A stretch of 41,823 nucleotides of DNA, taken from NCBI RefSeq assembly GCF_009687865.1, contig NZ_BLAE01000089.1:1-41823 (forward strand), given 5' to 3'. The stretch's first letter is position 1, and every line of letters starts with the position of its first letter. Below, piece after piece: positions 1 through 41,823 of this stretch. A program made the position numbers and the translations under genes. The notes beneath the pieces are model-generated. The model saw nothing but the letters and a program-made list of their open reading frames with translations, searched no databases and was not told the DNA's origin. The stretch is from Acrocarpospora macrocephala (lineage in GTDB: Bacteria > Actinomycetota > Actinomycetes > Streptosporangiales > Streptosporangiaceae).

Positions 1-1978
1 CCGCCTCGACCGGGGGCACCCGCGCGGCGCGCAGCGCGGGCGGCACCCCGGCCAGCAGCGCCAGCGCGAGGGCCGCCGGGATCGCCAGGAACGTGCGCGC
101 CCCCGGTTCCGGGAGGCCCGACCAGGCGCTCAGCGGCAGCGCCAGCAGCGCCGCCAGCCCGCCCGCGAGCAGCCCGATCAGGCCGAGTTCCAGCAGCACG
201 ACCCCGAAGATGCGCCGCCGCGCCCACCCCAGGCAGGCGAGCACCCCCAGCTCGGTCCGCCGCGCCCGTACGGCCGCCGCCGCGGCGTTCAGCACGAACA
301 GCGCGCACACCGCGAGGATCAGCACGAACAGCGCGACGGACTTGCGGTCGGCCGCCTCCAGGATCTGGTACGCCACGCCCTTGCTCACCCACCCCTCGCT
401 GAGCGTCAGCGCGGGCCGGCCGTACCGGCCGGCGGGCAGGTCGACGGTGACCGGGGTCGGCGAGGAGCCGATGGTGATGTCCACGTCGAGCCCGGTGGCG
501 GCGACGATGTCGCGGGCGACCTGGCTGATCCGCTCCCGCGAGACCGCGTCGGGCCCGGTGACGCCGGCGACACGGACGCGGACCACGCTCAGCGGCGCCT
601 GCGCCGCGGGCGCGCCCTTGGTGGCCTCGGTGATCAGGCGCAGCCCGTCGAAGTTCGTCAGCAGCAGCGGCGGCGCCTGCAGGTATCCGGCGACGTTGTC
701 GCCCGGCAGCAGCGGACGGTTCCCCAGCAGCTCCCGGGAGCGCGCGTCCCCGGGCGCCGCCTCCGGCGGGTTGTAGGTCTCCATCGGCACCCGGGTCAGC
801 TCGTTGAGGCCGGGCAGCTTCGCCGGGTCGAATCGGCCGACGACGCGGGAGGCGAGCGTGTCGATGCCGCCCTCGATGTAACGCGGCGTCAGGGTGCGGA
901 ACTGCGTGTCGGCCGAGCCGAGCGGGGCCATCGTGGCCGCGCCGAGCCCGCCGAACATGTCGTACGCCGGGTCCTTCCACACGCCCGGGTCGTTGGTCAC
1001 CGGCAGCGCGGCCACCCGGCGCGGGCCGTCCACGCGGTAGCCGGTCGGTCCTGGCACCCAGTAGCGGGTGAACGGAAGCCACATGTCGGGCGACAGGTTC
1101 TCCCACTGGTCGAGCAGGAGGCGGTAGGACTCCCGCGAGTCGAACGTCCGGCGCAGCACCTCCTGGCCCCGTTGCCCGTCCAGGTAGGCGCGGAACGAGC
1201 GGGCGGACGGCTCGGTCGTCGCGCGCTCGGCCGCCGCGGCGGGCAGCCGGCTGATGACGGCCTCCTCGCGCTGGTCGGTGTAGGAGCGGTCGGAGGCGAT
1301 GAGCTTGATCTCCTTGAGTCCCGGCATCGACGCCGTCTGCGACTCGGACGACTCCCGCTGCTTCAGGTAGCGCCCGCCGGTCATCGCGTCGTCGAGCCCG
1401 GCCAGCCGCGCCTCGGCGTCCGGGTCGACGGCGGCCAGCACGAACGGGAAGTCCTGGGCGATCGACAGCTGCGGCGGGGTGGGCTGCTCGCCGTCGAAGG
1501 CGTACTTCTCCGACCACCAGCCGATCAAGCGGTTCTTCCGGTCGAAGTAGTACGGCGAGGGGTCCGGGTCGGGCGGCTGGTAGAACGGCTTGCCCAGGGA
1601 GACGGTGCGCCCTCCGGCCAGCTTCTCCGACACGTACTGCGTCTGAACGCCCTGGCCCGTCCCGACCTCCAGGGGGCGGCGGGTGAAGTAGGCGTAGTCG
1701 GGCGCGCCGTAGGAGATGCGGGTCAGGCCGCGGTCCAGGACGTGGGTGAACTGGAGGCGGAACATGGTGCGCTCGCCGCGCAGTTCGGCGCCGATGTCGA
1801 ACGACTCGTAGCCGCGGCCGGTGATGTAGCCGATCATGCCGATGGGGGCGGCGACCTCGATGCCGTCGAGCTTCTTGATCGCGTCGTACTGCGCGAAGGA
1901 GATGCCGCCGAAGATGCCCGACAGGTAGTTGGCGCGGACCAGGTTCTGCCCGCGTTCCAGCGCGGAGGCGCTGCCGTT
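1..1978 (-). pseudogene. FtsX-like ABC transporter permease, 5' end deleted, runs off left edge
   Basis: The minus-strand frame is open from about 1978 to the window edge. It begins inside the protein with [20 protein letters not shown], an ectodomain sequence that in this family follows a first membrane helix. A roughly 450-residue extracellular region follows. Near 240-340 the sequence becomes hydrophobic (SVALFVLILAVCALFVLNAA), then an RARRTELGVLACLGW loop and more helices, as in FtsX/MacB permeases. No N-terminal cytoplasmic/TM1 segment and no start codon exist: upstream in this frame the sequence is antisense-like Cys-rich nonsense over the ATPase gene. The protein would have formed the membrane half of an exporter or lipoprotein-handling ABC complex with the adjacent ATPase. 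Because both partners are cut at the same point, I read this as a deletion (or assembly collapse) rather than a natural short form. The C-terminus lies outside the window. Confidence 0.75.
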
Positions 1979-2537
1979 CCTCGCGCAGCCGCAGCAGCAG
2001 GTCGACGATCTCCTCGCCGGTGGCGGTGTCGAGGTTGCCGGTCGGTTCGTCGGCCAGCAGCAGCGCCGGCTCGGCGACGAGCGCGCGAGCGATCGCCACC
2101 CGCTGCTGCTGGCCGCCCGAGAGCTCGCCGGGCAGGGACTTCTCCCGGCCGGAGAGCCCGACGGCCGCGACGAGGTCACGGGCCCGGGCCTTGCGGTCGA
2201 AGCCCACCCGGTACGGCAGCACCGGCGCGAGCACGTTGTCGAGCACGCTGAGGGCAGGCAGCAGGTGGAAGCGCTGGAAGACGAACCCGACCGTGCGCCG
2301 GTGCCGCTCCAGCCCGCGCCGCCGCAGCGTGTCGACGCGCTGCCCGCCCACGTGGACCTCGCCCCCGTCCGGGAAGTCCATGGCGCCGATGAGGTGCAGC
2401 AGCGTCGATTTGCCCGCCCCGGAAGGGCCGGTGAGCGCCACGGTGCTGCCCGCCGCGATGTCCAGGCCGACCCCGTCGAGGGCGAGCCCCGACGCGTACG
2501 CCCGGGTGACCGCCACGAGTCTGATCTCCACACTCAT
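1977..2537 (-). pseudogene. MacB/LolD-type ABC transporter ATPase, 3' end deleted
   Basis: The start is ATG at 2537, giving [14 protein letters not shown]. Walker A is GPSGAGKST (about residues 36-44), the Q-loop is [10 protein letters not shown], the signature is [15 protein letters not shown] and Walker B/D-loop is [18 protein letters not shown]. This set is typical of the about 220-250 aa ATPases paired with FtsX-like permeases. Recognisable homology stops at LLLRLREER (about codon 187). The expected switch strand with the H-loop histidine (VTHD) and the C-terminal 35-50 residues are absent. The frame then continues out of register into the permease coding sequence. ATP hydrolysis should be lost without the H-loop. 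The gene is divergent from the PadR regulator, with a palindrome in the shared promoter, so it was probably the regulator's target. Confidence 0.8.
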
Positions 2538-2543
2538 GGGCCA

Positions 2544-2560
2544 TACATTGTCACAATGTA
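2544..2560. promoter_or_regulatory. Perfect palindrome, candidate PadR operator
   Basis: The 17-base sequence TACATTGTCACAATGTA is a perfect inverted repeat (8-base arms around one C). It lies 6 bases upstream of the ABC ATPase start and 31 bases upstream of the padR start. PadR-family proteins bind ATGT/ACAT-type dyads, and the ACAT...ATGT core here fits. Position and symmetry suggest one site controlling both divergent genes. The binding protein is inferred. Confidence 0.65.
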
Positions 2561-2591
2561 GGCAACCCGTGGAAGCCCCTAGGATGACCGC

Positions 2592-3161
2592 ATGCCGTTG
2601 AGCCACGCCGTACTGGCCCTGCTGTCGAGCGGCCCCAGCCACGGGTACGAGTTGAAGGGCCGCTTCGAGGCGGCCATCGGCCCCCAGTGGGGCGGGCTGA
2701 ACATCGGGCACCTGTACCAGATCCTCGACCGGCTGGTTCGCGACGGCCACGTGACGAGGGACCACGTCTCCCAGAACGACCGTCCCGACAAGACGATCTA
2801 CCGCCTGACCGGCACCGGCCTCGCCGAGTTGCGCGACTGGGCGGCCAGCCCGGTGGTGCGCGCCGGCGGCTTCCGCGACGAGTTGTTCCTCAAACTGCTG
2901 GGCGTCACCCAACTCGGCCCCCAGGCGCTGGCGGCGTTCGTCGACCGGCAGCGCACCGCCTACCTGTCCGACCTGGCCGCGCTCACCCGGCAGCGCCGGG
3001 AGCAGACCGACCCGCTGGTCGCCGTCCTGATCGACGCGGCGATCGCGCACACCAAGGCCGACCTGGAGGTCGTGACCGCAGCCGAGACACGACTCGCCGA
3101 GCTGGCGGAGCGAGCGGGTCGATCCGGGCTCTCCGTCGGCGAGCAGCGGTCGGTGGGCTGA
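2592..3161 (+). CDS. PadR family transcriptional regulator
   Basis: The 189-residue protein begins [21 protein letters not shown], the hallmark N-terminus of the PadR winged helix (residues 1-80: GYELKGRF recognition region, then [14 protein letters not shown], then the wing [11 protein letters not shown]). The C-terminal half (about 95-180) is helical, with a coiled dimerisation segment as in PadR-s2-type regulators. The start ATG has an AGGA element 8 bases upstream. PadR proteins usually repress a neighbouring transporter and are relieved by a toxic ligand. Here the neighbour is the divergent ABC pair, which is broken, so this regulator may now lack its main target. The ligand is unknown. 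Confidence 0.92.
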
Positions 3162-3176
3162 GCTCTTCCTGTCCCG

Positions 3177-4433
3177 TCACGACGCGTTCCACCCGGTCCG
3201 GTCGTCGCGGACGATCCGGCCGCCCGACATCACCCAGCGCACGCTCCGGAAGGCCGAGGTCGCCGTGAGGGGATCGCCGTCCATGGCGATGAGGTCGGCG
3301 CACTTGCCGGGTTCGACGGTGCCGAGGTCGGCCTCCGCGCCGAGCCAGCGCACGGGGCCGAGCGTGCCGGCGTACAGGGCGCGGGCCGGGCCGAGGCCCG
3401 ACTCGGACATGTGCTCCAGCTCCCGCACCGAGGCGTTGGTGCCCTCGAACTGCCAGAACGGGGGCATGTCGCTGCCGAGCAGCACCTCCACACCGGCGGC
3501 GAGGGCCATCGCGTAGCTTTCCAGATGGCGAGGGCCCGCGTCGAGCGAGCGCCGCCGCATCCACTCCGGCACGCCCAGCTGGTCGAAGAACTCCTCGCAG
3601 CGGGTGACCAGCAGGGTCGGCACCAGGGCGGTGCCCCGCTCCGCCATCAGGGCCGTCACCTCCGGGGTGAGCTGGTAGCCGTGCTCGACGCAGTCCAGTC
3701 CCCGCTCGACCGCCTCGGCGATGACCGGCGCGGGCCCGGCATGCGCGGTGACCTTGCGGCCCCAGGCGTGCGCGGTCTCGATCACGGCGGCCAGTTCGTC
3801 GGGGAACAGCTGCCGGGTGTGGATGGACTCGTGCTCGCCGGCGATGCCGCCAGAGATCATCACCTTGATCAGGTCGGCTCCGGCCTTGACCTGCCTGCGC
3901 ACCCCGCGCCGGAACCCGTCGGCGCCGTCGCACTCCAGCGTGTCCGTGCCCTCGTGCCCGTGGCCGCCGGTGCAGACCAGCGCCTGGCCGGCGGTGAAGA
4001 TCCGAGGGCCGGTCACCCACCCGGAGGTGATCGCGCGGCGCAGCGCGAAGTCGGCGTGGTCCTTCTCGGCGACGCAGCGGACGGTGGTCACCCCGCAGAG
4101 GAGGGTCCGCCGGGCGCCGTCGGCCATGTAGTGGGCGAGTTCGTACGCACCCAGCCCCTTGACCGCGTCGCCGCCCTGGCCCGGCAGGGACAGGGACAGG
4201 TGGGTGTGCATGTTCACCAGCCCTGGCGTCAGATACGCGCCGGCCAGATCGACCTGCCGGAAGTCACCGGCCGCCCCGGCCGCCGCGAGCACCTCGGGGG
4301 CGGGCCCGACCGCTTCGATGCGCTCCCCGCGCACCCACACCGCCGCGTCCACCAGCGGCGCGACCCCCTCCAGGACCCGGCCGTCCACCACCGTGCAACC
4401 GGTCAGCACGATCGCGGACCGTTCCGCGTTCAT
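3177..4433 (-). CDS. Metal-dependent amidohydrolase (imidazolonepropionase/prolidase-like)
   Basis: 418 residues. I chose ATG at 4433 because it overlaps the preceding LLM stop as ATGA; longer readings only extend into that gene. Amidohydrolase ligands are visible: HxH at 76/78 (NMHTHLS), a candidate carbamylated Lys190 (DLIKVMISGG), His231 (VTAHAG), His251 (CVEHGYQL) and Asp322 (LLGSDMPP). The C-terminal GTVEPGKCADLIAMDGDPL segment is the composite beta-sandwich typical of the family. It probably hydrolyses a C-N bond in a cyclic amide, peptide or similar cytosolic intermediate. It is the last gene of the importer operon, which suggests it acts late in degradation of the imported compound. 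The exact substrate cannot be read from the sequence; the set resembles the Xaa-Pro dipeptidase-like subgroup. Confidence 0.9.
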   Translation of the reverse strand: MNAERSAIVLTGCTVVDGRVLEGVAPLVDAAVWVRGERIEAVGPAPEVLAAAGAAGDFRQVDLAGAYLTPGLVNMHTHLSLSLPGQGGDAVKGLGAYELAHYMADGARRTLLCGVTTVRCVAEKDHADFALRRAITSGWVTGPRIFTAGQALVCTGGHGHEGTDTLECDGADGFRRGVRRQVKAGADLIKVMISGGIAGEHESIHTRQLFPDELAAVIETAHAWGRKVTAHAGPAPVIAEAVERGLDCVEHGYQLTPEVTALMAERGTALVPTLLVTRCEEFFDQLGVPEWMRRRSLDAGPRHLESYAMALAAGVEVLLGSDMPPFWQFEGTNASVRELEHMSESGLGPARALYAGTLGPVRWLGAEADLGTVEPGKCADLIAMDGDPLTATSAFRSVRWVMSGGRIVRDDRTGWNAS

Positions 4434-5452
4434 CCCGTACCACCGGCCACGCCGGCGGCGAGGGCCGGCAGCACCTCCGTGCCGAGCATGTCCACCGCCT
4501 GGCGCAGGTCCGGGCCGAGCGGCGGCCCGAACGAGAGGTGGGTCGCGCCCGACGCCCGCAGCGACCGGCACCGCTCGACCACCTCGGCCACGCTTCCCGT
4601 GATGCCCAGCGCCAGCATCCGGTCGTCGACCAGCCTGGCGGCGGCCTCGAGGCCCTCGCGCTCCAGCACGGCCGTCACCGGCGCGAAGTCCTCGACCGCG
4701 AGCCCGGCCCTGGTCAGCAGATACGGCGCGAAGGACGGCCCGTAGTAGGCGATCTTAGCGGCCATGGCGAGCCGGGCCGCCGCCACGTCGTCGCCCACCG
4801 ACACCCAGAAACAGGCCGGGATGTCGAGCTCGTCCGGCGATCGCCCGGCGCCCTCGGCTCCCCGCAGCACCTGCGCCCTGGCGTTCGGGAAGTGCTCCGG
4901 GGGGTAGAGGAGCGGCAGCACGCCGTCGGCCAGCCGTCCCGCCATCTCCAGCATCATCGGGCTCATGGCGCCGACGTACACGGGCACTGGCCGCACCGGC
5001 GGAACGCGCAGCTTCGACAGCGGCCCGAACCAGTCGGGCAGCGGGCCCCGGACCTCGTCCACGCCCATGTCCGCGCCCAGCAGGACCCGGGCCGCCGTGA
5101 CCGTCTCCGCCGTCCTGGCCAGCGGGCGCGGCCGGTCGATCCCCGCCCAGGCGAGGAACTCCGCAGATCCAGCCGCGACGCCGAGCAGGAACCGGCCGCC
5201 GGTCGCCTCCTGCATGGTCGCCGCCATCATGGCGATCTCGGCCACGTGGACGGAGTACGGGTTCATGATCCCGACGCCGAGCTTGATCCGCTCCGTCTTC
5301 GCCGCGAGCACCCCGAGCAGCACCGGGGCCGACCGCAGGAACAGGTCGTTGGACACCCACAACTGGTCGAAGCCGTACCGCTCGGCCTGCTGAGCCAAGT
5401 CCACAAGGGTCGCGACGTCGAGATCGTTGTTGACCCGCAGGGAGTACGTCAT
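4430..5452 (-). CDS. LLM class flavin/F420-dependent oxidoreductase
   Basis: 340 residues with the luciferase-like (alpha/beta)8 pattern. It begins MTYSLRVNNDLDVATLVDLAQQAERYGFDQLWVSND, then IKLGVGIMNPYSVHVAEIAMMAATMQEATGGRFLLGVAAG, and a conserved PVYVGAMSPMMLEMAGRLADGVL strand. Organisation matches F420-dependent methylenetetrahydromethanopterin reductase-like enzymes of actinobacteria, though FMN cannot be excluded. The start overlaps the upstream stop (ATGA, 5449-5452) and its stop overlaps the amidohydrolase start, so translation is coupled. It likely oxidises or reduces the imported substrate before hydrolysis. A second LLM enzyme lies at 14634-15662 on the divergent transcript. Confidence 0.9.
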   Translation of the reverse strand: MTYSLRVNNDLDVATLVDLAQQAERYGFDQLWVSNDLFLRSAPVLLGVLAAKTERIKLGVGIMNPYSVHVAEIAMMAATMQEATGGRFLLGVAAGSAEFLAWAGIDRPRPLARTAETVTAARVLLGADMGVDEVRGPLPDWFGPLSKLRVPPVRPVPVYVGAMSPMMLEMAGRLADGVLPLLYPPEHFPNARAQVLRGAEGAGRSPDELDIPACFWVSVGDDVAAARLAMAAKIAYYGPSFAPYLLTRAGLAVEDFAPVTAVLEREGLEAAARLVDDRMLALGITGSVAEVVERCRSLRASGATHLSFGPPLGPDLRQAVDMLGTEVLPALAAGVAGGTG

Positions 5453-7862
5453 CTGCTGACCTCCGCATCGACCTCTACCTCGACGAGGAAATCAGCTCCG
5501 ATCAGCGAGCCGACCACGTAGGTGCTGTTCGCCGGCGCCACGTCGCCGAGCACCTCGGCGTGGGCGCGTGACGCCTCCCGCCAGTCCGCACCTGGCGCCA
5601 GCAGCATCCGGGTGCGCAGCACCGATGTGCGGGCACCGCCCAGCTCCTCGACCGCCGCCACGGCCCGGCGCAGGCATTCGAGGGCCTGCGCGTAGGTGTC
5701 TCCCGGGTACAGGGCCGAACCGTCAGGCCCGTGGGCCGTCGTCCCGCTCACCGCGATGCTGCCGCCCTGCCGTGCCGCACGAGAATAGCCGGCCTGCTCC
5801 TCCCAGCCAGTGCCGTCCCGGAACCGCGGACCGGCCCCGATCGCGTCCGGTCCAGTCGCGGGCTCTGGAACGGTGCCCTGCGCGGTGTCGGTGTATTCCT
5901 CGATCCGCACGACCCGGCCGTCCCTGACCTCGACGTGCATCATCGCGTCGACCGCCAACTCCGCACCCGTGCTCCGGTCACGGCCGCGAAAGACGCACCG
6001 CTGCACGTAGCCGCCCGGCACCGGATCGATACGGACGCCGGTGGCGTGGAAGCCGTCATAGTGCGCACCGATGCGGCGTACGGCATCGAGACTCTCCGCC
6101 TTGTCCCGTCCCACGCCGTCATAGTTGTGCCACACGCGTATGTCGGCGGCGTAGAGCCGGTCGACACGCGCCACATCCCCGGAGGTGATGGCGTCCAGGA
6201 GATCCTCGGCGAAGCGGCGCATGTCGACGCCGGCCCCCGCGAGGGTGTCGGCCCGCAGCAGGTCGCCCGCGTCGCCGAGCAACTGCAGTCGCTGTACGGC
6301 CAGCGGCACGTTGCCGTCGGACCACAACGCGTCGTGGAAGGCCCGCAGATCGAAGCCGTCCCGAGCCCGCCGCGCCGCGTCCGCCAGCAGTCGCAGCACC
6401 TGCACCTTGCCGACCTGGTACGACAGGCCCTGTCCCGGTGTCGCCGCGAAGAAGGCGGCCTCCTCCCTGGCGGTCTCCAGGTCGACGGGCACGAGTTCGT
6501 GCAGCATCCGCGCGGCGCCATCGATGTCGATCTCGCCGAGCGCGAGCCGAACGTCCACCTCGACCCGGATCGCCCGCAGCCGCATGAAGTTGTAGACGAT
6601 GGCGCGGGTCAGCGGCGCGTGCTCGAAGAGGCCGGCCTGCAGCATCATCTCCTCGTTGTAGAAGGCGATCCCCTCGTTGGGCACGGAGTCGTAGAACTGC
6701 CGGTGCGCCGGATCCGGGTGCCGCCAGGTGCGCGCCAGCTGCTGGTAGTGCACGCCCTCGTGGATGATCCCGGCCCTGGGGTCGGCGGCGTTGGCCCGGT
6801 AGAAGTACGGCAGGCCGGGCCCCGGCGCGGGCACGTAGCTGATCCCGTCCTGGTCGAGCCGGTGCTCGTCGGTGAGGTCGTCGGTGACCCCCAGCCAGCG
6901 CAGCGGCTCCAGGTGGTCCGGCAGCGGCAGGTTCCGGTAGTGCCGGAGCGTCTCCGGCTGCGAGAGCAGCCCGCGCTCCTCGTAGAACGCGCGCACCTCC
7001 AGTTCGGCCGCCCGCTCCGCCGCGCTCTGGTCCTGCGCCGTCGCGGGCGGGGGCGGCCACTCGGGCGGCCCGGACCTGACTCCTTCGAACAGCTCGAACG
7101 CCTCGGCGCGGTCCCGCTCCTGGGCGGCCAGGGCGAGGATCTCGGCGGTGGACCAGGGCAGCAGGGCGACCCGGTGGAGGAAGAAGCCGAAGGCCTCCCG
7201 ACCGACCGGCCGGTGCGGGGCGAACGTGGCCAGCCGCTCGGTCAGCCAGGACCGCCAGTCGGCGAGCGCCCGCGCGGCGTCGGCGGCGGCCGTCACCGCG
7301 GCGGTGGCCCATTCCCTGTCGAGCTGCGGCGCGAGCCGGTCGATCGACGTCTGGAGCTGCTCGGGCGCCGCCGCGCTGTCCCGCAGCGCGAGCTCGGCGA
7401 ACTCCCGGGTCGCGGTGTCCGCCAGGTTGTCCCTGGCGGTGTCCAGGGTGGCGGGGATCCAGCGCAGCCGTTCGACGAGGTCCGCGCTGCGGGCCGCGTC
7501 GAAGGGGCCCGGCGGGAGCAGCGCGTCGAAGACGTGGCCGATCGTCTGGTCGAGGTAGAACCAGGGGTCGCGCCGCCAGCTCGCGACGATCTCCAGCTCC
7601 CAGCGCACCCGGGCGGTGGCCGAGCCGAGCAGCCGCCGCGGGACCTCGACCGCGGCGTCCCGCGACGGTGCGATGGCGTCCAGCTGACGCTCGATGTCGG
7701 CCAGGAAGCGCAGGCCGTCGTTCACGGCGGCGGCGTTCCACGCCGGGTGCCACCCGGCCGGCCGGGTCACGCGCGGGATGTCGTCGCGCGTGCGCGGGGT
7801 GGTGGCCAGCCGCCAGGCCCAGAACCGCTCGGTCAAATCGGTGAGAGCTGACCTGGCATCGG

Positions 7863-7866
<4 letters not shown>
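5449..7866 (-). CDS. DUF885-SnoaL-RidA three-domain fusion enzyme
   Basis: 805 residues in one uninterrupted frame. Residues 1-about 545 are DUF885-like, a helical metallopeptidase-like fold. There is a HEGVH zinc motif at 369-373 and NEGIAFYNEEMM at 397-408 that could supply the third ligand. Residues about 550-660 resemble a SnoaL/NTF2-like domain (LYAADIRVWHNYDGVGRDK ... MMHVEVRDGRVVRIEEY). Residues about 670-805 resemble RidA/YjgF (YSRAARQGGSIAVSGTT ... ALECLRRAVAAVEELGG ... LIGADFLVEVEVDAEV). DUF885 proteins are usually about 550-600 aa alone and RidA about 130 aa alone, so this is a fusion. RidA proteins deaminate reactive enamines/imines, so the tail may clear such an intermediate. ATGA overlaps link it to the upstream ATPase and downstream LLM gene. 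No internal frameshift is seen. The function of the whole is unknown. Confidence 0.85.
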
Positions 7867-8857
<991 letters not shown>

Positions 8858-8861
<4 letters not shown>

Positions 8862-9832
8862 GCGATACCTCCCAGCGGGTCGGGCGGGCAGGCCGACGCG
8901 TGCCCGGGTTCGACGAGAACCGGCGCCGGGCGTTCGGTCCGGCAGTCCGGGACGGCGTACCCGCAGCGGGGGTGGAACGGGCAGCCCTCGGGCACCTCGC
9001 CGAGGGAGGGCGGACTGCCCGGAATCGGCCGGAGCGCCGCCGCCCCGCCCTCCGGATGCGGCAGCGCGTCGAGCAGCCCCCGGGTGTACGGATGCCGGGG
9101 CCGGGTCAGGACGTTCTCCCGGGGGCCGACCTCCGCGGTCCGCCCGCCGTACATCACGCAGATGCGGTCGGCCACGGCGGACAGCACGCCCAGATCGTGG
9201 GTGATCACGACGACGGCCAGCTCCCGCTCGGCCCGCAACCGGTGCAGCAGCCGCAGGATGCCCGCCTGGACGGTGACGTCCAGCGCGGTCGTGGGCTCGT
9301 CGGCCAGCAGCAGGCGCGGCTCGCAGGCCAGCGCCACGGCGATGGCGATGCGCTGCCGCATGCCGCCGGAGAACTGGGCGGCGTGCGCGCCCAGCGCCTG
9401 CTCGGGATCGGGGATCCGCACCGTGGCGAGCAGCTCGACCGCCCGCCCGCGGGCCTCCGACCGGCCCAGCCCGAGATGGTGGCGCATGTGCTCGGTCAGC
9501 TGCGTCTCAATGCTGAGCATCGGGTGCAGGCTGGTCGAGGGATCCTGGGACACCATCGCGATCCGGCGCCCGCGCACGGCGCGCAGCTGCCGGGCCGACA
9601 TCGAAAGCAGGTCGCGGCCCTCGAACACCGCCTTGCCGCTGGTCCTGGCGGCGTGCGGAAGCAGGCCGAGCAGCGCCATCGCGGTCATCGTCTTGCCGCT
9701 GCCGCTCTCCCCCGCGATGCCGAAGATCTCCCCGCTGCCCACCTGAAACGAGAGGCCGTCCACGGCCATGCGCGGGCCGCGACGGGTGGCGAGCCATACG
9801 GTGAGGTCCTCGACCTCCAGCAGCGCTCCCAT
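8858..9832 (-). CDS. Dipeptide/oligopeptide ABC importer ATPase, OppD/DppD type
   Basis: 324 residues beginning MGALLEVEDLTVWLATRRG. I chose ATG at 9832 because AGGGGG sits 5 bases upstream; an in-frame GTG at 9838 overlapping the permease stop (GTGA) is a possible alternative. Walker A is GESGSGKTM, the Q-loop is MVSQDPSTSLHPM, the signature is FSGGMRQRIAIAVAL, Walker B is [14 protein letters not shown] and the H-loop is VITHDLGVLSAVAD. The C-terminal oligo_HPY segment has CPFHPRCGYAVPDC. The DPSTSLHP Q-loop region and TALDVT place it with OppD/DppD subunits. Downstream overlap with the OppF-type gene is four bases. Confidence 0.94.
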
Positions 9833-9834
9833 GA

Positions 9835-10707
9835 TCACCCCCTGATGGCACGCGCGGTGCGCGGATCGAGCGCGTCCCGCAGCGTGTCTCCGACGAAGTT
9901 GAAGGCGAGCACCACGGTCAGGATGCACAGCCCGGGGAAGAGGCCGACCCACCAGCGATCGAAGTTGGCCGCTCCGGCCGCCACCATGGCGCCCCACTCG
10001 GCGGCGGGCGGCTGCGCGCCGAGTCCCAGGAAGGACAGGCCGGACAGCAGCAGCACGGCGTTCCCGACGTCGAGCGCGGCCATCACCAGGACCGGACCGG
10101 CGATGTTGGGCCGCAGATCCACCAGCATCGTACGGACGGCCGACGAACCGAGCAGCCGACTGGCCACCACGTACTCGGAGTTCCTGGCCGACAGCACCAG
10201 GCCGCGCACCAGCCGCGCGTACGAGGGCCAGGACACCACGACGACCGCCAGGACGGCGTTGCGGAGCTGGGGACCGAGCGCGGCGGCCACGGCCATCGCC
10301 AGGATGATGCCGGGGAAGGCGAACACCAGATCGGCCAGCCGCATCAGCGCGCCGTCCACCCAGCCGCCGAAGAAGCCCGCGATGCCGCCGACGACGGAGC
10401 CGATCACCGCGGCGAACGCCACCAGCAGGAAGGCCAGCGGCAACGACACCTGGGAGCCGTAGATCACGCGGCTCAGCACGTCGCGGCCGAGCTCGTCGGT
10501 GCCGAACAGGTGCTGCGCGGACGGTTCGAGCAGCTTCGGCGAGAGCTGGTCGAGCGGCCCCTGCGGGGCGAGCAGCGGTGCCAGCAGCGCCACCAGCACC
10601 CAGAGCACGATGAACGCGGCGCCCACCAGGGCGAGCGGCTGCCGCCACGGCGACCGAGCGGCCGGGTCGCGGCGGGAGCGGGCGGCGGGCGAATCGCTTG
10701 CGGTCAC
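9835..10707 (-). CDS. Dipeptide/oligopeptide ABC importer permease, DppC/OppC type
   Basis: 290 residues from GTG at 10707, which overlaps the upstream permease stop as GTGA. An N-terminal cytoplasmic tail precedes TM1 (PLALVGAAFIVLWVLVALLA). The OppC_N-type loop HLFGTDELGRDVLSRVIYGS follows, then the binding-protein-dependent transport domain with about five further helices. The EAA-like coupling loop is around RLLGSSAVRTMLVDLRPNI. The C-terminal NFVGDTLRDALDPRT is the standard ending of DppC proteins. It forms the membrane channel with the 10704-11792 permease. Substrate class (peptide, nickel, opine or other) cannot be resolved from the permease. Confidence 0.94.
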   Translation of the reverse strand: MTASDSPAARSRRDPAARSPWRQPLALVGAAFIVLWVLVALLAPLLAPQGPLDQLSPKLLEPSAQHLFGTDELGRDVLSRVIYGSQVSLPLAFLLVAFAAVIGSVVGGIAGFFGGWVDGALMRLADLVFAFPGIILAMAVAAALGPQLRNAVLAVVVVSWPSYARLVRGLVLSARNSEYVVASRLLGSSAVRTMLVDLRPNIAGPVLVMAALDVGNAVLLLSGLSFLGLGAQPPAAEWGAMVAAGAANFDRWWVGLFPGLCILTVVLAFNFVGDTLRDALDPRTARAIRG

Positions 10708-11792
10708 GTCAGCCTGATCCTCGGGTCGATGACTCCGTACAGGAGGTCCACGAGCAGGTTGATGAGGATGTAGACGGCGGCGACGACGATGCTGACGCCC
10801 ATGATGCCGGGCAGGTCCAGGTTGACGGCGCTGCGGTAGGCGTACTGCCCGAGACCCGGCCAGGAGAAGATGTTCTCCACCAGCACCGCGCCGGACAGCA
10901 GGCTGCCGAAGGCGACGCCGGCCACCGTGATGATCGCGACCATCGCGGGGCGCAGCACGTGCCGCAGGATGACCACCCGCTCGGGCAGTCCCTTGGCCCT
11001 GGCCGCGCGGACGTAGTCGTTGCCGAGGATCTCCAGCACGGACGCGCGGGTGAAGCGCATCAGCATCCCCACCGTGTAGACGGCGAGCACGAGGGACGGC
11101 AGCACCAGATGCCCGGCCGCCGACGACAGCACGTCCCACTCACCGGCGAGCGCCGCGTCGATCGTGTAGAAGCCGGTGGCGTACGGCGGCGGGTTCATCC
11201 CCGGGTCCAGGCGACCGCCCCCCGGCAGCAGGCCGAACTTGAAGAACAGCAGGTAGAACGCGACGAGCGCGACCCAGAAGGTCGGCATCGACACCCCGCC
11301 CAGGCTCACCACGCGGAGCACCTGGTCGGGCCAGCGGTCCCGGTTGACGGCGGCGACGACGCCGAGGGCGACACCCACCAGCAGCGACAGCACGATCGCG
11401 AAGAGCGCGAGTTCGATCGTGGCCGGCACGTATTCGGCGAGGTCCTGCGCCACCGGCCGGTGGCTCTGCTGGGACATCCCGAAGTTGCCCTGGAGCACAT
11501 TGCCGAGGTAGGTCAGGTACTGCACCGGGACCGGCTTGTCCAGGCCGTACTTGGCCCGGAACGCGGCCACCGCCGCCGGGTCGCCGATGGCCCGCTGCCC
11601 GAGATTCGCGGCGGCGGGATCGCCGGGGACCAGCTGGGTCAGCACGAACGCGACCAGCGTGATCCCGACGCACAGCAGCGCCGCGGCCACCAGGCGGCGG
11701 GCGAGGAACCGCGCCAGCGGCAGCCCGCCGGGGCGGGCCGGACGACGCCGGCCCGCCCCGGTGGAACCGCTGGCAGGCTCAGCCGAGTTCAC
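10704..11792 (-). CDS. Dipeptide/oligopeptide ABC importer permease, DppB/OppB type
   Basis: 362 residues. A 25-residue Arg/Pro-rich tail precedes TM1 (RLVAAALLCVGITLVAFVLTQLVPGDPA), the classic DppB N-terminus. It is followed by KYGLDKPVPVQYLTYLGNVLQGNFG and a periplasmic-side loop. The coupling loop is NDYVRAARAKGLPERVVILRHVLRPA, and the C-terminus is LLYGVIDPRIRL. The start lies 14 bases inside the end of the binding-protein gene, so translation is coupled. This is typical of an intact five-gene importer cassette. Confidence 0.94.
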   Translation of the reverse strand: MNSAEPASGSTGAGRRRPARPGGLPLARFLARRLVAAALLCVGITLVAFVLTQLVPGDPAAANLGQRAIGDPAAVAAFRAKYGLDKPVPVQYLTYLGNVLQGNFGMSQQSHRPVAQDLAEYVPATIELALFAIVLSLLVGVALGVVAAVNRDRWPDQVLRVVSLGGVSMPTFWVALVAFYLLFFKFGLLPGGGRLDPGMNPPPYATGFYTIDAALAGEWDVLSSAAGHLVLPSLVLAVYTVGMLMRFTRASVLEILGNDYVRAARAKGLPERVVILRHVLRPAMVAIITVAGVAFGSLLSGAVLVENIFSWPGLGQYAYRSAVNLDLPGIMGVSIVVAAVYILINLLVDLLYGVIDPRIRLT

Positions 11793-13362
11793 GGACGTTG
11801 ACCAGCCAGAGGGCGTTGGACTGCAGGTTCCGCACCGACTTGGAGGCGACCAGGATCTGGGCCGGCTGGATCAGCGGCATGATCGGTCCCGCCTCGTTCA
11901 TCGAGTGCTGGATCTGCTCGTACAGACCGGCCCGCTGGCCGTCGTCGACGGTCGTCGCGGCCTTGGCGCCGAGTTCCTCCAGCGCGGGGGCGGCGCCCTC
12001 GGCCCACCCGGCGCGCAGGCCGACCAGCTGGCCCGGCAGGAAGTTGAGGTAGTTGCTGGGGTCGGGGAAGTCCGGGCCCCACTGCCACAGGCCCATCTCC
12101 TCCGTGCCGCCGCGGTAGGTCTCCAGTGCGGTCTGCACCGACGCGGGCGCCAGCTCCACCGTGATGCCGACCTCCTTCAGGTTGGCCTGCACGCGGGCCG
12201 CGAGGTCGCCGAAGTTGAGCCCGTTGACCTGGACGTCGCTCGGGTAGCTCAGCTTCACGGTCGGGTTCTGCAGGCCGGACGCGGCCAGCGCGGCCTTGGC
12301 CCTGGCGACGTCGCGGACGACGGCGTCGCTGCCCGGCAGGGCGCCCAGGAAGACCGAAGGGACGACGCCGGGCGCCTGCACGGCCCCCTCACCGGCGAGA
12401 TCGACGAGGCTCTGGTAGTCGATCCCATAGCGGACGGCCTCCTGGAACTTGGGGTTCGACGAGGTCTTCGAGATCTCCGGGTTGTTGTTGGTGAACACGA
12501 AGAACACGTTCGGCGAGGCGCCGTTGACCGTCTGCAGCTGGTCGAGGCCCTTCGCCTGTTCGGGCGAGAGGTCGACCGCGATCTGCGACTCGCCCTTCAG
12601 GACGTTGAGCCGCTGCACATTGGCCTGCACGTTGCGGACGACGACCTTGGCGTAGGCCGGCTTGGCGCCCCAGTACTTCTCGTTCACGGTCAGCACGACC
12701 TGGGAGGTGGTGCTGTAGCTGTTGAGGATGTACGGCCCGCTGCCGGCGGACTGGGAGTTGAGGAAGCTCTCCGCCGTGTCGGCCTTGTCGGCCCCGACAG
12801 CGTCGCTGGCCCCGTTCTTCTTGGCCACGGTGGAGTTGAGGATGCCCAGCGCGGGGTTGGGCAGGATGAAGGGAACGGCCGTGTTCGGCTTCGCACTGGT
12901 GACGACCACGGTGGCCGGGTCCGGGGCGGCGACCGTGAGGCCGTCCATGAGGAACGACGGGTTGCCCTTCACGTTCTTCACCCGGTTGAGCGAGAAGACG
13001 ACGTCGGCCGAGGTGACGGGCGAGCCGTCGGAGAACTTCGCGTCGGTGCGGAGCTTGAACGTGAAGGTCTTGCCGTCGGGGGCCGCGGTGTAGGACTCCG
13101 CGAGCGCCGGGACCGGCTTGGTCACGTCGCCGCCCTTGAAGGTGAGCAGCGTGTCGTAGATCGACTCGTCGATGAGCAGCCCGGTCGGCTCGAACATGCG
13201 GGCGGGATCGGCGGTCTTGAGCTGGAACGCGGTGTCGATGACGAGGGTCTTCTCGCCCTGGGAGCTGGTCGCGGACGGGGTCGAGCCACCGCCGCCGCAC
13301 GCGGCGAGCAGGCTGGTCAGCGTCAGGACGGCGGCGAGCACACCGGCAGACCGGATCTTCAT
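11779..13362 (-). CDS. ABC importer substrate-binding lipoprotein (SBP family 5)
   Basis: 527 residues from ATG at 13362, with GGAG six bases upstream; a TTG 12 bases earlier would contain the ribosome site and is rejected. The signal peptide ends in the lipobox LAAC (Cys22), followed by GGGGSTP. The mature protein has family-5 features: KTLVIDTAFQLKTADPARMFEPTG, ALAESYTAAPDGKTFTFKLRTDAKFSDGSPVTSADVVFSLNRV, and a C-terminal YEQIQHSMNEAGPIMPLIQPAQ. It should be tethered outside the membrane and deliver a peptide-like ligand to the importer. It is the first gene of the operon, behind a leader of about 185 bases with its own short ORF. Confidence 0.95.
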   Translation of the reverse strand: MKIRSAGVLAAVLTLTSLLAACGGGGSTPSATSSQGEKTLVIDTAFQLKTADPARMFEPTGLLIDESIYDTLLTFKGGDVTKPVPALAESYTAAPDGKTFTFKLRTDAKFSDGSPVTSADVVFSLNRVKNVKGNPSFLMDGLTVAAPDPATVVVTSAKPNTAVPFILPNPALGILNSTVAKKNGASDAVGADKADTAESFLNSQSAGSGPYILNSYSTTSQVVLTVNEKYWGAKPAYAKVVVRNVQANVQRLNVLKGESQIAVDLSPEQAKGLDQLQTVNGASPNVFFVFTNNNPEISKTSSNPKFQEAVRYGIDYQSLVDLAGEGAVQAPGVVPSVFLGALPGSDAVVRDVARAKAALAASGLQNPTVKLSYPSDVQVNGLNFGDLAARVQANLKEVGITVELAPASVQTALETYRGGTEEMGLWQWGPDFPDPSNYLNFLPGQLVGLRAGWAEGAAPALEELGAKAATTVDDGQRAGLYEQIQHSMNEAGPIMPLIQPAQILVASKSVRNLQSNALWLVNVRELG

Positions 13363-13381
13363 GGGGGTCTCCAAGGCCGGA

Positions 13382-13486
13382 CTACGGACGGGATCGCGGA
13401 GCGGTCGCCAGGACCGTCGGGCGCGGACGTTCGGAATAGCGCAGGGGCCCGGCGGGAGGCCGCTCGGGCGGATGGAGTGATGTCAT
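13382..13486 (-). other. Candidate upstream ORF (34 aa, Pro/Arg-rich) in the importer leader
   Basis: An ATG at 13486 preceded by GGAGAG (spacing 2-3) opens a 34-codon frame that ends at TAG, 19 bases before the binding-protein start. The deduced peptide starts MTSLHPPERPPAGPLRYS and holds nine prolines, including two PP pairs. It lies between the predicted transcription start and the first operon gene. It may be a leader peptide whose translation modulates the operon, or a chance frame in GC-rich sequence. Confidence 0.35.
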
Positions 13487-13524
13487 GACTCTCCTGTGGT
13501 GGCGGCGACGTGACCACAACCCGG

Positions 13525-13545
13525 ACGTGCAGCCTTACTGCACGT
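13525..13545. promoter_or_regulatory. Perfect inverted repeat, candidate operator of the importer operon
   Basis: Eight-base arms ACGTGCAG and CTGCACGT flank a 5-base spacer. On the minus strand the site begins about 9 bases after the predicted -10 box, a classic repressor position. The right arm CTGCACGT recurs at 13683-13690, just ahead of the divergent XRE-cupin gene, which is the obvious candidate binder. Confidence 0.55.
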
Positions 13546-13554
13546 TGAGCGGGC

Positions 13555-13584
13555 ACGTTAGGCCGTCCGGCGGGACCGCGTCAA
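13555..13584 (-). promoter_or_regulatory. Housekeeping-type promoter of the importer operon
   Basis: On the minus strand TTGACG (13584-13579) is followed after 18 bases by TAACGT (13560-13555), matching -35/-10 elements of the primary sigma factor. Transcription would start near 13548, giving a leader of about 185 bases before the binding-protein ATG. Confidence 0.5.
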
Positions 13585-13720
13585 TACCCCTGATCGCGTC
13601 CGGAGCACGATTGACCTGCTCACGGCACTGGTTGACGGGAAACACGGCCCCCCTTACGGTGCATGGCACGCGTGTAGTTAACCTGCACGTGACAGAGCGA
13701 TGGTAGGAAGGACGACGTGG

Positions 13721-14257
13721 GTGATCGGAGACCGCTTGCACGAGCTGCGCACCGCGCGGGGGATGAGTTTGCGTGTCCTGGCCCAGCAGGCAGGGGTGTC
13801 TCCGACGCTGCTCAGCCAGATCGAGCGCGGCGTCACCGAGCCCAGCCTGGCGACCCTCCGCCGGCTGGCCGGCGTCTTCGGCGAGTCCATCGCCTCGCTG
13901 TTCGAGGACCCCGCCGCTCCTTCGGTGTGGCTCAGCCGGCCCGGTGAGCGGACGACCCTCGGCGCGCCCAACGGGCAGATCCGCTACGAACGGCTCACCC
14001 CCGGCAACGGGCAGCTCGAGGTGCTGCACGCGGTCCTCGCCCCCGGTGAGGTCTCCAGCGAGGAGCTGTGGAGCCACCCGTCGATGGAGTGCGTCTACGT
14101 GGTCGGCGGAACGCTGACCGTCGAATTCGAGCGCACTACCTACACCGTCGTCGCGGGCGAGAGCATCACGCTCGACTCCACCCGGCCGCACCGCTACCTG
14201 AACAGCTCCGACGCGCCCGCGGAGATCGTCCTCGCCATCAACCCGCCGACGCCCTGA
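13721..14257 (+). CDS. XRE-family regulator with cupin sensor domain
   Basis: 178 residues from GTG at 13721, preceded by AGGAAGGA at a spacing of about 8-9. An in-frame ATG at 13700 has no ribosome site and is the alternative. Residues about 1-60 are an HTH_3 domain (IGDRLHELRTARGMSLRVLAQQAGVS, SQIERGVTEPSLATLRRLAG). Residues about 100-175 are a cupin_2 barrel (HPSMECVYVVGGTLTVEF ... AGESITLDSTRPHRYLN). Such regulators sense a small ligand through the cupin and control adjacent catabolic genes. It is divergent from the importer operon, with a palindrome and a half-site between, so it is the likely regulator of both transcripts. Confidence 0.92.
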   Translation: MIGDRLHELRTARGMSLRVLAQQAGVSPTLLSQIERGVTEPSLATLRRLAGVFGESIASLFEDPAAPSVWLSRPGERTTLGAPNGQIRYERLTPGNGQLEVLHAVLAPGEVSSEELWSHPSMECVYVVGGTLTVEFERTTYTVVAGESITLDSTRPHRYLNSSDAPAEIVLAINPPTP

Positions 14258-14284
14258 GCGCCGGTCGCGACAGAAGGAACCGGC

Positions 14285-14611
14285 ATGGAGGACAACCACG
14301 GCGACATGGAACTCTACGATCTGCGGGTCAGCGTCGACCGCATCGAGGGCCGGTCGGTCTGCGGCATGGAAACGGGCGACTACTTCGAGCTGACCGAGAG
14401 CGCCCACCTGCGCCTCCCCGAGGGGCGCCACTTCTGCGTCTACGCGCTGGCCGCCGTGCTGCCGTTCCTGGCCGCCAAGCAGCGTGACCTGGCCTCGGGA
14501 GACTGGCTGGCGCAGGACTCCCACTTCGCCTGCCCCGACCCCGAGGAGCGGCTGATCATGCGGGTGGAACGCACCTGCCGACGTCGGCTGAACTCCGCCG
14601 ACCTGACCTGA
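14285..14611 (+). CDS. TIGR04076 family protein
   Basis: 108 residues. The core from ELYDLRVSVDRIEGRSVCG through GDYFELTESAHLRLPEG, CVYALAAVLPFLAAKQR and DSHFACPDPEERLIMRVER matches the TIGR04076 small-protein family as I know it, with its conserved Cys near CPDP. The function of the family is not established; members often sit beside redox or catabolic enzymes. AGAAGGAA lies upstream of the ATG. The gene follows the XRE-cupin gene by 27 bases and precedes the second LLM gene by 22 bases, so the three form one transcript. Confidence 0.8.
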   Translation: MEDNHGDMELYDLRVSVDRIEGRSVCGMETGDYFELTESAHLRLPEGRHFCVYALAAVLPFLAAKQRDLASGDWLAQDSHFACPDPEERLIMRVERTCRRRLNSADLT

Positions 14612-14633
14612 CGCGCGCGAGGAGAGGTCTGCC

Positions 14634-15662
14634 GTGACCGCCGTGGAGATCGGGCTCGGGCTGCAGGGCGACAAGCGACCCGGCGACTACGCGCGGCTGG
14701 CGCGCAGCGCCGAGGAGCACGGCTTCGACGTGCTGACCGTGTTCGGCGACCTGATGTACCAGCCACCGATCTTTCCCCTGCTGGAGATGGCCGGCGTCAC
14801 CGAGCGTGTCCGCCTGGGGACGGCCTGCCTCAACCCCTACTCCATGGCGCCGTACGAGATCGCCGGGCAGGTCGCCGCGCTCGATCTCGCCTCGCGTGGC
14901 CGTGCGTACCTGGGACTGGCCAGGGGGACCTGGCTGGACGCGGTCGGCATCGACCAGCGGCTGCCGCTGACCACCCTGGAGGAGGCGGCGCAGGTCGTCT
15001 ACCGGCTGCTCCGCGGCGACTCCGGAGGATATCCGGGGAAGGTGTTCCGGCTGGCGCCGGGCACCGCGCTGCGGTACGCCGTGCACCGGCCCGACCCACC
15101 GCTGCTGCTGGGTGCCTGGGGCGCCAAGGGGGCGGCCCTGGCCGGGCGGATCGCCGACGAGATCAAGGTGGGCGGCAGCGCCAACCCGGCCATGGTGGCG
15201 GTGATCCGGGACCGGGTGCGGCCTGGCGCGGAGGCCGTCGGCCGGGCCGCTGCGGAGGTCGGCATCGTGCTCGGCGCGGTCACCGTCGTCGACACCGACG
15301 GCGCGGCGGCGCGGAACCGGGCCCGCGCCGAGGTCGCCATGTACCTCGCGGTCGTGGCCGGTCTTGATCCGACCGTCGAGATCCCCGCGGACCTGCTCGC
15401 CCGGGTGAAGGGGCTGGTCGACGCGGGCCACCACGGAGCGGCCGGCCGGCTGGTTCCCGACGACCTGCTCGACCTGTTCGCCTTCTCCGGGACGCCGGAT
15501 CAGGTCGCCGCGCAGGCGCAGGCGCTCATCGACGCCGGGGTGCGCCGGGTCGAGTTCGGCACCCCGCACGGTCTCAGCGACCGGCGCGGGGTGGAACTGC
15601 TCGGGTCGGCGGTGCTGCCGCTGCTGCGCCGGGAGCCGGCTCGCGTCGATCCGTGCGGCTGA
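14634..15662 (+). CDS. LLM class flavin/F420-dependent oxidoreductase
   Basis: 342 residues from GTG at 14634, with GGAGAGG about six bases upstream. Luciferase-like fold: VEIGLGLQGDKRPGDYARLA, EEHGFDVLTVFGDL, RVRLGTACLNPYSMAPYEIAG, RAYLGLARGTWLD, PPLLLGAWGAKGAALAGRIADEIKVGG. It is parallel in length and layout to the LLM enzyme at 4430-5452 but clearly a different paralogue. Both share the NPYS motif after strand 3. It is probably F420-dependent, given similarity to mer-type reductases. It is the third gene of the transcript divergent from the importer, suggesting two sequential or stereo-alternative redox steps on the same imported compound. Confidence 0.9.
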   Translation: MTAVEIGLGLQGDKRPGDYARLARSAEEHGFDVLTVFGDLMYQPPIFPLLEMAGVTERVRLGTACLNPYSMAPYEIAGQVAALDLASRGRAYLGLARGTWLDAVGIDQRLPLTTLEEAAQVVYRLLRGDSGGYPGKVFRLAPGTALRYAVHRPDPPLLLGAWGAKGAALAGRIADEIKVGGSANPAMVAVIRDRVRPGAEAVGRAAAEVGIVLGAVTVVDTDGAAARNRARAEVAMYLAVVAGLDPTVEIPADLLARVKGLVDAGHHGAAGRLVPDDLLDLFAFSGTPDQVAAQAQALIDAGVRRVEFGTPHGLSDRRGVELLGSAVLPLLRREPARVDPCG

Positions 15663-15767
15663 TCAGCAATCCCGCAGCCAAGACCGCAAGAGAGACGGAT
15701 AAACGGGTAGGAACTACCTAAAGAATCACAGATTTCACGGTAGGCGGCACCGCCGAAGGAGATTGTG

Positions 15768-16469
15768 ATGCGCGTCAAGGTTCAGGACGTCATGACCACG
15801 GAGGTGGTGTCGGTACAGGGCAGCACCCCGTTCAAGGATGTGGCCGAGGTTCTGATCGCTCACGGCGTGAGCGCTGTTCCTGTGGTCGACGGCGAAGGCC
15901 ATGTCCTCGGTGTGGTGTCCGAGGCGGACCTGCTGGTCAGGGAGGAGTTCAAGGAGCAGTACTACGGCGAGGGCTACCAGCGGCCGCTGCGCGCCCGGCT
16001 GCGGCGGCGCCTGAGCAAGGGGGGCGCCAGGGTCGGCGAAAGGGTCCACGGCGACATCGCGGCCGGACTGATGACCGCCCCAGCGGTCACGGTCCGGCCG
16101 CACGCCTCGGTGGCGGCGGCGATGCGGCTCATGGCCGGGCACGGCGTCAAGAGACTGTTCGTGGTCGACGAGAAAGGCCGCCTGATCGGCATCGTCAGCC
16201 GCGGTGACCTGCTGAAGGTGTTCCTGCGCTCCGACGCCGACATCGCCGGGGAAGTGCGCGAGGACATCCTTGGTCATTCCCTGTGGGCGGCGACCTCCGA
16301 CGTGCAGGCCGCCGCGGAGCAGGGCGTGGTGACACTGACCGGAACGATGGAACGACGCAGCGACGCCCAGCTCGCGGTCCGCATGACCGAACGGGTCAAC
16401 GGCGTGGTCGACGTGATCGACCACATCACCTGGAGAGTGAACGACGTCCCTGCCTGGAAGGGCCGCTGA
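15768..16469 (+). CDS. CBS-pair and BON domain protein
   Basis: 233 residues from ATG at 15768, with AAGGAG six bases upstream; the GTG just before it is rejected on spacing. CBS1 spans about 5-60 (VQDVMTTEVVSVQGSTPFKDVAEVL ... VLGVVSEADLL). An Arg-rich linker follows. CBS2 spans about 93-150 (MTAPAVTVRPHASVAAAMRLM ... LIGIVSRGDLL), and a BON domain about 163-225 (ILGHSLWAATSDVQAAAEQGVVTLTGTM). CBS pairs bind adenine nucleotides and BON domains bind membranes or ligands. This combination is common near stress and energy genes in Streptosporangiales. A truncated copy of CBS1 follows directly. Confidence 0.93.
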   Translation: MRVKVQDVMTTEVVSVQGSTPFKDVAEVLIAHGVSAVPVVDGEGHVLGVVSEADLLVREEFKEQYYGEGYQRPLRARLRRRLSKGGARVGERVHGDIAAGLMTAPAVTVRPHASVAAAMRLMAGHGVKRLFVVDEKGRLIGIVSRGDLLKVFLRSDADIAGEVREDILGHSLWAATSDVQAAAEQGVVTLTGTMERRSDAQLAVRMTERVNGVVDVIDHITWRVNDVPAWKGR

Positions 16470-16514
16470 CCAGCGAGGTCGCGACCCCGTCCGCGGGCGC
16501 GTCTGGAGGCAGAG

Positions 16515-16661
16515 ATGCGTCATGTCACCGTCAAGGACGTGCTGACCTGGCCGGTGATCTCCGTTGGGGAGAACACCTGTTTCAAGGACATCGCCGGAAC
16601 GCTGGTCACGCACGCGGTGAGCGCCCTACCGGTTCTGGATGACGACGGGGAGGCGTGCTGA
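16515..16661 (+). pseudogene. CBS-domain protein remnant (48 codons)
   Basis: The ATG at 16515 is preceded by GGAGG at a spacing of 6. The peptide MRHVTVKDVLTWPVISVGEN, continuing to SALPVLDDDGEAC, aligns with residues 1-47 of the upstream CBS-BON protein. It ends at TGA exactly where that protein continues with VLGVVSEADLL. Half a CBS motif cannot fold alone, so this is the start of a tandem paralogue whose remainder has been lost. The HAD gene starts three bases after its stop, so the deletion probably joined the two. Confidence 0.75.
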
Positions 16662-16664
16662 CTC

Positions 16665-17429
16665 GTGCCCACTATTGACTTGACCAGGATCAACACGGTC
16701 ATCTTCGACACCGATGGGGTCGTCACCGACACCGCGAGGGTGCACGCCGCCGCGTGGAAACACGTGTTCGACACCTTCATGAGAGGCCGCTCGGAGTCGG
16801 ATGATCGCTGGGCGCCGTTTGATATCCGCGAGGACTATCTGTCCTTCGTCGACGGCCGGCCGCGGCTGGATGGAGTACGGACCTTTCTCGCCTCCCGGGG
16901 AATCACGCTGCCGGAGGGAGAACCGTCGGACCCGCCGGGCGCGCCGACGGTTCACGGCCTGGGGATGGCCAAGGATCAGTTCTTCCTCGGGCAGGTGGAG
17001 CGGGACGGCGTGTCCGCGTTCCCGTCGACCGTGCTGCTCCTTCACGACCTGCGGCATCGCGGGTGCCGTACCGCGGTGGTATCGGCCAGCCGGCATTGCC
17101 GGCAGATGGTGCTGGCGGCGGGTGTGGTGCACCTGTTCGACGTGCTGGTCGACGGTAATGACATGGCTCGGCGCAAGCTGCCCGGCAAGCCCGATCCTGC
17201 GCTCTTCCTGGAGGCGGCGGCACGTCTCGGTGCCCCTCCGGGCAAGACCGCGATCATCGAGGACGCGCTGCCCGGCGTCGAGGCGGGACGACGGGGCGGA
17301 TTCGGATTGGTCATCGCCGTCGACCGCACCGGGCAGGGCGGCGCGCTCGCCGAGCGCGGAGCGGACATCGTGGTCACCGACCTAGCCGAGCTCGCGATCA
17401 GCGGTCGCGTTCCGGCTGACGCCAGATGA
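16665..17429 (+). CDS. HAD superfamily hydrolase, beta-phosphoglucomutase family
   Basis: 254 residues from GTG at 16665. HAD motif I is VIFDTDGVVTDT (nucleophile Asp, with acid/base Asp two later), motif II is VVSAS, motif III is the Lys in KLPGKPDPALF, and motif IV is AIIEDALPGVEAG. The cap domain between motifs I and II is the C1 type of beta-phosphoglucomutases. Such genes usually sit just before a GH65 disaccharide phosphorylase, converting the beta-glucose 1-phosphate it releases to glucose 6-phosphate. Here the stop overlaps (ATGA) what remains of a GH65 start, so the partner is gone. The ribosome site GGGGAGG is 11 bases from the GTG, which is rather far. Confidence 0.9.
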   Translation: MPTIDLTRINTVIFDTDGVVTDTARVHAAAWKHVFDTFMRGRSESDDRWAPFDIREDYLSFVDGRPRLDGVRTFLASRGITLPEGEPSDPPGAPTVHGLGMAKDQFFLGQVERDGVSAFPSTVLLLHDLRHRGCRTAVVSASRHCRQMVLAAGVVHLFDVLVDGNDMARRKLPGKPDPALFLEAAARLGAPPGKTAIIEDALPGVEAGRRGGFGLVIAVDRTGQGGALAERGADIVVTDLAELAISGRVPADAR

Positions 17430-17509
17430 ACCCCTGGAAGCTCGTCTTCGACGGTTTCGACCCAGCCGCGGAAGGTCTTCGCGAGGCCCTGTGCGCGCTG
17501 GGCAACGGG
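17426..17509 (+). pseudogene. GH65 glycoside phosphorylase, N-terminal remnant
   Basis: The ATG overlaps the HAD stop (ATGA). The first 28 codons read MNPWKLVFDGFDPAAEGLRE and then ALCALGNG, closely matching the start of GH65 trehalose/maltose/kojibiose phosphorylases (WxLVYDGFDPxxEGLREALCTLGNG). The expected YFATRG continuation is absent and the following sequence is unrelated. Only about 3 percent of an 800-residue enzyme survives. On the opposite strand, 17500-17575 reads HAGTRLTEAAYRSQPKPEIA, possibly the tail of another lost gene that I do not recognise. Confidence 0.75.
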
Positions 17510-17576
17510 GCCCTTGGCGATCTCCGGCTTGGGCTGCGACCGGTAGGCCGCTTCAGTCAGGCGGGTGCCGGCATGC

Positions 17577-17610
17577 GCTGGGGCCCGCACCCGAAGGCGC
17601 GGGCCCCAGC
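17577..17610 (-). terminator. Strong hairpin terminator of the cold-shock gene
   Basis: Perfect 12-base arms GCTGGGGCCCGC and GCGGGCCCCAGC with a 10-base loop lie 18 bases after the csp stop. There is no U-run, as usual for actinomycete terminators. Confidence 0.8.
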
Positions 17611-17627
17611 TACGTCGTGCTTCAGCG

Positions 17628-17831
17628 TCAGGCGGGGACGATGTTCTCCGCCTGCGGCCCCTTCTGGCCTTGCGTGACGTCGAAGCTCACCTTCTGGCCT
17701 TCCTGGAGCTCGCGGAAGCCCTGGGCGGCGATGTTCGAGTAGTGGGCGAAGACGTCAGCGCCGCCGCCGTCCTGCTCGATGAAGCCGAAACCCTTTTCCG
17801 CGTTGAACCACTTCACGGTGCCAGTAGCCAT
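17628..17831 (-). CDS. CspA-family cold-shock protein
   Basis: 67 residues, the normal length. The RNP1 motif is KGFGFIEQ and the RNP2-equivalent is DVFAHYSNI within a single OB-fold: [18 protein letters not shown] ... [20 protein letters not shown]. The ATG at 17831 has GAAGGAG at a spacing of about 7. It binds single-stranded RNA/DNA and acts as an RNA chaperone in the cytoplasm. A hairpin with a U-run lies about 100 bases upstream in the leader, and a GC-rich terminator follows. Confidence 0.97.
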
Positions 17832-17925
17832 ATTGCATCTCCTTCGGGGCTGTGCCCGGGAAGGCTCGCACTGTGCAAGCCTCGCGTCGCCGCGTTGATT
17901 ACCCCGTCCGGAAAGCACCGGCAGC

Positions 17926-17966
17926 AAAAAAGTGCCACCAACAGCGCAGAATGCTGGTGGGGGCAC
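17926..17966 (-). terminator. Hairpin plus six-T run upstream of the cold-shock gene
   Basis: On the minus strand AGTGCC, a three-C bulge and ACCA pair with TGGT and GGCACT across a loop, followed at once by TTTTTT (17931-17926). This is one of very few U-run terminators in the window. It either ends a transcript from upstream or acts as an attenuator/thermosensitive switch in the csp leader, 95 bases before the ATG. Confidence 0.55.
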
Positions 17967-18009
17967 TTGAAGTCTTTGGGAACCACAACCGCAACTGAAA
18001 TCGACAGTA

Positions 18010-18283
18010 TCACGGAGCGCGCAGCGCTCGTAACGGCGGTGCGGCGACGGCCGCCGGGGCGGCGTCGGCTGTGCGACGCAGCGCTGGGCCAGGTCGCGCT
18101 GGAACTCGGCGCACTCGGGTTGTCGCTCCCCGCGTGATTCCCGACATGCACGAAGGTGACGCTGTCGGCGAGACGGTAGGCGGTGTACCGGAAGTCACTC
18201 GGCCCGATCTTGGCGAGCGCGGTGAAGAACACCGTCCATGCCGCCCAGTCGCTCGAACTGCGGCACGCCAGGAATGCCGGCAT
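18010..18283 (-). pseudogene. Decayed small alpha-beta barrel (monooxygenase-like) protein
   Basis: One minus frame reads [20 protein letters not shown] and on to [15 protein letters not shown]. Near 18112 the similarity continues in another frame as [15 protein letters not shown]. Together they resemble an unnamed actinobacterial family of about 100 residues with the dimeric alpha-beta barrel pattern (FRYxxxRLxDGVTFVHV ... FQRDxxxRC). The N-terminal strand is missing, the C-terminus is scrambled and the frame is broken, so it is not functional. The rest of 17967-18570 holds no credible gene. The last 250 bases are A/T-richer and probably contain the promoter of the next gene. Confidence 0.5.
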
Positions 18284-18570
18284 CCGTCAAGACCGTCTTG
18301 TGCGGATGCCGCCGTGGCCAACTCGGTAACCCATCTATTTCCTTTGGCGATCGGAGCGGTCAATGGCCCCCGAAACGGAAATCGAAACACGAGATCAGTG
18401 CTTGGCAACCGATGATGAGCCATGAATCCGCGCGGGTTGTGGCGAACGGAAACTGAGATCAACATCCCGTCGATCGAATTTCAGTTCCAGATCAGGGCTG
18501 CATCAGGGGCAAACATTAGGGTCCTGGCAGTTGACGCGCCAAGTTCTTTCTTTGTAGCCGGAGGAAACCC

Positions 18571-19953
18571 GTGAGTTCAACGAAGAAATTCCCGAGGAAC
18601 GGTAATTCTGGTCGCCGTGCCACGGTGGCTGTGACTTTGGCCGTGGCGTTCGCGTCGCTCGGCGTGGAAGGTTCCGCCCAGGCTGCCAGAGCCGACCTCG
18701 TGGCCACGGCACGGGTGATCGCGACGGGAATTCCGGGAGCGGGCGCGGTCGCTCCCGTCGGGACCTTCCTGCCGGCCAGCCCGATCAGCGCCAACCCCGT
18801 GTTCGCGGCGTACACCCAGCCGGGCCGGGTCCTCGATCCGACCCGGATCTTCGTCGGGAGCACCTCGAATTTCGGCGCCGAGAAGGCCAGGGCGGATCAG
18901 GCCGAAGGCTCCTTCCTCACGATCGATCGTCTGGGCGCCAACCTCCGGGTGCCCGCGGGGTTCGCGGCTGCCGGAGATCAGGCCTCCGCCTTGAACGGCG
19001 CCGTGCAGATGTTCAGCGCGCAGAGCCCGAACTGGGTCAACAAGGTCTACAGCCCCGGCGCCGCGACGGCCGACGAGCCCGGCGCGTCCAATCCGCTCGG
19101 CATGTCGATCAACAACGCCTTCGGCCGGCCCTGGCCGTCCAACGCCCCGTACGGGCTGAGCGGCCCCGGTTCGTCTTCGGTGCTGGACCCCGACGGCAGG
19201 CCGCTCAACAACGCGCCGAATCCCGCCATCGGCGGAGTCTTCCTTGGCGGGCTCACCAACCGCCAGCCGCAGGTCACCCCCGGCACCATGGCCACGGGAG
19301 CGGTCAGCGCGACCTTCCTGGGCCCGTCGCCGGACGGAACGGGCAAGGCCGTGTTCGCCGTGGTGCTCGCGGACGGCAGCGTGGTCCAGCAACACGTCGC
19401 CAAGGGCCTGGACGGTCTCTGGCCGGCCGGCACCGTCCACCCGTTGCAGGGGCGGCGCTGGCTGCTCGACAGGAAGACGACTCCGCGCCTCGGCGCTCTG
19501 TTGAGCTACGAACCGAACTTCAGCCTCTACATCAGCCAGCCGTTCGACGACTCGATCAAGGTGCTCGATCTCCAGACCAGTACGGGCAGCGCCGCGGTCT
19601 TCACCCCCACCACCAGCCGGGTCATCCGGTCGGCGTTCCTGAACCAGCCGGTCGACCTGGCGCCGGCGCGGCCCGAGACGGCGCACCCGCTCCTGTCGAG
19701 CAACACCACGATGAGCCCGGGAAGCGACATCTACGTCGCCAACCGCGGCAACTGCACCGTCGCCCGGATCCGGCAGAACGGATCGCTGGCCGCGATCCGC
19801 TGGGTCAACATCAACCACCTCGGTTGCGGGCTCGGCCACCTCAACGGCATAGCGACCGCACCGGACGGGTCCAAGATCTGGCTCACGCTGGCCGGACCCG
19901 TCCCGGGCACCTTGGGGCAACGGGACGCCCTCATCGAGATACCCGCCTTCTGA
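18571..19953 (+). CDS. Secreted beta-propeller-like (NHL/YVTN-type) protein
   Basis: 460 residues from GTG at 18571, with GGAGGA six bases upstream. A Tat/Sec-like N-terminus (RRATVAVTLAVAFASLGVEGSAQAA) predicts export. The mature part has blade-like repeats: RIFVGSTSNFGAEKARADQA, QPFDDSIKVLDLQTSTG, GSDIYVANRGNCTVARIRQN, LNGIATAPDGSKIWLTLAG. These resemble SMP-30/NHL or lactonase-type propellers, without a motif that fixes a reaction. The flavin monooxygenase gene starts 21 bases downstream, so the two are likely co-transcribed. Function is unknown; a ligand-binding or lactonase role is only a guess. Confidence 0.8.
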   Translation: MSSTKKFPRNGNSGRRATVAVTLAVAFASLGVEGSAQAARADLVATARVIATGIPGAGAVAPVGTFLPASPISANPVFAAYTQPGRVLDPTRIFVGSTSNFGAEKARADQAEGSFLTIDRLGANLRVPAGFAAAGDQASALNGAVQMFSAQSPNWVNKVYSPGAATADEPGASNPLGMSINNAFGRPWPSNAPYGLSGPGSSSVLDPDGRPLNNAPNPAIGGVFLGGLTNRQPQVTPGTMATGAVSATFLGPSPDGTGKAVFAVVLADGSVVQQHVAKGLDGLWPAGTVHPLQGRRWLLDRKTTPRLGALLSYEPNFSLYISQPFDDSIKVLDLQTSTGSAAVFTPTTSRVIRSAFLNQPVDLAPARPETAHPLLSSNTTMSPGSDIYVANRGNCTVARIRQNGSLAAIRWVNINHLGCGLGHLNGIATAPDGSKIWLTLAGPVPGTLGQRDALIEIPAF

Positions 19954-19974
19954 TCAACAACTCAAGGGGCACAT

Positions 19975-21714
19975 ATGAGTGACAGCCAAAACCCGAGCTC
20001 CGTTGTCGAGGGCTGGCTCGGACGATTCGCCACGGCGCTGGCCCATCCCGCCGATCAAGCGGTGTCCGGCCTGTTCCTGCCGATCGGCTGGTGGCGGGAC
20101 CTCGCCGGGGTGACGTGGGACCTGCGCTCGTCGCACGGCTCCGACGCCATCGACGAATCCGCACAGCGGCTCGGTGGCGTGGCGCTGAGCAATCTCCGGG
20201 TGGACGACTCCGCCCCGATGGGCACCGCGGACTTCGCCGGTAGCCCGCTGGTCAGCGCGTTCTTCACCGGCGAGACGCCGGATCGCGTGATCCGCGGCCA
20301 CGTGCGCCTCGTCCGGTCCGGCGACGGGTGGCGGGCCTGGACTCTCGTCACGCAAATCCACGGCCTGCCGGGCGTGACCGAGTCGGCAGGCCGAGACCGG
20401 CCGATGGGCATCGAGCACGGTGAAGTCCCCCAGCGGGTCCCGTGGACGCGGCGCAGCGCGGAATCCTCCTTCGACGACGCCGATCCGGAGGTCGTCATCA
20501 TCGGCGCGGGGCAGGCCGGGTTGTCGCTGGCCGCCCGCTTCAAGGCGTTCGGCGTCACCGCGCTCGTCGTCGAACGGCACGACCGCATCGGCGACAACTG
20601 GCGCAAGCGCTACCCGAGCCTGACCCTGCACGATCCGGTGTGGGTGAACCGGCTGCCGTACCTGGACTATCCCGCGACGTGGCCGGTGTTCATGCCCAAG
20701 GAGAAATTCGGCGACTGGCTGGAGATGTACGCCCGCGCACTCGATCTCAACGTCTGGACGGGGGTGACCGACACCACGGTGACCCGTCGCGCCACCGGCC
20801 GGTGGGAGGTCCGGCTCACCCGGCCAGGCGCCGAGGTCCGTACGCTCCGTCCCCGCCATGTGGTCCTGGCCGTCGGCCTCAACGGGAAGCCCCGGCTGCC
20901 GGCCTTCCCGGGGCGGGACGCCTACTCGGGCGTGCTCGTCCACTCGGACGCGTTCACCGGCGGGCGGGAGTGGGCCGGGCGGAACGCGGTCGTGGTCGGC
21001 GCCGGGACGAGTGCCCACGACATCGCGCACGACCTCTGCGAGCACGGCGCGACGGTGACGCTGGTGCAGCGGTCGTCGACCGTCGTGGTCACCAGCGACA
21101 CGTTCATGACCGGGATGGCCGGGCTGTACGACGAGAGCGGCCCGGCGGTCGACGACGCCGATCTGCTGACCGCGTTCCCGTGGAATCTGCTGCTGGAGCT
21201 TCAGGAGCAGAACATGAAGACCTGGCAGGAGCGGGACGCCCCGATCATCGACGCGCTCGCCGCGACCGCCTACCGGTCCGACTACGGGCCGTCCGGTCGC
21301 GGGCCGATGGAGAAGTACCTCGCCGGCACGAACGGCTACTACATCGACGTGGGCGCGCTGCGGCTCATCGCGGACGGCAAGATCGCGGTCAGGCAAGGGG
21401 TCGGGATCGCCCGGCTCGGGGAGCGGTCGGTCATCTTCGACGACGGGACGGAACTGCCCGCGGATGTCGTCGTCGCCGCGACGGGCTACGAGGAGTTGCT
21501 CGAAGCCTCCCGTTCCATCATCGGCGACCTGGCCGACGAGGTGACGGCGGTCCACCGCCTCGACGCCGACGGAGAGCTCGCGGCGGTCTGGCGGCCCAGT
21601 GGGGTCGACGGCCTGTGGTTCATGGTCGGCAACATCCAGATGGCGCGTTTCTACTCGCGCGTCCTGGCGCTGCAGATCGCGGCCAGGTCCCTCGGGATCG
21701 CCGACCGGTCATAA
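19975..21714 (+). CDS. Flavin-containing monooxygenase with N-terminal NTF2-like domain
   Basis: 579 residues; the ATG has AAGGGG at a spacing of 6. Residues about 8-135 resemble an NTF2/SnoaL-like domain. The FAD dinucleotide motif is VVIIGAGQAGLSLAARF (Gly177, Gly179, Gly182). There is a GDNWRKRYPSLTLHDP stretch, and the NADPH motif is AVVVGAGTSAHDIAHDL (Gly342, Gly344). The ATG motif is DVVVAATGYEEL near the end. This architecture is frequent in bacterial FMO/Baeyer-Villiger-like enzymes of about 600 residues. It would hydroxylate or insert oxygen into a soft substrate using NADPH and O2 in the cytoplasm. Its neighbours (SARP-type regulators, NRPS) suggest tailoring in secondary metabolism, but it could be catabolic. 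Confidence 0.9.
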   Translation: MSDSQNPSSVVEGWLGRFATALAHPADQAVSGLFLPIGWWRDLAGVTWDLRSSHGSDAIDESAQRLGGVALSNLRVDDSAPMGTADFAGSPLVSAFFTGETPDRVIRGHVRLVRSGDGWRAWTLVTQIHGLPGVTESAGRDRPMGIEHGEVPQRVPWTRRSAESSFDDADPEVVIIGAGQAGLSLAARFKAFGVTALVVERHDRIGDNWRKRYPSLTLHDPVWVNRLPYLDYPATWPVFMPKEKFGDWLEMYARALDLNVWTGVTDTTVTRRATGRWEVRLTRPGAEVRTLRPRHVVLAVGLNGKPRLPAFPGRDAYSGVLVHSDAFTGGREWAGRNAVVVGAGTSAHDIAHDLCEHGATVTLVQRSSTVVVTSDTFMTGMAGLYDESGPAVDDADLLTAFPWNLLLELQEQNMKTWQERDAPIIDALAATAYRSDYGPSGRGPMEKYLAGTNGYYIDVGALRLIADGKIAVRQGVGIARLGERSVIFDDGTELPADVVVAATGYEELLEASRSIIGDLADEVTAVHRLDADGELAAVWRPSGVDGLWFMVGNIQMARFYSRVLALQIAARSLGIADRS

Positions 21715-21718
21715 GGCC

Positions 21719-21744
21719 GGAACGTGGTGGAACGGAATGGAACG
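21719..21744 (+). repeat. Three GGAACG direct repeats with 10-base period
   Basis: GGAACG occurs at 21719, 21729 and 21739, exactly one helical turn apart, about 45-70 bases before the AfsR-like gene. SARP/AfsR proteins bind short direct repeats spaced near one turn (usually 11 bases), so this may be a site for self-control or for the SARP at 26708-27538. Confidence 0.4.
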
Positions 21745-21789
21745 CGGAATTGAGGAGGCGACTCGCGTAGAGCGACGAGGAAACAGCAA

Positions 21790-24700
21790 GTGGGGCAGGC
21801 GGTTCTCATCATGTCGGTGCTCATTCGACTGCTCGGCCCGGTGGATGTGACGGTGGCCGGCGCGGCCAAGCCGTTGCCGGGTCTGCGGCGCAAGGCCGTG
21901 CTGGCCCGGCTGGCGTTGCGGCCCGGGGAGGTGGTCAGCGTCGATCAGCTGATCGACGCCGTGTGGGACGGCGAACCTCCGGCCACCGCGGTGAACTCGT
22001 TGCAGAGCCACGTGTCCTATCTGCGGCGCGCCCTCGGGGCGCCGGAGGCGATCCTCGCGCAGGCCCCCGGATACGTGCTCACGGTCAGGGAGACGGATCT
22101 GCGCCGGGCGGAGGACCTGATCCAGCGGGCCAGGGACATCGCCGATCCGGCGGACCGGCTGGCGGCGCTGACGGGCGCGGCGGGCCTCTGGCGCGGCCGG
22201 CAGCCGCTGGCCGACGTGGCCACGCTGTCGTGGTTCGCCCGGGAGGCGGACCGGCTGGAGCAGATGCGGCGGGCCGCGGAGCAGGCGGCGGTGGAGTGCC
22301 GGCTGATGCTCGGCCAGCACACCATGCTGGTGCCCGAACTCAGGGACCTGACCGAGCGGCACCCGTTCGACGAGGACCTGCACGGGCAGCTCATGATCGC
22401 CTTGTACCGCAGCGGCAGGCAGGCCGAGGCCCTGGCCGTCTTCCACGTGCTGCGCGACCGGCTGCGCGAGGAACTCGGACTCGACCCCAGCGGCCCGCAA
22501 CGTGACCTGGTCGCGGCGATCCTGCGCCAGGATCCCGGGCTCGATCACGCGCCCGTGCCCGCCCGGACCGGACGGCTCGCGGACGGTGGCGCGCCCTTGA
22601 TCGAACGGGCGGCCGAGACCAGCCTCATCGACCAGGCGCTCGACCGGGCGGTGGCCACCCGTACCGGGCAAATTCTGATCTTCGAAGGGCCCGCGGGGAT
22701 CGGCAAGACCAGCCTGGTCAACCACGCGGGGAAGCGGGCGGCCGCGCTGGGAATGACGACGGCCACGGCACGGGGCACCGACCTGGAGACCGACTACGCC
22801 TGGGGCTGTGTCAGGCAGCTCTTCCACCGCTACGCCGAAGCGGACCACCTCATCTCCGCCGACGCGCAGCAGCCGGGCGACGAGTTCCGGATCCTCACCG
22901 CGCTGTATCTCCTGACCGCCGACCTGGCGGCGCGGAACCCGCTGGTCATCGTGGTGGACGACCTGCACTGGGCGGACACGCCCGCCGTGCAGTTCCTGAC
23001 CTTCCTCGCCGCCCGCCTCGACGCGTTGCCGGTGGTGCTCGTGCTCGCCCTGCGGCCCGGCCAGGACCGGATCGGCCGCCTGGTCTCGGCCATCGCCGGC
23101 CTGCCGCACGCGGTCACCCGGGCGCTGCGGCCCCTCAGCCCGGACGGCTGCGCCGAACTGCTCGCCAGGGTGATCGACATCGAGCCCGACCGCCAACTGG
23201 TCGGCCAGTGCCACGCCATGACCAGCGGCAACCCCTTCCTGATGCGGGAACTCGCCGCGCAGCTCACCGCCTCGGGGGGCGATGTGCGCACGGCCGTGCC
23301 CGAGGATTCGCCGGGCGTGACCCGGTTCGCCAACCAGCAGTTGCGCTACCTGCCCCCCGCCGCCGTGGACGTGGCCAGGGCCTTGGCCGTGCTGGGCGAC
23401 GAGGTCGGCAGCGACTGGCTGGCCCAGGTGACGCGGACCTCCCCCAGGGAGGCCATGGACGCGCTGGTCCCGCTGCTGGCCGACCAGCTGATCGTCGCCG
23501 CGGGCATCCCGGCCAGGTTCTCCTTCGCCCACCCCCTGATCCGCGCCTCGGTCTACGACTCCATGCCGGCGGCACTCCGTACCGACCTGCACCTGCGGGC
23601 CGTGGACGTGGCGATCCGCGGGCAGGATCCGATCAAGGCGGCCACGCACCTGCTCAGGGTCCCGCCGCGCGTCGGCGGGCCCGACCCGGTCGAGGTGCTG
23701 AGCCTGGCGGCCGAGCTCAGCCTGGCCAGCGGCTCGGTGAGCAGCGCGGTGAACTTCCTGCGCCGGACCCTGGAGGAGGATCTCGGCGAACGGCGGACCG
23801 GGATGCTGACCCGGCTCGGCATGGCGGAGGCGCTGGTGGACAGCGAGCGGGCCATCGAGCGGCTGTCGGAGGCGCTGGCCGGGGAACCGGACCCCGAGGC
23901 GCGGGCACAGATCCGCTTCGGGCTGGCCAGCACGCTGTGGCTGGCCGGCAGGCCGCGGGAGGCGGCTCTCGTCTGCCAGGACTCCCTGGCCCGCGACCAG
24001 GGCATGTCCGCGGAGGCCAGGCTGTCCCTGCGGGGATGTATCGCGATGGTGGCGTACGGCACGCGCCACGGCACCGACCTGGTCGCGCTGATCGACGGTT
24101 TCGCGGCCGAGCCGCCGCACGAATCCGTCGGCGGGCTCATCCTCGAATCGGGCCTCGCCCTGCATGACATGTACCAGAACCGGCGGGAGTCGGCGGAGCG
24201 ACGCGCCTCGCGGGTCATCGCGGGCGACCGCCTGCTCAGGCTCGCGATGGCCGAGCCGACGCTCACCTGCGCCTGGTATGCCCTGATCCCGTGTGACTCG
24301 CCCGCGCTGCTGCCGTCCGTGGAGGCGGCGCTCGCGCACAACCAGAAGGCCGGTTCTTCACGCGGTCTCGCGCCTTCCCTCTGCGTCCGGGCGGAAGTCA
24401 TGTACGCCCACGGCCGCCTGGCCGAGGCCCTCCGCGACGCGCGGCAGGCGTGGGAGGTCTGCCAGTTCACCACCGTCGGTCTCGGCGGGATGTTCATCGG
24501 GAACGTGCTGATGCTGGCGCTGGTGGCGCACGGGAAGGTGGAGGAGGCCGCGAAGGTCCTCAGGGAGGTCAAGGCCAAGCAGGTCGCCAACGTCACGGCG
24601 TCCTTGTACGCCCCTGGCGAGATCGCCGTCCAGCTGGCCATGGGTCAGACGCGGCGGGCGTTCGAGACGGTGCTGGCCACCCGGGACGAGTGCAGGTGGC

Positions 24701-25173
24701 AGCCCATGAACAATCCGCTGGCCACCGACTGGCGGGCGCCGCTGGTCCGCTGCCTCGCCCTGCTCGGGCGGGACGAGGAGGCGCGCGCGGCCGCCACCGA
24801 GATGCTCGCCGTCGCCGGCGCCTGGGGAACCCCGCGGGCCGTGGGCCGGGCGCTGCGGTTCGCCGCCTCGGTCGAATCCCGGCCGCACCGGCTGGAGATG
24901 CTCGCCGAGTCCGTACGGCTGCTGGCGGGCACCCAGGCCAACCTGGAACACGCCAAGTCCCTGCACGCGTTCGGCGCGGCTCTGGCCGAATCCGGCCACC
25001 TCGCGGACGCGCGAGCCCGCCTGGCGGCCGCGCTGGACCTGGCCGCGCTCTGCGGGGCCAGGCCGCTCCAGGACGCCGTCGCGGCGGCCGTCCGGCGGGC
25101 CGGGGCCGCTCCCGGAGGTGCGTCGACTCCGTTGTCGGCACCCCCAGGAGCGGTTCACCCCGCGATCAACTGA
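21790..25173 (+). CDS. AfsR/SARP-like BTAD-ATPase-TPR regulator
   Basis: 1127 residues from GTG at 21790 (GAGGAA, spacing 7); ATG at 21811 is the alternative. A winged-helix Trans_reg_C domain lies at about 10-100 (LRRKAVLARLALRPGEVVSVDQL ... AVNSLQSHVSYLRRALG). The BTAD domain spans about 105-247, ending RLREELGLDPSGPQRDL. The ATPase from about 270 has Walker A GPAGIGKT (300-307) and Walker B LVIVVDDLHWAD (385-396). The remainder, to about 1100, is helical TPR/MalT-like repeat. No C-terminal LuxR HTH is present, unlike LAL regulators, so DNA binding is by the N-terminal wing. It is a likely pathway-level activator for this accessory region. Its stop codon abuts the stop of the convergent gene. 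Confidence 0.92.
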   Translation: MGQAVLIMSVLIRLLGPVDVTVAGAAKPLPGLRRKAVLARLALRPGEVVSVDQLIDAVWDGEPPATAVNSLQSHVSYLRRALGAPEAILAQAPGYVLTVRETDLRRAEDLIQRARDIADPADRLAALTGAAGLWRGRQPLADVATLSWFAREADRLEQMRRAAEQAAVECRLMLGQHTMLVPELRDLTERHPFDEDLHGQLMIALYRSGRQAEALAVFHVLRDRLREELGLDPSGPQRDLVAAILRQDPGLDHAPVPARTGRLADGGAPLIERAAETSLIDQALDRAVATRTGQILIFEGPAGIGKTSLVNHAGKRAAALGMTTATARGTDLETDYAWGCVRQLFHRYAEADHLISADAQQPGDEFRILTALYLLTADLAARNPLVIVVDDLHWADTPAVQFLTFLAARLDALPVVLVLALRPGQDRIGRLVSAIAGLPHAVTRALRPLSPDGCAELLARVIDIEPDRQLVGQCHAMTSGNPFLMRELAAQLTASGGDVRTAVPEDSPGVTRFANQQLRYLPPAAVDVARALAVLGDEVGSDWLAQVTRTSPREAMDALVPLLADQLIVAAGIPARFSFAHPLIRASVYDSMPAALRTDLHLRAVDVAIRGQDPIKAATHLLRVPPRVGGPDPVEVLSLAAELSLASGSVSSAVNFLRRTLEEDLGERRTGMLTRLGMAEALVDSERAIERLSEALAGEPDPEARAQIRFGLASTLWLAGRPREAALVCQDSLARDQGMSAEARLSLRGCIAMVAYGTRHGTDLVALIDGFAAEPPHESVGGLILESGLALHDMYQNRRESAERRASRVIAGDRLLRLAMAEPTLTCAWYALIPCDSPALLPSVEAALAHNQKAGSSRGLAPSLCVRAEVMYAHGRLAEALRDARQAWEVCQFTTVGLGGMFIGNVLMLALVAHGKVEEAAKVLREVKAKQVANVTASLYAPGEIAVQLAMGQTRRAFETVLATRDECRWQPMNNPLATDWRAPLVRCLALLGRDEEARAAATEMLAVAGAWGTPRAVGRALRFAASVESRPHRLEMLAESVRLLAGTQANLEHAKSLHAFGAALAESGHLADARARLAAALDLAALCGARPLQDAVAAAVRRAGAAPGGASTPLSAPPGAVHPAIN

Positions 25174-25446
25174 TCAGGGGTTGATGGGGCCGGGCCAGGG
25201 CCAGTCACCGGGCTCCTGGAAGTCGTACGGAGGAGTCGGATCCGGATCCGGCAGGGACGGGCAGGGGATCTCGTACGTCTCCCCAGGGTGTCCTGGCATG
25301 GGGAGTTCCTTACCGCAGGGGGGCAGGGCCCCGACCCTGGCCTCCACGGCGCCGCCGGCCGCGACGGCCAAGCAGGCGGCGAGGGCCAAGCCGAGCGCCG
25401 CCAGCGCGGCACGTGACCGCCCTCGCATGACGTTTTCTGAAGTCAC
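25174..25446 (-). CDS. Small secreted Pro-rich protein, unknown
   Basis: 90 residues from GTG at 25446, with GGAGG five bases upstream, which decides the start over the ATG seven codons later. A signal sequence (AALAALGLALAACLAVAAGG) precedes a short mature part with two Cys (LPPCGKELP and YEIPCPSLP) and a tail rich in Pro, Asp and Trp (PDPDPTPPYDFQEPGDWPWP). The Cys pair could form a disulfide. No family is recognised. It is convergent with the AfsR-like gene with no spacer, so their 3' ends would overlap in mRNA. It could be a structural, ligand-binding or precursor peptide; nothing decides between these. Confidence 0.7.
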   Translation of the reverse strand: MTSENVMRGRSRAALAALGLALAACLAVAAGGAVEARVGALPPCGKELPMPGHPGETYEIPCPSLPDPDPTPPYDFQEPGDWPWPGPINP

Positions 25447-25563
25447 TCAGACCTCCAAGATGGTTATCTCGCTTTCGCGACTTTCATAATCATCAAACGG
25501 TATTCCGCAGCGCACCGACCAGGACCGCTTGCGGAGAAATAAAGCGCCTAAGTGGACTATTCC

Positions 25564-25600
25564 GGTCCGCTTCCCGGCCAATATTCCGGCCAAGCGGACC
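25564..25600. promoter_or_regulatory. Dyad symmetry in the divergent intergenic region
   Basis: Nine-base arms GGTCCGCTT (25564-25572) and AAGCGGACC (25592-25600) enclose GGCC...GGCC. A related copy, GGACCGCTT, lies about 45 bases to the left. The 25447-25742 gap separates divergent genes, and this is its most conspicuous structure. It could be an operator or a hairpin; no recognisable promoter boxes were found. Confidence 0.4.
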
Positions 25601-25742
25601 TGTGGCCGGCGCGCCCCGGCGAGTTCTCATGAACTATGCGATTGCTTTATGACACAACGGCCGGCGTCAGCCCGTTCGGAAAGTCGAATTCCGCGGCCGG
25701 GACACGCGGTTCTCGGCGGTCTCCGGAAAGGGCCGGAAACCG

Positions 25743-26705
25743 GTGAGATCTCCCCTGGCGGAGCAACTGATCGATTGCTCGCTGATGAAACACGATCGGT
25801 TCTGGCCGGAGACGGCTCCGGAGGTGGCAGAAGCCGCGGTCGCGGGCCTCGACCGGTACGGCTCAGTCGTCTTCAAGATCGGCATGCTGCGGCTGGACGG
25901 GGACGCCAGCCAGCGGCTGGCGTATCGGATCGCCGGCGAGTTGCGCGACGAGCTGATCCGGTCCGGCGCGCCCAAGGAGATGCGCCTTGAGATCGACGTG
26001 GCCCAGGAGTCCCCGCTTCCCCACGGGTCCTCGCAGCCTGCCTCGTATCTCACCCCGAGCGTGCTGGACCAGCCGGACTGGGATCCCGCCTGGCGAACCT
26101 TCCCGGGGTGCACCGCGCACACGATGTATCAGGGCATCTTCAGCGCCGATCCCGGCGAGGCGTTGAGCGCGACCACGTACTACGACTGGCTGCGCATCCT
26201 CCACGACGTCAAGGCGGCCCGTTTCATGGGCAACGACAACGCTCCCAGCACCGCGAGCTGGCTGGGTGACAACCTCGGGCGAGCCGTGCGCACCGGCCGG
26301 GCGCCCTCCCTGGCGTACCCCACGCTCGGCCTGACCGAGACCGCCCTGCTGGCCGCCCCGCTGCTGCGCTGCGGACGGCCGGTCGCGGCGGAGCTGAAGG
26401 ATCGTTTCCCCCTGCTGCGCACCTTGAGCACCACCTGCCCCTGCCGCGACTGCGGCGGCGAGGTCACCCGGGTGTTCTGCAACCTCGCCTCGCTGACGAT
26501 CGGCCTGACCTGGCCGCAGTTCCGCTCCCGCTACGAGGTCCAGGTGCCCGTGGAACGGTTCGACCTGCTGATCGCTCACAATCTGACCACCCTGCGCGGC
26601 TGCTGGGGGCGCGTCGTCGAGCCGCTCCGCCTGGTGCTGGACACGCCGTCCGGGCCGGAGTACGAGGCGTGGCTGAGCCGGGCCTGGCGAAGACTCGACG
26701 CGTGA
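25743..26705 (+). CDS. Unrecognised 320-aa protein with CPCRDC cysteine cluster
   Basis: 320 residues from GTG at 25743. The ribosome site is weak (GGAAA), and ATG at 25785 is the alternative. Notable segments are SSQPASYLTPSVLDQPDWDP, GEALSATTYYDWLRIL, the Cys motif CPCRDCGG followed by RVFCN, and HNLTTLRGCWGRVVEPLRLVLD near the C-terminus. There is no signal peptide or membrane helix, so it is cytosolic. The Cys cluster suggests a metal site. I cannot place it in a family. The pattern of aromatic and acidic motifs looks enzyme-like, and it may be a tailoring enzyme of the surrounding cluster. It ends two bases from the stop of the convergent SARP gene. Confidence 0.8.
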   Translation: MRSPLAEQLIDCSLMKHDRFWPETAPEVAEAAVAGLDRYGSVVFKIGMLRLDGDASQRLAYRIAGELRDELIRSGAPKEMRLEIDVAQESPLPHGSSQPASYLTPSVLDQPDWDPAWRTFPGCTAHTMYQGIFSADPGEALSATTYYDWLRILHDVKAARFMGNDNAPSTASWLGDNLGRAVRTGRAPSLAYPTLGLTETALLAAPLLRCGRPVAAELKDRFPLLRTLSTTCPCRDCGGEVTRVFCNLASLTIGLTWPQFRSRYEVQVPVERFDLLIAHNLTTLRGCWGRVVEPLRLVLDTPSGPEYEAWLSRAWRRLDA

Positions 26706-26707
26706 CG

Positions 26708-27538
26708 TTACCTGCTGGATCCGGGGGCTGACACGACCGAGGTGCGGATGGCCGTCGGCTCCAGCCGAAGCAGCGCCCGCGGATCGGTCACTCCGCGGAG
26801 CACCCCCGCCTCGACATGCCGCAGCCTTTCCCCCGGCTCGACGCCAAGCTCGTCGATGAACGTGCGCCTGGCCCGCCGATACGCGCTGTGCGCGTCCCCC
26901 GAGCGCCCGCTCAGCTGAAGCGCGACGATCAGCAACTCCCAGAGCCGCTCCCGCAACGGATGCTGGGCGACCAGCCGTTCGATCTCGCCGGCCGACGCCC
27001 CCGGCGCCCTCGAAGCCAGCTTGGCGGCGAACAAGCCCTCATACGCCTCCAGCCGCAGACCCTGCAGATAGACGGACTCCGCAGCCGCCCACCCGTGCAC
27101 CGGGCAGCCCGCCAGCGCCTCCCCCCGCCACAGCGCCAGGCCACGCCCGAAGCTCCGCGCCGCCTCCGCGTGCCGCCCCGCCGCGGACTCCCGCAGGCCG
27201 CTCTTGGCCAGCTCCTCGAACCAGTCCCGATCGACCCGTACCAGATCCGGGGCCAGCACATAGCCCGGATCCCGCCGCTCGATCATCCGCGTGCCCCCCA
27301 GCGCGGCCCTCAGCTTGGCGATGTGCGCATGCAACGTACGCACGGCCTTAGACGGCGCGTCCTCCCCCCACAGCCCGTCCACCAGCTGCTCCACGGTGAC
27401 CATGCCCCCGGCCCTGAGCGCCAGCAGGGCCAGCAGCCCTCGCCGGCGCGGCGGCAACACCACTGCGTTCCCCGCACACCACACCTCAAGCGGCCCCAGC
27501 ACGTTGACGGCTCCCTGCAGGGTTGTCGGTCCGCCCAT
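26708..27538 (-). CDS. SARP-family transcriptional activator
   Basis: 276 residues; ATG at 27538 with GAGGA eight bases upstream. Trans_reg_C winged helix at about 10-95 (LPPRRRGLLALLALRAGGMVTVEQLVDGLWGE ... AVRTLHAHIAKLRAALGG). BTAD domain at about 100-247, ending RTFIDELGVEPGERLRHVEAGVL. Typical small SARP size (250-280). SARPs activate specialised-metabolite operons by binding direct repeats at -35 and recruiting RNA polymerase. It lies 88 bases downstream of the MFS gene on the same strand, in the middle of the accessory region, so control of the NRPS or flanking genes is plausible. Confidence 0.94.
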   Translation of the reverse strand: MGGPTTLQGAVNVLGPLEVWCAGNAVVLPPRRRGLLALLALRAGGMVTVEQLVDGLWGEDAPSKAVRTLHAHIAKLRAALGGTRMIERRDPGYVLAPDLVRVDRDWFEELAKSGLRESAAGRHAEAARSFGRGLALWRGEALAGCPVHGWAAAESVYLQGLRLEAYEGLFAAKLASRAPGASAGEIERLVAQHPLRERLWELLIVALQLSGRSGDAHSAYRRARRTFIDELGVEPGERLRHVEAGVLRGVTDPRALLRLEPTAIRTSVVSAPGSSR

Positions 27539-27626
27539 ATCACTTTCCTCACGTACGGCAGGACTGACCGGTACTCTCTCCCGACATGCTGAAACACCCC
27601 TGATACGGCACTGGAACGAACCGGAT

Positions 27627-28856
27627 TCAGGCCCCCGAATGGATTTCAGGGGTCACCAGGCGTGGTCCATACCGGAGGATCAGCGGTAGGGATGCGAGGA
27701 GGAAAGCCCCCGCCACGGTCACCCAGGCGAACCACTCGCCGTGGGTTCCGGCGATGGCGGGGACCGCGGTCGCGCCGATACCGGCGCCGATCGCGCCGGA
27801 CAGCGCCACCGCGGAGACCGTGGACGCTCGGTGGTCATCGGTGACCATGCTGTGCAGCCAGCCGCCGGTGGTCGGTGTGGAACCGGCGAGCGCCGCGTGG
27901 AAGGTCACGAAGGCGGCGGCCAGGGCGACCGGTGAGGCCAGCGGCATCAGCGTGGCGCACCCGACCGCCGCGACGATCATCAGGATCAGGACGATCCGGA
28001 CCGGGCCGAAGCTCTGTGCGATCTTGGTCAGGTAGGTGGCGGCGAACGCGCTGAGTGTCATGCCGCAGACGATGACGACGCTGTAGAACGTGGGGGCCGT
28101 CTGGGCGCCGAGCAGTCGGATCGCCGATACGGGCCATAACGTCTCCAGGGCTCCGGCGACCATCCCCGCACCGCAGCCGGCGTACAGCACGGCCCGGACG
28201 GCCGGGCGTCGGATGGTGTCGCCGAAGTGCTGGAACACGGCACGGTTGCCAGGCGATGCTCCGGCCGTACGCCGGTGTGGTGGGCCGGTCATCAAGACCG
28301 CGATCGCGATGCCGTGAACGGCCGCCAGCGCGCAGGCGAGCGCGATGGGAACCGCGGTCGCCGAGATGCCGGCCTGGGGTCCGGCGAGCGGAAGGAGACC
28401 ACCCGCCAGCGCGCCGGACGCGATTCCCGTGCCCAGTCCCGCCTCGGCACCGGCGAGGCCCCGGGGCACCTCCTCCGGCGCTGGACTCGCCTGGTCGACG
28501 AACCATGACTCGGCCGTCCCGGACAGGGCGGCACGGCTCGCACCGATGAGGGCGCCGGCCGCGACCATGGCGCCCAGGCCGGCGCCGAGGGCGAGCACGC
28601 CGAGACCCACCGTCTTGGTGATCGCGCCGCAGAGCGCGACGGGCTTTCGCCCGTACAGGTCGGCCAGCAGGCCCGCGGGCAGTTCGAAGCCGGCCGAGAC
28701 GATCGCGTGAACCGCAAAGATCATGCCTATCTGGACGGGGTCGACGCCTCGCTCGAGAAGCAGGGGTGCCACCACGGGGAACATCAGTCCACCTGGCAAC
28801 CACTCGAGGAATGTGAGCGTCCGCAAGCGGCGCCGGATCATGTCGACATGAGTCAC
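27627..28856 (-). CDS. MFS transporter (probable drug/metabolite exporter)
   Basis: 409 residues from GTG at 28856, overlapping the TPR stop as GTGA. About 12 hydrophobic helices are seen, with the MFS motif-A loop GLLADLYGRKPVALCG between helices 2 and 3. The N-terminus IRRRLRTLTFLEWLPGGLMFPV and the mid loop PPHRRTAGASPGNRAVFQHF separate two six-helix halves. The layout fits proton-driven exporters. It is translated after the TPR protein in one transcript that starts with a short leader ORF and hairpin. It may export the local metabolite or give resistance; the substrate is unknown. Confidence 0.9.
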   Translation of the reverse strand: MTHVDMIRRRLRTLTFLEWLPGGLMFPVVAPLLLERGVDPVQIGMIFAVHAIVSAGFELPAGLLADLYGRKPVALCGAITKTVGLGVLALGAGLGAMVAAGALIGASRAALSGTAESWFVDQASPAPEEVPRGLAGAEAGLGTGIASGALAGGLLPLAGPQAGISATAVPIALACALAAVHGIAIAVLMTGPPHRRTAGASPGNRAVFQHFGDTIRRPAVRAVLYAGCGAGMVAGALETLWPVSAIRLLGAQTAPTFYSVVIVCGMTLSAFAATYLTKIAQSFGPVRIVLILMIVAAVGCATLMPLASPVALAAAFVTFHAALAGSTPTTGGWLHSMVTDDHRASTVSAVALSGAIGAGIGATAVPAIAGTHGEWFAWVTVAGAFLLASLPLILRYGPRLVTPEIHSGA

Positions 28857-29836
28857 GTCCGCAGCCTTCGCTCAGATATCCGCGCCAGCTCCGCGACAAG
28901 CTCGCGCGCCCGGCGAAGAAGCCGGTGCTCCTCCCCCACCCGTCCGGCGAGACCGGCCACGACATCCAGGGCATGCTGCCAGGCCTCGTCGACACGGCCC
29001 ATCCGCGCCAGCAGCCGGGCGAAGTTATGAATGCTTAGCAAGGTCGTCGGGTTGTCGGGACCCCAAACCCGCGTCTTGATGGCGATGGCGCGGGCATAGA
29101 GTCGTTCCGCCTCCTCGAAGTCGTCGCCGGCCACCGCCACGGCGGCGAGATTTCCCAGATTCACCGCCACCTCGGGATGGTCCGGGCCATAGGAGTTCTC
29201 AAAGATCTCGCACGCTCGGGAAAAGCATCGCGCGGCCTCCTCAACCCGGCCGACATCGAACAGCAGACCACCAAGATTCGACAGATCCCCGGCGACCAGC
29301 ACGGAGTTTTCGCCGTGCCGGGCGGTGCGGAGGCGAACCGACTCCTGCCCGGCTTCGATACCCGAGCGGGCGTCCTCCCGCGCATGGGCGAGTCCGGCGA
29401 TGTTGTGCAGGATCGTCGCGAGGGCGTCCTCGTCGCCGGTGCCGCGTAATTCGGTCTGCGCCAGCTCGTAGTATCCGGCCGCGTCGTCGAAACGAGCGGT
29501 GTATCGGCAGAGCATGCCAAGCGCGTTCAAGCACATGCCATGGAGCAGGCGCGCCGCGCGGAGGTGGGTGTCCACGTCGGCGGCGGCCGCGCGTAACTCC
29601 CTTTCGGCGTCGTCGTACTGCCCCAGCGCGGTCAGAATGTTGCCCAAGTCGACTCGAAGAGCTGCCAGCGCCCCGTCGGCTCCGTCGACGATCGCTGCGA
29701 TGCCGCAGCGCAGAATCCCTACGGCAGCGAGGGCGTCGCCCAGCTCGAACGCCGCCGATGCCGCCTCCTGGTGCGCTACCGCACCACCCGTGGTGGATAT
29801 GCAAAGACGGCAATCGTTACCGAAGTTGGCGGTCAC
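28853..29836 (-). CDS. Tetratricopeptide (kinesin-light-chain-type) repeat protein
   Basis: 327 residues from GTG at 29836, with GGGAGAG about five bases upstream. Helical repeats of about 42 residues run across the protein: ALAALRVDLGNILTALGQYDDAEREL, HGMCLNALGMLCRYTARFDDAAGYY, SNLGGLLFDVGRVEEAARCF, VAVNLGNLAAVAVAGDDFEEAERLY, LLSIHNFARLLARMGRVDEA. The GPDHPEVA and GPDNPTTL spacers are TPR_10/12-type. No enzymatic or DNA-binding domain is attached. It probably acts as a protein- or peptide-binding scaffold or sensor. It is translationally coupled to the MFS exporter. Confidence 0.88.
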   Translation of the reverse strand: MTANFGNDCRLCISTTGGAVAHQEAASAAFELGDALAAVGILRCGIAAIVDGADGALAALRVDLGNILTALGQYDDAERELRAAAADVDTHLRAARLLHGMCLNALGMLCRYTARFDDAAGYYELAQTELRGTGDEDALATILHNIAGLAHAREDARSGIEAGQESVRLRTARHGENSVLVAGDLSNLGGLLFDVGRVEEAARCFSRACEIFENSYGPDHPEVAVNLGNLAAVAVAGDDFEEAERLYARAIAIKTRVWGPDNPTTLLSIHNFARLLARMGRVDEAWQHALDVVAGLAGRVGEEHRLLRRARELVAELARISERRLRT

Positions 29837-29904
29837 ATCTACTCTCCCTGAACGAGGTCATAAAGCGTCTGGGACGACCCCTCTCCCAAAACGGAGGGTG
29901 CCGT

Positions 29905-29937
29905 TGGTGGCTGGCCATCGATGATGGCCAGCCACCA
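29905..29937 (-). promoter_or_regulatory. Perfect 15-bp-stem hairpin between leader ORF and TPR gene
   Basis: Arms TGGTGGCTGGCCATC and GATGGCCAGCCACCA pair perfectly around a three-base loop. It starts four bases after the stop codon of the short leader ORF and ends about 60 bases before the TPR ribosome site. A weaker hairpin (CCCTCC/GGAGaGGG) follows. It is either the terminator of a tiny gene or an attenuator of the TPR-MFS transcript. Confidence 0.7.
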
Positions 29938-29940
29938 CGA

Positions 29941-29988
29941 CTAACCGATTACCTCAGAGTGGTTCGTCGAGATTCTGGCGCTGTTCAT
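29941..29988 (-). CDS. Candidate 15-aa leader/small peptide
   Basis: ATG at 29988 (or GTG at 29991) follows a full AAGGAGG ribosome site (30003-29997) at a spacing of 8 (or 5), one of the strongest in the window. The peptide is MNSARISTNHSEVIG and then TAG. It has no signal sequence and no run of one amino acid. The position, directly before a strong hairpin and the TPR-MFS genes, suggests a regulatory leader peptide or a short signal peptide. The frame is too short for statistics; the ribosome site is the main evidence. Confidence 0.45.
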   Translation of the reverse strand: MNSARISTNHSEVIG

Positions 29989-30003
29989 CACGTATTCCTC
30001 CTT

Positions 30004-30454
30004 CCCGTCAGTTCAGAGGTACGAGAAATCTGTTGCCATTCGGTTGCCATCATGCGCGGGTGCCCGGAGTCCGACCGACGATGGCGATCTGAGCTGCGCG
30101 GACAAGCTCGCTTCAGCGCCGTTTCAGGCCCGTTCCAGCAGTCCCGGCTACTTTTACGGCCAACGGTATTGACCGCACTGCGCGCCTGACGCCATGACCC
30201 CACAGTCACCTGAAAGTTTCAGAAACCGAGACCATGGCCACCCAACGCAGTACGCACTTCTGACGACCTGCACTATCAGGAGGACAGGGCCTCAGTAAAT
30301 TCGACTATCGGCGAGCTAACAATGCTTTTGTGCCTGATGTTAACTCCCCCGCCCGCCGGTCCGAATTTTGCGTACAAAAAGCGAGATTGAAAGTCCGGCC
30401 ACAGCGGCACACACTCGGCGGCAAGAAGGCCCACCCCAGATTTGTGGAGGCACA
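30004..30454. other. Intergenic region with a small palindrome
   Basis: No credible gene is seen in this stretch between the leader ORF and the secreted repeat protein. CTGAAA/TTTCAG, a perfect 13-base dyad, lies at 30210-30222. The sequence is A/T-richer than its surroundings from about 30200 to 30400, fitting divergent promoters, but no convincing -35/-10 pair was found. Confidence 0.5.
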
Positions 30455-31354
30455 ATGGACCGAGCCGTAACCGGAATTCACGGGCGTAGAAAATCGATGC
30501 TCCGGCGCTTCTCGTCCGCCGCCGTCGCGGTGCTCGCCGTGGCATTCCTCTGCGTGCCGCCCGCCTCCGCCCTCGCGCTGCCGACGCCGAAGGATCTGAC
30601 CGCCTTCCTGGACCTCGAATGCTTCAAGACCAACCCGTACCAGCCGCCCGCCACCACGCTCACGCTGCGGCACATCAACCCGGTGCTCGGCAACCTGCCG
30701 ATCGAGACCGTCACCCTCGGCCAGCGGGAGCAGCTGTGCGTCCCGGTCGCCAAGAACACCCAGATGGCGCCGTCGCCCGCGATCGACTTCATCAAGTACA
30801 TCGACCTGGCCTGCTACAAGATCTCCGGCACCACGGTGACCACGGGGCTCGTGCTCAGCCACCTCAACCCGCTGTTCCAAACCCTGCCGCGCACGCAGAT
30901 CTCCATGAACACCCCGCAGCAGCTGTGCGTGCCGGTCATCAAGAACAACGCGGTCCCACCCGCTGACGTGCTCGCGCTGGTCCGGCACATCGACCTCAAG
31001 TGCTACGCCATCACCCCAAACACCCCGCTGAACCAGCAGTTGTCGCTGCGCCAGCTCAACCCCGTGCTGACGCCGATAATCCCCACGCACGGCGCGCAGG
31101 TCCTCTACGCCCGCCAGCTGTGCGTCCCGGTACAGAAGGCCGGCGACAATATCCCCGCTCAGGTGTTCGACATCGTCCGGTGGATCGACCTGGAGAAGTT
31201 CGACCTCGTCACCCCGGCCCTGCCCACGGTCACGCTGACCCTGCGGCACATCAATCCCGTCCTCGCCGGCCTCCCGGCCGAGCAGGCCACCCTCACCGGC
31301 GCCAGCCAGCTGGCCCTGCCGGTCGCCAAGAACGGCAATCTTCCCCCGGGCTGA
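30455..31354 (+). CDS. Secreted protein of four about 60-aa Cys-pair repeats
   Basis: 299 residues from ATG at 30455, with GGAGG at a spacing of 4. A signal peptide (LRRFSSAAVAVLAVAFLCVPPASALA) precedes four tandem units of about 60 residues. Each unit has the pattern F/YIDLxCYxI ... LRHINPVL ... QLCVPVAKN. The Cys pairs are 56/96, 120/158 and 183/223. The fourth unit has Lys248 and Ala287 in place of both Cys. The pattern resembles the DUF7450 repeat of secreted bacterial proteins, a family of unknown function. It is probably disulfide-stabilised and extracellular. A GC-rich terminator follows, so it is monocistronic, next to but separate from the NRPS operon. Confidence 0.85.
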   Translation: MDRAVTGIHGRRKSMLRRFSSAAVAVLAVAFLCVPPASALALPTPKDLTAFLDLECFKTNPYQPPATTLTLRHINPVLGNLPIETVTLGQREQLCVPVAKNTQMAPSPAIDFIKYIDLACYKISGTTVTTGLVLSHLNPLFQTLPRTQISMNTPQQLCVPVIKNNAVPPADVLALVRHIDLKCYAITPNTPLNQQLSLRQLNPVLTPIIPTHGAQVLYARQLCVPVQKAGDNIPAQVFDIVRWIDLEKFDLVTPALPTVTLTLRHINPVLAGLPAEQATLTGASQLALPVAKNGNLPPG

Positions 31355-31366
31355 TCCCCTGACCCA

Positions 31367-31398
31367 GAGTCCCTCCACCCGCGCCGGTGGAGGGACTC
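31367..31398 (+). terminator. Hairpin terminator after the secreted repeat protein
   Basis: Perfect 13-base arms GAGTCCCTCCACC and GGTGGAGGGACTC with a 6-base loop, 12 bases after the stop codon. It isolates the NRPS promoter downstream. Confidence 0.85.
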
Positions 31399-31439
31399 CG
31401 CCGTTGCGCCGGCAAGCGTCGCCCGGCCTGAAGACGACC

Positions 31440-31468
31440 TTGACGATGGAGATTCCGGATCCTACCCT
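31440..31468 (+). promoter_or_regulatory. Promoter of the NRPS operon
   Basis: TTGACG (31440-31445), a 17-base spacer and TACCCT (31463-31468) match primary-sigma elements. The start of transcription would fall near 31475, inside the palindrome described next and about 80 bases before the first NRPS gene. Confidence 0.55.
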
Positions 31469-31472
31469 CTTG

Positions 31473-31492
31473 CCGTGGGAGCGTTCCCACGG
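31473..31492. promoter_or_regulatory. CebR-like LacI-family operator on the NRPS promoter
   Basis: Arms CCGTGGGA and TCCCACGG flank a GCGT centre. The inner 14 bases TGGGAGCGTTCCCA differ at one position from the CebR box TGGGAGCGCTCCCA known from Streptomyces cellobiose regulators. Its place, four bases after the -10, would let a bound repressor block initiation. No LacI-type regulator is encoded in the window. Confidence 0.65.
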
Positions 31493-31554
31493 TCGGGCGC
31501 GCAGGCGTTCTCGAAGGCTCTGGTACGCGATCCCCCGTCCGATGGAGGTTATGG

Positions 31555-33036
31555 ATGCCCCGGAACCCGGCCTCACCTTTACAGCGGGGCATGTGGATCA
31601 ACGAGCTGGCCGGATCCGGCACCGCCTACCAGATGCCACTGGCGATCACCTTCGAGGGACCGCTCGACGTGCCCGCGCTGCTCGCGGCGTGCACGGCCGT
31701 ACTGGACCGGCACGAGCTCCTCGGCGCCGCGTTCCAGGAGGACGACGGCGAGCTGCTGATCGTCCGGGCGGACATTCCGCCGACCGTGGCGCACGGTCCG
31801 GAGCAGCCGCCGGATTTCGACGTCCGCTGGGGGCCGCTCGCCCGGTTCACCCTGACGGAGACCGGGCCGGACCGGCACCGCCTGCTGTTCGTCGCCCACC
31901 ACCTGGTCTTCGACGGAATGTCGAAGGACATCCTGGTCCGGGACCTCGCCGCGCTGTATGCCGGACGTCCGGTGGCGGCCGCCGCCCCGCCGTACGGCGA
32001 GGTGATCCAGGCCGAACGCGAGCGGGTCGAGGAGGCGCTCCCCGCGGCCGAAACCTTCTGGAAGGCCCGCTGGCGCGACCAGTTCGAGGTCTTCACGCCG
32101 GGCGGCGAGACCACCGCGTCCCGGCGCCCCGGGCCGGGCGCGAGCGTGGCGGCGCTGTCCGGTCTCCCCGATCCGGGTGACCTGGGCGTGACCACGTTCG
32201 AGCACGTCCTGACCGCGCTGCACGCGCTGCTGCACCGGTACGGCGCCCGCGAGCCGATCATCTCGGTGGACCTGTCCACCCGCGGGCCGGAAACCGCGGA
32301 GACCGTGGGCCTGCTGGTCAACGAGCTGCCCGTGGTGGCCAGGCCGGAGCCGGGCGGCACCTTCCGCGAGCTCGCCCACCAGGTACGCGACGAGCTGCGC
32401 GCCGTCTACGGCTTCCGTGAGGTGCCGCTGGCGCGGGCGCTCGGCGGCCTGTCGCCACGCGGCTCGCTCACGCCGGTCTCGGTGAGTTACCGGCGGCGCG
32501 GACCCGACCCCGACTTCCCCGGCCTGACGGCCGACGTGGACTGGGCGATGTTCAACGGCGGCGCCCGCGGCGCGCTGCACCTGCAGGCCGTCGAAGGTCC
32601 TGGCACGCTCGACGCCTGGCTCCGCTACGACCCGCGGGTGCTCACCGGCGAGGACGCGGCGCTGATCGCGGCCGACCTGCGGGCGGTGCTCGGCCAGCCG
32701 CCGGACACGCCCGTGTCGGAGCTCGTCCTGCCGTCTTCGGGGGCCCATACCAGCCAGGCACGGCCGACCGAGCCCGCCGCCGTCGCCGCGGCCGCGCCCC
32801 CGGAGATCGTCGAAGGCGTGACCCGGATCTGGTGCGACGTGCTCCGCCTCAAGCACGTCGGCCCGCACGAGGATCTGTTCGACCTGGGCGGGCACTCGAT
32901 GTCGATCATCAACATCATCGCCAGGATCGACAAGCAGTACGGCGTGGAGCTGCCCATGGACGTGTTCTTCGACAACCCGACCGTGGAGGGCGTGGCCGAG
33001 GCGGTCGCCCAAGCCTCGATCCATTCGGGGGCCTGA
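31555..33036 (+). CDS. NRPS didomain protein: condensation-thiolation (C-T)
   Basis: 493 residues; ATG at 31555 with GGAGG at a spacing of 6. Residues 5-about 395 are a condensation domain with the intact motif HHLVFDG (115-121) and the DFVNEL-type region GLLVNELPVVARPEPGGTF. An Ala/Pro-rich linker follows. A carrier domain at about 418-485 carries LFDLGGHSMS with the phosphopantetheine Ser448. No adenylation domain is attached, so the carrier must be loaded from another protein. The protein would hold an amino or acyl thioester and join it to a donor in the cytoplasm. The next gene starts five bases after its stop. Confidence 0.93.
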   Translation: MPRNPASPLQRGMWINELAGSGTAYQMPLAITFEGPLDVPALLAACTAVLDRHELLGAAFQEDDGELLIVRADIPPTVAHGPEQPPDFDVRWGPLARFTLTETGPDRHRLLFVAHHLVFDGMSKDILVRDLAALYAGRPVAAAAPPYGEVIQAERERVEEALPAAETFWKARWRDQFEVFTPGGETTASRRPGPGASVAALSGLPDPGDLGVTTFEHVLTALHALLHRYGAREPIISVDLSTRGPETAETVGLLVNELPVVARPEPGGTFRELAHQVRDELRAVYGFREVPLARALGGLSPRGSLTPVSVSYRRRGPDPDFPGLTADVDWAMFNGGARGALHLQAVEGPGTLDAWLRYDPRVLTGEDAALIAADLRAVLGQPPDTPVSELVLPSSGAHTSQARPTEPAAVAAAAPPEIVEGVTRIWCDVLRLKHVGPHEDLFDLGGHSMSIINIIARIDKQYGVELPMDVFFDNPTVEGVAEAVAQASIHSGA

Positions 33037-33041
33037 CCCGC

Positions 33042-34289
33042 ATGCACGCCACGTTCGACACCGGCCAGGACGAGTGGACCGGCCCGCTCGCCTGGGGCCA
33101 GCGCTCCATCTGGGAGGCGATCCGGCAGGTCGGCCCGTCCGGGGATCGGTACTTCAACTTCAGCAGGGTGGTGCGGGTTCCGCGCGGGGCACCCGCCGCG
33201 GACGTGGCCACGGTGGTGGCCGCGCTCGGTGTCGTGGTGGCCCGGCACGACTCGCTGCGCACGCGGGTACGGGTAGGGGCCGACGGCGAGCCGTACCAGG
33301 TGGTGGCGGGCGGCGGGGCGATACCGGTCGAGATCGTGGAGTCGGCCGCCGAGGAGGAGCGGCTGGTGGGGGTGCGGTTCGAGTTCGGCTCGGACTGGCC
33401 GCTGCGGGTGGCCCTGGTGGTGTCGGCCGGCCAGGTGCGGGAGGTGGTGCTGGTCTTCTGCCACGTCGCCGCGGACGGGTACGCGGCTGACCTGGTCGCC
33501 AGGGATCTGCGCCTGACCCTGCTGCGCGGCGCCCCGCCCGGCGAGCCGGAGCAGCTGCGCGAGCTGGTCGCCGCGCAGTCGGGGCAGGACGTGTCCCGCA
33601 GCGAACGCGCGATGGAGTTCTGGGCGGCGCAGTCGCTCGGCGGGCCGCTGCTCGACCGGCGGCGCGAACCCTCGGACGGGCCGCGCTACCAGCGGGCGGC
33701 GATCTTCTCGCCCGCCATGGACCGAGCCTCTCGCGTGCTGGCGCAGCGGTACGGCGTCAACGGGTCCACCATCCTGCTGGTGGCCGCCTGCGTGCTGGTG
33801 GGCCGGGCGGCCGGGCGGCCGAGGTCGGCCATGACGCCGCTGGTCAACAATCGTTTCCTGGCCAGGCACAGTGAGGTGGTCACCTCGCTCGCTCAGCTGG
33901 GCCTGCTCGTGGTCGACTCCGGCCGGGCCGACTTCAACCAGGTGATGGCGGATGCCAGGACCGCGGCGCTGCGCGCGTACCGGCATGCTTACTACGATCA
34001 GGCGGCGCTCAACGTCCGGCTCGCCGGAGCCGATCCGCTGTGCTGTTTCAACGATCAGCGGGCGGCGGAGACCACCGGGGTGCCGATCCCGGGCGGGGCC
34101 GAGCCGGGTGAGACCGTGGTGAAGGCGGAGAGCGGCCTGGACGAGCTCAACTGCCGGTTCTGCGTGCATGTGACCGGGAATCCGGGACAGCTCAAGGTGA
34201 TGGTCACCGCCGATACCCACTACCTCGGGGCCGGGGATCTGGAGACCCTGCTTCGCGAGATGGAATCGCTCGTCGTGGCGGCCGGATAG
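33042..34289 (+). CDS. Standalone condensation-domain protein with CHxxxDG motif
   Basis: 415 residues from ATG at 33042; a longer reading overlaps the upstream gene and is rejected. The N-lobe opens LAWGQRSIWEAIRQVGPSGDRYFNFSRV, the equivalent of motif C1 (xxAQxxxW). The active-site motif reads CHVAADG (140-146): the catalytic second His and the DG are kept, but the first His is Cys. Later segments (PLVNNRFLARHSEVVTSLAQLG, then DPLCCFNDQRAA) match the C-lobe. It has no carrier domain. It may catalyse an off-line condensation or release step on thioesters held by the neighbouring carriers, or have a specialised non-peptide reaction. Confidence 0.87.
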   Translation: MHATFDTGQDEWTGPLAWGQRSIWEAIRQVGPSGDRYFNFSRVVRVPRGAPAADVATVVAALGVVVARHDSLRTRVRVGADGEPYQVVAGGGAIPVEIVESAAEEERLVGVRFEFGSDWPLRVALVVSAGQVREVVLVFCHVAADGYAADLVARDLRLTLLRGAPPGEPEQLRELVAAQSGQDVSRSERAMEFWAAQSLGGPLLDRRREPSDGPRYQRAAIFSPAMDRASRVLAQRYGVNGSTILLVAACVLVGRAAGRPRSAMTPLVNNRFLARHSEVVTSLAQLGLLVVDSGRADFNQVMADARTAALRAYRHAYYDQAALNVRLAGADPLCCFNDQRAAETTGVPIPGGAEPGETVVKAESGLDELNCRFCVHVTGNPGQLKVMVTADTHYLGAGDLETLLREMESLVVAAG

Positions 34290-34314
34290 GCGTGCGTTCA
34301 AAGGAGATCCGCCG

Positions 34315-37300
34315 ATGTCTGCCGAGGTGAACCGGCTTCCGCTCTCCGCCGACCAGGAACGCCTCTGGTTTCTGCAGCAGGTCGATCCCGCCGACCCCAC
34401 CTACCATCTTTCCCACACCGCCCGGCTCATCGGACCGCTCGATGTCTCGGCGCTGACCTGCGCGTTTCAGGAGATCGTCGCGCGTCACGAAGCGCTGCGT
34501 GCCAGGTTTCCGGCCGTGGACGGCAGTCCTTCGCAGGTCATCGATCCGCCCGGAGATTTCGGGCTGGAGACCCTGACTTGCGAGGGGTCGGTGGAGGCGC
34601 TGGTGGCCGGGCTGGCCGCCCGGCCGTTCGACCTGGCCAGGGATCGGCTGATCCGGGTCACGCTGATCAGGACCGGCCCGGAGGAGCATGTCCTGTCGGT
34701 GGTCATGCATCATGTCGTCGCGGATGGGCGTTCGATCGGCATCCTCCTGGGCGAGCTGTCCGATCTGTACTCCGCGTTCTGCAAAGGTGAGCCCTCGCCA
34801 CTGCCGCCGTTGCGGGCGCGGTGGGCGGATTTCGTCCGCGCGGAGACCGCCGACGGCGAGTCGCTGGCGTACTGGAAGGATCAGCTGGCCGACGCGCCGC
34901 CGTTGCAATTGTCCACCGACCGGCGTCGGCCGGCCGTCGCGAGTCCCGACAGCGCTCTCGTCCGGCACAAGTTGCGCGGGCCGCTGGTGGCGCGCTTCGC
35001 GGCGGTTGCCGCTGCGGCGCGGTGCACGCCGTTCATGGCGCTCATGGCCGCCTACCAGGCGCTACTCGCCGCGCGGAGCGGTCAGCATGACTTTTGCGTC
35101 GGCTTTCCGACGGCCGGAAGGGACGGCCAGGAGGACGACCAGCTGATCGGTTACTTCGCCAGCGTCGCGGTGCTGAGGGCGGATCTGTCCGGCGACCCGA
35201 CGTTCCGGGAGTTGATGCATCGGACGCGGTCCCGCTTGATGACCGCGCTCCGGCATCGGAAGCTGCCGCTCGAAAGGCTGCTCACCGCGCTGGACATCGA
35301 ACGCGATCTCAGCCGCCCGCCTTTGTTCCAGACGACGTTCGGGATGACCTACGACGCGAGCGACCAGGCCATCCGGCTGGCCGGGCTGCAAACCCACTGG
35401 CTCGAGACCGGCTTCACCCACTCGCCGTACGAGCTGAAGCTCGACATCTTCGAGCACGGCGGCGAGTGGCTGATGATGCTCGTCTACAACCGCGACCTGT
35501 TCGACGCGGACACGATCGAGCGCTTCGCCCGCGACTTCGAATCCCTGCTGTCCCGGATCGCCGATGATCCTCAGGTACGGCTGTCGCACCTCACGGCCCC
35601 CTCCGGCGCTGAACGCAACCTGTTGATCCACGACTGGAATCGGGTGGCACCGCCCGAGCGAAGGCTGTTTCCCGACCTCTTCTCCGAGCAGGTCGTGCTC
35701 CGGCCGGAGGCGATCGCGGTGAGTTGCGGGCCGGTGCGGCTGAGCTACGCCGAGCTCGACCGCCGCGCCGACGAGCTGGCCGCCCAGCTGGGGGTACGGC
35801 CCGGGGACCGTGTGGCGGTGTGCCTGCCCCGGTCGGTGGAGGCGCTGGTGGCGCTACTGGCCGTGCAGCGGACCGGCGCCGCGTACGTGCCGCTCGATCC
35901 CGACTACCCGGCCGCACGGCTGGCCTTCGTCCTGGCCGACTGCGGCGCTTCCCTGGTGCTCGCGAGCCGCGAGACCGCCGCCGTCCTGCCCGCCCATGCC
36001 GTGCGAACCGTGCTGGTGGACGAGCCGGAGCGCGGGCAGGAATTCCGCCGGACGCGCGTGCGCGGCGACGACACCGCGTACGTGCTCTACACCTCCGGTT
36101 CGACCGGCCGCCCCAAGGGGGTCGCGGTGCCGCATGCCGCGCTCGGGAACCTGCTCGCCGCGATGGCGGACCTGGTCGGCGCGACATCCCAGGACGTCTG
36201 GCTGGGGCTGACCTCCCTGTCGTTCGACATCTCCGCCCTCGAGCTCTATCTGCCGCTGGCCACCGGAGGCCGGGTGGAGATCGCCGACACCGCGGCCGAC
36301 GGCTTCCAGCAGGTCCGGCTGATCCAGCAGGCCGGAATCACCCACGTCCAAGCCACCCCGTCCGGCTGGCGCGTGTTGCTGGAATGTGGGCTCCGCGACC
36401 CGGCACTGACCGCCCTGGTAGGCGGCGAAGCCCTCAGCGGCGAACTGGCGAACCGACTGCGAGCCGCCGCCGGACGGCTGTTCAACGTCTACGGGCCGAC
36501 CGAGACCACAATCTGGTCAACCGCCTGGCCCGTCCCCGCCAGCCTGGGCGAGGTGCGCATCGGCGGCCCCATCCGGGGAACCCAGGTGTACGTCGTCGGT
36601 GATCACCTCGAACTGGTCCGCCAGGGCGTACCCGGCGAACTGGTCATCGGCGGTGCGGGGGTCGCACACGGCTACCTGGGACGGCCCGGCCTGACCGCCG
36701 AGCGGTTCGTCCCCGATCCGTTCGGATCGGCGGGTGGGCGTTTGTACCGGACCGGCGATCGGGTGCGCTGGCATGACGACGGCAGCCTGGAATTCCTCGG
36801 CCGCGCCGACAACCAGGTCAAACTGCGCGGCCACCGGATCGAGCTGGGCGAAGTGGAAGCGGCCTGCGAGGCCGTGCCTGGCGTGGTGGCGGCGGTCGCC
36901 GCCGTACACGAGGAGAATCTGGTCGCCTACCTCGTCGGCGAGGTGGACCCGGACGGCGTGCGCGCGGAGCTGGCCGAACGCCTGCCCGCCTACCTGGTGC
37001 CCGCCTGGTTCATCCGGCTCGAAGCGCTGCCGCTGACGCCCAACGGCAAACTCGACCGGCGGGCGCTCCCTGCCCCGCAGGCGCCCGAGACGAGGTTCGT
37101 CGCCCCCAGCGGGGACGCCGAGGAACTGGTCGCCGACATCTGGTGCGAGTTGCTCGGCCTGGAGCGGGTCAGCGCGGTAGACGACTTCTTCCGGCTCGGC
37201 GGGCACTCCCTGCTCGCCGTGCGGGTCAGTGCCCGGCTGCGGGCGCTGGCGGGGGTGGAACTGCCGATCTTGACGATGTTCACCCATCGCACGGTGGCCG

Positions 37301-37389
37301 AGCTCGCCGCCGAGTTGGAGGAGCGGCTGCTGTCGGAACTGTCGGAGCTGTCCGAGGAAGAGGCCGAACGGCTCCTCGACCGCCCCTGA
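34315..37389 (+). CDS. NRPS module C-A-T, predicted glycine-activating
   Basis: 1024 residues; ATG with AAGGAGA at a spacing of about 6. C domain at about 5-430 with MHHVVADG (His132/133, Asp137). A domain at about 450-925: A3 YTSGSTGRPKG, A4 LSFDISALE, A5 NVYGPTETT, A7 YRTGD, A8 RADNQVKLRGHRIELGEVE, A10 Lys912 in LTPNGKLDR. T domain at about 935-1005 with LGGHSLL (Ser965). Pocket residues Asp638, Ile639, Leu642, Gln679, Leu701, Gly703, Val725, Ile733, Trp734 and Lys912 give DILQLGVIWK, essentially the glycine code. There is no thioesterase, reductase or epimerase domain. The Glu-rich C-terminal tail after T (EERLLSELSELSEEEAE) may be a docking helix. Confidence 0.96.
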   Translation: MSAEVNRLPLSADQERLWFLQQVDPADPTYHLSHTARLIGPLDVSALTCAFQEIVARHEALRARFPAVDGSPSQVIDPPGDFGLETLTCEGSVEALVAGLAARPFDLARDRLIRVTLIRTGPEEHVLSVVMHHVVADGRSIGILLGELSDLYSAFCKGEPSPLPPLRARWADFVRAETADGESLAYWKDQLADAPPLQLSTDRRRPAVASPDSALVRHKLRGPLVARFAAVAAAARCTPFMALMAAYQALLAARSGQHDFCVGFPTAGRDGQEDDQLIGYFASVAVLRADLSGDPTFRELMHRTRSRLMTALRHRKLPLERLLTALDIERDLSRPPLFQTTFGMTYDASDQAIRLAGLQTHWLETGFTHSPYELKLDIFEHGGEWLMMLVYNRDLFDADTIERFARDFESLLSRIADDPQVRLSHLTAPSGAERNLLIHDWNRVAPPERRLFPDLFSEQVVLRPEAIAVSCGPVRLSYAELDRRADELAAQLGVRPGDRVAVCLPRSVEALVALLAVQRTGAAYVPLDPDYPAARLAFVLADCGASLVLASRETAAVLPAHAVRTVLVDEPERGQEFRRTRVRGDDTAYVLYTSGSTGRPKGVAVPHAALGNLLAAMADLVGATSQDVWLGLTSLSFDISALELYLPLATGGRVEIADTAADGFQQVRLIQQAGITHVQATPSGWRVLLECGLRDPALTALVGGEALSGELANRLRAAAGRLFNVYGPTETTIWSTAWPVPASLGEVRIGGPIRGTQVYVVGDHLELVRQGVPGELVIGGAGVAHGYLGRPGLTAERFVPDPFGSAGGRLYRTGDRVRWHDDGSLEFLGRADNQVKLRGHRIELGEVEAACEAVPGVVAAVAAVHEENLVAYLVGEVDPDGVRAELAERLPAYLVPAWFIRLEALPLTPNGKLDRRALPAPQAPETRFVAPSGDAEELVADIWCELLGLERVSAVDDFFRLGGHSLLAVRVSARLRALAGVELPILTMFTHRTVAELAAELEERLLSELSELSEEEAERLLDRP

Positions 37390-37403
37390 AAAATCCGGAA
37401 ATT

Positions 37404-37420
37404 CGATGAAACATTCATCG
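37404..37420. terminator. Short hairpin between convergent NRPS and glycosyltransferase genes
   Basis: CGATGAA and TTCATCG form a perfect 7-base stem around ACA in the 31-base gap between the two stops. It is small, but could serve as a bidirectional terminator. Confidence 0.45.
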
Positions 37421-38347
37421 TCAAGACGCTGAGTGCGCCCCCTGCTGCGCCGCCAGATAGTCGGCGCACTGCGGCAGGCCGCGCTCCCGGATCACGTCGT
37501 TGAGCGTGAAGAAGTCGAGGTTCCCGACGGCGTCCCCCACCGAGAGCAGGAGTTCGATGATCGGCGTCTTGTACTTCTCCGCCATGTACTTGTAGTTCTC
37601 CGTCACCTGGACGATGTTGTCGTCGAAGTCCTTCTCGTGCGGGCAGTGCACGGCCGCGGCCTGCCGGTTCAGCACGAAGCGGGCGCCGTCCCGGTGCAGG
37701 CGGTAGCCGAGGTCGAGATCCTCGCCGCCCCAGCGCCGGAACGCCTCGTCGAACATCCCGACCGAGCGCAGCTGCTCGGTGCGCGCCGACACGTTGCAGG
37801 TCCAGAAGTTCAGCCAGGGCGCGGGCAGGTCGGCGATGTTGTCGCCGTACTTGCCGTAGAAGGTCTCGCGCACGTCCAGCCACAACTTCCTGGCCTTCAG
37901 CTTCGCGATGGTGATGTCGGGGTCGTCGTAGTCGATGACCTGGTCCATCAGCTTGGCGAAGTCGTTGTTCACGTGGAAGCAGTAGACGTAACCGCAGACG
38001 GCGAGCGGGACATCTGCGGCCTCGTGGCTGTCGAGATGGGCCCGCAGCAGGTCAGAATGCGCGAGCACCCCGCAGTCCAGCATGACGCACACCTCGCCCT
38101 CGGCATGGGAGATGCCGAGGTTGCGGGCCTTCGCGACCTGAAAACCGTCACGCTCCTGGAAGAAATAGCGCAGGTTGAGACGCCCCCGGAACGTCTCCAC
38201 CAGCTCGGCGGTGGAGTCGTCGGAACCGTCATCGGCGACCAGCACCTCGAACTGCTCCTTCGGCAGGCTCTGCCAGACGAGCGAGTTGAGCGTGTGCCGA
38301 AGCAATTCCACTCGGTTGTACGTCGGAATCACAACACTGCACTTCAA
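37421..38347 (-). CDS. Family 2 glycosyltransferase
   Basis: 308 residues. The start is taken as TTG at 38347 (AAGGGA about 9 bases upstream), because only this start includes the first beta strand KCSVVIPTYNR. GT-A fold signs: VLVADDGSDDST (38-46) for nucleotide binding, ERDGFQVAKARNLG, and a C-terminal RRWGGEDLDLGYRLHRDG (catalytic Glu209-Asp210 region). The metal-binding DxD position reads LDCG (Asp91-Cys92-Gly93), so the second acid is missing. It transfers an activated sugar to an acceptor. Convergent with the NRPS, it may glycosylate the peptide, though it could be an unrelated wall-glycan enzyme. Confidence 0.9.
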   Translation of the reverse strand: MKCSVVIPTYNRVELLRHTLNSLVWQSLPKEQFEVLVADDGSDDSTAELVETFRGRLNLRYFFQERDGFQVAKARNLGISHAEGEVCVMLDCGVLAHSDLLRAHLDSHEAADVPLAVCGYVYCFHVNNDFAKLMDQVIDYDDPDITIAKLKARKLWLDVRETFYGKYGDNIADLPAPWLNFWTCNVSARTEQLRSVGMFDEAFRRWGGEDLDLGYRLHRDGARFVLNRQAAAVHCPHEKDFDDNIVQVTENYKYMAEKYKTPIIELLLSVGDAVGNLDFFTLNDVIRERGLPQCADYLAAQQGAHSAS

Positions 38348-38394
38348 CGAGCCGTTCCCTTCGTTTCCTCAGCCGAAAACCGATCCATCTCGAA

Positions 38395-38925
38395 TCAGCG
38401 TTTCCAGGTGCCGACAGTCTCGCCTGAGGTGATCGCCGCAGCCTTGATCTGCTCGTGCACCGCTTTTGCGCTGCCGTTCGGCTCGATCGGGCTCTTCAGG
38501 GCGTACACGATGAAATGGTAGTGATGTTCGCCGCTGGCCGGACAAGGGCCCGAATAAGCAGCCGTGCTGTTGGTGCCCGGCAGCACCTGACCAGGGGCCT
38601 GGCCCTCGCTCGCGCCCGTCGCGGAGACAGGAATGCCGGTCACGATCCAGTGAATGTACGTCCCGCCGCGAGCGTCCGAATCGTTCACCACAATCGCCAG
38701 CTCGCTAGCCGATTCGGGTATTCCACTCCAGGTCAGCGGGGGCGAAACGTCCTGACCTTCCATCCGGGCGCACGCGTGTTTCTGAGGGATCGCGGCACCT
38801 TCGGCGAACGCCGCACTGCTCACCTTCAGAGCACCCGCAGACGCACCGCCCTCAGCCGAGCACCCGGGGAGAACGTTCGCCAGAAACAACACACCGCCGA
38901 CAACGCCAAGCTTGCCGATCTTCAT
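38395..38925 (-). CDS. YbhB/YbcL-type PEBP (Raf kinase inhibitor-like) lipoprotein
   Basis: 176 residues from ATG at 38925, which begins a proper lipoprotein signal ending LPGC (Cys22); upstream extension lacks any signal and is rejected. PEBP motifs: DVSPPLTWSGIPESASELAI, NDSDARGGTYIHWIVTGIP, YSGPCPASGEHHYHFIVYAL. These are the ligand pocket segments DPDxP..HW and GPxPP-GxHxY of the family. It is probably anchored on the outer face of the membrane. The cellular role of bacterial PEBPs is poorly defined. It is divergent from the next lipoprotein gene across 118 bases. Confidence 0.93.
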   Translation of the reverse strand: MKIGKLGVVGGVLFLANVLPGCSAEGGASAGALKVSSAAFAEGAAIPQKHACARMEGQDVSPPLTWSGIPESASELAIVVNDSDARGGTYIHWIVTGIPVSATGASEGQAPGQVLPGTNSTAAYSGPCPASGEHHYHFIVYALKSPIEPNGSAKAVHEQIKAAAITSGETVGTWKR

Positions 38926-39043
38926 GCGCACAGGATAAGCGGCCGGATATTGAAATGGCGATGCCAGGCGAGGTCGGCGCCAGCTGATCGACAAAGCTCT
39001 TAGAACGAGAAACTCCTCCGATGCCCGTGGCGTCCAATAGGAC

Positions 39044-40321
39044 ATGAGCCAGATGAAGTGGGTGCCGGTGATGGCGATCGCGCTGCTCGCGATGAGCTGT
39101 CAGTGGAGCGCGCCGGTAGCCGCGCTTCCCGCCCCCGAGGCGCCGGCGGATTCGGCGGAACAGATCGCCGGGCGGCTGTACGGGCATCTGGCCGAATCCC
39201 CCGCCTCCGCGGACAGCAGGGCGCGTGCGCTGGATGTGCCCCTCGCTCCGGAGTGCTACACCAAGCAAGGCACGGACCGGCAAGTGCCACCGCAGGGCGT
39301 CCCCGCCTACACCGCTGAACTCCGGGTGGCCCAGGTCGCCACGCCCATCAATGTCCGGATCTGGCTGGCCTCAGCTGAGGAGGCGGCGAGGCTGACGGGG
39401 ACGGTACGCCAGGCCGCGGCGATCTGCCGTCCCGTTGCGGCCAGGCCGTTCACGCGCGCGGGCTGGGACGGTGTCGAGCTGGCGGTGACCCGACCCACCA
39501 GTTCCGACAACGGCGACCCGGTCACCTTCGCGACGGTGGTCGCCCATCGCGGCGGGCTGCTCGCCGAGGTTTCCTGGTGGTGGCTGGCCGACGACTATGG
39601 GGACCTGGATCGGGCGCGGCTGGAGCAGGGTGTCGGCGCGGCCGGGGCCGTACTGGCAGCGGTGGGTGGCGATCCCGCGCGCGCCGCACCTGAACGTCCC
39701 TCGCCGGACGCGCCCGTGAGCGCGCTGGCCGCGGCCCTCCCGCCGATCTCCGAGTACGGCCCGGGACTCGCCGTGTGGCCGGACGCCGAAGCCCTGCGTA
39801 CGGAGAATGCGGAACGGGCGCGGCAGGCGTACGACCTGCTCTGTTCTTACGCCGCGTACGAGCCCGGCGCGGCTGGCGGCGTGCCCAGGGTGCAACGGCG
39901 GCTGTTCGGCTCCATCACCTTGTGGGAAGAGGTGCTTGTGCTGCCTGATGAGCAGGCAGCGGAGCAGGTTCGCCGTCGCATGGTGCGCAAACTCGACAAC
40001 GGTGACAAGGACACGTTCCTGCCGTGCTCCTGGTGGGAAGATCACTCCGACGGGCCGTACATCCGGATTCCACGAACGATCGAACCGTTCGGGCACGGTG
40101 GCTGGACCGGTGAGACGGAAAGCCTCGGGGTGCGCAAGCGGCGCCTTCCTCCGCAGGCCACCTACCGCGACTCGGCGGCGCAGATCGCGATAGCGGTGAG
40201 GCGCGGAACCACTGTGGTCCACCTCCGCTGGCAGGGACCGGCAGGAGCAGATCTCCGTGGCGCCTTAGACCGCGGACGCGCCGAACTGATCCACACGCTC
40301 GACGCTCTCCCCACTCCCTAA
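39044..40321 (+). CDS. Two-lobed lipoprotein, hypothetical
   Basis: 425 residues. The N-terminus MSQMKWVPVMAIALLAMSC has a lipobox (LAMSC, Cys19). The mature protein shows two lobes of about 180 residues separated by a Pro/Ala linker near 215-235. Each lobe has a long helix and strand pattern with paired Cys (PECYTK/AICRPV in lobe 1, LLCSYA/LPCSWW in lobe 2). This is reminiscent of the extracellular sensor domains of PknH-type proteins, but similarity is too weak to name. It is likely surface-anchored. It is divergent from the PEBP lipoprotein, with no evident operon partner downstream. Confidence 0.85.
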   Translation: MSQMKWVPVMAIALLAMSCQWSAPVAALPAPEAPADSAEQIAGRLYGHLAESPASADSRARALDVPLAPECYTKQGTDRQVPPQGVPAYTAELRVAQVATPINVRIWLASAEEAARLTGTVRQAAAICRPVAARPFTRAGWDGVELAVTRPTSSDNGDPVTFATVVAHRGGLLAEVSWWWLADDYGDLDRARLEQGVGAAGAVLAAVGGDPARAAPERPSPDAPVSALAAALPPISEYGPGLAVWPDAEALRTENAERARQAYDLLCSYAAYEPGAAGGVPRVQRRLFGSITLWEEVLVLPDEQAAEQVRRRMVRKLDNGDKDTFLPCSWWEDHSDGPYIRIPRTIEPFGHGGWTGETESLGVRKRRLPPQATYRDSAAQIAIAVRRGTTVVHLRWQGPAGADLRGALDRGRAELIHTLDALPTP

Positions 40322-40354
40322 GCCACCGATCATTTCCCTGTCTTGCTGGGTGCA

Positions 40355-40979
40355 TCAGATCCGCGTCATGTTCGCTCCGATGACCGTGTTCGTCAGGTCC
40401 GAGAGCTGGTTCAGTGGCGGCTGGAAGGCGGTGATCTCATTGGTTTTGGAGCCAGCCGGTATCGAGTTGAGCGATGGTCGGGCCGTGGCGGGCGAGGTGG
40501 TGCCGAGCTGATGCTGGGCGGGGGCGTGGCGGTGCGCGGTGCCGTGTTGGGTCTTGCCGTCCACGGTCAAGGGGATCAGCTTGTTGGGGGTCGTGGTATG
40601 GATCGTGAGCTGGGCGGTGCGGTGAGTGGGGTAGGCGGCGTCGAGGTGTGCTGCGTTGAGCTGCGCGGTCGTGTCACACACGGGTCGACCGTATCGGGGG
40701 ATGGGGCTTGGGTAGCGGCCGGTCGGGGTCGACGGTATCAGGGGACGGGGCTTGGGTAGCGGCCGGTCCACCGGTCGCGCCGGACTTCGAGCTGCGCCAG
40801 GACCGGCTCGGGGCTGTTGGGATCGCGTGCCGGATGGCGGCCTGGCAGACCGCTCCGGATACGATCGCCGCCTGGACCAGCGCGAGGATGCCGATCAGCG
40901 GGTGAGGTCGCCGCGCGGGTCCCGGGGATCGGGGATGGGGGATCTGTGCCCAGGCCTGGCGGAGATCGGTGATGTCCAC
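40355..40979 (-). pseudogene. ISAs1-family transposase, frameshifted and 3'-truncated
   Basis: Three minus frames together spell an ISAs1-like transposase. One gives DITDLRQAWAQIPHPR and HPLIGILALVQAAIVSGAV. A second gives SPEPVLAQLEVRRDRWTGRY. A third gives AQLTIHTTTPNKLIPLTVDG, then KTQHGTAH, GSKTNEITAFQPPLNQL and TNTVIGANMTRI. DGKT and KTNEI are hallmarks of the family's DDE core. The motif after VIGA (normally DAxHTQ) is corrupted and the last third is absent. A 42-base tandem duplication adds to the frame damage. No terminal inverted repeats were identified. It marks a former insertion at the edge of the accessory region. Confidence 0.75.
40682..40767 (+). repeat. Tandem 42-base duplication inside the transposase remnant
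   Basis: Bases 40682-40723 and 40726-40767 match at 39 of 42 positions, with a 44-base period that shifts the reading frame. The shared core is GGGGCTTGGGTAGCGGCC. Confidence 0.85.
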
Positions 40980-40982
40980 GGG

Positions 40983-41362
40983 TTCGCCGCCCTTTGCTCA
41001 CCTGTTCGTGCTGGTCAGAGTGATTGGCGATGGCGTGGATGGCGGGCAGGACCGGCGGCGTGGCCGACTACACGGACAACGAGACCCTTGATCGGTTGTG
41101 TGTGGTGACCGCCGTTCTATGGGGCCTTGTTGCGTTTCCGGCTACGCCATGCCATAGGCGATCACCCGGTGACCTGCAGCGCTTCACCCGCTGTCCCAGG
41201 ATCGGAGAACTCTCTCAACCCGGGGAATGGTGCTGGGTAGATCTTTTCGCGGGGTGCGTGACCTGCGGTTTTGTCGCGGATCAAGGCCAGGTTTTGTCGT
41301 AGCCACCCGATAGCGTGAGGGTAGTTGTTCGGATCCGCTGGAGCGAAAAGGGGGTGCCTTCC
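40983..41362. other. Intergenic stretch, no gene seen
   Basis: No frame here has a credible start, ribosome site and protein-like composition. A plus frame from 41024 encodes Trp/Ala-rich residues without family resemblance and is taken as chance. Possible promoter sequence for the next gene lies near 41290-41345, but no clear boxes are visible. Confidence 0.4.
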
Positions 41363-41823
41363 ATGCTCGGGTCACTGCTCGACATGCGGGATCCCTCCCG
41401 TGCGGGGGGCGCCCGCGGACGCGAGCTGCCCGCGTTCTTGAAGGGCACGGTGCTGGACCCGGACTACGTCCCGCCCCAGCGTTCCGCCGACGACGCCTAC
41501 AGCGACGCAGACGGCGAGGCAGGGCAGCAGAACACACCGCGGCAGAACGCATGGCCGCAGTTCCTCCACGGCCGCTCCCCCAACACCGGCCGCTGCACCG
41601 ACACCGACCGCTCCATTGACGCCGACCGCTGCACCGACAGCCCCGCTGATGCTGGCCGTTCCTCTGACGCTGGCCGCTGCACCGGCGGTGCCTGCTCGGC
41701 GGGGCCGGAGGGCTCTGGTGAGCCGGTGGGTTCGGGGGTGCTGGTGGCCCAGTTCCGGCGGCTCGCCTCCCGGATTGCGGTGACCGACCTGCCCGAGGTC
41801 TGCGGGGTGTGCGTGGGTGAGAC
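41363..41823 (+). CDS. Unrecognised protein start with Cys/Asp repeats, runs off right edge
   Basis: ATG at 41363 follows AAGGGGG at a spacing of about 8 and the frame stays open to the edge (153 codons). The start MLGSLLDMRDPSRAGGARGR leads to a low-complexity region with repeated TGRCTDTDRSIDADRCTD-like units. More ordered sequence follows (VAQFRRLASRIAVTDLPEVC, then GVCVGET) with a CxxC pair that could bind metal. I do not recognise the family. It lies beside a transposase remnant, so it may belong to a mobile or strain-specific segment. Confidence 0.5.
   Translation, partial: MLGSLLDMRDPSRAGGARGRELPAFLKGTVLDPDYVPPQRSADDAYSDADGEAGQQNTPRQNAWPQFLHGRSPNTGRCTDTDRSIDADRCTDSPADAGRSSDAGRCTGGACSAGPEGSGEPVGSGVLVAQFRRLASRIAVTDLPEVCGVCVGE

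Follow-up and report, generated by a model that had tools for sequence, protein, structure and literature searches.

Putative CelR-type operators at nonribosomal peptide synthetase promoters of Acrocarpospora macrocephala and related Streptosporangiaceae

In Streptomyces scabies, CebR controls the nonribosomal peptide synthetase (NRPS) genes for thaxtomin, as described in the available portions of PMC5332605 and PMC12527672. According to the same portions, the boxes on virulence metabolite genes are imperfect and those on most cellulase genes are perfect, and the thaxtomin boxes are located at -786/-899 or inside txtB. The available part of PMC5332605 argues that the imperfect thaxtomin boxes are bound more weakly than the perfect cellulase boxes. 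The enzymes of the rotihibin NRPS cluster of S. scabies rise with cellobiose, as is proposed here for other NRPS operons, and the cluster also rises with glucose in a cebR-independent manner (PMC8552735, available portion).

In Thermobifida fusca and other actinobacteria, the CelR regulon comprises the 14-mer operator, one boxed operon with ABC transporter, beta-glucosidase and CelR, and cellulase targets (PMC3377646, available portion), and the genome studied here shares all of these. The same 2012 survey places CelR sites of Streptosporangium roseum near "genes related to pyruvate dehydrogenase", and the word "nonribosomal" occurs 0 times in the available main text. In cellulolytic Streptomyces, the box is tied to cellulose-degrading genes (PMC4898821, in the available text of which "nonribosomal" likewise occurs 0 times). 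Among the literature matches listed, mostly without subscription papers, there was no report of CelR/CebR control of NRPS genes in Streptosporangiaceae. The link between CebR/CelR and NRPS genes is itself known from thaxtomin, whereas the Streptosporangiaceae case appears to be new among these matches.

The DNA described here shares with the thaxtomin genes (txtA, txtB, txtR) the linkage of CebR-type boxes to NRPS genes. It differs in that the boxes lie at the promoter start, in that several separate NRPS operons are involved, in the bacterial family, and in the changed base, which produces what we call the GTT form of the box (no match on either strand in the literature text searched). The window is the whole stretch analyzed, 41,823 nucleotides of contig C89 in the 12.1 Mb, 166-contig genome of Acrocarpospora macrocephala. 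Its relevant features are:

31440..31445, + strand, -35 hexamer TTGACG, also TTGACG in the four named Acrocarpospora orthologues, there with 17-18 bp spacing
31463..31468, + strand, -10 hexamer TACCCT, after a 17-bp spacer
31473..31492, + strand, near-perfect 20-bp extended palindrome CCGTGGGAGCGTTCCCACGG enclosing the box, its outer arms not conserved in every relative
31476..31489, + strand, CelR/CebR box in GTT form, TGGGAGCGTTCCCA, from its consensus match; predicted to overlap the transcription start
31544..31548, + strand, ribosome-binding site GGAGG, by eye, followed by ATG at 31555
31555..33036, + strand, NRPS protein C-T (condensation + carrier), 493 aa, no adenylation domain found in the domain scan
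33042..34289, + strand, lone condensation-like protein, 415 aa, with CHVAADG, domain-scanned as the longer ORF 32832-34289
34315..37389, + strand, NRPS module C-A-T, 1024 aa, from the domain scan

The first-pass annotation had reported a sequence one base from the CebR consensus directly after TTGACG-17-TACCCT. Both observations were borne out, as TGGGAGCGTTCCCA differs from the CebR/CelR consensus TGGGAGCGCTCCCA at a single base and lies 7 bp downstream of TACCCT. Inclusion of the 14-mer in the 20-bp palindrome explains why that annotation ended at 31492. The box ends 65 bp before the three-gene NRPS operon, in which the genes are separated by 5 bp (C-T/C) and 25 bp (C/C-A-T), and it starts 79 bp 5' of the start codon, compared to 82-85 bp in 4/4 named Acrocarpospora orthologues. 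A generic sigma-70 scan of positions 30300-31700 called no promoter, because TACCCT fits only 3/6 of TATAAT and the scan rule was 4. Therefore, the promoter assignment rests on conservation. Judged in this way, the putative promoter of the NRPS operon carries the candidate operator, a 14-bp palindrome of the type that defines CelR/CebR regulons and tolerates few changes, with one mismatch in this case. The box would begin at about the expected transcription start, which is a usual place for a blocking repressor.

Across the genome, 29 boxes with at most one mismatch were found, 17 of them perfect and 12 altered at one base. At this threshold the reversed pattern was found 0 times, ruling out a chance match. 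With up to two mismatches, the signal sank into noise (107 sites vs 61 for the control), and boxes with two mismatches were too noisy to be usable. In the window alone, up to three mismatches yielded 3 sites compared to a shuffle mean of 5.64, and only one of these has a single mismatch. A Pfam scan of 10 non-NRPS box neighbours gave matches for 8 and none for the remaining 2; the neighbours of all other boxes were read by eye only. The matches were GH48 (2), GH6 (2), GH5, aldose epimerase, solute-binding protein and LacI, and all four GH48/GH6 proteins also carry CBM2. The box set therefore holds cellulases, with GH48, GH6 and GH5 targets. One of the 12 single-change boxes (C11:71161) is located within the C11 LacI gene itself. 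Three further LacI genes (C17:174849, C29:80228, C35:36237) adjoin CelR boxes, which suggests a layered network of sugar regulators.

A check for CebR/LacI genes, proposed in the first-pass annotation, led to a CelR/CebR-type LacI in a cellobiose-type operon on contig C11. This operon is headed by two boxes (C11:65298 and C11:65428) and contains genes for a solute-binding protein, two permease-like proteins (by eye), a GH1 beta-glucosidase matching TIGR03356, and the LacI protein. The latter (C11:70410-71396) is the best match of the genome to PDB chain 5ysz, with 62% identity compared to 54% for the next LacI, and the alignment showed a nearly identical recognition helix and hinge. The PDB listing labels 5ysz "LacI family" only; we take 5YSZ to be the complex of T. 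fusca CelR with cellobiose. By sequence and gene order, the C11 protein is thus a probable CelR orthologue, encoded in a boxed operon with a cellobiose-type transporter and a beta-glucosidase.

By hand count, 9/29 boxes, spread over 7 promoter regions, stand before NRPS operons:

C3:98516 and C3:98682, boxes between divergent NRPS genes
C3:131726, box before an NRPS operon
C11:73106, box before the NRPS operon just beyond celR
C52:64842, box before an NRPS operon
C59:54341 and C59:54458, boxes before an NRPS operon
C59:69107, box before a glycosyltransferase-like gene, then C-A-T
C89, window box 31476-31489, before C-T / C / C-A-T

All six GTT boxes of the genome are at NRPS promoters, compared to 1/15 perfect boxes with no GTT box beside them (Fisher p 1.3e-4, from hand counts). 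The imperfect GTT boxes on NRPS genes would fit the S. scabies pattern of weaker imperfect boxes. No box with at most one mismatch was found on the NRPS contigs C33, C38, C56, C69, C80 and C107. The window operon and the one at C59:69107 have near-copies of the same promoter, and their C-A-T proteins share 86% identity. The two boxes lie 7.8 kb from each other in A. pleiomorpha, and A. phusangensis has a single operon with C-T, C, glycosyltransferase-like gene and C-A-T. A local rearrangement that carried the promoter along is therefore likely.

Two neighbourhoods deserve separate mention. On C3, box C3:236006 is followed by a gene for a likely secreted protein and then, on the same strand, by one for a lone condensation-like protein (C3:230858-232720; locus L257, C3:230858-236019); this case was left out of the NRPS box count. 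The NRPS next to celR on C11 (L062:3888-9481) is followed by a GT4-like glycosyltransferase and by pyruvate-dehydrogenase-like E1 alpha/beta and E2, assignments for which the family scores fell short of the curated cut-offs; by eye, a GH1-like protein is also present. An unusual acyl supply is a possible role for these pyruvate-dehydrogenase-like genes by the NRPS.

The arrangement of the window is conserved in the genus. The first protein of the operon (C-T) is 95% identical in A. pleiomorpha, 90% in A. corrugata, 87% in A. catenulata and 85% in A. phusangensis. Box and promoter are retained in 4/4 of these named orthologues, and the 14-mer is unchanged in all of them and in this genome, while the surrounding bases vary. 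Altogether 26 named C-T loci were compared, and boxes were present at 18 of them, 4 from Acrocarpospora and 14 from other genera. In 14/14 of the latter, from Microbispora (7), Microtetraspora (4), Streptosporangium (2) and Sphaerimonospora (1), the boxes are located 7.2-8.0 kb upstream. Gene-by-gene reading of four loci (L073, L074, L076, L093) indicated that they head a larger NRPS cluster. In several genomes the boxed NRPS operon lies opposite a gene that resembles, by eye, the pyruvate-dehydrogenase-E1-like gene of C11, comparable to the surroundings of CelR sites in S. roseum. The other 8/26 loci had no box in the DNA examined; they come from four Nonomuraea (for one of which, L089, just 591 bp upstream were examined), Microbispora corallina, a second A. 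catenulata copy, Virgisporangium and Micromonospora. Three Nonomuraea, M. corallina and the second A. catenulata copy, all boxless, formed one supported clade in the tree. The boxed NRPS operon of A. corrugata is directly preceded by a perfect box and what, by eye, is a CBM2-like cellulase-type gene (L070:3899-6163).

The promoter layout recurs as well. A TTGAC-type hexamer and TANNNT, 17-18 bp apart, were found 3-11 bp upstream of the box at 32/41 hand-chosen boxes. The -10 hexamers at these boxes were mostly TACCCT or TAGCCT, and in other genera the -35 hexamer reads TTGAC(G/C/T). The layout was absent at 9/41 boxes, namely C3:131726 with its counterparts L129, L132 and L138, and C3:98516, C59:54341, C59:54458, C11:73106 and C11:65428, the last of which belongs to the transporter promoter.

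The GTT form was then surveyed in 120 genomes of the family. It was present in 43/120, and GTT boxes were located at NRPS operons in 22/120, with 12 genus labels including that of this genome. Among GTT-bearing genomes other than this one, 21/42 have a GTT box at an NRPS operon. A site was scored NRPS if its first gene was no more than 700 bp away and one of the first three genes had a C or A domain; as genes came from a simple caller and domains from small HMMs trained on this genome, the domain counts are approximate. The 72 GTT sites of the other genomes divided into 35 scored NRPS and 37 not so scored; the NRPS fraction was 13/14 in three other Acrocarpospora and 22/58 elsewhere. GTT by itself is therefore no NRPS label outside Acrocarpospora, even though the fraction was 6/6 in the present genome, and its use as a general label was rejected. 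In other genera, GTT sites also precede binding-protein- or secreted-protein-like genes (by eye).

Perfect boxes, which were sampled in the three Acrocarpospora and G091 and in the stretches around GTT sites, were scored NRPS in 5/5 cases in the three Acrocarpospora and 14/16 elsewhere if paired with GTT. For the three other Acrocarpospora, the comparison of 13/14 with 4/43 gave a Fisher p of 1.2e-8, which overstates the evidence because orthologous sites in related species are not independent. Two of the 4 in the second fraction precede a likely cellulase gene and then an NRPS operon, and two belong to the NRPS next to celR.

Among the best 30 C-T relatives in the 120 genomes (at least 595 bits), 26 had a box on the coding side at no more than 8.3 kb upstream, a count read from box positions and not from gene-by-gene continuity at each locus. 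The 4/30 without a box at the cluster head were G003 (contig end), G004, G070 and the C3 copy of G028, in which a box is located elsewhere in the locus. The named loci and the 120-genome set overlap (e.g. A. catenulata, A. corrugata, A. phusangensis, Microtetraspora glauca, Sphaerimonospora), and their counts were never summed. In three other genomes (G097, G084, G005), the lone C gene forms a unit of its own behind the same GTT promoter (L147, L180, L187). As these genomes also carry the boxed main NRPS cluster elsewhere, one pathway spread over separate loci is suggested.

The promoter, the box, the box set, the candidate CelR and their conservation are read from the DNA itself, and from them we infer how the operon may be regulated. 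It is very probable that the 14-mer is the operator of the CelR (CebR) repressor of this genome, that it controls the NRPS operons, and that cello-oligosaccharides release it. CelR, most likely the LacI protein encoded on C11 with the cellobiose-type ABC transporter and GH1 beta-glucosidase, would bind the box at the transcription start of TTGACG-17-TACCCT and block the C-T / C / C-A-T operon. Secreted cellulases would produce cellobiose or cellotriose, which would be imported and release CelR, so that the NRPS operon and the cellulases would be switched on jointly. Six other NRPS promoter regions carry this operator, usually in the one-base altered and perhaps more weakly bound GTT form. As the operator is common to seven such regions, scattered peptide-synthesis genes would be co-induced as one regulon and might co-operate in making a product. 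The first-pass annotation had suggested that a similar sugar-sensing switch may have arisen here. The switch is upheld by the CelR-type LacI and by a box set that includes cellulases; "arisen here" is too narrow, because the arrangement is common to the four named Acrocarpospora orthologues and to NRPS operons of other genera. The switch is strongly supported, and the inducer is a matter of inference.

A different LacI, for example a C121 or C17 paralogue, might bind the box in response to another sugar, with GTT marking a second regulator. The genome has 51 LacI-domain matches, and two paralogous proteins on C121 are 54% and 49% identical to 5ysz and could recognise similar DNA. The boxes adjoining LacI genes on C17, C29 and C35, and the exclusive placement of the six GTT boxes at NRPS promoters, point in the same direction. 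However, it is the C11 protein that matches 5ysz best and lies in an operon headed by such boxes, GTT sites of other genera are also found before binding-protein- or secreted-protein-like genes (by eye), and many NRPS promoters have a GTT box together with a perfect one. We therefore regard a second regulator as improbable.

Duplication of the promoter, as seen in the near-copies at the window and C59:69107 with their similar C-A-T proteins, might also have left behind an operator that no longer matters. This is distinctly less probable still, since the 14-mer has remained unchanged in five Acrocarpospora and the layout recurs in other genera. Finally, the 20-bp palindrome can form a hairpin in the leader transcript and might act as an RNA attenuator. 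Its folding was no better than that of shuffled sequences (z -0.07 in the window; 0.37, -0.97, -0.65 and -0.57 in four relatives), no terminator was found in the scan of 30300-31700, and the 14-mer is kept but the outer palindrome arms are not. Attenuation was rejected as hardly credible.

In laboratory culture the majority of actinobacterial NRPS pathways stay silent, and the signals that elicit them in nature are not known. Cellulose sugars may awaken uncharacterised NRPS pathways in Acrocarpospora and related genera. If these are CelR-controlled, cellobiose, cellotriose or cellulose would be the predicted elicitor of uncharacterised peptides across 12 genus labels of the family. The link between cellulose sensing and NRPS genes would then extend beyond plant-pathogenic Streptomyces, and the division into perfect boxes for cellulases and imperfect ones for metabolite genes would be a recurring pattern.

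A sister NRPS type may be connected differently. At its 12 loci (L241, L242, L244-L251, L253, L256), the DNA examined contained no box at the one-mismatch threshold. A ROK-type regulator gene was present at 8/12, in 6 of these 8 beside a divergent binding-protein gene (by eye, cf. L248); Pfam matches at L248 were GH3, SBP, ROK, Peptidase_M15 (D-Ala-D-Ala-dipeptidase-like) and DMFA2_C. Regulation of the sister type by ROK is a guess from gene position. Palindromes of the AAAGATTCTTTCC type were noted in sister-type NRPS intergenic regions, the 13-mer itself in 6/14 NRPS regions compared and in 0/6 SBP/ROK regions, and therefore no operator common to both was seen. Tentatively, and with more doubt than confidence, we suggest that a Streptosporangiaceae NRPS chassis (A, C-T, carrier, lone C, C-A-T, pyruvate-dehydrogenase-like E1) might be a polysaccharide-coupled system wired to different sugar sensors. 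One type would be under CelR boxes and cellulose, and the sister type, beside an SBP/permease/GH3/ROK operon, would have its own repeated palindromes. In Acrocarpospora, the scattered genes of the first type would be joined by the shared altered operator, forming a "cluster" by regulation and not by position.

Some features of the proteins were also noted. Upstream of the operon, the window encodes a likely secreted protein with about four repeats (30455-31354; LTLRHINPVL...QLCVPVAKN), for which a Pfam scan gave no match and which adjoins the operon in A. pleiomorpha (L069) too. In lone condensation-like proteins, the first His of HHxxxDG is replaced by Cys or Ser (CHVAADG in the window; SHLAVDG), and several aligned rows lack the motif. 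The A-domain residues of C-A-T, read by motif, are DILQLGVIW, presumably a glycine-like code.
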